From contig JAPOXR010000049.1 in assembly GCA_026706985.1 (NCBI GenBank), forward strand, positions 1-64,000: a stretch of DNA of 64,000 nucleotides. The letters are read 5' to 3'. A model generated the notes under the pieces. The model did no database searches, was not told the origin of the DNA, and was given only the letters and a program-made list of their open reading frames with translations. The stretch comes from Paracoccaceae bacterium. Its GTDB lineage: Bacteria > Pseudomonadota > Alphaproteobacteria > Rhodobacterales > Rhodobacteraceae. Below, piece after piece: positions 1 to 64,000 of the stretch. The stretch's first letter is position 1. Each line of letters opens with the position of its first letter. The position numbers were made by a program, and so were the translations under genes.

Positions 1-147
1 CATTCCAAATGGCACCTAACCCGCGTTTCTCAGTCCATGGTTTGAGAAATGCAGGGTAGCCATGCGGAAAGATCCCATTCGCAAAGGCGACACAACCAGC
101 CACATCGCTCATCGGGGTCTGCGCTGAGGTCTGGTAAGCGGTACGCG

Positions 148-1209
148 TTAAAACTCTACCAGGAAACGACCCAATCGCCGCTTGATGGCCGGAACGTAAT
201 TGGCGGCACCGATCAATGTCCGGAACGCAACCCGTCTGGGTAAGTTGACACCACCGGTCATTTTTCGTCCGCGTTCAGTTATTCGCACCGCTTCGTTGCC
301 AAGCCTATGGCGAAGTCCAGAATAGTCTTCGATGCCGCCATTCACGAGCCGTTCAGCAAGCTCCGCGGCATCCGCAATGCCCAGATTCATTCCCCGCCCC
401 CCGACAGGGGCGTGGCAATGTGCGGCATCGCCTGCCAAGTGAACTGGTCCCTTTGAATAGGTAGATGCCTGTCGGACGGAAATTTTGAACTGGCCTTGCC
501 GGCGGATGTTGGTCACGTTGATCGGAAGCGGCATAGCTTCCAGTGCGTTTGGAGCACTGCTGACAAGGCGGTAACGCCTCGCCTCCAGCGGAGCAAAGAC
601 CACTATCATCCCCGGTCCTGCCTGGACCAGAGTGATTTTGTCGGGATGCTCCCACCCCTCGGCATCAACATCAGCGATCGACCAGGTTTGCTCCAGATCA
701 AACCCGGGATATTCGATCCCGGCGGCTTCGCGGACCGTGCTCCGTATGCCATCCGCGCCGATGACCACATCAAACTTGCCCGATGTGCCATCAGCAAAGG
801 TGACAGCGGCTTTGCCCCCTTCTTCCTCATAACCTTCAAATCCCTTTCCAAACTGGATGGATCCGCCGAGCAATTCGAGTGTTTCCGCCATCAGCGCCTC
901 GGTCCTGTCCTGAGGCATGCCGATGACGTATGGATACGCCATACGTTCAGACCGCAGCGGCAGGTCCAGAGAAAGCGATGTACCGTGATGGATTCGGATA
1001 CCGTGGAAAGGGATCGCCTCCTGTAAGAGCTTTTCCGTGACGCCTGACGGTTTCAGTAAAGAAAGACTGCGCGGCGTTACCCCGACCGCACGGCTCAGCG
1101 TAGAGGCAGTCTCGCGGCGGTCCACAATCGTTGGAACGACCCCGAGGCGGCAAAGTTCAATGCCAGCGGTCAATCCCGTCGGTCCAGCCCCGACAATCAG
1201 CACCTTCAC
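148..1209 (-). CDS. FAD-dependent monooxygenase (PheA/TfdB-like aromatic hydroxylase family)
   Basis: N-terminal GxGxxG FAD motif MKVLIVGAGPTGLTAGIELCRLG, internal GADGIRSTVRE, and GDAAHCHAPVGGRGMNLGIADA motif typical of flavoprotein hydroxylases. Confidence 0.88.
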   Translation of the reverse strand: MKVLIVGAGPTGLTAGIELCRLGVVPTIVDRRETASTLSRAVGVTPRSLSLLKPSGVTEKLLQEAIPFHGIRIHHGTSLSLDLPLRSERMAYPYVIGMPQDRTEALMAETLELLGGSIQFGKGFEGYEEEGGKAAVTFADGTSGKFDVVIGADGIRSTVREAAGIEYPGFDLEQTWSIADVDAEGWEHPDKITLVQAGPGMIVVFAPLEARRYRLVSSAPNALEAMPLPINVTNIRRQGQFKISVRQASTYSKGPVHLAGDAAHCHAPVGGRGMNLGIADAAELAERLVNGGIEDYSGLRHRLGNEAVRITERGRKMTGGVNLPRRVAFRTLIGAANYVPAIKRRLGRFLVEF

Positions 1210-1317
1210 TTCACAAATCTCCCCTTGCTGGCAGCATAGTCAGTTCAGTTCCAGGCCAATCCCGGATTCTAAGTCTACGAAACGGAATTCGCGTCCGCAT
1301 TGCAAATACTGAAGTCT

Positions 1318-1791
1318 TCAGATCAGCTTCTTTTTGCTGTGCAATACGCCGTCCGCGTCACCGTAGACCCAATCGCGGGAACAGAATTTCACACCGCCGA
1401 ACTCGATTTCGCAGCCGACCCTGCCCCAACATTCTTTTGCGCTTTTGACAGGGCTTGTGGCCAAAGCGAACACCAAGGTGTTCAATTCCGAGATTTCGGC
1501 ACTGTCACGAATTGCGGCGTTCAAAACCAATCCGGCCCAATTATTGCTGATCGCCAACTCCGCCAGCATGTCGCCCAATATTGCGATTCTGGTTGATCCT
1601 CCGCCATCAACAACCAAAACGCGGCCCTCGCCAGGTGTCTCCAGCTGAGCCCTAACAACTGTGTTGTCCTCAAAACATTTCACGGTTTGGATTTGGGCGG
1701 CAAAGTGCTTCTTCTGCCCAAACTGAAGAAACGGTAAGTGGACAAGGCTAATTTCGGACGCGTGGTGATCAATAAGGTCTGCCGTTTTCAT
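1318..1791 (-). CDS. rraA: RraA-like protein (regulator of RNase E activity A family / HMG aldolase-like fold)
   Basis: QTVKCFEDNTVVRAQLETPGEGRVLVVDGGGSTRIAILGDMLAELA closely resembles the RraA core. Confidence 0.8.
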   Translation of the reverse strand: MKTADLIDHHASEISLVHLPFLQFGQKKHFAAQIQTVKCFEDNTVVRAQLETPGEGRVLVVDGGGSTRIAILGDMLAELAISNNWAGLVLNAAIRDSAEISELNTLVFALATSPVKSAKECWGRVGCEIEFGGVKFCSRDWVYGDADGVLHSKKKLI

Positions 1792-1956
1792 TGATCATTT
1801 TTCTCCGAGTGTTTCTTTTGCTACCCGATCTATTCGGCGGTCATTAGCTTGTCGTCATGTCTCCCGAGAACAACAGGTAACTTCGCTGTTTCTTACAGTT
1901 CCTCTGGCGCATAACCGCTGTGAACAAACCTTTTCGAGCTACCTCCGGGCCGTGTT

Positions 1957-4407
1957 TCATCCACCAATTCCTTGGCCGGAGCTCGCCCTGACACGTGACC
2001 AGGCCGGGTCGAAAGGTGGCACATCCAGAATGGATGCGGGGTAAGCGGTGCCGAGAATATCAACGCTGAGTTGACTTGTCTGCCGTAGATGCGCCGAGTC
2101 GATGAAACCAAGCGCCAGGTTGGTGTCGGTCCTGTAGCCGAAATGCCCCGATGTGACGGTGCCGGCGGTTTGTCCGGCACAATTGATCGTCGCGCCGGGA
2201 AAGGCACATCCTCGGCCGGTATCGATGTTCAACAGGCATAGTTGACGGCGTGGTCCGTTGGCGGACATTTCCGCCAGGGCGTCCCTGCCGATAGTGTTCC
2301 TGTCAGCCGTGATGAATCGCTCCAGCCCGCATTCCAACGGGTTGGTTTCGGTTATCCATTCAGACTTCCAGTGCCCGAGCCCTTTTTCGAGACGCATACT
2401 GTCGACGGCATGGGAGCCGAAAGGCTTGATGTGGAAACGCGTGCCCTCTGACATGATGGCTTCCCAGGCATGCCGCAGCCGGTGACTTGGGAGATGCACC
2501 TCGAAAGCCAGTTCACCGGAATAGGAAAGATTGATGATCAGCGCATGGTCCGGACCGCCCGTGCGCACAGCGTGCAGAAAGGGAAGATTGGCGGCGGAGC
2601 AAACCTGCCCGAAAAGGGTAGTCAAGACCTTGCGGGAATCCGGCCCGGCAAGCAGAATTGCCTGATAATCTTCCGTGAGCGGCTGCAGTTGAACCCGATC
2701 ACCTGACGGAAGGTGGGCGCTTAGCCAGTCGAAATCATGCACTTCCGCCGCCGCGGCGGAAAGATACCAAAAGCCATCATCGCCGAGATTGACGATGACG
2801 GCCTCACATTTGAAGTTGCCATGGTGGTTGAGGAGGTAGCACAGGCGAACCTGCCCGGATCGCCCAGGGATATCGCCCGGGCTGATCCATTGCAGCCATT
2901 CGCGCGCCCCGGATCCGGTTATGGCAATCCGGTTGAATCCGGAGATTTCCGAGATTCCGACATGGCGGTGCAGGTGCAGCACTTCTTCTCCGACTAGATC
3001 GTGCATGGGTGAGCGCCGATATGAAGGCCCGGGCGTGTCGCTGCTCCGGTAGTATGCCACCCGTTCCCAGCCATTCACCGGATGCAGGAAGCCGCCCATT
3101 TGTCGATGTGTCCCGGTGAGTCCGGTGGTGCGGGCATCCATCCCGGCGGGACGGCGTTCGTCGGGCAGGTGAAATCGGAACTCATTGCGGTAGTCTTCGA
3201 CTGCTTTGGCGATGGTATAGTCTTCATCGACATGCTGGCCGAAGCGGCACGGATCCAGGCACCATGTGTCGAGGCAGGCTTCTCCACGGGTAATGATCTG
3301 CGCCAACAGCCAACCCAACCCGCCGCCTTCGCCGATGCCGGCGCGCAGGCCGGCAATGCAGTAGGCATTGTGACGGCCGGGTATTTTCCCCACGAGCGGC
3401 AGGCCGTCGGCTGAATAAGTGATCGGCCCATTCACGACGTTTCGGATCCCGACCCTTTCCAGAGCCGGAATCCTGGCAATGGCGCGTTCAAAAATGGGTG
3501 AGATGCGCTCAAGATCATCCGCACAGAGCGACTGGGTGAAACCGGGATCAATGCCGTCGATTCCCCACGCGCGGCAATCCTGTTCGTAGAATCCAACCAG
3601 CAACCCGGATTGCTCCTGGCGCATATAGAAATCGTCAATCGGGCAACGGATGAGTGGAATTCGGTTGGGCGATGCCTGCACCTCCGGCATCGGGCCGGTG
3701 ATCAGATACTGATGTTCCATTGAAATGACCGGCAGACGGACTCCGATCATGGCGGCGACCTCGTTGCACCGGTAGCCTGCCGCGATGACCAGTTTTTCGC
3801 ATTCAACGCCGCCGCCCGGTGTCTCAATCAGCCAATGATCGCTGCCGGGTTTGCGGCGGATATCGAGGGCGGGGCAATCCCGCTCTATCCGCGCACCCTG
3901 GCTGCGGGCATGATGCAGCAGGGCATGGCAGAGTTGCGACGGATCGATATGGCCGTCATGCGGATCCCATAATCCGCCGAGCAGACCGGATGTTGAAATG
4001 AGCGGGTGACGGCGGGCGCATTCCCCGGCGTCAATGACCTCAAGCTGCACCCCCATACCCCGCGCCATGGAGGAAAAATGCCGGTAGCCATCCATCTGCT
4101 CGATTGTACCACCGAGGCGGATGCCGCCATCACCGTAATTGTAATGCACCGGATGCTCATCCGACTCGGCAAGCCGCTGATACAGATTGATCGAATGTGA
4201 TTTCAATCCGACCATGGTCTGGTTGGTGCCGAAGCTGGTGACCTGGGCCGCCGAATGCCATGTCGTGCCGGAAGTGATCTCGTCACGTTCAAGCAGCAGG
4301 ACATCCGACCAACCTTCACGCACCAGGTGATAGAGCGTGGAACAGCCGGCAATGCCGCCACCAATCACCACAACCCGGGCAGGTTTGCTCACGCAGCCAC
4401 TCTCCAT
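1957..4407 (-). CDS. FAD-dependent dimethylglycine/sarcosine dehydrogenase-like protein with C-terminal GcvT (aminomethyltransferase) domain
   Basis: N-term VVVIGGGIAGCSTLYHLVREGWSDVLLLERDEITSGTTWHSAAQV; C-terminal half with GcvT-type motifs (SMRLEKGLGHWKSEWITETNPLECGL). Confidence 0.85.
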   Translation of the reverse strand: MESGCVSKPARVVVIGGGIAGCSTLYHLVREGWSDVLLLERDEITSGTTWHSAAQVTSFGTNQTMVGLKSHSINLYQRLAESDEHPVHYNYGDGGIRLGGTIEQMDGYRHFSSMARGMGVQLEVIDAGECARRHPLISTSGLLGGLWDPHDGHIDPSQLCHALLHHARSQGARIERDCPALDIRRKPGSDHWLIETPGGGVECEKLVIAAGYRCNEVAAMIGVRLPVISMEHQYLITGPMPEVQASPNRIPLIRCPIDDFYMRQEQSGLLVGFYEQDCRAWGIDGIDPGFTQSLCADDLERISPIFERAIARIPALERVGIRNVVNGPITYSADGLPLVGKIPGRHNAYCIAGLRAGIGEGGGLGWLLAQIITRGEACLDTWCLDPCRFGQHVDEDYTIAKAVEDYRNEFRFHLPDERRPAGMDARTTGLTGTHRQMGGFLHPVNGWERVAYYRSSDTPGPSYRRSPMHDLVGEEVLHLHRHVGISEISGFNRIAITGSGAREWLQWISPGDIPGRSGQVRLCYLLNHHGNFKCEAVIVNLGDDGFWYLSAAAAEVHDFDWLSAHLPSGDRVQLQPLTEDYQAILLAGPDSRKVLTTLFGQVCSAANLPFLHAVRTGGPDHALIINLSYSGELAFEVHLPSHRLRHAWEAIMSEGTRFHIKPFGSHAVDSMRLEKGLGHWKSEWITETNPLECGLERFITADRNTIGRDALAEMSANGPRRQLCLLNIDTGRGCAFPGATINCAGQTAGTVTSGHFGYRTDTNLALGFIDSAHLRQTSQLSVDILGTAYPASILDVPPFDPAWSRVRASSGQGIGG

Positions 4408-4746
4408 TGCAACAATCGGCGGCCGCTGCCGAAACGGCGCTGCGGCATCTATGGCCGCTGATGGCTACAGATGCTCAATCGATGCAATAGCCAAATGCAG
4501 GGCGATTTCCCTTTTCACAACAATCCTGCCCGGATGGACATATAATTATGCCATTCTACTGTAGCGGAGACTGGCGGGAATCGAAACAAATGGCTTGCAC
4601 TGCCACGGCAGTGACCGCTCTATGCCGGATTCAGTGCCTTGGCTTTGTCCATGCGGATGTTATCGTCGCCAACCGACACGGAATAAAGGCAGCCGGCACA
4701 GAGACCCGCATGGGTGTGATCAGGTGCAGGTGCTATCGATTGAAAG

Positions 4747-5538
4747 GTGACAATGGCTGAAGGTAGAGTTGGGAATTCGGATCCGGTACCGGGTGACGGT
4801 GATTGGCTGCGGCTGCCGCGGCTTGAATTCCGGCGGAACGAATTGGAGCTGCCGATCGGAATAGCGGTTGAGCAATGGTCGGAATGCAGTCCTCCTCCCG
4901 ACTCGCCGATTGAGGGGCGGTACTGCCGGGTGGAGCCGCTTGCCGTCGAATCACACTGCAGTGATCTTTTCCAGGCATTTGCAGAGGATACGGAAGATCG
5001 GATCTGGGCATATCTTCCTTACGGCCCGTTTACCCGCGAACGGGATCTTGCGGATTGGATTGATGCGGTAACCGCGGTTCAGGATCCGAAGTTTCACGCC
5101 ATCATGGACAAGCGGTCAGGATGCGCCGCCGGCGTTGCGAGCTACCTCAACATCACGCCTGCGGCCGGTGTCATCGAAGTCGGCCACATCAATTTCGCAC
5201 CGGCGCTGCAGCGGGGCAGGGCGGCCACGGAAGCCATGTATCTCATGATGCGGCGGGCCTTCTCGGAACTCGGTTATCGTCGCTACGAATGGAAATGTGA
5301 TGCGCTGAACAGCAGATCACGCGGGGCGGCGCTGCGGCTCGGATTTTCTTTTGAAGGGATTTTCCGTCAGGCGACGATCTATAAGGGCCGTAACCGGGAT
5401 ACCGCATGGTATTCGATCATCGATACCGAGTGGCAGGAGCGGAAGGCGGCGTTTGAAGCCTGGCTTGATCCCGGGAATTTTCATGAAGATGGCTCGCAGA
5501 GACGCCGTCTTACCGATTTCATGTGCCGGGATGGCTGA
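4747..5538 (+). CDS. GNAT-family N-acetyltransferase (RimJ/RimL-like)
   Basis: RRYEWKCDALNSRSRGAALRLGFSFEGIFRQATIYKGRNRDTAWYSI motif of RimJ/RimL-like acetyltransferases. Confidence 0.82.
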   Translation: MTMAEGRVGNSDPVPGDGDWLRLPRLEFRRNELELPIGIAVEQWSECSPPPDSPIEGRYCRVEPLAVESHCSDLFQAFAEDTEDRIWAYLPYGPFTRERDLADWIDAVTAVQDPKFHAIMDKRSGCAAGVASYLNITPAAGVIEVGHINFAPALQRGRAATEAMYLMMRRAFSELGYRRYEWKCDALNSRSRGAALRLGFSFEGIFRQATIYKGRNRDTAWYSIIDTEWQERKAAFEAWLDPGNFHEDGSQRRRLTDFMCRDG

Positions 5539-5848
5539 TATCCCGCTGCCTCTTTTCCTCCAGCCCGGATGTGCCCTGCCGCCGCTCCAGCTCCGCATAG
5601 ACTTCCTTGAGGGATACGTCATTGACCTCCAGCAGGACCAAAAGATGATACAGCAGGTCGGCTGATTCCCGCACAAGTTCACCCCGCTTTCCCGACGCAC
5701 CGGCAAGTGCGGCTTCAACGGCTTCCTCGCCGAATTTTTTGGCGCATCGCTCCGGGCCCCCGGAGATCAGTTTCGCTGTCCAGGAATTGCTGTCCCCCGT
5801 TACAGCGCGCCGGTGAATGGTTTCGGCAAGTTGATCGAGAGTATTCAT
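5519..5848 (-). CDS. hisE: Phosphoribosyl-ATP pyrophosphatase
   Basis: [19 protein letters not shown]...[14 protein letters not shown]; adjacent to hisF. Confidence 0.93.
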
Positions 5849-6609
5849 GTGATTCTGACCGGGATTCCGGCTTGTGCCATGTGGTGTTTCGCTTCGCATA
5901 TCGTGTGTTCACCGAAATGAAAGATTGATGCGGCAAGCACCGCTGATGCCTTGCCGATGGTAATGCCTTCGACGAGGTGGTCGAGATTGCCGACGCCGCC
6001 GGATGCGACGACCGGTATGGAAACCGCTTCCGAGACCGCGCGCGTCAGTTCCAGGTCAAATCCGGATTTTGTGCCGTCGCTGTCCATGCTGGTCAGCAGA
6101 ATTTCACCGGCTCCCCGGTTGTGGACTTCACGGGCGAAATCAAGAGCATCGATGCCGGTGGCGCGTTTGCCGCCGTGGGTGAAGATCTCCCAGCGGCCGG
6201 CGGAGACCGATTTGGCGTCGATTGCCACAACGACGCATTGGCTTCCGAAGCGTTTTGCCGCTTCCTCCACCCGCGAGCTGTCGGCAACGGCGGCGGAATT
6301 GAGCGAAACCTTGTCGGCGCCGGCGCGCAACAGCGCTTCCACATCCCGGGAATTCCTGACACCTCCGCCCACGGTCAATGGCATGAAACAGACATCAGCC
6401 GTGCGCGAGACCAGGTCCAGCATCGTGTTGCGGTGCTCAAGCGAAGCGGCGATATCGAGAAAACACAGCTCATCAGCGCCATCAGCGTCGTATCGCATCG
6501 CCGCTTCCACCGGGTCGCCGGCATCCCTCAACCTGACAAAATTCACCCCCTTGACGACCCGGCCTTCCTTGACATCCAGGCATGGAATGATGCGCACTTT
6601 CAGGCTCAC
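5845..6609 (-). CDS. hisF: Imidazole glycerol phosphate synthase subunit HisF
   Basis: [37 protein letters not shown] start inferred at 6609. Confidence 0.96.
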
Positions 6610-6634
6610 GGGATTTCCTTTGATATTCGTCCGG

Positions 6635-7372
6635 TCAATGTTCCGCCTCCGCATCGGCCAGAAGCCGCAATGCATGACCGAGGTCGATGGAACCGTCGTA
6701 TAGAGCCCGGCCGACTATCACCCCTTCGAGTTTGGCACCGCAGTTCCGGAGCGCACGCAGATCGTCAATATTGCCGATGCCGCCCGAGGCAATGACCGGA
6801 ATGCTCACTGATGCGGAGAGATCGGCCATTGCCTCGATATTCGGCCCGGTCTTCACGCCGTCACGGTCAATATCGGTGTGAATGATGGCATCAACACCGC
6901 AATCCTCGAATCTCCTTGCAAGTTCAGCTGTCGGTATCTCGGTATCCCTGACCCAGCCGCGGGTGGCTGCGAATCCGCCTCTGGCATCAATGCCGACGGC
7001 GATACGCCCGGGAAACCGCCGCGCCACGCGTCTGACCAGATCCGGGTTTTCAACCGCCGCGGTGCCTAAGACTATTCGTGCCACGCCCAGTTCCAGCCAG
7101 TTTTCCACAGCTGCCTCATCCCGGATGCCGCCGCCGAGCTGTATCGGAATTGTCACCCCGGCGATGATGCTGCGCACGGAATTCCTGTTTTCCGAAATAC
7201 CCTTAAAGGCACCATCCAGATCGACGACATGCAGCCATTCGCAGCCGGCACCGGCAAATTCCGCCGCTTGTGCCGCCGGGTTATCGTTGAACACCGTCGC
7301 CGATTCCGCCTGGCCTTTCAGCAGGCGCACACATTTGCCATCCTTGAGATCGACCGCCGGATAGAGTCTCAT
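6635..7372 (-). CDS. hisA: 1-(5-phosphoribosyl)-5-[(5-phosphoribosylamino)methylideneamino]imidazole-4-carboxamide isomerase
   Basis: [52 protein letters not shown]; internal start chosen over the longer ORF. Confidence 0.95.
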
Positions 7373-8004
7373 CCCGGCTTCCATTTGAAAAAATTGTCGA
7401 GAATTCTCAGCCCTGCCTGCTGGCTCTTTTCCGGATGAAACTGCGTGCCGGCGACATTTCCTGAGGCGACAGCGGCGGTGACCGGCAAGCCGTAATCTGT
7501 CTCCGCTATGCAGTCTCCGGATTGACTGGGAAGCAGGTGGTACGAGTGTACGAAATAGACATCGGCGCCTTCGCCAAGCCCCTCGAACAATGGGTGTGTG
7601 CCGATCAACCTCAAGCTGTTCCAACCCATATGGGGGATCTTAAGATTGCCGAACCGCTCGATCGGCACAACCTTACCCGGAATCCAGCCGAAGCCCTTGG
7701 TGCAGCCATGCTCAAGCCCGAACCCTGCGGTCAGTTGCATGCCGACACAGATGCCGAGAAACGGGATGCCGCGGTTCTCGACCGCATGGCAAATAGCTTC
7801 ATCAAGCCCCTTCGCGGCAAGTGAGGCACGGCAATCGGCAAACGCGCCGACGCCCGGCAGAATGATCCTGTCGGCCTCTGCAATGATATCGGCTTCAGAA
7901 GCGAGGATGACATCTCCCGCACCCGCTTCCGCAGCCATTCTGCGGGCCGATTTCTCAGCTGAATGCAGATTTCCGGAATTATAGTCGACAATGACGGTCC
8001 GCAC
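7369..8004 (-). CDS. hisH: Imidazole glycerol phosphate synthase glutamine amidotransferase subunit HisH
   Basis: VIVDYNSGNLHSAEKS, PFLGICVGMQL, GTQFHPEKSQ. Confidence 0.95.
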   Translation of the reverse strand: MRTVIVDYNSGNLHSAEKSARRMAAEAGAGDVILASEADIIAEADRIILPGVGAFADCRASLAAKGLDEAICHAVENRGIPFLGICVGMQLTAGFGLEHGCTKGFGWIPGKVVPIERFGNLKIPHMGWNSLRLIGTHPLFEGLGEGADVYFVHSYHLLPSQSGDCIAETDYGLPVTAAVASGNVAGTQFHPEKSQQAGLRILDNFFKWKPG

Positions 8005-8005
8005 G

Positions 8006-8593
8006 TCAGAGCAATCGCTTTGTTGAAGGGATTGAATTCCCGATTCTGCTGTCGGACTCGACCGCTATCCTCAGGGCGCGCGCGGTGGCTTTGAATGCGG
8101 CTTCGGCAATGTGGTGGCTGTTGAAGCCCGAATGCTGCCTCAGATGCAGCGTGATGCCGCCATTCCAGGCCAGGGCCTGGAAGAATTCGCGCACCAACTC
8201 GGTGTCAAACCGCCCGATCTTTTCGCTCGGCATTTCGATACCCCAGCCAAGATACGGCCTGCCCGACAGGTCGAGCGCCACGTCTATCCAGGCGTCATCC
8301 ATGACCAGGCTGAAATTACCATAGCGGCGTATACCGCTTTTGTCGCCGAGCGCCTTCACCAGAGCCTTGCCAAGAACGACTCCGACATCTTCGGTCGAGT
8401 GATGGTCGTCGATATGCGTGTCGCCCTCGACGGTGACCTCGAGGTCAAAAAGTGCATGGTGCGCCAGTTGGTGGAGCATATGATCAAGAAACCCGACACC
8501 GGAATCGACGAGGCATTTGCCGGTTCCGTCAAGAGTTAGACCGATCGTAATCGTGGTTTCGTTTGTTTCGCGGGTTATGGTCGCTGATCGCAT
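8006..8593 (-). CDS. hisB: Imidazoleglycerol-phosphate dehydratase
   Basis: ETNETTITIGLTLDGTGKCLVDSGVGFLDHMLHQLAHHALFDLEVTVEGDTHIDDHHSTEDVGVVLG. Confidence 0.96.
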   Translation of the reverse strand: MRSATITRETNETTITIGLTLDGTGKCLVDSGVGFLDHMLHQLAHHALFDLEVTVEGDTHIDDHHSTEDVGVVLGKALVKALGDKSGIRRYGNFSLVMDDAWIDVALDLSGRPYLGWGIEMPSEKIGRFDTELVREFFQALAWNGGITLHLRQHSGFNSHHIAEAAFKATARALRIAVESDSRIGNSIPSTKRLL

Positions 8594-8815
8594 TTGCCGG
8601 CACCTGGTGAATGATCGGCGGAATTATACCGGTGCAGGTAACGCGATGCCACGCAATTTCGGCGGATGCATTGTTTCCCGGGAGGTCCGCATTGCTTCGG
8701 CGGAAAGTCCCGGAAATCCCTCCCGGAAATCCCCTGGTGCCGGGCACCACCGGAATTCCGGCGACTTGTCCCGACCGGCTGCCTCTGAAAAGCATATGCG
8801 GTGAATTGGCGACAC

Positions 8816-8890
8816 TGGAGCGGGCGATGGGATTCGAACCCACGACCCCAACCTTGGCAAGGTTGTGCTCTACCTCTGAGCTACGCCCGC
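8816..8890 (-). tRNA. tRNA-Gly (anticodon GCC), CCA encoded
   Basis: Minus strand GCGGGCGTAGCTCAGAGGTAGAGCACAACCTTGCCAAGGTTGGGGTCGTGGGTTCGAATCCCATCGCCCGCTCCA folds as a cloverleaf; GCC in the anticodon loop; GGTTCGAATCC T-arm. Confidence 0.95.
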
Positions 8891-8961
8891 CTCCATGACA
8901 GGCTTGCGGGATAGGGAAAATAATCCGTGTCCGCAAGGCAATTTCATCTCCTGACTGCCAT

Positions 8962-9684
8962 TCAGGCCGCGCCCGTGGGCTTGGTCCGCTTGCTTCGAAT
9001 CAGGTTGAGAGCTTCGACGCCGCAGCTGAACAACATTGCCACATAAATGACTGCGCGTTCGAAATGGTAGTGGAGTCCGTCCGCCACCAATACCAGCCCA
9101 ACCATGATCAAAAATGCCAGCGCCAGCATTTTGGTCGATGGGTGGGCTTCCACGAAGCGTGAAATGACCTCCGCGAACAGCATCATCACTCCGACGGCAA
9201 TGACAATAGCCAGAATCATGACTTCGATATGTTCGGCAATGCCAACCGCGGTGAGTACTGAGTCCAGCGAAAACACGACATCAATGACAACGATCTGAGC
9301 AATCACCAGCCAAAACACGGATTGCTGCTTACGCGGTGCGGAATGGTCGCTCTCAAGCGCGTGGTAGATTTCGTTTGTTGCCTTCAGGATCAGAAAAATA
9401 CCGCCTCCGATCAGGATCACGTCCCGCCAGCTCAACTCGAAGCCGCCGATATTCGTCAATGGCTCGCTGAGACCGACTACCCAGCTGATGGAGAACAGCA
9501 GAATAATCCGCATCAGCATTCCAAGCATGAGTCCGATCTGCCGGGCTCTGCGGCGCAGATGCGTCGGGAGCTTTTCCGCGGATATCGAGATGAAGAGCAC
9601 ATTGTCCACCGCCAACACGATTTCGAGAATCACAAGGGTTAGAAAACTCGCCCACACAGCCGGGTTTGAAAGTAATTCCAACAC
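8962..9684 (-). CDS. TerC family integral membrane protein
   Basis: LVILEIVLAVDNVLFISISAEKLP ... VIDVVFSLDSVLTAVGIAEH motifs of TerC/YoaE-type proteins. Confidence 0.9.
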   Translation of the reverse strand: MLELLSNPAVWASFLTLVILEIVLAVDNVLFISISAEKLPTHLRRRARQIGLMLGMLMRIILLFSISWVVGLSEPLTNIGGFELSWRDVILIGGGIFLILKATNEIYHALESDHSAPRKQQSVFWLVIAQIVVIDVVFSLDSVLTAVGIAEHIEVMILAIVIAVGVMMLFAEVISRFVEAHPSTKMLALAFLIMVGLVLVADGLHYHFERAVIYVAMLFSCGVEALNLIRSKRTKPTGAA

Positions 9685-9892
9685 TGATTTTTCCTTTTAT
9701 GGCCAGGTGCAGTTAGTTTCGAGCCCGGGAAATTTCAATCCGGAGAAGCGGAAGAGCGCCCGCACCGGCAGCATCCGGTGGCCATACCGTCGGCTGTGGT
9801 GAATGCCGCGCTACCGCTTGACACTGCAGCTTAATCCCATATGTCGAGAACATTACAGGAACATTGAACGATGTTCTGAAAGTGGAATCCAT

Positions 9893-12214
9893 ATGCAAGA
9901 ACAGGTTCGTGACCTGCCGGAAACGCCGCCACTGGGAACCCGCCCTTATCTGCAAGGGCTGAACGACCGGCAGTTGGAAGCGGTGGAACAGTTGGATGGA
10001 CCGCTTCTGGTTCTGGCAGGGGCGGGTTCGGGAAAAACCAAGACACTGACGACAAGAATTGCGCACTTGCTGTGCACGCACCGGGCCTGGCCATCGGAGA
10101 TTTTAGCTGTCACATTCACCAACCGTGCCGCGGCGGAGATGCGGAACAGAGTTGAGCATTTGGCCGGCCTCAAGGTGGAAAGGCTGAATTGGCTGGGCAC
10201 ATTTCATTCAATCTGCCTGAAAATTCTGCGCCGGCATTCTGAACTGGCGGGACTGAAGGACAGGTTCACGATTCTCGATGCGGATGATCAACTGCGGCTA
10301 TTGAAGCAGATCATCAAGGCGGAGGGAATTGACGAGAAGAGATGGCCGGCGCGCCAACTGGCCGCAGTCATCGAGGCGTGGAAAAACAAATGTCTGCTGC
10401 CGGAAGAGGTTCCGGACAAGGATGCCCATCATTTTAACGGGCAGGGAAAAACGCTTTACCGTCAGTATCAGGATCGGCTGCGGATGCTGAACTGCGCCGA
10501 TTTCGGCGACCTTATTCTGCATGTGGTGCATTTTCTGCGCGACCACGAGGATTTGCTGGAGGAGTATCGCCGGCGGTTCAAATATATCCTGGTTGATGAA
10601 TATCAGGATACCAATACGGCGCAGTATCTTTGGTTGAGACTGATTGCCGGAGGGCATGGCAACATCTGCTGCGTTGGCGATGATGACCAGTCGATCTATG
10701 GTTGGCGCGGCGCGGTTGTGGAAAATATCCTCAGATTCGAGCAGAGCTTCCCCGGCGCGAAAATCGTTCGCCTGGAGCAGAATTACCGTTCAACACTGCA
10801 TATTCTGGGTGCAGCCAGCGCGGTGATTGCCAATAATCAAAGTCGCCTCGGCAAGACTTTATGGACCGATCAATCGGGAGGCGAAAGACTGAAGCTGATC
10901 GGGCACACCGATTCGGCATCAGAGGCACGATGGATTGCTCAGGAGATCGAAGCTTTGGACGCGGGTCTTGGCCAGCGGCCGCAATGCCGGTTTGACGACA
11001 TCGCGGTGCTGATCCGGGCTTCTTTCCAGATGCGCGAAATCGAGGAACGGTTTCTCGCTTTGGGGTTGCCTTACCGGGTTGTCGGTGGGCCGCGTTTTTA
11101 TGAACGGCGCGAGATCCGTGACGCGCTCGCCTATTTCAGACTGCTGGAATCAATCAATGATGACCTCGCATTCGAGCGTATCGTGAACACGCCGAGGCGG
11201 GGAGTCGGTGCAAAGTCCCTTACCCTGATCCAGATTGAAGCCCGGGAAAGCGGCTTATCATTGGTGGAAGCGGTGAGAAAACTGTTGCGCGAACAGGTAT
11301 TCCCGGTACGAACCGCGGCCGGTCTGCAAAGCCTTCTGGATGGACTGGAACGTTGGACCGGAATGGTGAATGCGGGCCACGACGAGACTGGGAATAACCT
11401 GGTTGGGACCGCCGGGCGGATTCTGGATGAGACCGGCCTTCCGGATATGTGGATGAACGAAAAGACACCGGAGGCGGAGGGCCGGCTGGAAAATCTCAAA
11501 GAGCTTGTGAAGAGCATGGATGAATTCGACAATCTGCAGGGATTCCTGGAGCATGTGTCGCTGGTCTATGAAAACCTGGAAGATTCGGAGAGCAGCAAGA
11601 TCCACCTCATGACGCTGCATGCGGCCAAGGGCCTTGAGTTTCCGATCGTATTTTTGCCCGGTTGGGAAGAGGATATTTTTCCGTCCCGGAGAGCTGTCGA
11701 AGATATCGGGCGTGGATTGGAGGAAGAGCGACGACTTGCTTATGTCGGCATCACGCGGGCAAGGCAGCTCTGTTATGTCTCGTTTTCCGCCGCCCGGTTC
11801 TACTTCGGCGAATACAGTTCCATGCATCCATCGCGATTTGTCGATGAATTGCCAACGGCACATGTCGAGGTGTTGACACCGCCGGGACTGTTCAGAAGCT
11901 ATCGTGCCGACGGTCGGCGGTCGGAATTCACCGACACTCAGCTCAGCGGTGGTGCCGGCTATTCTTCACCCGGCTTTCGCCGCCTGCAGCGACGTTTGGA
12001 AAATCCGCAATCGAAGCCTGTGGCGCCCGGCGTCAATAACACCGGCCCTGCGAAGGAATTCGCCTCCGGAGATCGTGTGTTTCATGAAAAATTCGGTTAC
12101 GGTGATATTCGCGACGTCTCTGATGACAAGCTCGTGATCGAATTCGACAAAGCGGGCCGAAAACATATCATCGCGCGGCATGTTCGGATAGCGGACGGGC
12201 AGGGGGAAAACTGA
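9893..12214 (+). CDS. UvrD/PcrA/Rep-type superfamily 1 ATP-dependent DNA helicase
   Basis: LNDRQLEAVEQLDGPLLVLAGAGSGKTKTLTTRIAHLL, DEYQDTNTAQYLWLRLI, GDDDQSIYGWRGA, LMTLHAAKGLEFPIVFLPGWEEDIFP; internal ATG chosen as start. Confidence 0.94.
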   Translation: MQEQVRDLPETPPLGTRPYLQGLNDRQLEAVEQLDGPLLVLAGAGSGKTKTLTTRIAHLLCTHRAWPSEILAVTFTNRAAAEMRNRVEHLAGLKVERLNWLGTFHSICLKILRRHSELAGLKDRFTILDADDQLRLLKQIIKAEGIDEKRWPARQLAAVIEAWKNKCLLPEEVPDKDAHHFNGQGKTLYRQYQDRLRMLNCADFGDLILHVVHFLRDHEDLLEEYRRRFKYILVDEYQDTNTAQYLWLRLIAGGHGNICCVGDDDQSIYGWRGAVVENILRFEQSFPGAKIVRLEQNYRSTLHILGAASAVIANNQSRLGKTLWTDQSGGERLKLIGHTDSASEARWIAQEIEALDAGLGQRPQCRFDDIAVLIRASFQMREIEERFLALGLPYRVVGGPRFYERREIRDALAYFRLLESINDDLAFERIVNTPRRGVGAKSLTLIQIEARESGLSLVEAVRKLLREQVFPVRTAAGLQSLLDGLERWTGMVNAGHDETGNNLVGTAGRILDETGLPDMWMNEKTPEAEGRLENLKELVKSMDEFDNLQGFLEHVSLVYENLEDSESSKIHLMTLHAAKGLEFPIVFLPGWEEDIFPSRRAVEDIGRGLEEERRLAYVGITRARQLCYVSFSAARFYFGEYSSMHPSRFVDELPTAHVEVLTPPGLFRSYRADGRRSEFTDTQLSGGAGYSSPGFRRLQRRLENPQSKPVAPGVNNTGPAKEFASGDRVFHEKFGYGDIRDVSDDKLVIEFDKAGRKHIIARHVRIADGQGEN

Positions 12215-12215
12215 C

Positions 12216-12240
12216 CGGCGCATCTTTGCTGAATGCGCCG
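12216..12240. terminator. Putative bidirectional terminator between convergent helicase and DUF1127 genes
   Basis: Perfect 8-bp inverted repeat CGGCGCAT-CTTTGCTGA-ATGCGCCG immediately after the helicase stop. Confidence 0.5.
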
Positions 12241-12255
12241 TCAGTCACCGGGAGT

Positions 12256-12468
12256 TCAATCAAAGGTCACTGACCTGGCGATGGAGACGATGTCGTGCCT
12301 CGAGATTCCGATATCATTCAGTTCGCGGTCATCGAGTGACTGCAATTCTGTCACAGTCTGGCGGAAACTGCGTGATCGGTTGTGGGCAGCAAGTATTTCC
12401 CGCACCCATTCCTGAGCCAATGAGATAACTCCGGCACGGCTATGCAACCAACCTGTTGTTGCGGACAT
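12256..12468 (-). CDS. DUF1127 (YjiS-like) small protein
   Basis: RSFRQTVTELQSLDDRELNDIGISRHDI is the DUF1127 signature; internal ATG assumed. Confidence 0.78.
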   Translation of the reverse strand: MSATTGWLHSRAGVISLAQEWVREILAAHNRSRSFRQTVTELQSLDDRELNDIGISRHDIVSIARSVTFD

Positions 12469-12670
12469 CTTGAAGGTTCCTTTTCTCACAGGCACCGTGA
12501 TTGGTGCCGCTGGAAAGGGAATATTGGTGTCGGCCTGGACACAGCAATGGACAGGAGCGCAAAGCCGCTATGCCGCCACTGCAATGGTCCGGAGTATGGC
12601 ATTCACCGGGACACGGCGGCACTGCTTTTGCTTGCGCCTGCCATGTTATATTCGGCGCGTATTTGGCAAG

Positions 12671-13783
12671 TTGGATAGTGTGGTGCAAGTGACGGTCACG
12701 AGAGAAAGCCTGCAACGGGAGTTAAGGCGTGTCGCGCTGCCTGACGGCGGCGATGTGATATCCCGGGATATGGTACGGGCACTGAGTGTCGATGACGGCA
12801 AAGTGAGCTGTGTCCTGGAGGTGCCGCCGGAGCTTGGAACGCGGATGGAACCGGTACGGCGCGGTGTGGAATCGGTCCTGAAGAGTGTTCCCGGCGTCCG
12901 TTCGGCCTCTGTGGTCATGACCGCGCATGCAGCGCAGGGCTCTCCGAAGCAACCGCCTGATCTTCGGATTGGTCGGCATCCCACCCGCGCGCAGGGGGTG
13001 GAAAAGATCGCCGGCGTCAAGCACATCATCGCCATTGCCTCGGGCAAGGGTGGGGTAGGAAAATCCACCCTTGCGGCAAATCTGTCGGTGGCATTGGCGC
13101 GTCTGGGTGGTGCCATCGGGCTGCTGGACGCTGACATTCATGGACCGTCGATGCCGATGATGATGGGCGTCAGCGAGCGCCCGGTTTCGCCGGACGGAAA
13201 GCTCATCCGGCCTTTGACTGCGCATGGTGTCCGGCTCATGTCCATCGGGTTGTTGCTGCCGCAGGATGAGGCGGTCATTTGGAGGGGGCCGATGCTCATG
13301 GGTGCCCTGCAGCAGATGCTGCAGCAGGTTCAATGGGGTGAGTTGGACATTCTCCTGGTGGATCTTCCCCCCGGGACAGGCGATGTCCAGTTGACGCTCT
13401 GCCAGCGTTTTGAATTGGCGGGTGCGGTGATTGTCTGCACCCCGCAGGAGGTCGCTCTGATTGATGCCAGACGTGCCGTCACGATGTTCAAGCGGTTGAA
13501 CATTCCGATTCTGGGAATGGTTGAAAACATGTCCTACCGGGTCTGCCCGGACTGTGGCGAGGCGGATTATCTTTTTGGCGAGGGTGGGGTGCGCCGTGAG
13601 GCTGAAGCTTCCAAAGTTCCGTTTCTCGGCGAAATTCCGTTTGCTCCCGCCATTGGCCGCAGCGGTGACAACGGAAAGCCGGTAACGGCGGCGGCGAGCG
13701 AAGCATCGGACGCATTTGAGCATGTTGCCCGGCAGATCCGGGATCAGTCGAGAGCGCTGTCGCCACGCAGCAGGTGGAAGTGA
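12671..13783 (+). CDS. Mrp/ApbC/NBP35-family iron-sulfur carrier P-loop ATPase
   Basis: IIAIASGKGGVGKSTLAANLSVALARLGGAIGLLDADIHGPSMPMMMG, LLVDLPPGTGDVQLTL, ENMSYRVCPDCGEADYLFGEGG; TTG 12671 or GTG 12680 start uncertain. Confidence 0.92.
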   Translation: MDSVVQVTVTRESLQRELRRVALPDGGDVISRDMVRALSVDDGKVSCVLEVPPELGTRMEPVRRGVESVLKSVPGVRSASVVMTAHAAQGSPKQPPDLRIGRHPTRAQGVEKIAGVKHIIAIASGKGGVGKSTLAANLSVALARLGGAIGLLDADIHGPSMPMMMGVSERPVSPDGKLIRPLTAHGVRLMSIGLLLPQDEAVIWRGPMLMGALQQMLQQVQWGELDILLVDLPPGTGDVQLTLCQRFELAGAVIVCTPQEVALIDARRAVTMFKRLNIPILGMVENMSYRVCPDCGEADYLFGEGGVRREAEASKVPFLGEIPFAPAIGRSGDNGKPVTAAASEASDAFEHVARQIRDQSRALSPRSRWK

Positions 13784-13967
13784 TTCGCCGTTTCACACGG
13801 GTAACCGGGACAAAATTCGGCGTGGATTTCGCTTCAGTGGGATTAAATCCCAATACTCTGCTGAAATCAAAGTGACAGGAAGTGACAAAAAATCAAAAAT
13901 CTCTATCTAAATATCTTTGATTTATATCGATTTTTCTGCATATTATTGCTATATGGCAATATTGCAA

Positions 13968-13986
13968 CAGATTTTATAAAAATCTG
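13968..13986. repeat. Inverted repeat in AT-rich region upstream of mraZ
   Basis: CAGATTTT-ATA-AAAATCTG, perfect 8-bp arms; a second stem TATTGC-TATATG-GCAATA lies at 13944-13961. Confidence 0.6.
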
Positions 13987-14248
13987 AGTGGCATCATTTC
14001 CCAATATCAATTGTTGAAATTGCCTTTCCGAGACGTTAGAAATTCGGCATTGGTCCATTCCATTGTGTTCTTCGGGCCAGTGCTGTGAAGCCCCTGAAAT
14101 TGAAATTTCGGCGGGTTCTTTACAGGCAGGTACTCTGAGTATGGATGCTCCGGGCAGCGTTTTCTTCCCGACTCCTCCCCCCCCCCCTTCCACGGGTGAA
14201 GCGTGTCCGGGGCTCCAGACTTCAGAGATCCTGGGCAGGGAAGCTTGG

Positions 14249-14758
14249 TTGGGGAGCGTTGCATTGGGTTTTGCATTTCGGGGTGAGAGCAGGCACAGGA
14301 TCGACCAGAAGGGTCGGGTTTCGGTGCCGGCGGAGTTCCGAAAGGGGATCATCTGCGGCGATCCGGACTACCAGATCGGCGCTAACGCCAGCTTCACCAT
14401 CGTTTACGGCGACAGCCGTATGACCTGCCTGAAATGTTACACCGAGCAGTCAATCCGGGATATCGATGAGGCCATAGAGTTGATGGATCTGGCCTCGGAA
14501 AGCAGACGGTTCCTGGAATTCTTTTATCAAACGAAGTCTTTCAAGGCTCAACTAGACCCGGCCGGCCGGTTCGTCCTGCCGGCCGTTCTCAAATCCAAGA
14601 CCCGGATCAATGGTGATGTCTGGTTCGCCGGCACCGGGGCATCATTCGAGATGTGGAACCTGGAAAATTATGAGGCGCATTGCAGCCGGTTGGAGGCGCA
14701 GTTCCGGGATGGAGATTCGGCGCTTGATCCGCGCTCCCTGTTGCAAGCGGATCTCTGA
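14249..14758 (+). CDS. mraZ: Transcriptional regulator MraZ
   Basis: FRGESRHRIDQKGRVSVPAEFRKG ... FKAQLDPAGRFVLPAVL; two SpoVT/AbrB-like halves; start uncertain (TTG 14249 or 14264). Confidence 0.9.
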   Translation: MGSVALGFAFRGESRHRIDQKGRVSVPAEFRKGIICGDPDYQIGANASFTIVYGDSRMTCLKCYTEQSIRDIDEAIELMDLASESRRFLEFFYQTKSFKAQLDPAGRFVLPAVLKSKTRINGDVWFAGTGASFEMWNLENYEAHCSRLEAQFRDGDSALDPRSLLQADL

Positions 14759-14772
14759 ACGGGCATGGCGTC

Positions 14773-15750
14773 ATGCCGGATGGAACTCTCCACAAACCTG
14801 TCCTGATTGAAGAATTTCTGCGGCTGGCGACACCCTTTAGCGGCAGTTGGGTGGACTGCACCTACGGGGATGGCGGCTATTCGAACGCCATATCCGCCGC
14901 CGGTGCGGATCAGGTGTATGCGATAGATTGCGATCCCGACGCGGTGCGTCGCGGCCGCTTGCGGAACGGTGCGGCGGCAATCACGCTCGCACAGGGTCGG
15001 TTCGGTGATTTCGATCGGCTTCCGGAATTGCGTGAGGCGCGCCCATTCGATGGGGTGATCTTTGATCTCGGTGTGTCTTCGATGCAGTTTGATCAGGCGG
15101 AACGCGGATTTTCATTCCGCTTGGACGGTCCACTCGACATGCGGATGCAGAGGCAGGGGAAATCCGCTGCCGATATCGTCAATGGTGCGGATGAGGCCAG
15201 TCTGGCGGAAATCTTCTTTCGCTACGGCGAGGAAAAATCGGCCCGCCGGATCGCCAGGGCGGTAGTTCAATCGCGCCGCCGCGCGATGATCGACACCACT
15301 GGCCAACTCGCCAACTTGGTGCAGGATTGCCTGCCGCGGCAGGCGGAGCGGCGCATCCATCCGGCGACGCGTGTGTTTCAGGCCCTGCGTATCGCCGTCA
15401 ATGACGAACTCGTTCAGCTGGTGAAGGGACTTGAGGCAGCGGAGAGGTCGTTGCGGACCGGCGGCAGGCTGGCCGTGATTTCTTTCCACTCGCTTGAAGA
15501 CCGCATCGTGAAGAGATTCCTGAAAGGCGATGCCGGTTCCGGAAACCGCCATATGCCGGTGCGGAGCGAAACCGTACGCTTCGATGCCATCACCAAACGG
15601 GCGGTCCGGCCGAGCCCGTCGGAGATCGCGGCCAATCCACGGTCACGATCCGCAAAGCTGCGTGTCGCCTCCCGCACGCTGGCCCGGGCGAAACCCGTCG
15701 ATGCTGGCCGCGTCGGGCTGCCGCGGCTTGCCGGGCCGGGAATAAGCTGA
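14773..15750 (+). CDS. rsmH: 16S rRNA (cytosine(1402)-N(4))-methyltransferase RsmH
   Basis: HKPVLIEEFLRLATP..GSWVDCTYGDGGYSNAIS, GVIFDLGVSSMQFDQAERGFSFRLDGPLDMRM. Confidence 0.96.
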   Translation: MPDGTLHKPVLIEEFLRLATPFSGSWVDCTYGDGGYSNAISAAGADQVYAIDCDPDAVRRGRLRNGAAAITLAQGRFGDFDRLPELREARPFDGVIFDLGVSSMQFDQAERGFSFRLDGPLDMRMQRQGKSAADIVNGADEASLAEIFFRYGEEKSARRIARAVVQSRRRAMIDTTGQLANLVQDCLPRQAERRIHPATRVFQALRIAVNDELVQLVKGLEAAERSLRTGGRLAVISFHSLEDRIVKRFLKGDAGSGNRHMPVRSETVRFDAITKRAVRPSPSEIAANPRSRSAKLRVASRTLARAKPVDAGRVGLPRLAGPGIS

Positions 15751-16106
15751 TGCGGCTGTATCAGTTTCTTTTGTCCTTGCTGCTGATCGTTGCATTGGCA
15801 TGGTGGGCATACAGCGAGGTCAACGCGACCAAATCCGCGATCGCTGAAGTCCGGCAGTTGAAAGCGGATATCGCGCACCAGCAGGAGCTGCTCGAATTGC
15901 TGGAAGCTGAATGGGCCTATCTGACGCGCCCGGATCGGATCGAAAGTCTGGTGAAGAGGTATTTTTCCGTGGTTCAACTGGTGCCACTGACCGCATTGGG
16001 ATTCGGCGACATCAGATCGGTGCCGCTGCGAAACGGCGATGAGGGGTTGTTTGACGAGGAGTCGAGCCTGTTACTCGCCATGCCGGAACTGTGGATTCCG
16101 CGATAA
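15750..16106 (+). CDS. ftsL: Cell division protein FtsL-like
   Basis: Short single-TM coiled-coil protein (MRLYQFLLSLLLIVALAWWAYSEVNATKSAIAEVRQLKADIAHQQELLELLEAEWAYLTRPDRIESL) between rsmH and ftsI. Confidence 0.85.
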   Translation: MRLYQFLLSLLLIVALAWWAYSEVNATKSAIAEVRQLKADIAHQQELLELLEAEWAYLTRPDRIESLVKRYFSVVQLVPLTALGFGDIRSVPLRNGDEGLFDEESSLLLAMPELWIPR

Positions 16107-17854
16107 TGACGGCAGTGGACGGCAGACAGGCCGGGACGGCGGATTCAACGCTCAGCACCATCCGTGCACGTATCCGCAATTCATCAAATCAGCCATGGAA
16201 TTCGCGCACCGAAACCAGGCAATTGCTGATCCTGGTCTGCTTTCTGCTGGTTTTCCTGGTGGTCGCCGGCCGAATCGCCATGATCATCTGGTCCAGTCCC
16301 GCTGATAATGGCTCCACCTACAAACCCAGCTATTGGTCCGATCGCGTTCCGATCGTGGACAGGAATGGGATCACCCTTGCGGTCAATTTGCCCACAGACG
16401 CGCTTTACGCCCATCCGAGGGAAATGACGGATCCCGGAAAGGCGGCAGAGGGGCTGGCGCGGATCTTCAGTGATCTTGATGCGGATGAACTGGAAGAGAG
16501 ATTCAACCGTCAGCGCGCCTTTTTGTGGATAAAGCGCAAGATTACGCCGGAGCAGAAGCAGGCGGTGCAGAATATCGGAACCACCGGACTGCATTTCGGT
16601 CCCAGGAAAAGTCGGACCTATCCGAATGGAAAGCTTGCGGCGCATCTGTTGGGTGGAACCACCTATGGCGGCGAGGCGGTCAGTTCCGCTGAAGTCGTGG
16701 GAATTGCCGGCGTCGAACAGGCGATGAATGAATATCTGAGCAACCCGACCGCGGAGGGAACGCCTTTGCGCCTTTCGATAGATGTCCGGCTGCAATATCT
16801 GATTGAACAGAAACTCGCGGACGCGATCCGAGCGTTTGAGGCCAAGCGCGGCACCGTGATCCTGATGAATATCCACAATGGCGAGATACTGGCGCTGGCG
16901 TCCGAGCCTGACTTTGATCCAAATGACAGGCCTGTATTCACCGGTGCGAACGCAGCTGATGCCAGCCCGCTGTTTTTTGACCCGGTTCAGGGTGTTTTTG
17001 AACTCGGATCGGTGTTCAAGGTGTTTCCGGTTGCCCAGGCTTTGGATGAAGGCCTGCCGGATAGCCGTGGCCAGCCTTACACGCAGGATTCGGCGGTCTC
17101 GAATAAGTCATTCAAGATAAGCGGCTACAAGATTTCCGGGACGGAAAACCTCGGCGATGACATCACTCTGCGGGAAGTCATCACCCGGAGTTCCAACGCT
17201 GGTGCCGCACGCATCGCGTTGAAACTGGGTGCGGACCGGCAAAGGGAATTTCTTTCGCGGTTGGGTTTTCTGGAGCCTACCTCGGTCCAGCTGGCGGAAG
17301 GGTCACTGGGCAGTCCACTGTGGCCGAAGCGATGGAAACAGCTTGAAACCGCGACCATTGCCTTCGGTCACGGGCTTGCCGTCAGCCCCCTGCATCTGGC
17401 AGCCGGATATGCGGCACTGGTGAATGGCGGCTACCGGGTCCATCCGACAATTCTAACCACAGACGCAGATGAGGAAAAGGGACCGAGGGTGATCTCAGAG
17501 GCAACTTCGGCCGAGATGGTTGACATGTTACGCGCTGTTGTCACCGAAGGAACGGCAAGTCAGGCGAAAAGTGCATTCTATGCGATTGGTGGTAAAACCG
17601 GCACTGCGAACAAGCCAAACCCTGGCAGAGGCTACCATAAGGACAAAGTCATCGCGACTTTCGCATCTGTCTTTCCGGCGGATGAGCCGCGATATGTTCT
17701 CATTGTGTCACTGAATGAGGCAACTTCCAATGATGGCACGCGATGGGAAAACTCCGCCGGCAAGACCGCTGTTCCCACGGCTCTGGTGATCATCAGCGAA
17801 ATTGCGCCGATGCTCGGCATTCGTCCGCAGGTGGCGATGGGATCCGGGCGCTGA
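16106..17854 (+). CDS. ftsI: Peptidoglycan D,D-transpeptidase FtsI (PBP3)
   Basis: Transpeptidase motifs: GSVFKVFPVAQAL, SSNAGAARIAL, GGKTGTANKPNPGRGY. Confidence 0.93.
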   Translation: MTAVDGRQAGTADSTLSTIRARIRNSSNQPWNSRTETRQLLILVCFLLVFLVVAGRIAMIIWSSPADNGSTYKPSYWSDRVPIVDRNGITLAVNLPTDALYAHPREMTDPGKAAEGLARIFSDLDADELEERFNRQRAFLWIKRKITPEQKQAVQNIGTTGLHFGPRKSRTYPNGKLAAHLLGGTTYGGEAVSSAEVVGIAGVEQAMNEYLSNPTAEGTPLRLSIDVRLQYLIEQKLADAIRAFEAKRGTVILMNIHNGEILALASEPDFDPNDRPVFTGANAADASPLFFDPVQGVFELGSVFKVFPVAQALDEGLPDSRGQPYTQDSAVSNKSFKISGYKISGTENLGDDITLREVITRSSNAGAARIALKLGADRQREFLSRLGFLEPTSVQLAEGSLGSPLWPKRWKQLETATIAFGHGLAVSPLHLAAGYAALVNGGYRVHPTILTTDADEEKGPRVISEATSAEMVDMLRAVVTEGTASQAKSAFYAIGGKTGTANKPNPGRGYHKDKVIATFASVFPADEPRYVLIVSLNEATSNDGTRWENSAGKTAVPTALVIISEIAPMLGIRPQVAMGSGR

Positions 17855-17859
17855 TTCCG

Positions 17860-19356
17860 ATGCCCGGTTCGGGACTGGATGTGACGGGGGCCACGCTGGC
17901 AGAGTTGGGCCTGCATCAGGCACCGGATCCGGAGATCCGCTCCAGTGGCATTTGCCTGAACAGCGGCGGAGCCGAAAGTGGTTTCCTATTTGCCGCACTC
18001 CCGGGTTCAAACCGGCATGGTGCCGAATTTGCCGGTGAGGCGCTGGACCGGGGAGCTGTGGCCATTCTCACGGATCAATGCGGTGCCGGGATCGTGGCTA
18101 ATTCGCTCGCCGGGACAAAGGCGCAGCTGGTGGTGGTGGAGAATCCTCATGCGGAGCTTGCGAGGGTGGCCGCGCGATGGTTTGCCGCGGCGCCGGCTAC
18201 GGCGGTTGCGGTGACCGGAACCAATGGCAAAACATCGGTGGTGTCGATGTGCAGGCAGATCTGGCAACTTCTCGGTCGTAATGCGGTGAGTTGTGGAACG
18301 CTTGGCATTGAAGGCGTTTATTCGGCGCGCCTTCAGCATACAACACCGGATCCGGTTACGCTGCACAGGCATCTGGCCGGCATGGCTGCACAAGGTGTTT
18401 CACACGTGGCATTGGAGGCATCCTCGCACGGGCTTGCGCAATATCGGTTGGACGGCGTTGCGCTCAGCGCTGCCGCATTCACCAATCTGACGCATGACCA
18501 TCTTGACTATCACGTCGATGAGAAATCCTATTTCAATGCCAAGGCGGGGCTTTTTGACCGGGTGCTGGACCCGGGTGCGGCAGCTGTGATCTGCACCGGG
18601 AGCCCGTACGGCACCGACATGGCCGCCATTGCGGCGGCCCGTGGTCAGCGGGTTTTGACCATCGGCGGCACCGGTGCGGATATCGAAATGCTGGCGCAAC
18701 GCGCTGCCGGAACCGGGCAGAGCGTGAGGTTTTCGTGGGAAGGGGGGCAGCATCAGATTTCGCTCGGACTTATCGGCGAATTTCAGGCTTGGAATCTGTT
18801 GACCGCAGTCGGCTTGGTCATCGCCGCTGGTGAGGATCCGGAGGCCGTTATTGCGGTACTGGATCAGATCCGCCCTGTGCCTGGACGCATGCAACTGGCG
18901 GCGCGGCGGGAAAACGGTGCCGCGGTTTTCGTCGATTACGCGCATACGCCGGATGCGTTGCAAGCTTCCCTGAGCGCCCTGAGGCAGCATTGTCTGGGGC
19001 GTCTGGTTGTGCTGTTCGGAGCCGGTGGCGACCGTGACCGGAAGAAGCGGCCGGCAATGGGTGGTGTGGCGCAGACGGAGGCTGATGCGGTGATTATCAC
19101 CGACGACAATCCGCGCAATGAGGATCCGGCATCCATCCGCTCCGAGATTCTCGGCGCATGCCGCGACTGCCTGGAGGTCGGCGACCGGGCGGAAGCCATT
19201 CTGCGCGGCGTTGCCATGCTGGGTCCCGGAGATGTCCTGTTGGTCGCCGGCAAAGGCCATGAGTCGGGTCAGGAAATTGCCGGTGTCACGCACCCGTTTG
19301 ACGATGTTGAACAGGCGAGCATGGCTGCCCATATTCTGGATGGTCAGGGTGCATGA
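17860..19356 (+). CDS. murE: UDP-N-acetylmuramoyl-tripeptide synthetase MurE
   Basis: VAVTGTNGKTSVVSMCRQIW, THDHLDYHVDEKSYFNAKAGLF, VFVDYAHTPDALQASLSAL, TDDNPRNEDP. Confidence 0.96.
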   Translation: MPGSGLDVTGATLAELGLHQAPDPEIRSSGICLNSGGAESGFLFAALPGSNRHGAEFAGEALDRGAVAILTDQCGAGIVANSLAGTKAQLVVVENPHAELARVAARWFAAAPATAVAVTGTNGKTSVVSMCRQIWQLLGRNAVSCGTLGIEGVYSARLQHTTPDPVTLHRHLAGMAAQGVSHVALEASSHGLAQYRLDGVALSAAAFTNLTHDHLDYHVDEKSYFNAKAGLFDRVLDPGAAAVICTGSPYGTDMAAIAAARGQRVLTIGGTGADIEMLAQRAAGTGQSVRFSWEGGQHQISLGLIGEFQAWNLLTAVGLVIAAGEDPEAVIAVLDQIRPVPGRMQLAARRENGAAVFVDYAHTPDALQASLSALRQHCLGRLVVLFGAGGDRDRKKRPAMGGVAQTEADAVIITDDNPRNEDPASIRSEILGACRDCLEVGDRAEAILRGVAMLGPGDVLLVAGKGHESGQEIAGVTHPFDDVEQASMAAHILDGQGA

Positions 19357-20774
19357 CATTGTGGCGGAGCAGTGACGCGGAACGCGCGTGCGGCGGCGTT
19401 TCCACCCGCGCCTGGGCGGCGACCGGAGTTTCGATTGATACCCGCTCGCTGGCTGCGGGCGATCTGTTTGTGGCGCTGACCGACCGCAGAGATGGGCATG
19501 ACTTTCTTGCGCCGGCTTTCGAAGCCGGTGCCGCGGCTGGATTGGTCTCCCATATCCCGGAAACGGCACCGCCGGAGTTGCCGCTATTGGTTGTGCCGGA
19601 TGTGCTGCAGGCACTGGAGCGGCTTGGCGTCGCCGCCCGGCGCAGGATGAATGGCAAAATCATTGCTGTCACCGGTTCCGTGGGAAAGACTTCGACCAAG
19701 GAAATGCTGCGTCTGGTACTGTCGCGGCAAGGGCGGACACATGCCGCCGAACACAGCTACAACAATCATTGGGGCGTGCCGCTGACGCTGGCGCGTATGC
19801 CACCCGACACGGAATATGCGGTGATTGAGATCGGCATGAGTCACGCCGGTGAAATCGAGCCGTTGAGCCGACTCGTGCGACCGGATATCGGCATGATCAC
19901 TGAAATCGCGCCGGCGCATCTAGCCGCATTCGATTCGATTGCGGAGATCGCGGAGGAAAAAGCCGCCATTTTCGCCGGAATGGATCCCGGCGGCTGTGCG
20001 GTATTGAATGCCGATACCGAAATGTTCGGGATTCTACGGGCGGGTGCGAAGCGTGCGCAGGCGCATATCGTGACTTTTGGTGGAAACGCCTCGGCCCGGT
20101 TCCGGCTCGAAGAGGCACGAATGACGGAGAATGGGACGGTTATTCGATTTTCCGGCGATGCCGGGCCTCAATGCGCTATGCTGGGCACGCATGGCGACCA
20201 CTTTGCCCGCAACGCCGTCGGTGTGTTCGCTGCAGTTTCGGCCTTGGAGGCGGATGTGACAATCGCTTCATTGGATATCCGGCATTGGACACCGCCTCCC
20301 GGACGCGGTGCCGAGAGCGAAATCATCCTTGATGAGGAGAAACCACCGCTGCGCCTGATTGACGACGCTTTCAACGCGAATCCGGCCTCGCTCCAGGCAG
20401 CGCTCGAGTTGCTGGCGGCGAGGCCGGCAGCCGGCAGCGATGGAACGCAACGCAAAATCGCCATTCTCGGCGACATGCTGGAACTCGGCAGCGGTGAAGC
20501 CGTCATGCACCGGGATGTCGCGGCACTGCCGGCGATCGGATATTTGACCAAACTGCACTGTGCCGGAGCATTGATGCGCCACCTCTATGACCGGCTTCCG
20601 TCAGACCGCCGCGGCATCTGGCGCGCGACTTCGGATGAGCTGGCGGCGGAGGTGAAGCGGCTGGTGGCACCCGGCGATCTGATTCTTGTAAAGGGGTCGA
20701 AAAGTTCGCGTGTTTCGGTAATCGCGGACGCGATCCGTAGGCTTGGCATCGAAGCTCCGGAGGAGGTTGTGTGA
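19353..20774 (+). CDS. murF: UDP-N-acetylmuramoyl-tripeptide--D-alanyl-D-alanine ligase MurF
   Basis: IIAVTGSVGKTSTKEMLRLVL, NNHWGVPLTLARMP, IDDAFNANPASLQAALELL. Confidence 0.95.
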   Translation: MTLWRSSDAERACGGVSTRAWAATGVSIDTRSLAAGDLFVALTDRRDGHDFLAPAFEAGAAAGLVSHIPETAPPELPLLVVPDVLQALERLGVAARRRMNGKIIAVTGSVGKTSTKEMLRLVLSRQGRTHAAEHSYNNHWGVPLTLARMPPDTEYAVIEIGMSHAGEIEPLSRLVRPDIGMITEIAPAHLAAFDSIAEIAEEKAAIFAGMDPGGCAVLNADTEMFGILRAGAKRAQAHIVTFGGNASARFRLEEARMTENGTVIRFSGDAGPQCAMLGTHGDHFARNAVGVFAAVSALEADVTIASLDIRHWTPPPGRGAESEIILDEEKPPLRLIDDAFNANPASLQAALELLAARPAAGSDGTQRKIAILGDMLELGSGEAVMHRDVAALPAIGYLTKLHCAGALMRHLYDRLPSDRRGIWRATSDELAAEVKRLVAPGDLILVKGSKSSRVSVIADAIRRLGIEAPEEVV

Positions 20775-21860
20775 ATGCTGTATCTGTTGACCGGCTATTC
20801 CGATGGCGGTGATTTTTTCAACCTGTTCCGTTATATCACATTCCGGGCCAGCGGTGCCTTGGTGACAGCCCTGCTGTTCGGATTTCTCTGCGGCCGGCCA
20901 TTGATCAATTTTCTCAAAAGATGGCAGCGGAACGGACAACCGATCCGGGAAGACGGCCCCGAGAGTCACCGCACCACAAAAGCGGGCACGCCGACCATGG
21001 GCGGTATCCTGATTCTCGGAGCTGTAGTGCTTTCCACATTGTTATGGGCGAAACCCGATAACCCCTATGTCTGGACCGTGTTGTTTGTGACACTTGCATT
21101 CGGATGCCTCGGCATAGCCGATGACTATAAGAAACTGTCCTCCGGCAGTTCCAAGGGTCTGACGGCAAGACTGCGTTTCGGCATCGGGCTGGCGATCGCA
21201 GCGATCGCTTCGGCAGCGGCATTGGGTGCGCACCCGCCGGAGCTGTCCGGTGCCCTCGCATTTCCAATCTTCAAGGATCTCCTGCTTGATCTGGGGATAT
21301 TCTTTGTACCGTTCGCTATGATTGTCATCGTTGGATCCGCCAATGCGGTCAATCTGACCGACGGATTGGACGGGCTCGCAATCATGCCGGTCATGATCGC
21401 CGCCAGTGCGCTCGGCATTATCGCCTATACCGTCGGCCGGGCGGATTTCACCGAATATCTGGATGTGCACTACGTGCCGGGAACCGGAGAATTGCTGATA
21501 TTCGCAGCTGGCCTGATCGGCGGTGGCCTCGGATTTCTCTGGTATAATGCGCCTCCGGCTGCCGTCTTCATGGGAGATACCGGTTCGCTGGCGCTCGGAG
21601 GTGCCGTCGGCAGCATTGCGGTGGCCACCAAGCATGAGCTGGTGCATGCCATCATCGGCGGGATTTTCGTCGTTGAGGCGTTGAGTGTGATTATTCAGGT
21701 GCTTTATTTCAAGGCGACCGGCAAACGGGTGTTTCTGATGGCGCCGATTCATCATCATTTTGAAAAACGTGGCTGGGCAGAGCCGCAGATCGTCATTCGC
21801 TTCTGGATCATCGCGCTGATTCTGGCTCTGGTGGGCCTGTCGACGCTGAAAGTCCGGTAA
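20775..21860 (+). CDS. mraY: Phospho-N-acetylmuramoyl-pentapeptide-transferase MraY
   Basis: [60 protein letters not shown]. Confidence 0.97.
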
Positions 21861-21861
21861 G

Positions 21862-23220
21862 ATGCCCGGCTTCTCCGGATTTCGGTATGCGGTGCTGGGA
21901 TTGGGCAGATCCGGTCTGGCGACATGCCGGATGCTGGCCGGGTCCGGTGCGGAAGTGCTGGCTTGGGACGAATCCGCTGAGGCGCGGGACAGGGCGGCCG
22001 GCACGGGTGTCACCCTTTGCGATCTTTCGCCGCCCTTTGCCTGGGACGATGTCCACGCATTGATCGTATCGCCGGGAATTCCACATCTCTATCCCAAGCC
22101 CAATGCCATTGTTGCCGCCGCGATGCGTGCCGGGGTGCGGCTCGACAATGATGTCGGTCTGTTCTTCACCGCCCACGGTGCCTGTGCCTCGCCGCCGACT
22201 GTGATCGCGGTCACGGGTTCCAACGGCAAATCGACGACAGCTTCTCTCATCAATCACACACTCACTGTAAGCGGCCGGTCCTCGGTGCTGATCGGAAATA
22301 TCGGCCGGGCTGTATTTGACAGGGATGATTCCACCGCCGGCGAATTCCTGGTGGTGGAGATTTCCTCCTATCAGGCGGAACTTGCGCGTTGTCTGGAGCC
22401 GGATGTGGCGGTGTTTCTGAACCTGACACCGGATCATCTGGATCGGCATGGCGGACAGGGTGGGTATTTCGCTGCCAAGTGCCGGCTTTTCGCCGGCAGA
22501 AAACTGCGCATGGCGGTGATCGGTGTCGACGAAGAGGAGGGGTGTTATCTTGCCTCCCGCATTCCTCCCGACCGGCTGGTCCGCATCTCGGCACAGAGGG
22601 ATCTCTCGCAACATGGCGACGCGGTGTTCATGTCCGATGGCCGTTTGGTCAGTGGAACGGAAGTGGTCTGTGATCTCGGCGCAATGCGCGGACTTTCGGG
22701 ATCGCATAATCAGCAGAATGCGTGTGCCGCCTTTGCCGCACTCCGCGCCGCCGGGCTTACACTGGATCAGATCACTGCCGGCCTGGAGTCTTTTCCCGGT
22801 TTGCGTCACCGCAGTCAGATCGTCGCCGAGCACAATGGAATTCTGTTTGTGAATGACTCCAAGGCCACGAACGCAGAGAGTGCCGGCAAGGCACTCGAAG
22901 GTCACAGGAATATCCGGTGGATCGCCGGTGGATTGGGCAAGGAGGGCGGCATCGGCGGGCTGGCTGGGCAGATGGGCAATGTCCGCAAAGCCTATCTGAT
23001 CGGCCATTCGGGTCGTGAATTCGCCCTGCAGCTGGGATCGCTGCCGCATATGCTCTGCGAAACAATGCCGTCGGCGGTGGCTTCGGCGGTTGCCGATGCC
23101 AGACCCGGCGACACGGTATTGCTGGCGCCGGCGGCGGCGAGTTTCGATCAGTACCCCGATTTTGAGGTGCGCGGTGACCATTTCATAGACGAAGTGGAGC
23201 GTTGCCTGAAGAAGGGATAA
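21862..23220 (+). CDS. murD: UDP-N-acetylmuramoylalanine--D-glutamate ligase MurD
   Basis: YAVLGLGRSGLATCRML, VIAVTGSNGKSTTASLINH, NLTPDHLDRHG, FVNDSKATNAES, LLAPAAASFDQYPDFEVRGDHF. Confidence 0.96.
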   Translation: MPGFSGFRYAVLGLGRSGLATCRMLAGSGAEVLAWDESAEARDRAAGTGVTLCDLSPPFAWDDVHALIVSPGIPHLYPKPNAIVAAAMRAGVRLDNDVGLFFTAHGACASPPTVIAVTGSNGKSTTASLINHTLTVSGRSSVLIGNIGRAVFDRDDSTAGEFLVVEISSYQAELARCLEPDVAVFLNLTPDHLDRHGGQGGYFAAKCRLFAGRKLRMAVIGVDEEEGCYLASRIPPDRLVRISAQRDLSQHGDAVFMSDGRLVSGTEVVCDLGAMRGLSGSHNQQNACAAFAALRAAGLTLDQITAGLESFPGLRHRSQIVAEHNGILFVNDSKATNAESAGKALEGHRNIRWIAGGLGKEGGIGGLAGQMGNVRKAYLIGHSGREFALQLGSLPHMLCETMPSAVASAVADARPGDTVLLAPAAASFDQYPDFEVRGDHFIDEVERCLKKG

Positions 23221-23353
23221 CCGCGGATTCCGGGGCGCGTGCATTCTTTTGATCAATTATTTCAGCTGACATCTTTTGCACCGGCAGAGAATTTGCTAAA
23301 CTCCCGGGAAATTCGACCGTCAAGAGTCGACATATCGAGCAGATTGCAGAGCA

Positions 23354-24532
23354 ATGACCGAGATCATTCATGGTTCCGCCTATTCCCGGACGTGGGAGCC
23401 AATTCTTTCCCGTTGGCTGCGCACAGTCGATCGTGGACTGATTGTCTCGGTCTTTGTGCTTTATCTTCTTGGCCTGTTGCTCTGCTTTGCGGCGACTCCG
23501 CATATTGCCGACCGGATGGAGTTGGACCAGTTTCATTTTGTCTACAGGCAGGCGGCATTCGGGCTGATCGCAATCGTGGTGATGCTGGCAATTTCCGCGC
23601 TGTCAACGGATTCGGCGCGGCGCGTCGGGGTGGTGGTTTTCGGGATGGCCTTCATCGGCCTGTTGCTGTTGCCCATCTTGGGAACCGATTACGGCAAAGG
23701 AGCCGTGCGTTGGTTTTCGCTGCCGTTCGGTTCGTTGCAGCCATCTGAATTTCTGAAGCCGGGATTCGTCATTGTGGCCGCCTGGTTTATTGCCGGCTCA
23801 AAGCAGGCAGCCGGGCCACCCGGCAAACGCTTGTCGCTGGGACTGGCGGTGCTGTTGGTGATGTTGTTGGCAATGCAGCCGGATTTCGGGCAGGCAAGCC
23901 TGATTATTTTTGGTTGGTCTGTGCTCTACTTCATGTCCGGCGCGGCGGTTTTTCCGCTCGTCGGTATTGCCGCTGCAGTGGTTGCCGCGGGCGTGCTGTT
24001 CTACAACACGTCGGAGCATTTCGCCCGCCGCATTTCCAATTATGTGAGCGGCGAGATTGGTTCCAATTCGCAGCTCGCAATCGCGATGAACGCCATTCAG
24101 GAAGGCGGTTTCTTCGGCGTCGGCGTCGGCGAAGGCACGGTGAAGCGGATCCTGCCGGATGCGCATACCGATTTTGTCGTCGCCGTGGCAGCCGAGGAGT
24201 ATGGGTTTGGACTGGTGTTGATCTTGATCGGCATCTACTGCTTCATCTGCATGCGCGCCTTCCTGCTCTCGGGGCGTGCCACCGATCCTTTCATCAGGCT
24301 GGCAGGAAATGGTCTCGCGGCGATGTTCGGCGTGCAGGCCTTCATCCATATTGCGGTATCCGCAGGTCTGCTGCCGGCCAAGGGATTGACGCTGCCCTTT
24401 ATCTCCTATGGCGGTTCATCCATGATTTCCATCGCTGTCGGCCTCGGCATGCTGTTGGCTTTCACCCGCAATGCGTCCGCCGACAGCGAAGAAGAAGACC
24501 GGCGCGGGCGATCCGTGTTTTTTGACGAATGA
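23354..24532 (+). CDS. ftsW: Peptidoglycan glycosyltransferase FtsW
   Basis: SEDS-family topology; GSLQPSEFLKPGFVIVAAW, MQPDFGQASLI, LTLPFISYGGSSMIS. Confidence 0.95.
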   Translation: MTEIIHGSAYSRTWEPILSRWLRTVDRGLIVSVFVLYLLGLLLCFAATPHIADRMELDQFHFVYRQAAFGLIAIVVMLAISALSTDSARRVGVVVFGMAFIGLLLLPILGTDYGKGAVRWFSLPFGSLQPSEFLKPGFVIVAAWFIAGSKQAAGPPGKRLSLGLAVLLVMLLAMQPDFGQASLIIFGWSVLYFMSGAAVFPLVGIAAAVVAAGVLFYNTSEHFARRISNYVSGEIGSNSQLAIAMNAIQEGGFFGVGVGEGTVKRILPDAHTDFVVAVAAEEYGFGLVLILIGIYCFICMRAFLLSGRATDPFIRLAGNGLAAMFGVQAFIHIAVSAGLLPAKGLTLPFISYGGSSMISIAVGLGMLLAFTRNASADSEEEDRRGRSVFFDE

Positions 24533-25632
24533 ATTCCGCTCGGAGTCCGCTGCTCATTCTCGCAGCCGGCGGAACCGGCGGTCACATTTTTCCGGCTCAG
24601 GCTCTGGCGGAGGAAATGCTGTCGCGGGGTTGGCGGGTGTCACTATGGACCGATCATCGGGGCAAGCGGTTTCTGAAGAGATTTCCTGAAGGGGCGGAAA
24701 TCAGGCAGATTCCCACGGCGTCTTTCTCACAGGGGAGCGGCATTTCCCGATTCTTTGTGCCATTGAAGATTCTTGCCGGCATCCTGATTTCCTTGCTGCG
24801 GATACTCCGTGAGCGCCCGGCGGCGGTCGCCGGATTTGGCGGCTACCCAGCCTTTCCGCCACTGATCGCGGCATGGCTGGCGGGCAATCCGAGGCTGATT
24901 CATGAACAGAACGGGGTGCTTGGGAGGGTTAACAGGATCCTTGCCCGGCGGGTCGATCTTGTTGTCTGCGGTGCGGTGTCAACCCGATTGCCGGAAGGGG
25001 TGAAATCGGTGAACGCAGGCAATCCGGTCCGCGGCAGCATTCTTGGTCTGGCGGCTTCACCCTATGAATGGCCATCGGAAGGGACGGTGAACATCCTGGT
25101 TCTCGGAGGCAGTCAGGGCGCGAAGATACTGGATCAACTGGTACCCTCCGCAATGACGAAACTTCCACCGCATATCCGCGACCGGCTGCACATCACCCAG
25201 CAGGTCCGGGGTTGCCATAATCAAGCGGTTGAGCGTTATTACCAGGAATTCGGCGTCGCCTGCGAGATTGCGGCTTTTTTTGAAGATGTTCCGAAGCGTC
25301 TGGCTGCGGCGCATCTGGTGATCGCCAGAGCCGGTGCCTCGACGCTGGCAGAGATCGCTGTCATGGGCAGACCATCCTTGCTGATCCCCTTCGCGGCGGC
25401 GGCCAATAACCACCAGACCGCCAATGCCGAGAGTTTTGCAGATATCGGTGCAGCGATTTCTATCACTGAAGCCGATTCGACGGCGGAACGGCTCTCGGAA
25501 GCGGTGTTGAAGATGATTGCCGAGCCACAGGTGGCAATCAGGATGGCGGCGGCGGCGGCGGCGGCCGCACGCCCGAACGCCGCTGCCGATTTTGCCGATT
25601 CGGTCGAGGAAATCGCGGGCGGAAAATCATGA
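24529..25632 (+). CDS. murG: UDP-N-acetylglucosamine--N-acetylmuramyl-(pentapeptide) pyrophosphoryl-undecaprenol N-acetylglucosamine transferase MurG
   Basis: [64 protein letters not shown]. Confidence 0.96.
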
Positions 25633-27047
25633 ATCTCGGCCTTCCCACCAAGCTGCCGCAGCAGCAGTTGGGGTCGATACATTTTATCGGCATCGGCGGC
25701 ATTGGAATGTCCGGGATCGCTGAAGTTCTGATTAATCACGGTTATCAGGTGCAGGGGTCCGACATCGCGGCGACAAAACTCACGCAGCGGTTGGAGCTGC
25801 TGGGCGCACGGACCAGCATCGGTCACTCGGAAGCCAATATCGCCGATGCCGAGGTGGTGGTTGTCTCCTCCGCCATCAAATCCGCCAATCCGGAATTGCG
25901 GGAGGCGAGGCGGCGACGGCTGCCAATTGTCCGCCGTGCGGAGATGCTTGCCGAATTGATGCGGTTGAAGTCCAATATCGCGATTGCCGGGACGCATGGT
26001 AAGACCACGACGACCACAATCGTCGCGACGCTTTTGGATCAGGGTGGTTTCGACCCGACAGTGGTCAATGGCGGCATTATCCATGCCTATGAATCCAATG
26101 CCAGGCTGGGGGCTGGTGCATGGATGGTTGTGGAAGCGGATGAAAGCGACGGAACATTTGTCAAACTGCCGGCGACAATTGCCATCGTGACCAATATCGA
26201 TCCGGAGCATCTTGATCATTACGGCAGTTTCAAAAAACTCCGTCAGGCCTTCGACTCCTTTGTGTCTAACATCCCATTCTATGGCTTTGCGGTATGTTGC
26301 ATTGATCACCCCGAGGTGCGTTCGCTGGTGCAGCGGATCACCGACCGCAGAATCGTCACCTACGGGTTTGACTCCGATGCCGATATCCGCGCCACGGGTT
26401 TGAGCTTCGATGGCGGCAATTCACGATTCGATGTCATCTTCGGCGATGGCGGCAAGCCGATGCAGGACTGCTTTCTGCCGATGCCCGGGGAGCACAATGT
26501 GTCGAATGCGCTGGCAGCGATCGCTGTCGCCTCTCGGCTGGGGATGCCGGCGGCTGAAATCAAGCAGGCGCTTGCCGGCTTCGCCGGAGTGAACCGGCGC
26601 TTCACAAAGGTCGGTGAGGTCGATGGAGTCACCATTATTGACGATTACGCGCATCATCCGGTTGAAATTGCCGCTGTCCTGAAGGCTGCGCGTTCGGCAA
26701 CAGCGGGCAGGATCATCGCCATTCATCAACCACACCGTTTTACGCGGCTTTCCGACCTCTTTGACGATTTCTGCACCTGTTTTGACGGTGCCGACGCTGT
26801 CGCTATTGCCGATGTGTATGCCGCCGGAGAGAAAGCGATCCCGGGTGCGGACAGGGACGCGCTCGTGCTGGCACTGAACCGCCGTTCAGGCAGTCATGCC
26901 GTGGCGTTGGACGGGCCCGACTCTCTGGTAGAATTTGTGCGTCGGGAGGCCAGGCAGGGTGATTTTGTGGTCTGTCTCGGTGCCGGCTCGATTTCGGCAT
27001 GGGCCAATGGACTTCCGGAAGCGCTTCGGTCGGCAGATGCAGGCTGA
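25629..27047 (+). CDS. murC: UDP-N-acetylmuramate--L-alanine ligase MurC
   Basis: [79 protein letters not shown]. Confidence 0.97.
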
Positions 27048-28023
27048 TAAAATCTCGTTCGGGAAAAGGCTGCCGGAGTGCCGCGGCAATCTTCTGCGTG
27101 CAAGGAGTCTTGCCGATCTTACATGGCTGCGGACCGGCGGCCCGGCGGATTGGTTTTTTCAGCCGGCTGATCTGGATGATCTGAGTGGCTTTCTGCGTCA
27201 TCTGGATGCTGCGGTTCCCATTTTTGTCATGGGTGTCGGCTCTAATATTATTGTGCGTGACGGTGGCATTGCCGGCATCGTCATCAGACTCGGCGGCACC
27301 TTCTCGAAGATCAGTATTAAGGGTGGGCTGGTGCGGGTTGGCGCCGCGGCACTCGATTCCCGCGTCGCGATGCGGGCGGCGGAAGCCGGCTGTGACCTGA
27401 CATTTCTCAGAACAATTCCGGGAACAATCGGCGGGGCGGTACGCATGAATGCGGGCTGCTATGGATCGTATTTGGCCGATGTCTGCAGAGAGATTACCAT
27501 TGTATCACGTTCCGGCGAATGCAGCCGGATCATTACGGGAAAGGAGTTCTTCGGATACCGGTGCAGTCAGGTTCCGGAAGCTGCGGTCGTGGTTGAGGCA
27601 GTGCTGGAATGTGAACGCCGGGACCCGGAGAAGCTGAAGAGCCGGATGGCGGGGCAAATCGCGCAGCGCGACGCGTCGCAGCCGACCGGTGTCCGCACAG
27701 CCGGTTCCGCTTTCCGCAATCCGGTCGGCTACTCCTCAACCGGCGAGGCGGATGATGATCACAGTCTGAAGGCATGGAAGCTCATTGAAGATGCCGGATT
27801 GCGCCGGCGGAGAGTCGGTTCAGCGGCGATTTCAGAAAAACATTCCAATTTTCTGGTCAATCTGGGTGACGCAACTGCAACAGACGTTGAAGCGCTTGGT
27901 GAGTTGATCCGGAAAACGGTTCGGAAAAACTCTGGAATAACGCTAGAGTGGGAGATCATTCGGATCGGCAGAAAGGAAATCCCGGCAGGGGATTTGCCGG
28001 ATCGAAAAAACGGACAGCCATAA
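27037..28023 (+). CDS. murB: UDP-N-acetylmuramate dehydrogenase MurB
   Basis: [60 protein letters not shown]; start 27007 or 27037. Confidence 0.94.
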
Positions 28024-28048
28024 AGTCCGGGTTAATGCGGAGCAGGGC

Positions 28049-28966
28049 ATGTCGGGCAGGACAGCCAAACGCATCGCGGTGTTGAAAGGTGGTCCCTCAT
28101 CGGAACGCGAAGTTTCGTTGGTATCGGGACAGATGTGCGGCACCGCGCTGCGTGATGAGGGATTTGAGGTCGTAGAGGTCGATGTCGATCTCGGCCTGGC
28201 TGAAAAGCTGAAAGAAATTCAACCCGATGCCGTGTTCAATGCGCTGCACGGACGATGGGGGGAAGATGGCTGCGTTCAGGGCATCCTGGAATTGCTGCGC
28301 ATTCCCTACACGCATTCAGGGGTCGCGTCCTCTGCCATGGCCATGGACAAGCAAATCACGAAAGGGCTGGTTTACAAAACCGGCGGTGTGCCGACGCCGG
28401 GTTACCGGATTTTGCCGATTGCCGAATGTTCAGGTCAGCATCCGATGCGGCCACCCTATGTGCTCAAACCGCTGAATGAGGGTTCTTCGGTCGGAGTCGT
28501 CATTGTCGGCGAGGGTGACGCAGTTCCGGCATTTGCGGATGGCGATGTGGGGAACCGGATCCTGGTGGAGGAATATGTTCCAGGGCGCGAATTGACGGTG
28601 ACAGTGCATTTGGGCAGGGCGCTGACGGTAACTGAAATTGTTACCGACAATTGGTATGATTACGCGGCAAAATACGAACCTGGCGGATCACGGCACTTGG
28701 TTCCGGCAGAGATTCCGGGCCCGGTATCCGCCGCCTGCATGGTGTATGCCGAGACAGCACACCGGTTACTCGGCTGCAGGGGTATCAGCCGCACGGATTT
28801 TCGCTGGGATGACAGATCGGGCGTTGACGGATTGTTTGCCCTCGAAACCAATACCCAGCCGGGTATGACACCGACATCGCTATCGCCCGAACAGGCCGGA
28901 CATTGCGGAATTTCCTTCGCTGTTTTGTGCAGGCAACTGATCGAGGACGCCTCATGCCGCAGATAG
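28049..28966 (+). CDS. ddl: D-alanine--D-alanine ligase
   Basis: IAVLKGGPSSEREVSLVSG, MDKQITKGLVYKTGGVPTPGYR, LETNTQPGMTPTSLSPEQA. Confidence 0.95.
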   Translation: MSGRTAKRIAVLKGGPSSEREVSLVSGQMCGTALRDEGFEVVEVDVDLGLAEKLKEIQPDAVFNALHGRWGEDGCVQGILELLRIPYTHSGVASSAMAMDKQITKGLVYKTGGVPTPGYRILPIAECSGQHPMRPPYVLKPLNEGSSVGVVIVGEGDAVPAFADGDVGNRILVEEYVPGRELTVTVHLGRALTVTEIVTDNWYDYAAKYEPGGSRHLVPAEIPGPVSAACMVYAETAHRLLGCRGISRTDFRWDDRSGVDGLFALETNTQPGMTPTSLSPEQAGHCGISFAVLCRQLIEDASCRR

Positions 28967-29820
28967 CGACCATGCTGCGCCGAATCATACCGACCACGGT
29001 GATATTCCGTTTGCAGCGGATTCTGCTGACCTGGCATTGGCGACGGTTGTTCTTTTATGTCCTTCCGATGGCAGTGGTCGCGATTGCGGGATATGGTTTG
29101 CTGATTTCCAAGGGCAACGGTATCCGGTTGTTCAATCAAGGCCTCGCCGCTTTTCAGCAGGCGGTCCACACCGAGCAGAGCAGAATTCACGGGTTTCAGG
29201 TACACGCCACTTCGGAACATTTGGAAGCGGAAATCGCGGCCTTGGTAAGTCTCGATTTTCCGGCTGATATCTTTTCCATCGATGCGGAATCATTGCTGCG
29301 AACTATCGAGGCACTGCCCGCTGTTGTCAGTGCTGATGTAAAGATTCAGCCGGGCGGTAGCCTTGTCATAACCGCAGTCGGACGCAGACCGGTGGCGGTT
29401 TGGCGCAATGGCGAACGACTCTCGCTGCTGGATGGCGACGGCATTGCTCTTGTGCAGTCGGTCGACCGGAAGGACTATATCGATTTGCCGCTTGTCGCCG
29501 GAGGAGGTGCCATCGGTTCGATACCTGAGGCGGTTCAACTCTACCATGCGCTGGAGGAACTTCAGGATTCCCTGCAGGGGTTGCTGCGGGTCGGCAACCG
29601 GCGTTGGGATTTGATCCTCGACGGCGGCAGGCGGGTGCTGCTGCCGGAGAAAGACCCCGTGCGTGCGGTCAATCGACTGATGTTCTTGAACCGGTCAGAC
29701 GCATTGCTGCAGCGTCAGTTGCGGCTTGTCGACCTGCGTGACCCGGGCCTGACCATTGTGCGTCTGACCGATTCATCGCTGCAGCTTCTGAAACCTTCGC
29801 TGCAGGATAACGATCTCTGA
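28954..29820 (+). CDS. ftsQ: Cell division protein FtsQ
   Basis: Single N-terminal TM then POTRA-like region (FPADIFSIDAESLLRTIEALPAVVSADVKIQPGGSLVITAVGRRPVAVWRNG) between ddl and ftsA. Confidence 0.9.
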   Translation: MPQIATMLRRIIPTTVIFRLQRILLTWHWRRLFFYVLPMAVVAIAGYGLLISKGNGIRLFNQGLAAFQQAVHTEQSRIHGFQVHATSEHLEAEIAALVSLDFPADIFSIDAESLLRTIEALPAVVSADVKIQPGGSLVITAVGRRPVAVWRNGERLSLLDGDGIALVQSVDRKDYIDLPLVAGGGAIGSIPEAVQLYHALEELQDSLQGLLRVGNRRWDLILDGGRRVLLPEKDPVRAVNRLMFLNRSDALLQRQLRLVDLRDPGLTIVRLTDSSLQLLKPSLQDNDL

Positions 29821-31145
29821 TGACCATAGATCCGATCGTTCAAAAGCGTGTCATGCGTGCCAACCGGCGTGAAGCCTGGCAGCGTGGCGTGGCGGCAGTC
29901 GTCGATCTTGGCACTTCGAAGACGTCCTGTGCGATTTTGGAATTCGAGCCGGGTCTGCCGGAACGGGCAGTGGAAAATCGAAATATCCCTTCCGCACTCT
30001 CAAGCTATAAGGTCATCGGTTATGCGACGACGCGCTCAAATGGTGTGTCGCGCGGCGAGATTCGGGATATCGGCAAACAGACAGACACGCTCCGTCTGGT
30101 CCTGTCCAAGGCGCAGCGAATGGCAAGGAAGAGCGTCAACCACCTGTTTGTCTGTCTGTCCGGCGGAGGGCCGCAGCCGTTTCATGTCTTCGGTGATGTG
30201 CGCCTGCGTGGTGACCATGTGACTGAACGCGATATCGCTGAAGCGCTCTATAATTGTGAGGTTCCCGATCCCGGACATGGGCGTGAATTCATGCATGCGC
30301 ATTTGATCAATTTTGCCGTCGATCATCAAACCGGTCTGCATGACCCCAGAGGCAAGGCGGGGAACCGTGTTTCCGTAGATATGCACCTCACCTCCTGCAA
30401 CAGCCGTACAATGTCGAATGCGGTCAGCTGTATCGAGGATTGCGGCTTGACCGTGTCCGGTGTCGCATCATCCGCCTATGTATCCGGATTGTCCACGCTC
30501 GTGGCGGAAGAGCAGGAGACCGGTTCCGCATGCATTGATATCGGCGCCGGCGTCACCAACATCGTGGTCTTTTTCAAAAACCACCTGGTGCATGTGTCGA
30601 CGCTGAATTTGGGCGGCGACGACATTACCGCCGAGATCGAGAATATGTTCTCTATTCCGAAACACGAGGCGGAAAGACTGAAGACTGTCCAGGGCAGCGT
30701 CATGAACACGAACCGGGATACCCGGACTTATTGTGAATTCAGGCGTGGCGACAATTCGGTCGGTCGAATTACCTGCTCCGAACTCATCCGTGTGATCAGA
30801 CCCTGCGTCGAGGAAATCCTGGATCGCGTGGCGGCTTCCCTCAATAGCGCCGGTTTTCCCGATGTGCCCGGTAACAGTATTGTTTTGACAGGAGGCTGTA
30901 TCGATACGCTGGATCTGGAGGAATTGGCCAAGCAGATGTTGGGACAGCAGACCCGCTTCGGCCGGCCGCTCCGGCTGCGCGGTTTGCCACAGGCCATGAC
31001 CGGCCCGCAATATTCGTCACTGGTCGGGCTCTGTCTGCATGCGGTGTTGCCGCAGGATGAATATTGGGATTTTCCTGATGTGCAGACCGAAATTGAAAAA
31101 AATGTCCTGGATCGAACATTCCGCTGGATGGCACGCAACTGGTAA
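29820..31145 (+). CDS. ftsA: Cell division protein FtsA
   Basis: AAVVDLGTSKTSCAILEFE, ACIDIGAGVTNIVVFFKNHLVHVSTLNLGGDDITAEIE. Confidence 0.95.
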   Translation: MTIDPIVQKRVMRANRREAWQRGVAAVVDLGTSKTSCAILEFEPGLPERAVENRNIPSALSSYKVIGYATTRSNGVSRGEIRDIGKQTDTLRLVLSKAQRMARKSVNHLFVCLSGGGPQPFHVFGDVRLRGDHVTERDIAEALYNCEVPDPGHGREFMHAHLINFAVDHQTGLHDPRGKAGNRVSVDMHLTSCNSRTMSNAVSCIEDCGLTVSGVASSAYVSGLSTLVAEEQETGSACIDIGAGVTNIVVFFKNHLVHVSTLNLGGDDITAEIENMFSIPKHEAERLKTVQGSVMNTNRDTRTYCEFRRGDNSVGRITCSELIRVIRPCVEEILDRVAASLNSAGFPDVPGNSIVLTGGCIDTLDLEELAKQMLGQQTRFGRPLRLRGLPQAMTGPQYSSLVGLCLHAVLPQDEYWDFPDVQTEIEKNVLDRTFRWMARNW

Positions 31146-31224
31146 CCGGCGAATCGGCAACAATTCTAAAGTTTTTTCATGTTTTTTGATGCTTTCCCCG
31201 AATCAATAGCTTAGAATACGTTTT

Positions 31225-31259
31225 GGCACCGAAAATAAGAAAAAACCGAACTCGGTGCC
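31225..31259 (+). promoter_or_regulatory. Stem-loop in ftsA-ftsZ intergenic leader
   Basis: Perfect 8-bp inverted repeat GGCACCGA ... TCGGTGCC with a 19-nt A-rich loop, ending 25 nt before the ftsZ ATG. Confidence 0.5.
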
Positions 31260-31284
31260 GGGCAGTAATGAGGTGGGTTGAGTC

Positions 31285-32769
31285 ATGTCACTCGAATCGA
31301 TTCATGTGCCAGCAAATAGATCGTTGGCTCCGAAAATTTGTGTCTTCGGTGTCGGGGGTGCCGGATGCAGTGCGGTCAAGACAATGATGTCTCAGGGTCT
31401 TACCGGGGTTGAGTTTGTTGTTGCGAATACAGATGCACAGATCCTGCAGGAACTTGAGGGCGCGACGAGAATACAATTGGGCCTGAATGTCACCCAGGGA
31501 CTTGGGGCCGGGGCGGATCCCAAAGTCGGCAAATTGGCGGCCGAGGAAAGCGCGGACCTGATCAGGGAACAGCTTGAAGGCGTTCACTTGACTTTTGTTA
31601 TGGCCGGCATGGGCGGAGGCACCGGAACCGGTGCCGCGCCGGTGGTTGCGAAAATCGCCTGCGAAATGGAAGTGCTCACTGTCGGTGTTGTAACCAAACC
31701 TTTCGGCTTTGAAGGCGAGCAGCGTATGTCGGTCGCACAGTCCGGGGTTCAGGAATTGCGCAACAATGTCCATACCAGTGTCGTGATTCCCAATCAGAAT
31801 CTGTTTCAGTTGACCAATGAACGGACACCATTGGACGATGCGTTCGGAATGGCGGATGATGTTCTGATCGAGGGTGTGAAGAGCATTACCGAACTGATCA
31901 TGCGGCCGGGCCGGATCAATCTGGACTTTGCCGATGTGCGCACCGTGCTGATGGAAATGGGTTCGTCGATGTTGGGAACGGGCGAGGGCGAAGGTGAGGA
32001 CCGGGCAAAGGTCGCTGCCAACCGGGCCATGTGCAACCGGTTGCTGGAAGACACCAAGCTCGAACATGCGAAAGCGGTTCTGATCAGCGTTACCGGCGGA
32101 GCCGACCAGGGCCTGTTTGATCTGCATGATGCTTCCGAGGAAGTCCGGAAAAATGTCGGTCCGAACACGCAGTTGATTGTGGGTTCGACGATTGATCCGG
32201 AATATCAAGGTCGGATCAAGGTTTCGCTCATTGCCTCCGGAATGGGGAGGGGAGCGGCCTCCTTCGACTTCCCCGTGGACGAGGCCGCCGGGTCAAGCAC
32301 CTGGATTTCGGATCATCAAGCCGAGGAGCAACCGGAGGAAGAGGAATTTCCGGAAGGTGACTTCCAGCCGCATAACGCCGCGTGGCCGCATGCCGAGGAT
32401 CAGCCCGAAATCGCTGAATCCTCAACGCCGGAAGTGGCCGACACAGAAGTTGACGTGCCACAGGATGTCGAGGAGGAGGCGGGTGCCAAATCCAATGGTC
32501 GTTGGAGCCGGGCCTTTGTCGCACCGAAGCTTTCGCCGAATGAGGCAAGCGGGGAATCATCCGCGCCATCACCTGCCGCACCGCGTTCGGGCAACCCGTT
32601 GGTCAGCGCCATCAGGCGCATGACATTCGGTTCAGACTCCAGGGAAAGCAACCTGACTGACAAAACCCGGGACCCGGCATTGCAGTCAAGGGTTGAGGCA
32701 CCGGAAGATCATCCTGACAGTGAGGAAGAGCGCCGGATTCCAGCATTTATGCGCCGGCAAGCCAACTGA
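31285..32769 (+). CDS. ftsZ: Cell division protein FtsZ
   Basis: CVFGVGGAGCSAVKTMMSQGLTGVEFVVANTDAQ, GMGGGTGTGAAPVVAK, C-terminal RIPAFMRRQAN peptide. Confidence 0.98.
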   Translation: MSLESIHVPANRSLAPKICVFGVGGAGCSAVKTMMSQGLTGVEFVVANTDAQILQELEGATRIQLGLNVTQGLGAGADPKVGKLAAEESADLIREQLEGVHLTFVMAGMGGGTGTGAAPVVAKIACEMEVLTVGVVTKPFGFEGEQRMSVAQSGVQELRNNVHTSVVIPNQNLFQLTNERTPLDDAFGMADDVLIEGVKSITELIMRPGRINLDFADVRTVLMEMGSSMLGTGEGEGEDRAKVAANRAMCNRLLEDTKLEHAKAVLISVTGGADQGLFDLHDASEEVRKNVGPNTQLIVGSTIDPEYQGRIKVSLIASGMGRGAASFDFPVDEAAGSSTWISDHQAEEQPEEEEFPEGDFQPHNAAWPHAEDQPEIAESSTPEVADTEVDVPQDVEEEAGAKSNGRWSRAFVAPKLSPNEASGESSAPSPAAPRSGNPLVSAIRRMTFGSDSRESNLTDKTRDPALQSRVEAPEDHPDSEEERRIPAFMRRQAN

Positions 32770-32793
32770 TTGCCGGAGGTGCCCTTCGGCAAT
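32769..32793 (+). terminator. Possible hairpin terminator after ftsZ
   Basis: ATTGCCG ... CGGCAAT inverted repeat directly at the ftsZ stop codon; no strong T-tract. Confidence 0.3.
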
Positions 32794-33238
32794 CGGGCTT
32801 CATTTATCATCTGCTCCGCAACGAAGGGCGGACAACCGGCAGGTTTTCAGGCAGTGCCTTGATACGGTTTCGAGAAGCACTTCGGAATTCAAAAACAGTG
32901 TGCTCAGGCGCGTACGTCGACGGGCGGATTCGACCTCAGGCATGTGGTTGTTGACGGCATGACCGCGCTGACCCGTCAGGAAGCGAATGGGATCAGGTGC
33001 GTGTTTGTCTACCCTCTACATTTAGTTAGAACGTTGCGCAAAGAGTAGCGCAGGCAAAAAAGAAACAGGAAAGCCGGCATATCGTTTCAAGCGATGGAAA
33101 ATGGGTTGCCCTCAATCCGTTCCAGCTTATCCACAGCCACCTTCTGGTTCCTTCCCGATTCTCAACGCGTATGGGGCGCATCGCCTTGCGCGGGGACAAC
33201 TGCCTTCGTAAGGGAAGCGGGTGCAGGAGAGAGTAGCG

Positions 33239-34753
33239 ATGAGCAAAAAAGCAGTTGAAGGCTCACTTGAACTCGAAATCACTGATTTTGGGCCTATCGC
33301 CCGGGCAAAGGTCGACCTGCGTCCGCTGACGGTGTTCGTCGGGCCAAGCAACACAGGTAAATCCTATCTGGCAATCCTGATATATGCGCTTCATCGATTT
33401 TTCGGGCAAGAAAATGACTATTTTTACCGGCGTTTACGTAATGCCATAGATCCGGAAGATCCGAAAATGAAGGACCTGTCCGATCAGAGCTTCAGGAATT
33501 TCCAAGAAATTGTGGACTCCATAGAAGATGTATCACCTGGTGATATTGGCAATGTCACACTAACCCCTGCATCTGCTGAAGCTCTCCGATCATTTCTTGA
33601 TAAGAATGCAGAAGCTCTGGCCAGCGAAATTGGGCGGTGCTTTGGCCTTGGCGAAACTCGTGCTCTTACCCGAAAGGGAAGGCCACATGCTCGTATCGCT
33701 ATGCGTCGACGAATGTCCAATGATTCGGAATTCGGGGAACATACGTTGACACTCGGACGCAAGACCGAATTCAAGACAGCAATTCCCTCAGGGATTCCAA
33801 TACCGTTCGACTACGAAACGAATACGTTTCCGAGGAGATATTTTCTCGAGCAATATAAAGGAACTGGCAGACGGAAAGTTACCAGCCGACAACGTCGCAT
33901 TTTGGAACGGGATATAATGTCGATTGTCAGCAGCCTGTTGATGCCTTCTGCGGTTGGTATTCTGCAATTGCCAGCGTTCTACCTGCCGGCGGATCGTACC
34001 GGCGTGATGCACGCGCACAATGTCGTGGTCAGTGCCTTGATTGCAAGTGCACCATCAGCCGGTTTTCGCCCGGCCGCCCGAACACCTATGCTTTCCGGGG
34101 TGCTGGCGGACTTTCTCGAACAGTTGGTCGGTATCGGCCTTCCCGAACCGTGGCAGCGAAAAACTCAATCGGATCTTGGTAAGAGAATAGAGGAGAGTGT
34201 ACTTAAAGGGTCAATCCGCATCGACCGTGCGGCGACCACTGATTACCCAAGCTTTGCTTACCGACCTATAGGTTGGAACGACGATTTAGCGCTGGCAAAC
34301 GCGTCGTCCATGGTTTCAGAACTTGCACCTGTGGTTTTGTATCTCCGTCATCTGGTCAAAACCGGCCACATTTTGATCGTAGAAGAGCCGGAATCACATC
34401 TCCATCCGGCGATGCAGGTCGAGTTTACCCGCCAGCTTGCTGCACTTGTCGATAGAGGAATTCACCTGATTGTCACCACCCATAGCGAGTGGCTGCTTGA
34501 AGAGCTGGCCAACATTGTACGACGTTCCGAACTCAACAAACATAAGCGCAGCGATTTTGTCAGCGACGTCGCACTTCGTCCTGAACAGGTTGGAGTATGG
34601 CTGTTCGAGCCCAAGTCACGACCGAAGGGATCGATCGTCAAAGAAATTCGACTGGATAGCACCGGAACGTATCCTACAGACTATGACGAAGTTGCTGAGG
34701 CACTGCATAACGATTGGGCCGAGATCACAAGTCAAATCGGGAATGGTTCGTGA
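33239..34753 (+). CDS. AAA/ABC-like (OLD-type) ATPase, accessory gene inserted between ftsZ and lpxC
   Basis: Walker A FVGPSNTGKSYLAILIYAL; signature-like LANASSMVSELAPVVLYLRHL; Walker B HILIVEEPESHLHPAMQVEF; VTTHSEWLLEEL H-loop. Confidence 0.88.
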   Translation: MSKKAVEGSLELEITDFGPIARAKVDLRPLTVFVGPSNTGKSYLAILIYALHRFFGQENDYFYRRLRNAIDPEDPKMKDLSDQSFRNFQEIVDSIEDVSPGDIGNVTLTPASAEALRSFLDKNAEALASEIGRCFGLGETRALTRKGRPHARIAMRRRMSNDSEFGEHTLTLGRKTEFKTAIPSGIPIPFDYETNTFPRRYFLEQYKGTGRRKVTSRQRRILERDIMSIVSSLLMPSAVGILQLPAFYLPADRTGVMHAHNVVVSALIASAPSAGFRPAARTPMLSGVLADFLEQLVGIGLPEPWQRKTQSDLGKRIEESVLKGSIRIDRAATTDYPSFAYRPIGWNDDLALANASSMVSELAPVVLYLRHLVKTGHILIVEEPESHLHPAMQVEFTRQLAALVDRGIHLIVTTHSEWLLEELANIVRRSELNKHKRSDFVSDVALRPEQVGVWLFEPKSRPKGSIVKEIRLDSTGTYPTDYDEVAEALHNDWAEITSQIGNGS

Positions 34754-35235
34754 CGGTTTTTTTGGACCGGGTTCGCAGCAAGTTGAATTGCAAATGTCTG
34801 GTCAAAAGCGGTTTGAACAAAAACGGGTGCAAGATCTCGATGGCGAATGCACCAAGTTTACGTTTGGTCGTTGACTTCGACAAACCGGGGTCACCGCTGC
34901 CCTCAAACTCGACACGCTGTGACTATCTCGTGATTGCTGAAGATGCGCGGGGTTCAGGTTTGATCATGCCGCTTGAATTGAAGCGGGGAAGTCTGGATGC
35001 GGGTCAAGTCATCAAGCAGTTACAAGCCGGGGCGCAGGCAGCAGAGGGACTCGTTCCCAAAGGCGGGTCCGTCAGTTTCCTCCCGGTCGTTGCCTCAGGG
35101 TCAATAAAGAAGCATGAACGCATTAGGCTGAGGAAAAGAGGCACAATCCGGTTTCGCGAGCATTATAAACCGGTCCGGCGTATTTCGTGTGGTGCACGAT
35201 TGGTCGATGCGGTTGATGCGATTAAGGAAAAGTGA
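34750..35235 (+). CDS. Hypothetical protein translationally coupled to the ATPase; possible PD-(D/E)xK-like nuclease core
   Basis: GTG start overlaps the ATPase stop (GTGA, 34750-34753); RCDYLVIAEDARGSGLIMPLELKRGSLDAGQVIKQLQAG fits D-(x)n-ExK followed by a helix. Confidence 0.72.
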   Translation: MTVFLDRVRSKLNCKCLVKSGLNKNGCKISMANAPSLRLVVDFDKPGSPLPSNSTRCDYLVIAEDARGSGLIMPLELKRGSLDAGQVIKQLQAGAQAAEGLVPKGGSVSFLPVVASGSIKKHERIRLRKRGTIRFREHYKPVRRISCGARLVDAVDAIKEK

Positions 35236-35491
35236 TTGTTGCACGTGTTGGGTTTATCTCGTCCGTCGGCCCTGTGGCTTGGATCGCATGGCTTATAGCG
35301 CATTACCTGACACACGAATTACTTTCCTTTGGAGCCGGTGGTGATTCAAGGTGTGTCGGGAGAGGTTTGCTGGAGCGTCCATCCCATCAATTTATTGCCC
35401 TGTACTGCAACATATTGTTTCAATTCTTAATTTGAACACAAGGTGGGCAATTGTTACGAGTTCGGGTGAGCAAAGTATCAGGCGTTTACTC

Positions 35492-36409
35492 GTGCAGACA
35501 ACAATCGCCGAATCGTTCAGATTGGCAGATCTGGCGCTTCACTCCGGGCAGGAGAGCAGCGTTACATTTTTCCCGGCACCGGTGAATACCGGGATCATTT
35601 TCAGGCGAACCGATGTTCTGGACGCCGATGCCATTATCCCCGCCCGGGTTGAATATGTCAGCGATGTGACGCTTTGCACTAAAGTCACGAATGCGGACGG
35701 CGTTTCCGTTTCAACCATTGAACATGCGTTGGCGGGGCTGGCCGCATGCGGTGTTCGTAATGCGGTTCTGGAAGTCAGCGGACCGGAATTGCCGGCTCTG
35801 GATGGCAGTGCATTGCCCTATGTCATAAAGATTCTGGAAGTCGGGGTGAAGCCGTTGGATATGCCGGTGAAGGTGATCAGGATATTGAAGCCGGTGAGTG
35901 TGGAATTTGATGGTGTGCGGGCTTCGCTTGAACCTTCAGAACAGGCGGAAATGGATTTCACCATCAATTTTCCGGAGCCGATCGGAAATCAGAACCGGTC
36001 AATGATTTTGGCAAATGGCTCGATCGCGCGGCATCTCTCAGACAGCCGGACATTCTGCATACGCTCGCAGATCGAATCTCTGCTCAGCAACGGATTCGGT
36101 CTCGGCGGCAACAATGAGAATGTGCTGGTGGCGGATTGCGAGAATAACCGCTTCCTCGGCGAGCCGCGGCATAAGGATGAATGCGTCCGCCACAAAATGC
36201 TGGATGCGGTGGGCGATCTGTCGCTTGCGGGCAGTCCCATCATCGGGAAATTCAGAGGATATCGCTCCGGGCACCAGACAACGGTGGCACTGCTGAGGCA
36301 ATTATTCGCCGAGGAGGGTGCCTTTGAGCTGTCGGATGCCGACAGCGATACAGCTGCCAGGCTCCCCGGCGCCGGTGTGCATATCCGGGATGTTCCCCCG
36401 GCTCATTAG
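35492..36409 (+). CDS. lpxC: UDP-3-O-acyl-N-acetylglucosamine deacetylase LpxC
   Basis: GIIFRRTDV, VSTIEHALAGLAACGVRNAVLEVSGPELPALDGSALPYV, DEFCVRHKMLDAVGDLSLAG-like segment (here DECVRHKMLDAVGDLSLAG), GHQTTVALLRQL; GTG start inferred. Confidence 0.94.
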   Translation: MQTTIAESFRLADLALHSGQESSVTFFPAPVNTGIIFRRTDVLDADAIIPARVEYVSDVTLCTKVTNADGVSVSTIEHALAGLAACGVRNAVLEVSGPELPALDGSALPYVIKILEVGVKPLDMPVKVIRILKPVSVEFDGVRASLEPSEQAEMDFTINFPEPIGNQNRSMILANGSIARHLSDSRTFCIRSQIESLLSNGFGLGGNNENVLVADCENNRFLGEPRHKDECVRHKMLDAVGDLSLAGSPIIGKFRGYRSGHQTTVALLRQLFAEEGAFELSDADSDTAARLPGAGVHIRDVPPAH

Positions 36410-36489
36410 CCGACAATTCTAAATCCGGTTGAAACCGGCTACCTCTTGGCGTTAGTCAGGTCTGGCTGATGTCAGTTTTCGTGATCAAT

Positions 36490-37347
36490 ATGCAGTGCAG
36501 AAATCAGAAATTCCTCGCAGCGTTCCGCCATGCGGTGCTGCCGGTCATTGCCGCTCTACTGCTGACGGCGTGTAGTCAGGACGAGGAAGATAGATTTGAA
36601 GGCATGTCGGCTGAGAGGATATTCCGCCAGGCGGAATCAACTTTCGGGAATGGGGACTTCGTTGAAGCTGCGGAAATCTACGAGGAAGTTGAACGGCTCT
36701 ACCCCTATTCGGACTGGTCACGCCGCGGAACGATCATGGCTGCCTATGCTTATGGTGAGGCCGGGGAATACGAAAAGAGTCGGTCGGCGGCGGAGCGGTT
36801 CCTGTCATCCTATCCGGGTGACGAAGACGCCGCCTATGCTCAGTATCTGGTGGGAATGAGTTATTTCAGGCAACTCGGCGCGCGCGGCCGCGACCAAGCC
36901 AACACCACAAAGGCGCTTGAAGGGTTGCAGCTGGTCATGGAGCAGTATCCGGAAAGCGACTATGCCGAATCCGCCGGGCTCAAATTCGACCTTGCCGTGA
37001 ATCATCTGGCTTCAAAGGAGATGGAAGTCGGTCGATATTATCTGAAGCGCGGCAACTTCACCGCAGCGATCAACAGATTTCAGTATGTCGTGGACAATTA
37101 CGGTACCACGGCGCAGGTCCCGGAAGCATTGCACCGGTTGGTGGAAGCCTATCTGTCACTGGGTCTGGTTGGCGAAGCGCGGGAAACCGCGATCGTTCTT
37201 GGCCATAATTTCGGAGCCAGTGACTGGTATGCCTCAACGCATCGGCTCTTCACCTCCCGGGGTCTGAAATTGCCGGAGACCGTGGATGGGGATGAAGGCC
37301 TGTTGAGGCAGTTCTACAGGAGAACGGTCAAAGGGGAATGGATCTAG
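36490..37347 (+). CDS. bamD: Outer membrane protein assembly factor BamD (ComL) lipoprotein
   Basis: Lipobox-like LLLTACSQ; SAERIFRQAESTFGNGDFVEAAEIYEEVERLYPYSDWSRRG tetratricopeptide pattern. Confidence 0.9.
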   Translation: MQCRNQKFLAAFRHAVLPVIAALLLTACSQDEEDRFEGMSAERIFRQAESTFGNGDFVEAAEIYEEVERLYPYSDWSRRGTIMAAYAYGEAGEYEKSRSAAERFLSSYPGDEDAAYAQYLVGMSYFRQLGARGRDQANTTKALEGLQLVMEQYPESDYAESAGLKFDLAVNHLASKEMEVGRYYLKRGNFTAAINRFQYVVDNYGTTAQVPEALHRLVEAYLSLGLVGEARETAIVLGHNFGASDWYASTHRLFTSRGLKLPETVDGDEGLLRQFYRRTVKGEWI

Positions 37348-37371
37348 CGGGGTCGCGTTGAGCGGAAGGGG

Positions 37372-39024
37372 ATGCTCGCCAGCCTTTCAATCCGCAACAT
37401 TCTCCTGATTCGGCGTCTGGATATTGAGTTCGCTGAGGGGCTGAATGTGCTCACCGGCGAAACCGGGGCCGGAAAGTCGATTTTGATGGATGCACTGGGA
37501 TACGTTCTCGGTGCGCGTGGATTCTCGGGTCTGGCGGATTCCAATAGCGGAACAAGTTCGGTTACCGCGGTCTTTCTGCTGTCGGAAGGGCATTCAGCAA
37601 AGCGCATTCTGCAGCGGCAGGGAATCGATGCGGCAGAGGAGCTGCAATTGCGGCGGACGCTTTCGCCCGGTGGCCGCACCGCATGTTTTGTGAATGACCA
37701 AAGGTGCACGACGGATTTTCTGAAGACTCTGGCCGCGGCATTGGTCGAGATTCACGGTCAGGAGGCGGGCCGGACCCAGCTTTCACCCGCCGGACAAAGG
37801 GAACTGCTCGACAATTATGGTGATGGCGCTGCGGCCGTTTCCGCCACCCGCACGGTCTGGCGTAAACTCCAGTCATCCCGCGATGCCATGCGCGAACTGC
37901 AGGCAGGCCGTGCCGAGAATGAAAAGGAAATCGAATACGCAACGCATGCGTTGCAGGAACTGATCGGAATCAATGCCGAAGAGGGAGAAGCGGAGGCTCT
38001 TGCCGAACGGCGGCAGCAATTGAATTCATTTCTGCGCAACCGCGAGGAATTGGAGCATGCCTGCCAATCAATCGGTCCTTCCGGTGCAGAGGGTCTGGCA
38101 GCCCAGGCGATCCGGACTCTCGAGCGCGCGAATGCCGTCGACTCGGATCGGATTCAAGAGGCTTCGGAAGCAATTGACCGTGCTATGCTGGAGTTGAATG
38201 AAGCTTTTCGATTGCTTGACCAAATCCGATCCCGGTTTGAATCCGATCCGCATGAAATCGAAAGGGTGGAGGAAAGGCTGCATACCATTCGTTGGTTGGC
38301 ACGGAAATATTCCGGCGATGCCGACCGGTTGCCGGAATTGGTTACGGAATTTGAGAACCGGTTGCGGCAGCTTCGCGGCGTGCTGGCAGGTTCAGAAGAG
38401 TTGGAGCGGCAGATCAGGTCGCTGCAGACGGAATATGACGCTTTGGCCGCCAACCTGTCCGGGATGCGGAAATCGTCGGCCGAAAAGCTGGACCGGGAGG
38501 TCAATGCGGAACTGCCACCGCTGAAGCTCGGACATGCGCGTTTCCATACCGAAATCGCCTTTGTATCACCGGCTCCGGAGGGTTGGGATTCGGTGACATT
38601 TACGGCAGCGACGAATCCGTCGACGCCGGCCGGGCCCATTCACCGGATTGCTTCAGGTGGCGAGTATTCACGATTCATGCTGGCACTCAGGCTGTGCCTG
38701 GCAACGCGGAACGCGCATGCGAGCATGGTCTTTGACGAAATCGACAGGGGCATCGGCGGTGCCACGGCAGCGGCGGTCGGGGCACGGCTGAAACAGCTCG
38801 GGAAGCGGGCGCAGCTATTGGTGGTGACCCATTCACCGCAGGTAGCAGCCTCCGGTGCCAGCCACTGGAGAATTGACAAGCAACTCCATGACGGCGTCGC
38901 GGAATCCCGGGCGGTCCGGATCGAGGGCGAAAGCCGTATCGAGGAAATCGCCCGGATGCTTGCCGGTGCCGAAATCACCGCGGAAGCCCAGGCAGCGGCA
39001 ATCGCCTTACTTGAGGGTGCTTGA
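37372..39024 (+). CDS. recN: DNA repair protein RecN
   Basis: MLASLSIRNILLIRRLDIEFAEGLNVLTGETGAGKSILMDALGYVLGAR; MVFDEIDRGIGGATAAAVGARLKQL. Confidence 0.96.
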   Translation: MLASLSIRNILLIRRLDIEFAEGLNVLTGETGAGKSILMDALGYVLGARGFSGLADSNSGTSSVTAVFLLSEGHSAKRILQRQGIDAAEELQLRRTLSPGGRTACFVNDQRCTTDFLKTLAAALVEIHGQEAGRTQLSPAGQRELLDNYGDGAAAVSATRTVWRKLQSSRDAMRELQAGRAENEKEIEYATHALQELIGINAEEGEAEALAERRQQLNSFLRNREELEHACQSIGPSGAEGLAAQAIRTLERANAVDSDRIQEASEAIDRAMLELNEAFRLLDQIRSRFESDPHEIERVEERLHTIRWLARKYSGDADRLPELVTEFENRLRQLRGVLAGSEELERQIRSLQTEYDALAANLSGMRKSSAEKLDREVNAELPPLKLGHARFHTEIAFVSPAPEGWDSVTFTAATNPSTPAGPIHRIASGGEYSRFMLALRLCLATRNAHASMVFDEIDRGIGGATAAAVGARLKQLGKRAQLLVVTHSPQVAASGASHWRIDKQLHDGVAESRAVRIEGESRIEEIARMLAGAEITAEAQAAAIALLEGA

Positions 39025-40806
39025 ACCTAATGGAAGCGGCGCACAGGCAGCACTCAGCCACGCCCGTGCAGGCGGGGTGCATTGGGGCGCAAGCGTTTCC
39101 CGGACCCGCCGATGATAAACGTTCAACCAGGATTTTTCATCGGTGCTGAGCATCTCCGGATTGATCAGGCGGTGATCAAACGGCACCAGTGTCAAAGTTC
39201 TGAATTCCAGATATCCGGTTTCGAGTAAGCTGGATTGCGTGACCAGCACCAGATTTTCCAACCGGATTCCGAATTTGCCCGGGGCATAAAAACCCGGTTC
39301 AATCGACAGAATCATGCCCGGCTTCAGTGTTGCCTCCGAGCGGCCGGAAATTCCCGCCGGACCTTCATGCACATCCAGGTAATGCCCGACCCCGTGGCCT
39401 GTTCCGTGACCGAAATCATGCCCCGACCGCCAGAGGAATTGGCGTGCGATCGGATCCAGCACCCGTCCTGTCGCCGTGGCTGGCCAGCGGAGCGTTGAGA
39501 GCGCGATCAAGCCGCGCAGAACCTCGGTATAGCGCTCGCGGATTTCGGCGCGGGGTGTGGAAAATCCAACTGTGCGGGTCACATCGGTGGTGCCGTCGAG
39601 ATACTGCCCTCCGGAATCAACCAGATAGTTTTCGTTTTTCCGTAATTGTCGGTTTGTCGAGTGCGTGACCCGGTAATGGATGATGGCGGCGTTCGGCCCC
39701 GAGGCCGAAATGGTGTCAAAACTGAGATCCCGGAACAGCTCTGACTTTGCACGCAGCCGTTCCAACTCCATTGCCGCACCGATTTCCGAGACCGGGCCCG
39801 TTGCGACGCGATTCTGGAGCCAGGCCAGAAATTCAGCCATGGCCACCCCGTCCCGGATATGTGCCGCTTCCATGCCCTTGATTTCGGCCGGGTGTTTGAC
39901 CGATTTGGCGGCAGCGACCGGGTCCGGTCTGAAGACGATGTCAATGCCGGCCTGTCGCAGGCTGCGCACCAATTGATGCGGCACCGACGGGTCGATGAGC
40001 ACGGAGCCGCTGAGATTTCCAGTCCGGGTGAGGAAATTCTCCAGCGGATACAGGCGTATCCCGCTTTGCAGCCACTCGGGTCGCTGCGGCTCGGGCAGCC
40101 GTGCGAATAGCGCCACTTCGGATTCGCGGTTGAGTATGGCGAAGGCGCGTTTGACAGGATTGCGCGCAATATCAGATGCGCGGATATTGAGAAGCCAGGC
40201 GATGCTGTTGCAATTTGTCAAAATCATCGCTTCTGCGCCCGAATGGGCCAATGTTTCGGCAATCCGGCTGATGCGGGCTCCGCGTGGTTCACCGGAATAG
40301 GTCGCCGGGTAATCAATCAACTGGCTGTCCGGAGGAGCCGGTTGATCCTGCCAGACAGAGTCAATCAAATTGTCGGTGCATTTGATATTTATGCCGGGAG
40401 TGCCGTTCCGCAGCCGCTCGACTTCGCTATCGGCATGCAACCATGCATCGATGCCGAGCGAAGCGTCTGTCGGCAGATGTTCCGACAGCCATTTCGTGAT
40501 GGACCCGGTCTCTGCCCGATGAATTTCAAACAGCGATTGATCAATCTGCAGGCCGGCCTGGCTGGTATAGCGGCCGTCGACAAACAGTGCCGCCCGTGCC
40601 TTGGAAACGATACACAGACCGGCAGACCCGGAAAATCCGGTCAACCATTCGAGGCGCCGGTCGCAGGCGGGAAGAGGTGAACAACCATAGGCGTCGGCAA
40701 CCGGGACCATGAAGGCATCAATGCCGTGCCGCCGCATTTGTCGGCGCAGCATCGCCAGCCGCCCGGCACGCCCTACCGGTTCGGGATCAGAAAAATCCTG
40801 CGGCAT
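39007..40806 (-). CDS. Aminopeptidase P family (M24B) metallopeptidase
   Basis: LVDSGGQYLDGTTDVTRTVGF, HDFGHGTGHGVGHYLDVHEGPAGIS, GMILSIEPGFYAPGKFGIRLENLV. Confidence 0.94.
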   Translation of the reverse strand: MPQDFSDPEPVGRAGRLAMLRRQMRRHGIDAFMVPVADAYGCSPLPACDRRLEWLTGFSGSAGLCIVSKARAALFVDGRYTSQAGLQIDQSLFEIHRAETGSITKWLSEHLPTDASLGIDAWLHADSEVERLRNGTPGINIKCTDNLIDSVWQDQPAPPDSQLIDYPATYSGEPRGARISRIAETLAHSGAEAMILTNCNSIAWLLNIRASDIARNPVKRAFAILNRESEVALFARLPEPQRPEWLQSGIRLYPLENFLTRTGNLSGSVLIDPSVPHQLVRSLRQAGIDIVFRPDPVAAAKSVKHPAEIKGMEAAHIRDGVAMAEFLAWLQNRVATGPVSEIGAAMELERLRAKSELFRDLSFDTISASGPNAAIIHYRVTHSTNRQLRKNENYLVDSGGQYLDGTTDVTRTVGFSTPRAEIRERYTEVLRGLIALSTLRWPATATGRVLDPIARQFLWRSGHDFGHGTGHGVGHYLDVHEGPAGISGRSEATLKPGMILSIEPGFYAPGKFGIRLENLVLVTQSSLLETGYLEFRTLTLVPFDHRLINPEMLSTDEKSWLNVYHRRVRETLAPQCTPPARAWLSAACAPLPLGSSTLK

Positions 40807-42660
40807 TCAATTGTCCGCATTGCGGCCATTGACCCGGCTGAGTGGTTTCCCGGTTTCAAATAACTCCGCCAGCTGCTCGGTCATCGCGCCTGCCAACTGT
40901 TCGACATCGGCGATTGTCACCGCCCTTTCATAATAGCTGGTAACGTCATGACCTATGCCAATGGCGATCAACTCCACCGATCGGCGCAACGCGATCATGT
41001 CAATCACCTTGCGTAGATGCCGTTCAAGAAAATTGGCGGGATTGACGCTGAGGGTGGAGTCATCCACCGGTGCGCCGTCTGAGATCACCATGAGAATTTT
41101 CCGTGATTCACGGCGCAGCGTCAGGCGGCGATGCGCCCATTCCAGCGCCTCACCATCAATGTTCTCTTTCAACAGACCTTCCTTCATCATCAGGCCGAGG
41201 CTGTTGCGTGAACGCCGCCAGGGAGAGTCGGCACTCTTGTAGACAATGTGTCGCAGATCATTCAGACGCCCCGGTGTTCCCCGCCTTCCTTCAGCCGACC
41301 ATTTCTCGCGGCTCTGTCCGCCTTTCCAGGCGCGGGTCGTGAAGCCCAGTATCTCCACCTTCACCTGACACCTCTCCAGGGTCCGGGCTAGAATGTCGGC
41401 GCTGATCGCGGCAATTGAAATCGGCCTGCCGCGCATCGACCCGGAATTGTCGAGAAGCAGCGTAACGATGGTGTCACGGAAGTCGGTCTGCTTTTCGACC
41501 TTGAAGGATAGGGGAGTCGTCGGCGTGGCTACGATCCGTGCCAGACGGCCGGCGTCAAGTATACCTTCTTCCTGGTCAAATTCCCAATGACGGTTCTGCT
41601 GTGCCAGCAGCCGCCGCTGCAGCTTGTTCGCGAGTCGACCCACCGAACCCTTGAAGGGTTCCAGCTGTTGATCAAGATTGTTTCTTAAGCGGTCCAGTTC
41701 CTCCGGCTCGGCCAAATCATCGGCGCGGACTTCCTCGTCGAATTGAACCGTGAATACAGTATAGTCACGATCGGCCTCCGAATGCGGCGGCAGAAAGCTA
41801 GGCGGTATTTCACCGGGCATATCCTGATCGTCGGCGAGTTCCATATCGTCGACATCGCCATCAACCAACTGCCTTTCGGCTGCCGCGGATTCATCCGCTG
41901 TCCCGTCCTGGCTCTCCTCATCGAATTCAGGTTCCTGATCTTCGTCACCCTGGCTCTGCAACTCGTCATCGGCCTGGTCCTGAGCCTCCTCATCCTCCTG
42001 CTCGCTGAGATCCGGATCCTCGCCCAATTGATCCGCATAACCCATCTCGCCGATGATCCGGCGGGCGAAACGGGCGAATTCGACCTGATCATTCAGCACC
42101 CGGTTCAGATCATTGAGGGTGTCCTGTGACCGCGATTCAATGTCTTCCCGGAACAGTTCCAGCAAGCGCGACGGCGCTGCCGGCAGCGCCCGTCCGGTTG
42201 CGCGTTCCCTGACCAGATAAGCGAGCGCATCCGCCAGCGACTCCTGACTCGAATCGGAAATTTCGGCGTATCCCTTGGCCATGGCGGCATGGGAGATTTT
42301 AGCGTCGATATTGGCAGCGGCTCCGGGCAGTTGCAGTGCGCCGATGGCTTCGCAGCGCGCCGTCTCCATGGATTCATAGATTTCACGCGCCGTCGCACCT
42401 GGCGGCAGGTAGCGCGCATGCGTCAATTCGCTGTGAAATTTGCGCCGCAGCCCGAAACTGTCGGCCAGACCGCGTACCAACTGCATATCGCCGTCCGTCG
42501 CGCGGACACCGATATGGGGAAGGCGCACAGTTTCGCCGGCGATTCCGGGTGGATCGGCGGTGAAGCGGACTGCCAGTTCAGCATCATCCGCAATCGAGCG
42601 GGTGGTTTCGGTGAGCGCCCTCTTGAATGCGGCAACGGTTTCGGTTTTGTGTTCAGCCAT
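40807..42660 (-). CDS. cobT: Aerobic cobaltochelatase subunit CobT
   Basis: Acidic central region, C-terminal vWA domain ([49 protein letters not shown]); adjacent to cobS. Confidence 0.94.
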
Positions 42661-42696
42661 GTCAATCCACACACCGGCAGGTGCCAAATGTGAGGG

Positions 42697-43668
42697 TCAT
42701 TGCATACTCACTGCCACGGCGCTTTCGGGCAGCTCTTCGTCAAAGCAGCGCTGATAAATCTCGGCAACCGTGGGCCTTTCCAGTTCATCGCATTTGTTCA
42801 AAAAACTCACACGGAACGCATAACCATTACTGCGGAAGATTTCCGCATTCTGTGCCCAGGCGATCACGGTGCGCGGACTCATGACCGTAGACAGATCGCC
42901 ATTCATGAAAGCGGTCCTCGTGAAACCGGCGACCCGAACCATAGCACCGATGATACTGCGTCCCTTTTCGGTATTGTAACGCGGCACCTTGGACAAAACG
43001 ATCTGGGCTTCGGCATCATGCGACAGATAATTCAGCGTCGCCACCAGCGACCAGCGGTCCATCTGCCCCTGATTGATCTGCTGAGTGCCGTGATAGAGAC
43101 CGGTTGTATCACCCAATCCGACCGTGTTGGTGGTCGAGAATATGCGAAAGTGTCTATGCGGCGTGATTATCTCGTTCTGGTCCAAGAGGGTCAGGCGGCC
43201 ATCTGACTCGAGTACCCGCTGTATCACGAACATGACATCCGGCCTGCCGGCATCATATTCGTCGAAGACCAATGCCACCTTGTTGCGCAGCGCCCAGGGC
43301 AGAATTCCCTCTTGAAACTTGGTGACCTGCTTGCCTGCCTCAAGCTTGATCTGATCTTTGCCGATAAGATCAATGCGGGAGATATGGCTGTCAAGATTCA
43401 CTCTGACACAGGGCCAGTTGAGACGCGCCGAGACCTGTTCAATATGGGTTGATTTTCCGGTGCCGTGATAGCCTTGAATCATGACCCGGCGGTTATGGGT
43501 AAAGCCGGCGATGATGGCGAGAGTGGTATCCGGGTCAAATTTGTAGGTCGGATCAATGTCCGGAACCCTTTCATCGCCTTCGGCGAAGGCCATGACTTCC
43601 ATCGGAGTATCCACTCCGAAAACCTCTCGGACAGAGATCCGGACGGATGGGTTTTCTGCGACGCTCAT
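42697..43668 (-). CDS. cobS: Aerobic cobaltochelatase subunit CobS (AAA+ ATPase)
   Basis: [64 protein letters not shown]. Confidence 0.95.
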
Positions 43669-43783
43669 TGTCAATACTTTCCTGTCCGGCGCCGATTCCG
43701 AAGCCGGCTGCAAACAAACCCGTGCCTAGTGCAGGAAATCACGAATACACGCAACATTTATCCCGCGATTCCGGAAGTGAGGA

Positions 43784-44413
43784 TCACGGCTGGAAGTGCT
43801 TGCTCACCTTGATCCGCTCCCATGCCCAAACGACTTTGTTCAGCTGCTCTTCCGCCGATCGGTCGCCGCCATTCAGGTCAGGATGGCAGTCCTTGACCAA
43901 AGATTTGTATTTTTCGCGGATGCGGTGCTTCGGCCAGGTTGGTTTGGCATCAAGAATCGACAATGCCTGCCTTTCTTCCGGCGGCAATCTGGCGAGACTG
44001 GAATTCTTCGGATCCGTGCGGTTTGTTCCCAGCTCGCCGAGAATTTCATGCGGGTCACTGATGCCGAGGCGTGACCAGGCTTTCTGGTTACGGATCCGGC
44101 GCTGCTCTTCACTGGAAAATCCGTTCCTATTGTCCTGAGCGGGATCGACAGTGCCATCCTGACCCTTAAAGAAATTCCATTTCGCATTATACTCGCGCAC
44201 ATGTTTTTCGCAGAACCAGAGATACTCATCGAGCTGTTCGGGCGATACCGGTGCACGGAATTTACCCTTGCGCCGACAGCCGCTCCGCGCGCATTCACGG
44301 GTGGATGTCTCGACTGCGCCGGACATCCCTCTCGGGGGCTTCCGTGTACGTTTCTTGGCGCCGGAAATAGATATGTCGAATTCGAAACGGTCGTTCATCT
44401 GCCCGTAGGTCAT
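43784..44413 (-). CDS. DnaJ-domain-containing protein
   Basis: C-terminal J-domain-like KHRIREKYKSLVKDCHPDLNGGDRSAEEQLNKVVWAWERI with HPD; start uncertain. Confidence 0.85.
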   Translation of the reverse strand: MTYGQMNDRFEFDISISGAKKRTRKPPRGMSGAVETSTRECARSGCRRKGKFRAPVSPEQLDEYLWFCEKHVREYNAKWNFFKGQDGTVDPAQDNRNGFSSEEQRRIRNQKAWSRLGISDPHEILGELGTNRTDPKNSSLARLPPEERQALSILDAKPTWPKHRIREKYKSLVKDCHPDLNGGDRSAEEQLNKVVWAWERIKVSKHFQP

Positions 44414-44489
44414 TCCAAAATTTCTGGACGCGAAATAATATGTCAAAGCCGGAGCCATTGGAAGCACCGAGGAAACTGGAGATTGAATT

Positions 44490-44756
44490 TTGGCCGATAG
44501 GGAGCGGATTGAGGACATCCTGCGCCGCCGGTTTAACCCGGCGGATCTGGAAGTCGTGGATGAAAGCGAGAAGCATCGCGGTCATTCCGGTTGGCGGCCC
44601 GGCGGCGGAACGCATTTCCGGGTGCGGTTGGTTTCCGACCGGTTCCGGGGATTGTCGCGTCTGCAGCGTCACCGCCTCGTCCACGCGGCGCTCTCACCGG
44701 AGCCGATGAACAGCATCCACGCACTTACACTGTCGCTGGAGGCGACCCGGCGATAA
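44490..44756 (+). CDS. BolA family protein
   Basis: DRERIEDILRRRFNPADLEVVDESEKHRGHSG...HFRVRLVSDRFRGLSRLQRHRLVHAAL. Confidence 0.92.
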   Translation: MADRERIEDILRRRFNPADLEVVDESEKHRGHSGWRPGGGTHFRVRLVSDRFRGLSRLQRHRLVHAALSPEPMNSIHALTLSLEATRR

Positions 44757-44810
44757 ATCAACCTGTATGAAGCCTTCTCCGGTGCCTCTTGCCGCGGCTG
44801 GCCGGTGGCG

Positions 44811-46283
44811 TCAGCCGCCTCCGAGTTTCCGCGCCACCAGATCGCTGACTGCCTTCGGATTGGCATTACCGCCGGTGGCTTTCATCACCTGTCCGACGAA
44901 AAATCCCGCCACACGCGGATTTTGCCGCGCCTTTTCGGCCTGATCGGGAAACGCCTGCAGCGCCGCATCCACGGCTGCTTCCAGGACACTGCTGTCGGTG
45001 ACCTGTTTCATCCCCCGCCTTTCGGCGATTTCCGCCGGGTCACCGCCATCATCCCAAATGGTTTCAAACAGCGATTTTGCCATTTTCCCGGAAATCGAAC
45101 CGTCGCTGATCAGGCTAAGCAAATTTCCCAACTGATCCGCGGCGACCGGGCTCTCGGTGATACCGAGCCCGGTTTTATTCAGTTTGCCGAAAAGTTCATT
45201 GATCACCCAGTTGGCAGATAACTTGCCATCCCGTCCCGTGGCGACAGTTTCAAAGTAATCCGCACTTTCCGGATCCTCAGTCAGGATCTCGGCATCGTAG
45301 CGCGTGATGCCGAATTGCTCCACGAACCGGCGCATCCTGGCGTCCGGCAATTCCGGCAGAGAGGCGGCAATGGCATCTATCCAGTCCTGCTCAAGGCGAA
45401 GGGGCAGCAAGTCAGGGCACGGGAAATACCGGTAGTCATGCGCTTCCTCTTTCGAACGCATCGAGCGGGTTTTGCCCGAACCCGGATCAAACAGCCTTGT
45501 CTCCTGCTTCACCACGCCACCATCTTCCAGGAGTGCGATCTGACGCCGCGCTTCAAATCCGATCGCCTGCTGAATGAAACGGGTCGAGTTCATATTCTTG
45601 ATCTCGCAACGGGTGCCGAATTCCGTGCTTCCCTTTGGCCGCACCGAGACATTCACATCGGCGCGAAGGTTGCCATTCTGCATATTGCCGTCGCAACTGC
45701 CGAGATAGCGCATGATCTGTCTGAGCTTGAGAATATAGGCCGCCGCTTCTTCCGGACTGCGGATATCCGGGGCCGACACGATCTCCATCAATGCGACCCC
45801 GGTACGGTTGAGATCGACAAAGGACAGTTCCGGGTCCATGTCATGCAGTGATTTCCCCGCATCCTGCTCGAGATGGATATGATCGATATTCACTTTGCGG
45901 ATGCCGGCTTCACCCATATCGACATCCACCTCGCCGGCGCCGATGATGGGATGATAGAGTTGGGAGATCTGGTAGCCTTGCGGCAGATCAGGGTAAAAAT
46001 AATTCTTCCGGTCGAAAACCGAATAGCGGTTGATTTCGGCCTTCAACCCGAGACCCGTGCGCACCGCCTGTTCAATGCAGAACTCATTGATAACCGGTAA
46101 CATCCCCGGCATGGCGGCATCGACAAGATCGACATTGGTGTTCGGTTCGGCACCGAAACCGGTCGAGGCGCACGAGAAAAGCTTAGCGGCGGAGGCGACC
46201 TGAGCATGCACCTCAAGCCCGATCACCATTTCCCATTCATCCTTGACCCCGCTGATCAACTGCGGCGCAGGCGCATCACTCAT
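44811..46283 (-). CDS. gatB: Asp-tRNA(Asn)/Glu-tRNA(Gln) amidotransferase subunit GatB
   Basis: [61 protein letters not shown]; internal ATG chosen. Confidence 0.96.
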
Positions 46284-46546
46284 TTGTGGATTTCCCCTCT
46301 CGGAACCGACCTGCATTTCAAGAGCCAGAACCAGTTTATTTTTAGTATCGCCGAATGTGCCTGATTCATTGCCGGAAAACAACAATACGGGCGGCCCACC
46401 TTGGATGAAACACTCTGCCGGGCCACCTTTCGGAATTGAGAAACGCATGGCGGTCCGCCATGAGCTGAAGTGGATCTTACGCATCCAGACTGCAGACAAC
46501 TTAGGTGACTGCAAAGGCAGCCGGGTCGATTGTCGGGCGAAGTGTG

Positions 46547-46843
46547 ATGATAGAGCAATACAGAAGTGAGGTTTTGGCAGCGGCTCGAAAGGCGGGTCTG
46601 ATTCCATCGCGGAAGACGTGCAAATTCGACGAGATGTGGCTGACGCCGGTGCGGGACATGACACAGGAGGATATACGAGCGTTACGACTGTGCGAACAGG
46701 CAAGCGAGGCGGTGCTCGCGCGGCATCTCAACGCGACGACGGGATTGGTGAGCCAGCGGAAGCGCGGCGAGAAACGTCCGTGCGGAACTTCGCTGAAGCT
46801 TTTCGCATTCGTGGCGAAGAACGGTCTCGGAGCGGTCGCCTAA
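46547..46843 (+). CDS. XRE/HigA-like helix-turn-helix regulator (NadS-type antitoxin family)
   Basis: [61 protein letters not shown] matches HTH antitoxins paired with RelE/HigB-like toxins. Confidence 0.78.
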
Positions 46844-47142
46844 AGGCAGGAGATCAGGCTCTCGAATTCGGACCGCGAGAACCTTGATTGGTTCATGAGT
46901 AACCCACGAATCCCGCACGTTCGGATTACAAACTGCAGGCAGTTATTGCGCTCTCGGAGCAGCCTGCTTGGTGTCAGCGACCCGCCGGTAGTCTTTGACT
47001 GGAAACAGCTATGGCAGACTGAACACAGTTTCCGGAGAGTGCCTCTACGAACCGAAATTTGCGGTTTTTGTTGGCAACATGAGACTCACGGGCCTATTGT
47101 GTTTATTCTTGGATCTGCGGTTTTTTGTATGAAGCTGACGCG

Positions 47143-47355
47143 ATGACGGCAACGGAAAGAAATACTGGCAAGCAGGCACGGGTGGCCGCTGCACACGGGC
47201 CGAAGGCCAAACCGGATGCCGGTAACTCAAGGGTCATTCGCAAATACAGTGAGGCTAGCGGACGGAATTTTGCTGTCAGCCGTATTTCCGACCGGATAAT
47301 TCGCCAGACTTCAAAGGAATGGCGACACGCATTGGAGATTCTAGCAAATAACTAG
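47143..47355 (+). CDS. Hypothetical small protein upstream of Doc-like frame; candidate antitoxin
   Basis: Small basic ORF (MTATERNTGKQARVAAAHGPKAKPDAGNSRVIRKYSEASGRNFAVSRISDRIIRQTSKEWRHALEILANN) overlapping the start of the Fic/Doc reading frame. Confidence 0.5.
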   Translation: MTATERNTGKQARVAAAHGPKAKPDAGNSRVIRKYSEASGRNFAVSRISDRIIRQTSKEWRHALEILANN

Positions 47356-47725
47356 GAGACACTACCGAGTCACATGGGATGACGCGATAGGAGGCCATGC
47401 CGATGCACTTGTCATAGGCGGTAAGCGTGGAATTCTGAGTGAGCATGCAATTCGGTCGGCGCTTGGTCGTCCTTACAGTGGCTATCACCGCCGTATCGAA
47501 GATAAAGCAGCCGCATTGGTTCATGCGATTGTCTCGAATCACGGTTTTGCTGACGGTAACAAGCGAACAGCACTCTATCTGGCTATGCTGCTGATCAATA
47601 GAAGCGGCTATGTCCTCAGGGCGGAAGAGATAGATTTTGCCAATGTAATCTTAGGTGTTGCCAGAAACATCACCAGTTACGACGATCTTGTCATATGGTT
47701 CCGTTCACACATACACCGACCTTAG
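47348..47725 (+). CDS. Fic/Doc family (death-on-curing-like) protein, start codon missing or non-canonical
   Basis: Open frame 47345-47725 encodes ...YRVTWDDAIGGHADALVIGGKRGILSEHAIRSALGRPYSGYHRRIEDKAAALVHAIVSNHGFADGNKRTALYLAMLL; Fic motif HGFADGNKR; first ATG/GTG/TTG only at 47516. Confidence 0.7.
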   Translation: MTRRHYRVTWDDAIGGHADALVIGGKRGILSEHAIRSALGRPYSGYHRRIEDKAAALVHAIVSNHGFADGNKRTALYLAMLLINRSGYVLRAEEIDFANVILGVARNITSYDDLVIWFRSHIHRP

Positions 47726-47885
47726 TGGTTTGTTCGTATTTGGAATTCCGTTTACCTGCGGAACAAGAGCCAATCACTCCCGGCGAATGCTGCACAGTTT
47801 TCGAACCGGTGCCAAAGGCAACAATGGTATAAAGCAAAAGAACGCAGATCGTTCTGAAGCGCCGCCGAATGTTCCAATAAAATCT

Positions 47886-50441
47886 TCAGCCTCGCAGCAG
47901 GCGTTCCAGCATTTCCGAACTGTCCCCGGACAGCCCATCAATCTTCAGTATCCGCTGCATGTGCATGTGTATCAGCCGCTGGCGGGCCTCGTCATAATAT
48001 CTCCATGATTCAAATGCGGAGGAGAGTCGTGCCGCGACTTGCGGGTTGGCGGCATCCATTTTGCCGATCCAGTCGGCCAGCAGGCGGTAACCGCTCCCAT
48101 CCTCGCGGTGAAAACCGGCATGGTTGCCGAAACCGAGCGCTGCCACAACTGACCGGAAACGGTTTGGGTTTTTCCATTCAAAATCCGGATGCCGCGTCAG
48201 CCTGTCTGTCAGGTCAACGGCCTGTTCGGGCGGTGATTCGATGATCTGGATGGCAAACCACTTATCCAGCACCAGCCTGTCCCCCGACCAATGGCGGTGG
48301 AATTCATCAAGTTCATCACCCCCGGATCCAGCCGCCAGCAGGGCGCGGAGGGCACCGAGACGATCGCTCATACTGACCGCAAGTGAAAACTGCCTGCGTG
48401 CCGCATTGCCTGCATCCAGCTTCGTCAGCAGGCGCAGCAGCCGATTGCGGAGCCGGCCTTCACCGAAAGCGCGAAGGTCGGAGGAATATTCCGCGTCGCG
48501 CCCGCAGATGGTCTCGATCCAGGGTGACAGCTCATCTGCCAGCGCATCGGAGAGCAAATTGACCGCCCGGAGGATATCCTGCGGGTCAACAGTCTCGCCG
48601 AGACCTGCGATATGCCGCTGCAAATCGCCCTGCGCGGGAAATTCGGTCATCAGCGCACGGAACGCGGGATCGAGCGAATCGTCTCGCAGAACCGCTGCGA
48701 GTGTGTGGATGAACTCACCGCAGGGCTCGGCCCCGCTCAGCAGCATGGCGGTCAGATTGGAGCGCGCCAGGGACTGCCCGGCACTCCATTTATTGAAGCC
48801 GTCGGTGTCATGGCGGAACAACAGCAGCCGATTGTCGTCGGACGAGTCCCATGTCACGGTGACCGGTGCCGAAAAATTCCGCAGGATCGAGACCACCGGC
48901 TTGTCACTTAACCCGCCAAATTCAAAACTTTGCTCGGATTCGGTCATTTGCAGAAGCGTTGTCGGAACAACTTCCTTGCCGTTGTGATCAAGCAGACCGA
49001 CGGCTACGGGAATCAAAAGCGGCCGATACGCACTTTGCCGGGATTCGTCAGCCGCACCCTGGCGGATCGTGAGGCGGTAAACACCGTCGGCAAAATTGCC
49101 CGAGCAGGACAGGCGGGGTGTTCCCGCCTGGCTGTACCATCGGGCGAACTGCGATAGATCCCGGTCCGAGACTTCTTCGAATACACTGATCCAATCCTCG
49201 ATCGTGCAGGCTTCACCATCATGGCGGCGGAAATACAGGTCCAGTACTGCCCGGTAGGTCTCAGGTCCAACGATCCGGTGCAGCATCGACACCAGTTCCG
49301 CCCCTTTTTCATAGACGGTTGCGGTGTAGAAATTATTGATTTCCCGGTAACTCGCAGGGCGCACCGGGTGCGACAGCGGGCCTGCATCCTCGCGAAACTG
49401 AATATTGCGGAGATTCTGTGCATCCTTGATCCGGGTCACCACCGCAGATCTTTGATCGGAGGAGAATTGGCGGTCGCGGAAGACAGTCAGACCTTCTTTC
49501 AGGCTCAGTTGAAACCAGTCCCGGCAGGTGACCCGGTTTCCGGTCCAATTGTGAAAATACTCATGCGCGATGACGCCTTCGATATTTTCGTAATCATCAT
49601 CGGTAGCGGTGTCGGGGCGGGCCAGAACCAGTTTCGAATTGAAAATATTCAGACCCTTGTTTTCCATCGCCCCCATATTGAAATCATCCACGGCAACGAT
49701 GTTGAACTGATCCAGATCGTAGACGCATCCGTAATTCTCCTCGTCCCACTTCATCGCCCGTTTGAGCGAGTCCATGGCGAAGCCGCAGCGGTCTTCGTCG
49801 CCCTTTCGGACCCAGATGCGCAGCTCCACCTCGCGCCCTTCGCATGTGCGGAAGCGGTCCTCGAATGCGATCAGATCTCCGGCGACGAGGGCAAACAGAT
49901 AGGAGGGTTTCGGCCACGGATCCTGCCACTCGGCAAAACCGGGCGCACGCGCAACCGGATTACCGTTCGACAGCAACACCGGAAGACCGCTGTTGATCCT
50001 GACATTGTAGCGGGCGGTGATATCCGGGCGGTCAGGAAAGAAACTGATACGCCGGAAACCTTCCGGTTCGCATTGCGTGCAATACATGCCGCCAGACATA
50101 TACAGGCCTTCGAGTGCCGTATTCGATTTCGGTGAAATCTCAACCTCCGCCCGCCAGATGAATTCACCTTCCGGCAAAGCCTCGCGGACAACCGTCAGAC
50201 CTTTTTCGTCGAGGCGCATTTGTTCGGAGGCGATCCGCTGCCCATCGATCGATGCGCTGATCAGCTTCAGGGATTCGCCGTCCAGAGACAAATCGCCGGC
50301 AGATGCAATCGCCGGATTGGCCCGGATGAGCAGCTCCGAGCAGACCCGTGTCGCCTCGGGTGAGAGGGTGAAATCAAGCTTCACCTCGCAGACTTGCCAG
50401 GAAGGCGGTCTGTAATCCGCGAGTCTGACCGTTTTTCCCAT
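47886..50441 (-). CDS. pepN: Aminopeptidase N (M1 family)
   Basis: MGAMENKGLNIFNSKLVLA, VIAHEYFHNWTGNRVTCRDWFQLSLKEGLTVFRDRQFSSD. Confidence 0.97.
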   Translation of the reverse strand: MGKTVRLADYRPPSWQVCEVKLDFTLSPEATRVCSELLIRANPAIASAGDLSLDGESLKLISASIDGQRIASEQMRLDEKGLTVVREALPEGEFIWRAEVEISPKSNTALEGLYMSGGMYCTQCEPEGFRRISFFPDRPDITARYNVRINSGLPVLLSNGNPVARAPGFAEWQDPWPKPSYLFALVAGDLIAFEDRFRTCEGREVELRIWVRKGDEDRCGFAMDSLKRAMKWDEENYGCVYDLDQFNIVAVDDFNMGAMENKGLNIFNSKLVLARPDTATDDDYENIEGVIAHEYFHNWTGNRVTCRDWFQLSLKEGLTVFRDRQFSSDQRSAVVTRIKDAQNLRNIQFREDAGPLSHPVRPASYREINNFYTATVYEKGAELVSMLHRIVGPETYRAVLDLYFRRHDGEACTIEDWISVFEEVSDRDLSQFARWYSQAGTPRLSCSGNFADGVYRLTIRQGAADESRQSAYRPLLIPVAVGLLDHNGKEVVPTTLLQMTESEQSFEFGGLSDKPVVSILRNFSAPVTVTWDSSDDNRLLLFRHDTDGFNKWSAGQSLARSNLTAMLLSGAEPCGEFIHTLAAVLRDDSLDPAFRALMTEFPAQGDLQRHIAGLGETVDPQDILRAVNLLSDALADELSPWIETICGRDAEYSSDLRAFGEGRLRNRLLRLLTKLDAGNAARRQFSLAVSMSDRLGALRALLAAGSGGDELDEFHRHWSGDRLVLDKWFAIQIIESPPEQAVDLTDRLTRHPDFEWKNPNRFRSVVAALGFGNHAGFHREDGSGYRLLADWIGKMDAANPQVAARLSSAFESWRYYDEARQRLIHMHMQRILKIDGLSGDSSEMLERLLRG

Positions 50442-50487
50442 GATTTCCGCCCCGGAAGGCTGCCCGTTTATCTATCCACGGTGCCGT

Positions 50488-51429
50488 TTACCGGGAAAAT
50501 AATGCCGCTTCCACCTCGCTCCTTGCCGGTGGATTGCAGCCGATCAAGGCGCAGTTCAGGGATGCCGCCATAATTGCGAAGCGCAGCATCGAAGCGAGGG
50601 CGTCATCACCGAGGCCGTTCAGCGCATCCTTGGCAGTAGCCGATGCCTCCGCCAACCAAGCGAGGCTGTAGCCCATCACTGTGTCACCGGCACCGACTGT
50701 GTCACCGCCGGCCGCCGGTATGGAGACAATTCGGGCATGCCCGCTATCTGTCCAGGCGGCGGCACCGTTTTCGCCGTCGGTCACGATCACCAACCCCGCA
50801 CCTGCGGCGAGGGATTGCCGGGAAAAGCTCTCCGGGTCATTTTCAGGTCGGTAATATTCCAGGTCTTCGGTGCTGATCTTGATGATATCCGAATGCCGCA
50901 TAAGCCTGTCCATCCGAGGCCGCCACGACCCGTGCCCCTTGATCATGCCCGGTCGAACATTCGGATCAATGGCCAGGGTGGCGCGCGCCGATTGCGCCAG
51001 CGCGAATTCGGCGATGCGGTCGGCGCCGGGTGAGACGATCAGCGAGATCGAACCAATTCCCAACACATCCCCGGCGTTCAGGGTATTCGGAGGAAGTTCC
51101 GGGTCCATGTTGATCATACAGCTTTCGCGGTCAAAAAATGCGTAGACCGGGTGTGCATCTTCCCGCACTTGAACAAAGGCAAGCACTGTCGGCGCATCGG
51201 AACGGGGTGCAAATGTTGCATCAACACCGTAAGCGTCGAGGTCGGCGAGGATCTGCCGGCCAAAAATATCGCTGCTGATGGTGCCGCAGAAGTGCGCATT
51301 GGCACCTGCCTGCGCAGCCGCTTTCGAGGCCGAAAAGGGCGACCCGCCTGGGGTGGCATGATAATGAACACCGTCCTTTGTGATTAAGTCGATCAGTGCC
51401 TCACCACAAAAGAAAATCCTGCCAGTCAT
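50488..51429 (-). CDS. PfkB-family carbohydrate kinase (fructokinase-like)
   Basis: FFCGEALIDLI, GGSPFSASKAAAQAGANAHFCGTISSDIFGRQILADL, AAGGDTVGAGDTVMGYSLAWL. Confidence 0.88.
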   Translation of the reverse strand: MTGRIFFCGEALIDLITKDGVHYHATPGGSPFSASKAAAQAGANAHFCGTISSDIFGRQILADLDAYGVDATFAPRSDAPTVLAFVQVREDAHPVYAFFDRESCMINMDPELPPNTLNAGDVLGIGSISLIVSPGADRIAEFALAQSARATLAIDPNVRPGMIKGHGSWRPRMDRLMRHSDIIKISTEDLEYYRPENDPESFSRQSLAAGAGLVIVTDGENGAAAWTDSGHARIVSIPAAGGDTVGAGDTVMGYSLAWLAEASATAKDALNGLGDDALASMLRFAIMAASLNCALIGCNPPARSEVEAALFSR

Positions 51430-51465
51430 GCCGCCGACTCCAAGTTCAAATTCCCGGCACCGGCA

Positions 51466-52668
51466 TTATAGCTTTGGCGCCGGAAACTGAAACGCGCTCC
51501 GGAGCCAGCGCCGGCAATGTGGACGGCACTGTTCAAGCGCCAGGGACATGTTGTCGGCCGCTTCCGGTGTCGCACCGTCGAGACGCCATTTTGCGGCGAG
51601 GCGGCGGGTGTTCCAATCAGAAGCATGGCAGGCGCAGCACGCGGCAATCTTCCAGGAATGCGCCGGCACACCTGCTTCTTCCACGAATCGGATTGTACCG
51701 ATCAACCGGTCATGCCACCCGAGCTTCCGAACTGCATCTCTGCCCACTCGTTCGCAGCTGTCGCCCAGGTTGGGATTCGCCATACGGTTGAACAGCGAGT
51801 CGGTGTAATCCGTCCAACCCTTGCCTGAGAAGAGTGGGTTTCCATTGCCGAAGCGCTGCCGGAGCGCCACGCCGGTTTCCTCCAACATTGCCTGCCTTAC
51901 CAGCTGCATGATCGAATCAAGGGCGACAACATCCCGGATCAGCGGCAGATTCAGGGCTAAACCGGCATAGGCGAACGTGGCGTGAGCGGCATTGTGCCCA
52001 TACAATTTAGCTGCCGCCATTGGCTGCAGATCATCATGCATGGTCACTCCAGGCAGTCTTTGCACATACGTGCCCGTATCCGCGATTCGCCCGATGTGGA
52101 GTTCGTCATACGCTTCAACCAGCCAGGCCTCGCTCAGCCCGGGGCAGCAGCGCCGCAACCCGGCAGCGGTGATTTCGTCCTCGCCTTTGATCGTTTTTGA
52201 CATTTTGCCGATCACAGTGTCGACGGTTTGGAATCTGTCGGGCACACCGTCTTCCGCTTCGATAGCTGCCCGCAGGAGATGTGCCGCCGCGAGGTGGTTT
52301 TCGCTCGCATAGATGATGCAGGGCGGCAGCCCCTGCCGCGATTTCCGCCTTGTGGCGGCGGCGAGAAGCGGCGCGATACCGGCATAGTCACCGACTGAAT
52401 TCACGGCGACCGCGATTTCAGTGGCCGCGGCCAAATGATTTACGCATGCCGGATCTGTCACGAGAAGCGGCTCAACCCGGTGAATTCGTTTCCACTGCAG
52501 CGATTCCGCCGCTGCCACGTTGACATCGATAAATCCAGCGCGCCGGATACAATCTGCCTGTTCATGGCGGCGCAGGATAACGGCTCGGCCCATCTCCGCC
52601 GCTTCCGCCCTGGCCAGATAGAGGCCGGCCTGAACGGCTCCCAACCCGATACCGACAAATTCCGCCAT
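51466..52668 (-). CDS. Mannitol-1-phosphate 5-dehydrogenase / mannitol dehydrogenase-like NAD-dependent enzyme
   Basis: N-terminal FVGIGLGAVQAGLYLARA, DTVIGKMSKTI, KLYGHNAAHATFAYAGL; long-chain polyol dehydrogenase-like layout. Confidence 0.7.
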   Translation of the reverse strand: MAEFVGIGLGAVQAGLYLARAEAAEMGRAVILRRHEQADCIRRAGFIDVNVAAAESLQWKRIHRVEPLLVTDPACVNHLAAATEIAVAVNSVGDYAGIAPLLAAATRRKSRQGLPPCIIYASENHLAAAHLLRAAIEAEDGVPDRFQTVDTVIGKMSKTIKGEDEITAAGLRRCCPGLSEAWLVEAYDELHIGRIADTGTYVQRLPGVTMHDDLQPMAAAKLYGHNAAHATFAYAGLALNLPLIRDVVALDSIMQLVRQAMLEETGVALRQRFGNGNPLFSGKGWTDYTDSLFNRMANPNLGDSCERVGRDAVRKLGWHDRLIGTIRFVEEAGVPAHSWKIAACCACHASDWNTRRLAAKWRLDGATPEAADNMSLALEQCRPHCRRWLRSAFQFPAPKL

Positions 52669-52746
52669 GCAATTACTCCGGATTCGACCGCATTCGGGGT
52701 TTCTGCGCGTTCCGTCGGGTAACGTCCAGATACCGCATTCGGCACA

Positions 52747-53583
52747 ATGCCCGCTTCAATCCGCTGCGTGGATGAATTAGTGGAGGCCGGTCAGTGGGGA
52801 AATCCGGGAAAGAAAGTGACCGTTCCTGTCGTAGGCATAATCGGTAACCATTACCTGCTTGATGACAGCTATCCGGTACACGCATCGGGAACTATGAATA
52901 GTTCGGCCATTGCATCGGTCGCCGGAGTCCTGCCGCTGATCGTGCCATCGCATCCGGAGTTTGTCACCATCGAAAACCTTGCCGAAGTCTGCGACGGATT
53001 TCTGTTCACGGGCGGGCGCCCGAATGTGCATCCGGAAGAGTATGGTGAGCCTCCGACCGCGGCGCATGGCACCTTCGACCGCAACAGGGATCGGATTGCC
53101 CTGCCGCTGATCCGGCACTGTGTCGAACGTGGTCAGCCGGTGCTGGGTGTCTGCCGCGGGTTCCAGGAATTCAATGTCGCATTCGGCGGTTCGCTGCATC
53201 CGGAAATCCGTGAACTGGAAGGTCGGATGAACCACCGCATGCCGCCGGAGGGTACGCTGGAAGAGAAATTCGCTCTTCGGCACCGGATCACCTTTTCTCC
53301 GGGGAGTATTTTCACGCGCATCGTCGGCGATGCGTGTGTGCAGGTGAATTCCCTGCATGGCCAGGGCATAAAACAGCGGGGCGAGCGGGTGCGGGTGGAA
53401 GGCCATGCGCCGGACGGCACCGAGGAAGCCATCCGCATTGAGGGTGCCACCGGCTTTGCGCTGGCAGTGCAGTGGCATCCGGAATTCCGCGCTGAATCGG
53501 ACCCGGTGTCCCGCCCGTTATTCGCCGCGTTCGGCGATGCCGTCCGCGCCTGGAAGACGGGCCGCACAGAGGTTCAAAACTGA
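52747..53583 (+). CDS. Gamma-glutamyl-gamma-aminobutyrate hydrolase family (class I glutamine amidotransferase-like)
   Basis: GFLFTGGRPNVHPEEYGE, GQPVLGVCRGFQEFNVAFGGSLHPEI, VQWHPEFRAESDP. Confidence 0.92.
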   Translation: MPASIRCVDELVEAGQWGNPGKKVTVPVVGIIGNHYLLDDSYPVHASGTMNSSAIASVAGVLPLIVPSHPEFVTIENLAEVCDGFLFTGGRPNVHPEEYGEPPTAAHGTFDRNRDRIALPLIRHCVERGQPVLGVCRGFQEFNVAFGGSLHPEIRELEGRMNHRMPPEGTLEEKFALRHRITFSPGSIFTRIVGDACVQVNSLHGQGIKQRGERVRVEGHAPDGTEEAIRIEGATGFALAVQWHPEFRAESDPVSRPLFAAFGDAVRAWKTGRTEVQN

Positions 53584-56237
53584 TAGATCAGTCCGAGCCT
53601 GGCCGCGAGAGCATTCCAACCCTTGGTGACACCCCTTGCATAACTCAGCCCCGCTGCTCCGGTGATGGCCTGATTGCGGGTACGGAAATTCAGAGCCATG
53701 TCGGCATTGATTTCCGCACCTGCGGGCGATGTCGTTGTACGGAATGATTCTTCGCTCCCCGCATATCGTGAATCCGTTTCAATCGGATTCTGGTTTCTGC
53801 GTTTCCATGAGAATTCCATCACCGGCGTGCCGCTGAGCCATGCGAAATCGAGATCACTTCCCTGTAATCCGACCCCGGCCGAGATTTCAAATGACTTGCC
53901 CCGGGACCCTGTGACATGCAGCGAGAAATCCCCGGCACCACTCTCGATATAGGGTTTGCTGCTGAATTTGGACTGGCTGACCGAAATGCCCGGCGTTACC
54001 TGCCAGCCCCTGAAATCGGTCCGGTAAGTGGCGGCGGCCTGGAGCGAATTAGCCATCATACGCAGCTCTCCTGTGGAAACGGAATTTCCATAGGGAATCT
54101 GACGCGAGATGTTGAATTCTGAACGCTGCAGGGCGGCGGAGGCTGACAATTCAAACCGCCCCAGAGGCTGAAGAATTCTCAATGCGGCTTTCTGCGAGTT
54201 GCCCTTTGAGCGCGCCAGCGAATCCGCGCTGATGGAATTCCGGTCGAGCTGCAATGCCAATTCGAGCCGGGAGGGAAACTGCTTGAAGTGACGGATGGCG
54301 ACTGCATCGAGGCGGATCACCCGGGCTTGCCGGCCGCCCTCGTCGAAAATCCCCGGTTGCCGTTCGGTGATGAGTTCGGTGCCGCCGCCAATGCAGAGTC
54401 CGGAGAGCAGGCCACGCGATTCGCTTGGGCTGCATGTCGGCGGGTTGCGGTTGAAATCGCTGACAGCGCGTAGTCCCCTTTGAATGGAAGCCCCGGCAAT
54501 CTCGTTGCCGAGACCATCCAGACTATGCCTGAGTCCGGCAACTCTGGTCTCGCCGATCAGGTCCCGCATGACCGAGGCGAAACCGTCGCTTTCCCCATGC
54601 GATGCATAGGTTGCTGCCAGAACGTTCAACTGGTTGCGGTTGAGGCCATCAGGGTTCAGGTCCAGAAACGAAACAACACTGAGAGCTGTAAGGCTGTCAT
54701 TCAATTCAACCGAATGATTCAGGATGACTGTGCCGGCATTGGTAGAATCGAGGCTTCCCTGTATGCCGCCGCTAGCTGTCAGCACGGTGATACCGGACAG
54801 GAGGGCGTCGCCCGAATCCTTAACCGGGATGGCAAGCACGTCGGACAGCACATCGAATTTGATGAAACCGGCGAGATCCGCACGACCCAAAATTTCGAAA
54901 AAATCAGCTTCGCCTGCCGCCCAATCGATATCGAATTGGATGATGCCCTGCCCGGTCTGGCGCAGATCACCGGTGAGTACTGTCCGGTTGATCGTCCCCT
55001 CGCCGCCAGGGGAAATGATGCCGTGATTGGTTAGTCTGCCCGAGGTGAGTCCGGTAGTGCGGTCGACCAGAGTACAGCCTTGGGCGGGGACAGGCTGAGT
55101 TCTGATCAGGTCGATCAGGTTGTGTGAATTAAACCTGCCCCAATTGCTGAATTCGGGAGCGAGGCAGGCCTCGGCATAAACCTCACCGGTCACCGTGCCG
55201 CGATTTTCAATCTTCACCGATCCGATTGGGCCGGAACCGCCGGCGTCGGTGACGATAATGGCTTTCGCATCCTGCTCCGGAAGGACAGTGACTGAACCCG
55301 ATTCGGTGATCGAAATCCGGAACTCGGCATCGGGGCCTTCCAGAGCCAGCCCGTGCGAACGCAGACCCTTTGTTATGACTTCACCTGTCACCCTGAAATT
55401 CATGACCGGGGATTTTGGATTATCGCTGTCGCTGAACCGCGTCGCGGTCACCGCGTATGCGTCTTCGCCTCTGGTTTCGATATCATGCACCGTCACATCA
55501 ACCGATCCAGGGTCGGTTCCGGAGCGGGTTTGGTGTAGCACCCGCACTCCGCTGACAGCGTCGCCGGTAGTGTAAATCCTTCCGGTTGAGGTTATTTCTA
55601 TCCGACCGACATTGTCGACGAAAATCCCGGCGGATTGTTCCCCGGTCTTGGTCGATTCGACATCATGGACGGAAATCCTCGTGACTTGATCCGGCACCGG
55701 GCTGGGGTCGGCCAGACGCACAAACACTCCGGCACAATCATCAGCGTCCGCACATGCGCCGCTCACCTTGATCTCGCCGGTGACCCGGATATCGGTGGTC
55801 CCGGTCAAACCGACCACTCGGACCGCATCGCCGGTCGAAGTGATGTCCCTGGCGCTGAATGACAGCCTCTGCTGCCGGGTGCCGCGGCCTTGGAAGTAGG
55901 CACCGTGCCCACCATCGCTACCGGTAACGGAAACATTATGCCCCGGGTTGCGCATGCGAACGGAAATATCCCGCTCGCCGATGAAGTGAATTCCATGTCC
56001 GGAAGGGCTGAGAATCCTCAGACCATTCTCCAGCCAGATCACATAATCGGTCGCAATCGGCGACCCGTCGCTGCCGCATTGAATGCCCGCACTGTCGGCA
56101 GATCCTTCGGAACCCGGGCAGGTTTGAGCGAAGGTCGCATCGGAAAAATGCGCGGCCGACAAAAGCAAGAGGCTGAACGCAACCGGACGACGTGACAACG
56201 TGCGGCGGAAGAAGGCCGCGACCAAAACAATACACAC
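53574..56237 (-). CDS. Autotransporter (type V secretion) with C-terminal beta-barrel
   Basis: Signal peptide-like segment LSRRPVAFSLLLLSAAHFSDATFAQ, repetitive passenger, C-terminal beta-strand-rich region ending in aromatic F; GTG start inferred. Confidence 0.82.
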   Translation of the reverse strand: MCIVLVAAFFRRTLSRRPVAFSLLLLSAAHFSDATFAQTCPGSEGSADSAGIQCGSDGSPIATDYVIWLENGLRILSPSGHGIHFIGERDISVRMRNPGHNVSVTGSDGGHGAYFQGRGTRQQRLSFSARDITSTGDAVRVVGLTGTTDIRVTGEIKVSGACADADDCAGVFVRLADPSPVPDQVTRISVHDVESTKTGEQSAGIFVDNVGRIEITSTGRIYTTGDAVSGVRVLHQTRSGTDPGSVDVTVHDIETRGEDAYAVTATRFSDSDNPKSPVMNFRVTGEVITKGLRSHGLALEGPDAEFRISITESGSVTVLPEQDAKAIIVTDAGGSGPIGSVKIENRGTVTGEVYAEACLAPEFSNWGRFNSHNLIDLIRTQPVPAQGCTLVDRTTGLTSGRLTNHGIISPGGEGTINRTVLTGDLRQTGQGIIQFDIDWAAGEADFFEILGRADLAGFIKFDVLSDVLAIPVKDSGDALLSGITVLTASGGIQGSLDSTNAGTVILNHSVELNDSLTALSVVSFLDLNPDGLNRNQLNVLAATYASHGESDGFASVMRDLIGETRVAGLRHSLDGLGNEIAGASIQRGLRAVSDFNRNPPTCSPSESRGLLSGLCIGGGTELITERQPGIFDEGGRQARVIRLDAVAIRHFKQFPSRLELALQLDRNSISADSLARSKGNSQKAALRILQPLGRFELSASAALQRSEFNISRQIPYGNSVSTGELRMMANSLQAAATYRTDFRGWQVTPGISVSQSKFSSKPYIESGAGDFSLHVTGSRGKSFEISAGVGLQGSDLDFAWLSGTPVMEFSWKRRNQNPIETDSRYAGSEESFRTTTSPAGAEINADMALNFRTRNQAITGAAGLSYARGVTKGWNALAARLGLIYQF

Positions 56238-56437
56238 AGGTCCCGACTCCTCCCGAGAGCTCACCAATGAGATTCGGCATCTGGCTATAATTGTGTAGGA
56301 ATTACAATGAGGAACTTCGGATGCCCGGGTTTCGATCGGCTCCCCCACCTGCGGACACATTCAATATTGTCTGCCAATCCGAGGCGATATAACGGGTCGC
56401 AGTTCCGATGTTCGGAATGCCGCACATGGTTCGGGTC

Positions 56438-57877
56438 ATGATTGAAAAACGACAATTCTATATCGATGGAAGCTGGGTTGACCCGGCCCGGGGAAATGAT
56501 TTCAAAGTGATCAATCCCGCCACAGAGGAACAATGTGGGGTGATTTGTCTCGGGTCCGCCGTCGATACGGACCGCGCCGTGGCCGCCGCCAACCGCAGTT
56601 TTCCGGATTGGTCATCCCGCGCATTGGAAGAGCGGCTGGAGCTGGTTCGGAAAATCGCCGCTATTTATGAGTCGCGGGCCGATGAAATGGCGGCTGCGAT
56701 AAGCCTCGAAATGGGTGCGCCGATTGATTTCGCGAAATCACGTCAGGTTCCCGCGGGCCTGAGACATATCCACAATTTCCTGCGTGCGGCACAGCAGTTT
56801 GAATTTATCCGCCCACTCGGCCCACATGCGCCGAACGACCGTATTCTTCTGCAGCCAATCGGTGTCTGTGGTCTCATCACGCCTTGGAACTGGCCGATGA
56901 ACCAAGTCACATTGAAAGTGATTCCGGCTCTCATCACCGGGTGTGCGATGGTTTTGAAGCCCTCTGAAATCGCGCCCCTGTCTTCGCTGCTTTTCGCTGA
57001 ATTCATCGATCAGGCAGGCGTTCCCGCGGGGGTATTCAATCTTGTGAATGGTGATGGAGCCGGTGTCGGAACGGAACTTTCAGGACATGTGGATGTGCAG
57101 ATGATTTCATTCACCGGGTCCACCCGGGCTGGCATAGCGATTTCCAAGAATGCGGCGGACAGTTTGAAACGCGTCCAGTTGGAACTCGGTGGCAAGGGCG
57201 CGAATATCATTTTCGCCGATGCCGATGCCGATGCGGTCAAGCGCGGCACCCTGCATTGTTTCGGAAATACCGGCCAGTCGTGCAACGCGCCGTCGCGGAT
57301 GCTGGTGCAGTCGGAAATTTATGAGGCCGCTGTCAGTTGTGCCGCCGGGGCAGCACAGTCGCAGGCCGTCGGGCTTCCGGAACAGTTGGGCAGGCATATC
57401 GGGCCTGCTGTCAGTGAAGCGCAATTTGATAAGATTCAGCAGCTGATTCAGACCGGCATCGACGAGGGGGCGAGATTGGTCGCCGGTGGCCCGGGGCGGC
57501 CGATGGGATTGAACCGGGGATATTTTGTGCGCCCGACGGTATTCGCCGATGTGGAAAACGGTATGACCATTGCGAGCGAAGAGATTTTCGGCCCGGTGCT
57601 TTCGATCACGCGGTTTGAAACCGAAGATGAAGCGATTCGCATTGCCAATGACACACCTTACGGATTGACCAATTATGTGCAGAGTTCGGATGCTGAACGC
57701 CGGAAACGGGTGGCGGGACAGCTCCGCTCCGGCATGGTGGAAATGAATGGCCGGCCAAGAGGCGCCGGCAGCCCGTTCGGCGGCATGAAAGCGTCCGGCA
57801 ACGGGCGCGAAGGTGGAATCTGGGGGATTGAGGAATTTCTGGAGGTGAAGGCGGTAAGCGGCTGGCCGGACGAGTGA
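56438..57877 (+). CDS. Aldehyde dehydrogenase family protein
   Basis: FYIDGSWVDPARGNDFKVINPATEE, ITPWNWPMNQVTLKVIPALITGCAMVLKPSE, FTGSTRAGIAI, QLELGGKGANIIFADAD, FGNTGQSCNAPSRMLV. Confidence 0.96.
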   Translation: MIEKRQFYIDGSWVDPARGNDFKVINPATEEQCGVICLGSAVDTDRAVAAANRSFPDWSSRALEERLELVRKIAAIYESRADEMAAAISLEMGAPIDFAKSRQVPAGLRHIHNFLRAAQQFEFIRPLGPHAPNDRILLQPIGVCGLITPWNWPMNQVTLKVIPALITGCAMVLKPSEIAPLSSLLFAEFIDQAGVPAGVFNLVNGDGAGVGTELSGHVDVQMISFTGSTRAGIAISKNAADSLKRVQLELGGKGANIIFADADADAVKRGTLHCFGNTGQSCNAPSRMLVQSEIYEAAVSCAAGAAQSQAVGLPEQLGRHIGPAVSEAQFDKIQQLIQTGIDEGARLVAGGPGRPMGLNRGYFVRPTVFADVENGMTIASEEIFGPVLSITRFETEDEAIRIANDTPYGLTNYVQSSDAERRKRVAGQLRSGMVEMNGRPRGAGSPFGGMKASGNGREGGIWGIEEFLEVKAVSGWPDE

Positions 57878-57881
57878 GAAA

Positions 57882-58667
57882 ATGATCGGGCGCCATTGGG
57901 AGAGTAGTCAGGTTCAGTCAGGCTGGATGTCCGGTTGGCATTGGCTGCTATTCTATGGCTTGGTATTGGCTGCCTGGGCCGGTCTGTTTGCGCTGACTCT
58001 GCCTGTGCCGGAATGGCGCAATCTCGGACTCTATGGCTGGGATTTGCTGACTGCCCTGTGTCAGGTTGATCCGTCCGAAGCCGGGTTTCTGCCACTTTTA
58101 TGGATGTGGTTGCTGATGTCGGCGGCGATGATGCTTCCCACCTTCGTATCCACACTCACAGTGTATGAGGATTTGCGCATTGCAGGTGCGGGAAGCCGGG
58201 CGGGTTTTGCCGCCTTGATTGTCGGCTACTTGGCGGTCTGGTCGGTTTATTCCGTGGCGGCGGCGGGGTTGCAGCTGGCATTGGTTCCATTGCAAGGGGA
58301 CGGGGAAATCGATTCCCGGATTTCGGGTGCTGTTTTTCTAGCCTGCGTCGGGCTGTATCAGTTCAGCCCGTTGAAAGCGGCCTGCCTGTCCCGGTGCCGT
58401 AACCCGTTGGCCGTGTTTATGGCGAATTGGAATGACAGTCGGTTCAGGGAGTTGTGGACCGGCATTCGATTTGGTGCGGTTTGTCTGGGTTGTTGCTGGT
58501 TATTGATGGGGTTTGCTCTGGTCGGTGGAATGGCTGGTCTGGTGTGGATGGGACTTGCCACTCTGGTCATGGCGGTGGAAAAACTGCCCTCGGCAGGCCG
58601 GTTTGTCTCGACCCCGCTTGGAATTCTGGCTCTGTTCGGGGCGGTTGTATCCGGCCTGGCGATATGA
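57882..58667 (+). CDS. DUF2182-type multi-TM membrane protein (predicted metal-binding family)
   Basis: LWMWLLMSAAMMLPTFVST, GAVFLACVGLYQFSPLKAACLSRCRNPL, GAVCLGCCWLLMG: DUF2182 pattern. Confidence 0.85.
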   Translation: MIGRHWESSQVQSGWMSGWHWLLFYGLVLAAWAGLFALTLPVPEWRNLGLYGWDLLTALCQVDPSEAGFLPLLWMWLLMSAAMMLPTFVSTLTVYEDLRIAGAGSRAGFAALIVGYLAVWSVYSVAAAGLQLALVPLQGDGEIDSRISGAVFLACVGLYQFSPLKAACLSRCRNPLAVFMANWNDSRFRELWTGIRFGAVCLGCCWLLMGFALVGGMAGLVWMGLATLVMAVEKLPSAGRFVSTPLGILALFGAVVSGLAI

Positions 58668-58682
58668 CGGAAAGGAACGGTT

Positions 58683-59384
58683 ATGGCTGAGAGGGCAAAA
58701 CGGACCCGCGTGCGATTGGCGGCGAAGATCGACAATCGTCATGCGGCGGCGGAAAAATCGGACCGCGGAATGGTGCCTTGGCATGTGCGCGGGGAGTTGA
58801 TCCTGAATTGCAATTGCACGGTCTTTTGCCCCTGCGTGGTCAGCCTCGGGCGACATCCGCCCACCGAAGGCGTGTGTCAGGCCTGGGCTGGAATCCGCAT
58901 TGATGATGGAAAATACGGCGAAGAGTCGCTGTCAGACCTGAATGTAGGCATGATCCTGGAGATTCCGGGTATGATGGCACGGGGCAATTGGAAGGCGGCC
59001 GCTTACATAGATGACCGCGCCTCGCATAAGGCCCATCACGGTCTGATCCAGATTCTCTCCGGCAAAGCCAAGGGCACGACGGGTCTGTTCAAGCTGCTGG
59101 TCAGCGAGTTTCTCGGCGCTGAGCGGGCCCGTGTCGAGTATGAGAATGACGGCAAGCTGCGCCGGCTGCGTGTGGGGCGCAAAATTCAGGGTGAGGTGAT
59201 TCCGGTGCAGGGAAAAGACCCCGGGCGGGACATCATTGTGGAAAACACAAAATACTGGATGGGTCCTGACATTACCGTGGCGACAGCGACAAAAGGACGG
59301 GTCAGGGCCTTTGGCCGGGTGTGGGATTTTGATGGAAGGTCGGCGGAAATCTGCGCCATCGATTGGCGGGGGCCGGATGTCTGA
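58683..59384 (+). CDS. DUF1326 domain protein (cysteine-rich CNCxxxCPC motif)
   Basis: WHVRGELILNCNCTVFCPCVVSLGRHPPTEGVCQAW; next to the DUF2182 gene. Confidence 0.85.
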   Translation: MAERAKRTRVRLAAKIDNRHAAAEKSDRGMVPWHVRGELILNCNCTVFCPCVVSLGRHPPTEGVCQAWAGIRIDDGKYGEESLSDLNVGMILEIPGMMARGNWKAAAYIDDRASHKAHHGLIQILSGKAKGTTGLFKLLVSEFLGAERARVEYENDGKLRRLRVGRKIQGEVIPVQGKDPGRDIIVENTKYWMGPDITVATATKGRVRAFGRVWDFDGRSAEICAIDWRGPDV

Positions 59385-60504
59385 ACGGCACCTGTACGGT
59401 GGGCTTGAATTTTCGCCGACGACACGGATTCGGCTTTCACCCTTCTGGCCAGGGGTACAGGCCGCCGGTGTCAGTACGGCGTCGATTTACAATCATGTGC
59501 TGTTTCCATGTGTTTTCAGATCGCTGGAGGAAGATTACCGGCACCTGAAGAACCATGTGCAACTGTGGGATGTGTCCTGCCAGCGGCAAGTGGAGCTTTC
59601 GGGGCCGGATGCGGCGCTCTTGGCGAGGATGATTGCGCCACGGGATATCAGCGCACTGGACGTCGGACAATGCTGCTATGTTCCAGCGGTCGACCGCGGG
59701 GGAAAACTGCTGAATGATCCGGTATTGATCAAGCTTGCCGAAGACAGGTTTTGGTTCTCCGTCGCTGACAGCGACCTCATTCTTTTTGCTTCCGGCGTCG
59801 CCGCAGGTGCGGGTCTCGCCGTCCGGGTGCATGAGCCCGATGTTTCGCCGCTTGCCATTCAGGGGCCGAAGGCGGAACAGTTGATGCGGGGGATGTTCGG
59901 TGAAGAAATCTCCGGGCTGAAATTCTTCCGGGGCCGCTATATTGAATTCGACGGGAAGAACCATTTGGTCACGCGCTCGGGCTATTCCAAGCAGGGCGGA
60001 TTTGAAATCTATGTGGAAGGGGCCGAACACGGGATGCCGATCTGGAATGCACTCATGCAGGCTGGAGCCGAGTTTCAGTTGCGCGCCGGCGGGCCGAATT
60101 ACATCGAACGCGTAGAAGGTGGCCTGCTGTCCTATGGCGGCGATATCACCAGTGAACATACCCCGTATGAAGGCGGGCTTGAGGCCTATTGTGACGCCGA
60201 GGCGGCGTTTGACTGTCTCGGGCGGGACGCACTGCTGCGGGAGTTGGAGAGCGGCCCGAAACGGCAAATCCGCTGCCTGACTTTTGCCGGCGGCAAGGTT
60301 CCGCCATGCGATCACAGGTGGGAATTGAGCGTGAATGGGCGTTTTGCCGGACAGGTTTCAGCGGCAGTCTGGTCGCCGGAATTGGGGTTGAATATCGGCA
60401 TCGGCATGGTTGAATCCGAATTCTGGGATGCGGGCAGCGAGCTGTGCGCGGAACTGCCCGGGGAGAGCCGTACGGTGACCGTACAGGCAGAGTTCTTCAA
60501 TTGA
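59377..60504 (+). CDS. dmdA: GcvT-family DmdA-like dimethylsulfoniopropionate demethylase
   Basis: GVSTASIYNHVLFPCVFRSLEEDYRHLKNHVQLWDVSCQRQVELSGPDAALLARMIAPRDISALDVGQCCYVPAVDRGGKLLNDPVLIKL, SGYSKQGGFEIYVEGAEHGMPIWNALMQAGAEFQLRAGGPNYIERVEGGLLSYGGDITSEHTPYEGGL; followed by acuI. Confidence 0.8.
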   Translation: MSERHLYGGLEFSPTTRIRLSPFWPGVQAAGVSTASIYNHVLFPCVFRSLEEDYRHLKNHVQLWDVSCQRQVELSGPDAALLARMIAPRDISALDVGQCCYVPAVDRGGKLLNDPVLIKLAEDRFWFSVADSDLILFASGVAAGAGLAVRVHEPDVSPLAIQGPKAEQLMRGMFGEEISGLKFFRGRYIEFDGKNHLVTRSGYSKQGGFEIYVEGAEHGMPIWNALMQAGAEFQLRAGGPNYIERVEGGLLSYGGDITSEHTPYEGGLEAYCDAEAAFDCLGRDALLRELESGPKRQIRCLTFAGGKVPPCDHRWELSVNGRFAGQVSAAVWSPELGLNIGIGMVESEFWDAGSELCAELPGESRTVTVQAEFFN

Positions 60505-60530
60505 TCGTTGAATTGCACGGAGAAAAGAAA

Positions 60531-61523
60531 ATGGCGTTTCGAGCTTTGGTGGTTGAAAAGGATGAGGCTGGCAAAACCAACACCTCGGTCCGGAACCTGA
60601 ACCGTGATCAGCTGCCCGACGGCAATGTGACCGTATCGGTTGAGTATTCCACCCTGAATTACAAGGACGGGCTGTGCCTCGGCTCCGGCGGTGGGTTGGT
60701 GCGCAATTACCCGCATGTGCCGGGAATCGATTTTGCCGGCACGGTTGAAGAATCCGCGGATAACCGCTTCCAACCCGGCGATCGGGTGGTACTGACAGGC
60801 TGGCGGGTCGGCGAGGCCTGGTGGGGCGGATATGCGGAGAAAGCATGTGTCAAAGCGGATTGGCTGGTGCATCTTCCGCAAGGCATCGACAGCCGGCAGG
60901 CTATGGCAATCGGCACTGCCGGCTTCACTTCGATGCTGGCCATCCAGGAACTCGAAACGCATGGTCTGCATCCGGATGCCGGGCCGGTCCTGGTCACCGG
61001 CGCCGCCGGAGGCGTCGGCTCCGTTGCCACGGCGATTCTGAGTGGCCGCGGCTACAAGGTGACTTCCGTCACGGGACGCCCGGAAGCCGCTGACTATCTC
61101 ACCTCGATCGGTGCCAGCGCGATTCTTGACCGGTCGGAAATCGCCGAGACGGTGAAACGGCCCTTGGAGTCTGAAACCTGGGCCGGCTGTGTGGATGCGG
61201 TCGGGGGTGCGATGCTGGCGCGCGTGCTCGGGCAGATGAAATATGGGAGTTCGGTGGCCGCGGTCGGGCTCGCCGGGGGTGCGGCGCTGCCGGCGACAGT
61301 GATTCCGTTCCTGTTGCGCGGGATAAAATTGCTGGGAATCGACTCCGTGATGCGGCCGACCGAGGATCGGATCGAGGTTTGGTCGCGATTTGCCGCCGAT
61401 CCGGCATTGGAGTTGCTGGATTCAATGATACGGACCGTTTCCCTGGACGAGTTGCCTGAACTTGGCCGCGCCATACTTAAGGGCCAGGTGCAGGGGCGGA
61501 TTGTCGTCGATGTGAGGAAGTGA
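60531..61523 (+). CDS. acuI: AcuI-like acrylyl-CoA reductase (YhdH/YhfP family MDR oxidoreductase)
   Basis: FRALVVEKDEAGKTNTSVRNL, STLNYKDGLCLGSGGGLVRNYPHVPGIDFAGTVEES, GWRVGEAWWGGYAEKACVKADWLVHLP. Confidence 0.9.
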   Translation: MAFRALVVEKDEAGKTNTSVRNLNRDQLPDGNVTVSVEYSTLNYKDGLCLGSGGGLVRNYPHVPGIDFAGTVEESADNRFQPGDRVVLTGWRVGEAWWGGYAEKACVKADWLVHLPQGIDSRQAMAIGTAGFTSMLAIQELETHGLHPDAGPVLVTGAAGGVGSVATAILSGRGYKVTSVTGRPEAADYLTSIGASAILDRSEIAETVKRPLESETWAGCVDAVGGAMLARVLGQMKYGSSVAAVGLAGGAALPATVIPFLLRGIKLLGIDSVMRPTEDRIEVWSRFAADPALELLDSMIRTVSLDELPELGRAILKGQVQGRIVVDVRK

Positions 61524-61565
61524 CTGAGGGATCGGGCCGGCTGATACATGGGTTTGGAGGATCAG

Positions 61566-63728
61566 ATGAATCGTGTTGAACGTTTCGGCTTGCAGGTGGA
61601 TGCCCGGTTTGCCGCCTTTATGGAAAGCGAGGCATTGCCGGGAACGGGTATCGGTGCCGACCGGTTCTGGGAAACTCTTTCCGCTGTCACGCATGAGATG
61701 GGTCCGGAAAATGCGGAGCTGTTGCGCCGCCGGTCCGGAATCCAGTCCCGGATCGATGCATGGCACGTCGACAGGCGGGGGGAGGCATTTGATCCGGCGG
61801 CCTATAGAGGCATGTTGGAAGAGATCGGCTACCTGGTTCCCGAAGGGCCGGATTTCCAGGTCACCACCGACAGGATTGATGCCGAAATCGCATCCATCGC
61901 CGGTCCTCAACTGGTGGTGCCGATCACCAATGCGCGGTTTGCCCTGAATGCGGCGAATGCGCGCTGGAATTCGCTCTATGACGCGCTCTACGGGACCGAT
62001 GCCATCGACGGCGAAATGCCGCCCGCCGGTGGCTATGACCGGGAACGCGGCAGGCGCGTTGTCGAGTGGGCGAAAACCTTCCTCGACGAGGTGTTCCCCC
62101 TGGCTTCAGGCAGCCATGCCGGGGCGGGGCATTACTGCATTGAAGCGGGCATTCTGAAGGTGGTCCCCGTTGACGGGCAGGCGACGGGTCTTCGGCATCC
62201 GGAACAATTCATCGGATACCGGGGTGATTTACCGGATCCGAGTGCCGTCCTGTTGAAGAATAATGGCCTTCACCTCGAAATCCACTTCGACCGGGGGCAT
62301 CCGGTCGGCAAGACAGACCCGGCCGGTGTCGCTGACATATTGATGGAGGCCGCGATTACAACGATCATGGATTGTGAGGATTCGGTTGCGGTTGTGGATG
62401 CCGAGGACAAGACTCTCGCCTATGGCAACTGGCTTGGTCTGATGAAAGGCGACCTGCAGGCACAGGTCACCAAGGGAGACCGGAGCTTTACCCGGAAGCT
62501 GGAAGCGGACCGCCGTTATCTCGACTCCAAGTCCAGACATTTCACGCTCAAGCGCGGCTCGCTTCTGCTGGTGCGCAATGTCGGCCATCTGATGCGCTGC
62601 CCGGTGGTGCTGGACAGTGCCGGGAACGAGATATTCGAGGGGCTTCTGGATGCGGTTTGCACCATCGTCATCGCACTGCATGATGTGAATGGAGCGCGAA
62701 GGAATTCGGCTGAGGGTTCGATCTATGTGGTGAAGCCGAAGCTGCATGGCCCGGAGGAGGCAGCCTTTACCGATCGGCTGTTTCAGCGCGTTGAATCGGC
62801 ATTCGGTCTGGCGGCCAACAGCGTCAAGATCGGCATCATGGATGAAGAACGGCGCACGACCGTCAATCTGAAGGAGTGCATCCGCGCGGCATCGGCACGG
62901 GTGGCCTTTATCAATACCGGTTTCCTGGACCGGACAGGCGATGAGATCCACACCTCGATGGAGGCCGGGCCATTCCTGCGCAAAGCGGATATCAAGCAGG
63001 AGGATTGGATCGCTGCCTACGAAGACTGGAATGTCGATATCGGAATTGCCTGCGGACTGCCCGGCCGGGCGCAGATCGGCAAGGGCATGTGGGCGATGCC
63101 GGACCTGATGCGGGCCATGCTGGAACAGAAAGCCGCGCATCCGCAATCCGGTGCGAATACCGCCTGGGTTCCAAGTCCCACCGCGGCGACGCTGCACGCC
63201 ATCCATTACCACCGGGTGAGCGTCGCTGAGCGCCAACGGGAGTTGATGTCGGCACCCCGCAATACCGGACTCGACAGGATACTGAATATTCCGCTTTCCG
63301 CCGGCCGCAACTGGTCGGAGGCGGAGATTATCGAGGAAGTCGAGAATAACCTGCAGGGCATTCTCGGTTATGTGGTGCGTTGGGTTGACCAGGGCATCGG
63401 ATGTTCCAAGGTGCCGGACATTTCAAATGTGCAATTGATGGAGGACCGTGCGACCTGCAGGATTTCATCACAGCATGTCGCCAATTGGCTGCATCATGGG
63501 GTTGTCGACCGGGAGACGGTGGAGCAGGCCTTGCGCAGAATGGCACGAATCGTCGATGATCAGAATTCCACCGATCCGAACTATGTTCCAATGGCTCCGG
63601 GATTCGACGGCTACGCCTTCAGGGCGGCGAGCGAGCTTGTTTTCGAGGGAAGGCGACAGCCATCCGGCTACACGGAGCCGCTGCTGCATCATTACCGGGC
63701 GAAAGCGAAGGTCTCGGCTGCGGGATGA
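61566..63728 (+). CDS. glcB: Malate synthase G
   Basis: [92 protein letters not shown]. Confidence 0.97.
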
Positions 63729-63775
63729 ATTGGTCGGGTAGGGAACAAACCGGAGAGGGGTATACGGAAGCGGCG

Positions 63776-64000
63776 ATGCGGGTTTTCGAAAATCTCCCGG
63801 ATGCGGTTGGAAACACGCCGCTGATCCGGCTCAATGCGGCTTCGGAAGCCACCGGATGCGAGATTCTCGGGAAGGCGGAGTTCCTGAATCCCGGTCAGTC
63901 GGTAAAGGATCGTGCAGCGCTCGGCATCATCCGCGACGCCGAGGAACGCGGGGTCCTGCGGCCCGGTGGTGTGATCGTCGAGGGCACCGCCGGCAATACC
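63776..64000 (+). CDS. Cysteine synthase / PLP-dependent beta-family enzyme (partial, runs off window)
   Basis: [56 protein letters not shown]; lysine in SVKDR. Confidence 0.9.

What the first reader, a model, noticed from the sequence alone, without database searches (positions are those of the whole stretch)
34750..35235. Partner protein carries a possible PD-(D/E)xK nuclease core and is GTGA-coupled to the ATPase
The partner's GTG start overlaps the ATPase TGA stop (GTGA), implying translational coupling. It contains RCDYLVIAEDARGSGLIMPLELKRGSLDAGQVIKQLQAG: Asp, then a hydrophobic strand with E-L-K, followed by a helix with Q, which fits the minimal PD-(D/E)xK pattern. A nuclease effector would make the ATPase the sensor/regulator.
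Basis: partly seen in the sequence, partly recalled or inferred. Interest (0 to 1): 0.65.

Follow-up and report, generated by a model that had tools for sequence, protein, structure and literature searches.

The report
ATPase-gated PD-(D/E)xK nuclease defence pair

Summary
A GTG start at 34750 overlaps the ATPase TGA stop (GTGA, 34750-34753), and the peptide with D58, E76-L-K78 and Q90 is where stated. The motif alone is weak: 54% of shuffles of the protein contain it. Conservation makes the case. In 28 operon partners from distant bacteria, plasmids and a phage, D44 and D58 are invariant, position 76 is always E or D, and K78 is present in 26. Partner genes picked only because they sit beside ATPase relatives match the nuclease profile in 8 of 9 cases. 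An AlphaFold2 model (pLDDT 92) gives the expected core, and the top 12 PDB fold matches are all PD-(D/E)xK enzymes, though with weak E-values. The ATPase is an OLD/PtuA-like ABC ATPase. The pair belongs with PADLOC's candidate PDC-M47 and the proven anti-phage system PD-T4-4, and resembles V. cholerae WonAB. It is inserted between ftsZ and lpxC, which are adjacent in congeners. Most likely mechanism: the ATPase senses infection and licenses a nuclease that halts the cell, probably by cutting RNA. This is a divergent member of a known kind. The most interesting side finding is a sister branch in which the catalytic lysine is replaced by S/T and a conserved GRxK follows.

The parts
33239..34753 (+). 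OLD/PtuA-like ABC-type ATPase, sensor/regulator subunit, 504 aa from the ATG at 33239 (in-frame GTG at 33221 is upstream of an AGGAGA-like ribosome site)
   Evidence: Pfam AAA_15 8e-22, AAA_21 6e-13; PADLOC PD-T4-4_A 6.9e-35, PDC-M47A 4.9e-26; AF2 model, Foldseek top matches PtuA
33341..33364 (+). Walker A GPSNTGKS
   Evidence: sequence and alignment A6
34382..34408 (+). Walker B / catalytic Glu EEPESHLHP
   Evidence: E383, P384, E385 and L388 (numbered from the ATG) invariant in 17 ATPases
34475..34486 (+). H-loop TTHS
   Evidence: T413-S416 invariant in 17 ATPases
34750..34753 (+). GTGA stop-start overlap
   Evidence: sequence; ATGA or similar overlaps in homologous operons
34750..35235 (+). 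PD-(D/E)xK nuclease-like effector, 161 aa
   Evidence: AF2 pLDDT 92, pTM 0.88; Foldseek; profile matches
34879..34881 (+). D44, invariant acid upstream of the core motif
   Evidence: 27/27
34921..34923 (+). D58, the Asp of the PD motif
   Evidence: 27/27
34975..34983 (+). E76-L77-K78, the (D/E)xK motif at the end of the second core strand
   Evidence: E/D 27/27, K 25/27; strand 70-78 in the model
34999..35052 (+). helix 84-101 carrying Q90 (Q 23/27, K 4/27)
   Evidence: AF2 secondary structure, alignment
32770..35488 (.). insertion region between ftsZ and lpxC; in three congeners ftsZ and lpxC lie about 130-370 bp apart
   Evidence: third-position GC of ATPase 0.49 and partner 0.57 against 0.62-0.65 for ftsA, ftsZ, lpxC, bamD and recN

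Best explanation
The two genes are an anti-phage pair. The first encodes an OLD/PtuA-like ABC ATPase that most likely dimerises on ATP and acts as sensor and switch. The second, translated by stop-start coupling so that it stays in proportion to the ATPase, encodes a small PD-(D/E)xK nuclease whose metal site is D58, E76 and K78 (D44 probably assisting). Without infection the ATPase holds or restrains the nuclease. On infection the complex becomes active and stops growth, most likely by cutting a host RNA needed for translation, as inferred for WonAB. Shown here: operon, coupling, conserved motif, predicted fold, and common ancestry with PDC-M47/PD-T4-4 partners. Inferred: nuclease activity, complex formation, infection sensing, and RNA as the target (about 0.5 on its own).
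For: D58, E/D76 and K78 are conserved over partners many of which share about 20% identity or less with the window protein. The AF2 model is confident and the top 12 PDB fold matches are PD-(D/E)xK nucleases. A profile of the window clade matches a profile of all other partners at 95.9% probability, E 6e-9, with D, E and K in register; P0002 scores 2e-6 against 1,000 shuffles and the window's other ORFs. Eight of nine partners found only through ATPase similarity match the nuclease profile, so linkage of the two families is deep. The ATPase hits PD-T4-4_A at 6.9e-35; plasmid relatives are true PD-T4-4 (L063 partner 6e-108 to PD-T4-4_B). WonAB, described with the same architecture, protects against phage, needs WonA ATPase residues and WonB K71, and stops translation without DNA breakdown (PMC12137116).
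Against: The Foldseek E-values are weak (best 9e-3). P0002 itself matches PDC-M47B only over residues 54-95 at 5e-4 and does not match PD-T4-4_B. No defence island, integrase or other defence gene was noticed in the gene map of the window (not scanned systematically). Two close relatives lack the lysine. RNA as target rests wholly on WonAB.
Confidence: 0.82

Rival explanations
1. The pair is a defence system, but the nuclease cuts invading DNA (restriction-like) rather than host RNA.
For: Closest fold matches are DNA enzymes: BsmI, EndoMS/NucS, EcoO109I, Bse634I.
Against: In WonAB the chromosome stays intact and translation stops (PMC12137116). PtuA-type ATPases, the closest fold of the sensor, also serve tRNA cleavage: Septu cleaves tRNA-Tyr (abstract of PMC13096335).
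Confidence: 0.3
2. Classical toxin-antitoxin pair, with the ATPase as plain antitoxin that sequesters the nuclease.
For: Tight coupling and a predicted toxic second product.
Against: WonB alone is not toxic without WonA; sensor-first gene order and an ATPase with all ABC motifs intact fit activation rather than mere neutralisation.
Confidence: 0.1
3. The partner has a PD-(D/E)xK fold but no catalysis and serves as a nucleic-acid-binding subunit.
For: L005 and L018 lack the lysine, so part of the family may be non-catalytic.
Against: In the window protein all three residues are intact, and they are retained at about 20% overall identity, which implies function of the site itself.
Confidence: 0.08
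4. The pair has a housekeeping role tied to cell division or lipid A synthesis because it lies between ftsZ and lpxC.
For: Position in the division gene cluster.
Against: Absent from three congeners, where ftsZ and lpxC are adjacent; found in 3 of 385 class genomes and 2 of 106 family genomes; relatives sit at unrelated places, on plasmids and in a phage.
Confidence: 0.04

Closest known systems
PDC-M47 (PADLOC candidate phage defence pair, PDC-M47A + PDC-M47B)
   Same: Same gene order, ATPase match 4.9e-26, partner core D...ExK...Q aligned
   Different: Window partner is shorter and lacks the helical insert (FW... in L006-L009) after the core helix; only about 12-21% identical to the PDC-M47B-type partners, PADLOC match confined to residues 54-95
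PD-T4-4 (E. coli anti-phage system, PMC9519451)
   Same: ATPase best hit is PD-T4-4_A (6.9e-35); partner family joined through intermediates, 13 of 19 partners hit PD-T4-4_B
   Different: Window partner does not hit PD-T4-4_B directly; the enterobacterial plasmid and Vibrio phage partners have D instead of E in (D/E)xK
WonAB of V. cholerae WASA-1 (PMC12137116), placed by its authors near 'OLD-ABC ATPase + novel REase'
   Same: OLD-type ABC ATPase followed by a small PD-(D/E)xK protein of similar size (16 kDa with K71; here 161 aa with K78)
   Different: No direct sequence comparison was possible (WonB not held); activity unknown for the window pair
Septu (PtuAB) and retron PtuAB
   Same: Closest solved folds of the ATPase
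   Different: PtuB is an HNH nuclease; the partner here is PD-(D/E)xK-like
OLD, Gabija GajA, PARIS AriA
   Same: ATPase superfamily
   Different: No Toprim domain found in the window pair; the nuclease is a separate PD-(D/E)xK-like protein

Membership tests
PD-(D/E)xK superfamily | Conserved D...(D/E)xK | tested here: met
   D58 27/27, E/D 27/27, K 25/27
PD-(D/E)xK superfamily | Mixed alpha/beta core with the motif on the central strands followed by a helix | tested here: met
   AF2: strands 37-42, 59-64, 70-78, helix 84-101, strands 108-110 and 113-116; pLDDT 92
PD-(D/E)xK superfamily | Significant structural match to solved members | tested here: inconclusive
   Top 12 PDB hits all PD-(D/E)xK enzymes but best E 9e-3, TM about 0.3
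PD-(D/E)xK superfamily | Metal-dependent nucleic acid cleavage | not testable with these tools
   needs biochemistry
PDC-M47 / PD-T4-4 | ATPase of the A family directly upstream | tested here: met
   PD-T4-4_A 6.9e-35, PDC-M47A 4.9e-26
PDC-M47 / PD-T4-4 | Partner matches PDC-M47B | tested here: met
   PDC-M47B 5e-4 over residues 54-95 only; clade profile against family profile E 6e-9
PDC-M47 / PD-T4-4 | Partner matches PD-T4-4_B directly | tested here: not met
   no hit at E up to 10; linked only through intermediates
PDC-M47 / PD-T4-4 | Anti-phage activity | not testable with these tools
   needs plaque assays
WonAB | OLD-type ABC ATPase motifs (Walker A, signature, Walker B, H-loop) | tested here: met
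WonAB | Sequence homology to WonA and WonB | not tested
   WonAB sequences were not found in the collections that could be searched
WonAB | Translation block on activation | not testable with these tools
   needs experiment
Septu (PtuAB) | HNH nuclease partner | tested here: not met
   No HNH family hit in P0002; PD-(D/E)xK-like model
OLD / Gabija / PARIS | Toprim nuclease domain (in OLD and GajA fused to the ATPase) | tested here: not met
   Only AAA_15, AAA_21 and a sub-threshold DUF2813 in Pfam; no Toprim in either protein

The most novel reading that the evidence does not exclude
The alphaproteobacterial branch to which the window pair belongs includes a natural switch of the nuclease active site: in L005 and L018 the lysine of ExK is T or S, and a conserved G-R-x-K follows 4 to 7 residues after the Glu, suggesting that the catalytic basic residue moved. 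The branch would then be a test case for how ATPase-gated immune nucleases rewire or lose catalysis.
Probability: 0.3. Interest if true: 0.45.

Novelty: new member of a known kind. Interest (0 to 1): 0.35.

Why it matters
It links a compact, rare alphaproteobacterial pair to PD-T4-4, the PADLOC candidate PDC-M47 and, by architecture, WonAB, and shows that one partner family runs through all the loci examined except one phage. That supports the proposal that these are one large class of ABC-ATPase sensors with nuclease effectors, and it names residues (D44, D58, E76, K78) for direct tests. The lysine-less sister branch gives a natural experiment on catalysis.

Tried and rejected
Direct searches with P0002 in plasmids and six viral-contig scans with members of the pair or the family found nothing. 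PDB sequence searches found no relative of the partner. Pfam and NCBIfam do not name the partner. No flanking repeats marking an insertion were found. The sigma-70 promoter scan found nothing. The Krishnan 2020 survey is not held. A housekeeping role beside ftsZ was rejected because the pair is absent from congeners.

Full report
Observation. The window is contig C75 of a 3.1 Mb genome. By the order of its genes (mur/fts cluster, ftsZ, lpxC, bamD, recN) and its relatives it is alphaproteobacterial (my inference; one close relative, L002, is a Rhodobacter MAG). Between ftsZ (31285-32769) and lpxC lie two genes. The ATPase ends TGA at 34753; the partner starts GTG at 34750, so they overlap as GTGA. 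Relatives keep the coupling: ATGA in L005, L018 and L068, and overlaps or near-contacts in most others. The better ATPase start is ATG 33239, behind an AGGAGA-like ribosome site.

Chance. The proof has to come from conservation and fold.

Conservation. Closest partners: L002 and L004 (54%), L005 (36%), L018 (38%), and L068. The PADLOC PDC-M47B family found more in the same phylum, and a profile added others. An independent set came from ATPase similarity only: for nine plasmid and phage ATPase relatives I took the next gene, whatever it was. Eight of nine match the nuclease profile with 35 to 132 bits; the exception is Vibrio phage L9-1. The Acinetobacter ATPase hits annotated DUF3696 were not examined. 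In the 27-row alignment D44 and D58 are invariant, position 76 is E (22) or D (5), K78 is K in 25, and Q90 is Q in 23. E replaced by D is what (D/E)xK allows. With the window clade held out, the profile of all other partners finds P0002 at 2e-6 above shuffles, and profile-profile comparison gives 95.9% probability and E 6e-9 with the motif in register.

Fold. AlphaFold2 on 19 sequences gives pLDDT 92 and pTM 0.88; D58 sits just before strand 59-64, E76 and K78 end strand 70-78, and helix 84-101 follows. Foldseek against the PDB gives no E below 1e-3, but ranks 1-12 are BsmI, EndoMS/NucS, EcoO109I, Bse634I and Cdn1, and FokI and HamA follow. That these are PD-(D/E)xK enzymes is general knowledge. 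I take the fold as well supported but not proven.

ATPase. AAA_15/AAA_21, best defence matches PD-T4-4_A 6.9e-35 and PDC-M47A 4.9e-26. Walker A, the catalytic Glu region and the H-loop are intact, and a conserved SS-V--L stretch fits the signature. The model (pLDDT 74) is closest to PtuA of Septu and retrons, then SMC and Rad50 heads. No Toprim domain was found.

Context. In three congeners ftsZ and lpxC lie 130 to 370 bp apart with no room for the pair. The ATPase and partner have lower third-position GC (0.49, 0.57) than ftsA, ftsZ, lpxC, bamD and recN (0.62-0.65); murB is also low, so this is weak. No repeats mark the insertion. The branch is rare: 3 of 385 class genomes, 2 of 296 order genomes, 2 of 106 family genomes, the window's own genome counted in each. 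In the ATPase tree the five alphaproteobacterial members form one clade (100/100) on a long branch.

Known relatives. The partner family joins PDC-M47B (17 of 19 members) and PD-T4-4_B (13 of 19). PD-T4-4 is an anti-phage system (PMC9519451), and E. coli plasmid relative L063 is a true PD-T4-4 by its partner (6e-108). WonAB of V. cholerae has the same architecture: an OLD-type ABC ATPase and a 16 kDa PD-(D/E)xK protein. ATPase residues and nuclease K71 are needed for defence, WonB is toxic only with active WonA, DNA stays intact and translation stops, and the authors suggest an rRNA or tRNA target (PMC12137116). The mechanism given here is carried over from WonAB by analogy of architecture, with family homology to PD-T4-4 tested; WonB sequence homology was not tested.

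Sister branch. L005 and L018, sister taxa in the ATPase tree (95/92), have T or S in place of K78 and share a downstream G-R-x-K. Their ATPases are intact. Either the basic residue moved or catalysis was lost. The window protein keeps the canonical site.

Verdict. The finding is a divergent new member of a known kind.

Noticed in passing
L005 1495-1977 (-) and L018 1474-1968 (-): Close relatives whose ExK lysine is T or S, with a conserved GRxK just downstream and intact ATPase partners; possible relocated catalytic residue.
   Followed up: partly
L059 2287-4415 (Vibrio phage L9-1): An ATPase relative followed by a 336-aa partner that does not match the nuclease profile, near a cytosine methyltransferase gene: possible different effector.
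   Followed up: no
L065 555-5062 (Serratia plasmid P2): A shortened ATPase (233 aa) plus nuclease lies between two inverted copies of the same recombinase-family and hypothetical genes, like a composite mobile element.
   Followed up: no
L058 1316-5079 (Vibrio phage 1.202.O): The ATPase-nuclease pair sits between the CI repressor and the gene annotated DNA breaking-rejoining enzyme of a P2-like phage, i.e. it looks like phage-borne cargo.
   Followed up: partly
window 32770-35488: The ftsZ-lpxC interval is 2.7 kb long against 130-370 bp in congeners, with no flanking repeats or integrase.
   Followed up: yes
window 34879-34881: D44 is invariant in all 27 aligned partners although it is not part of the classical motif; probably a further metal-site or structural acid.
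   Followed up: partly
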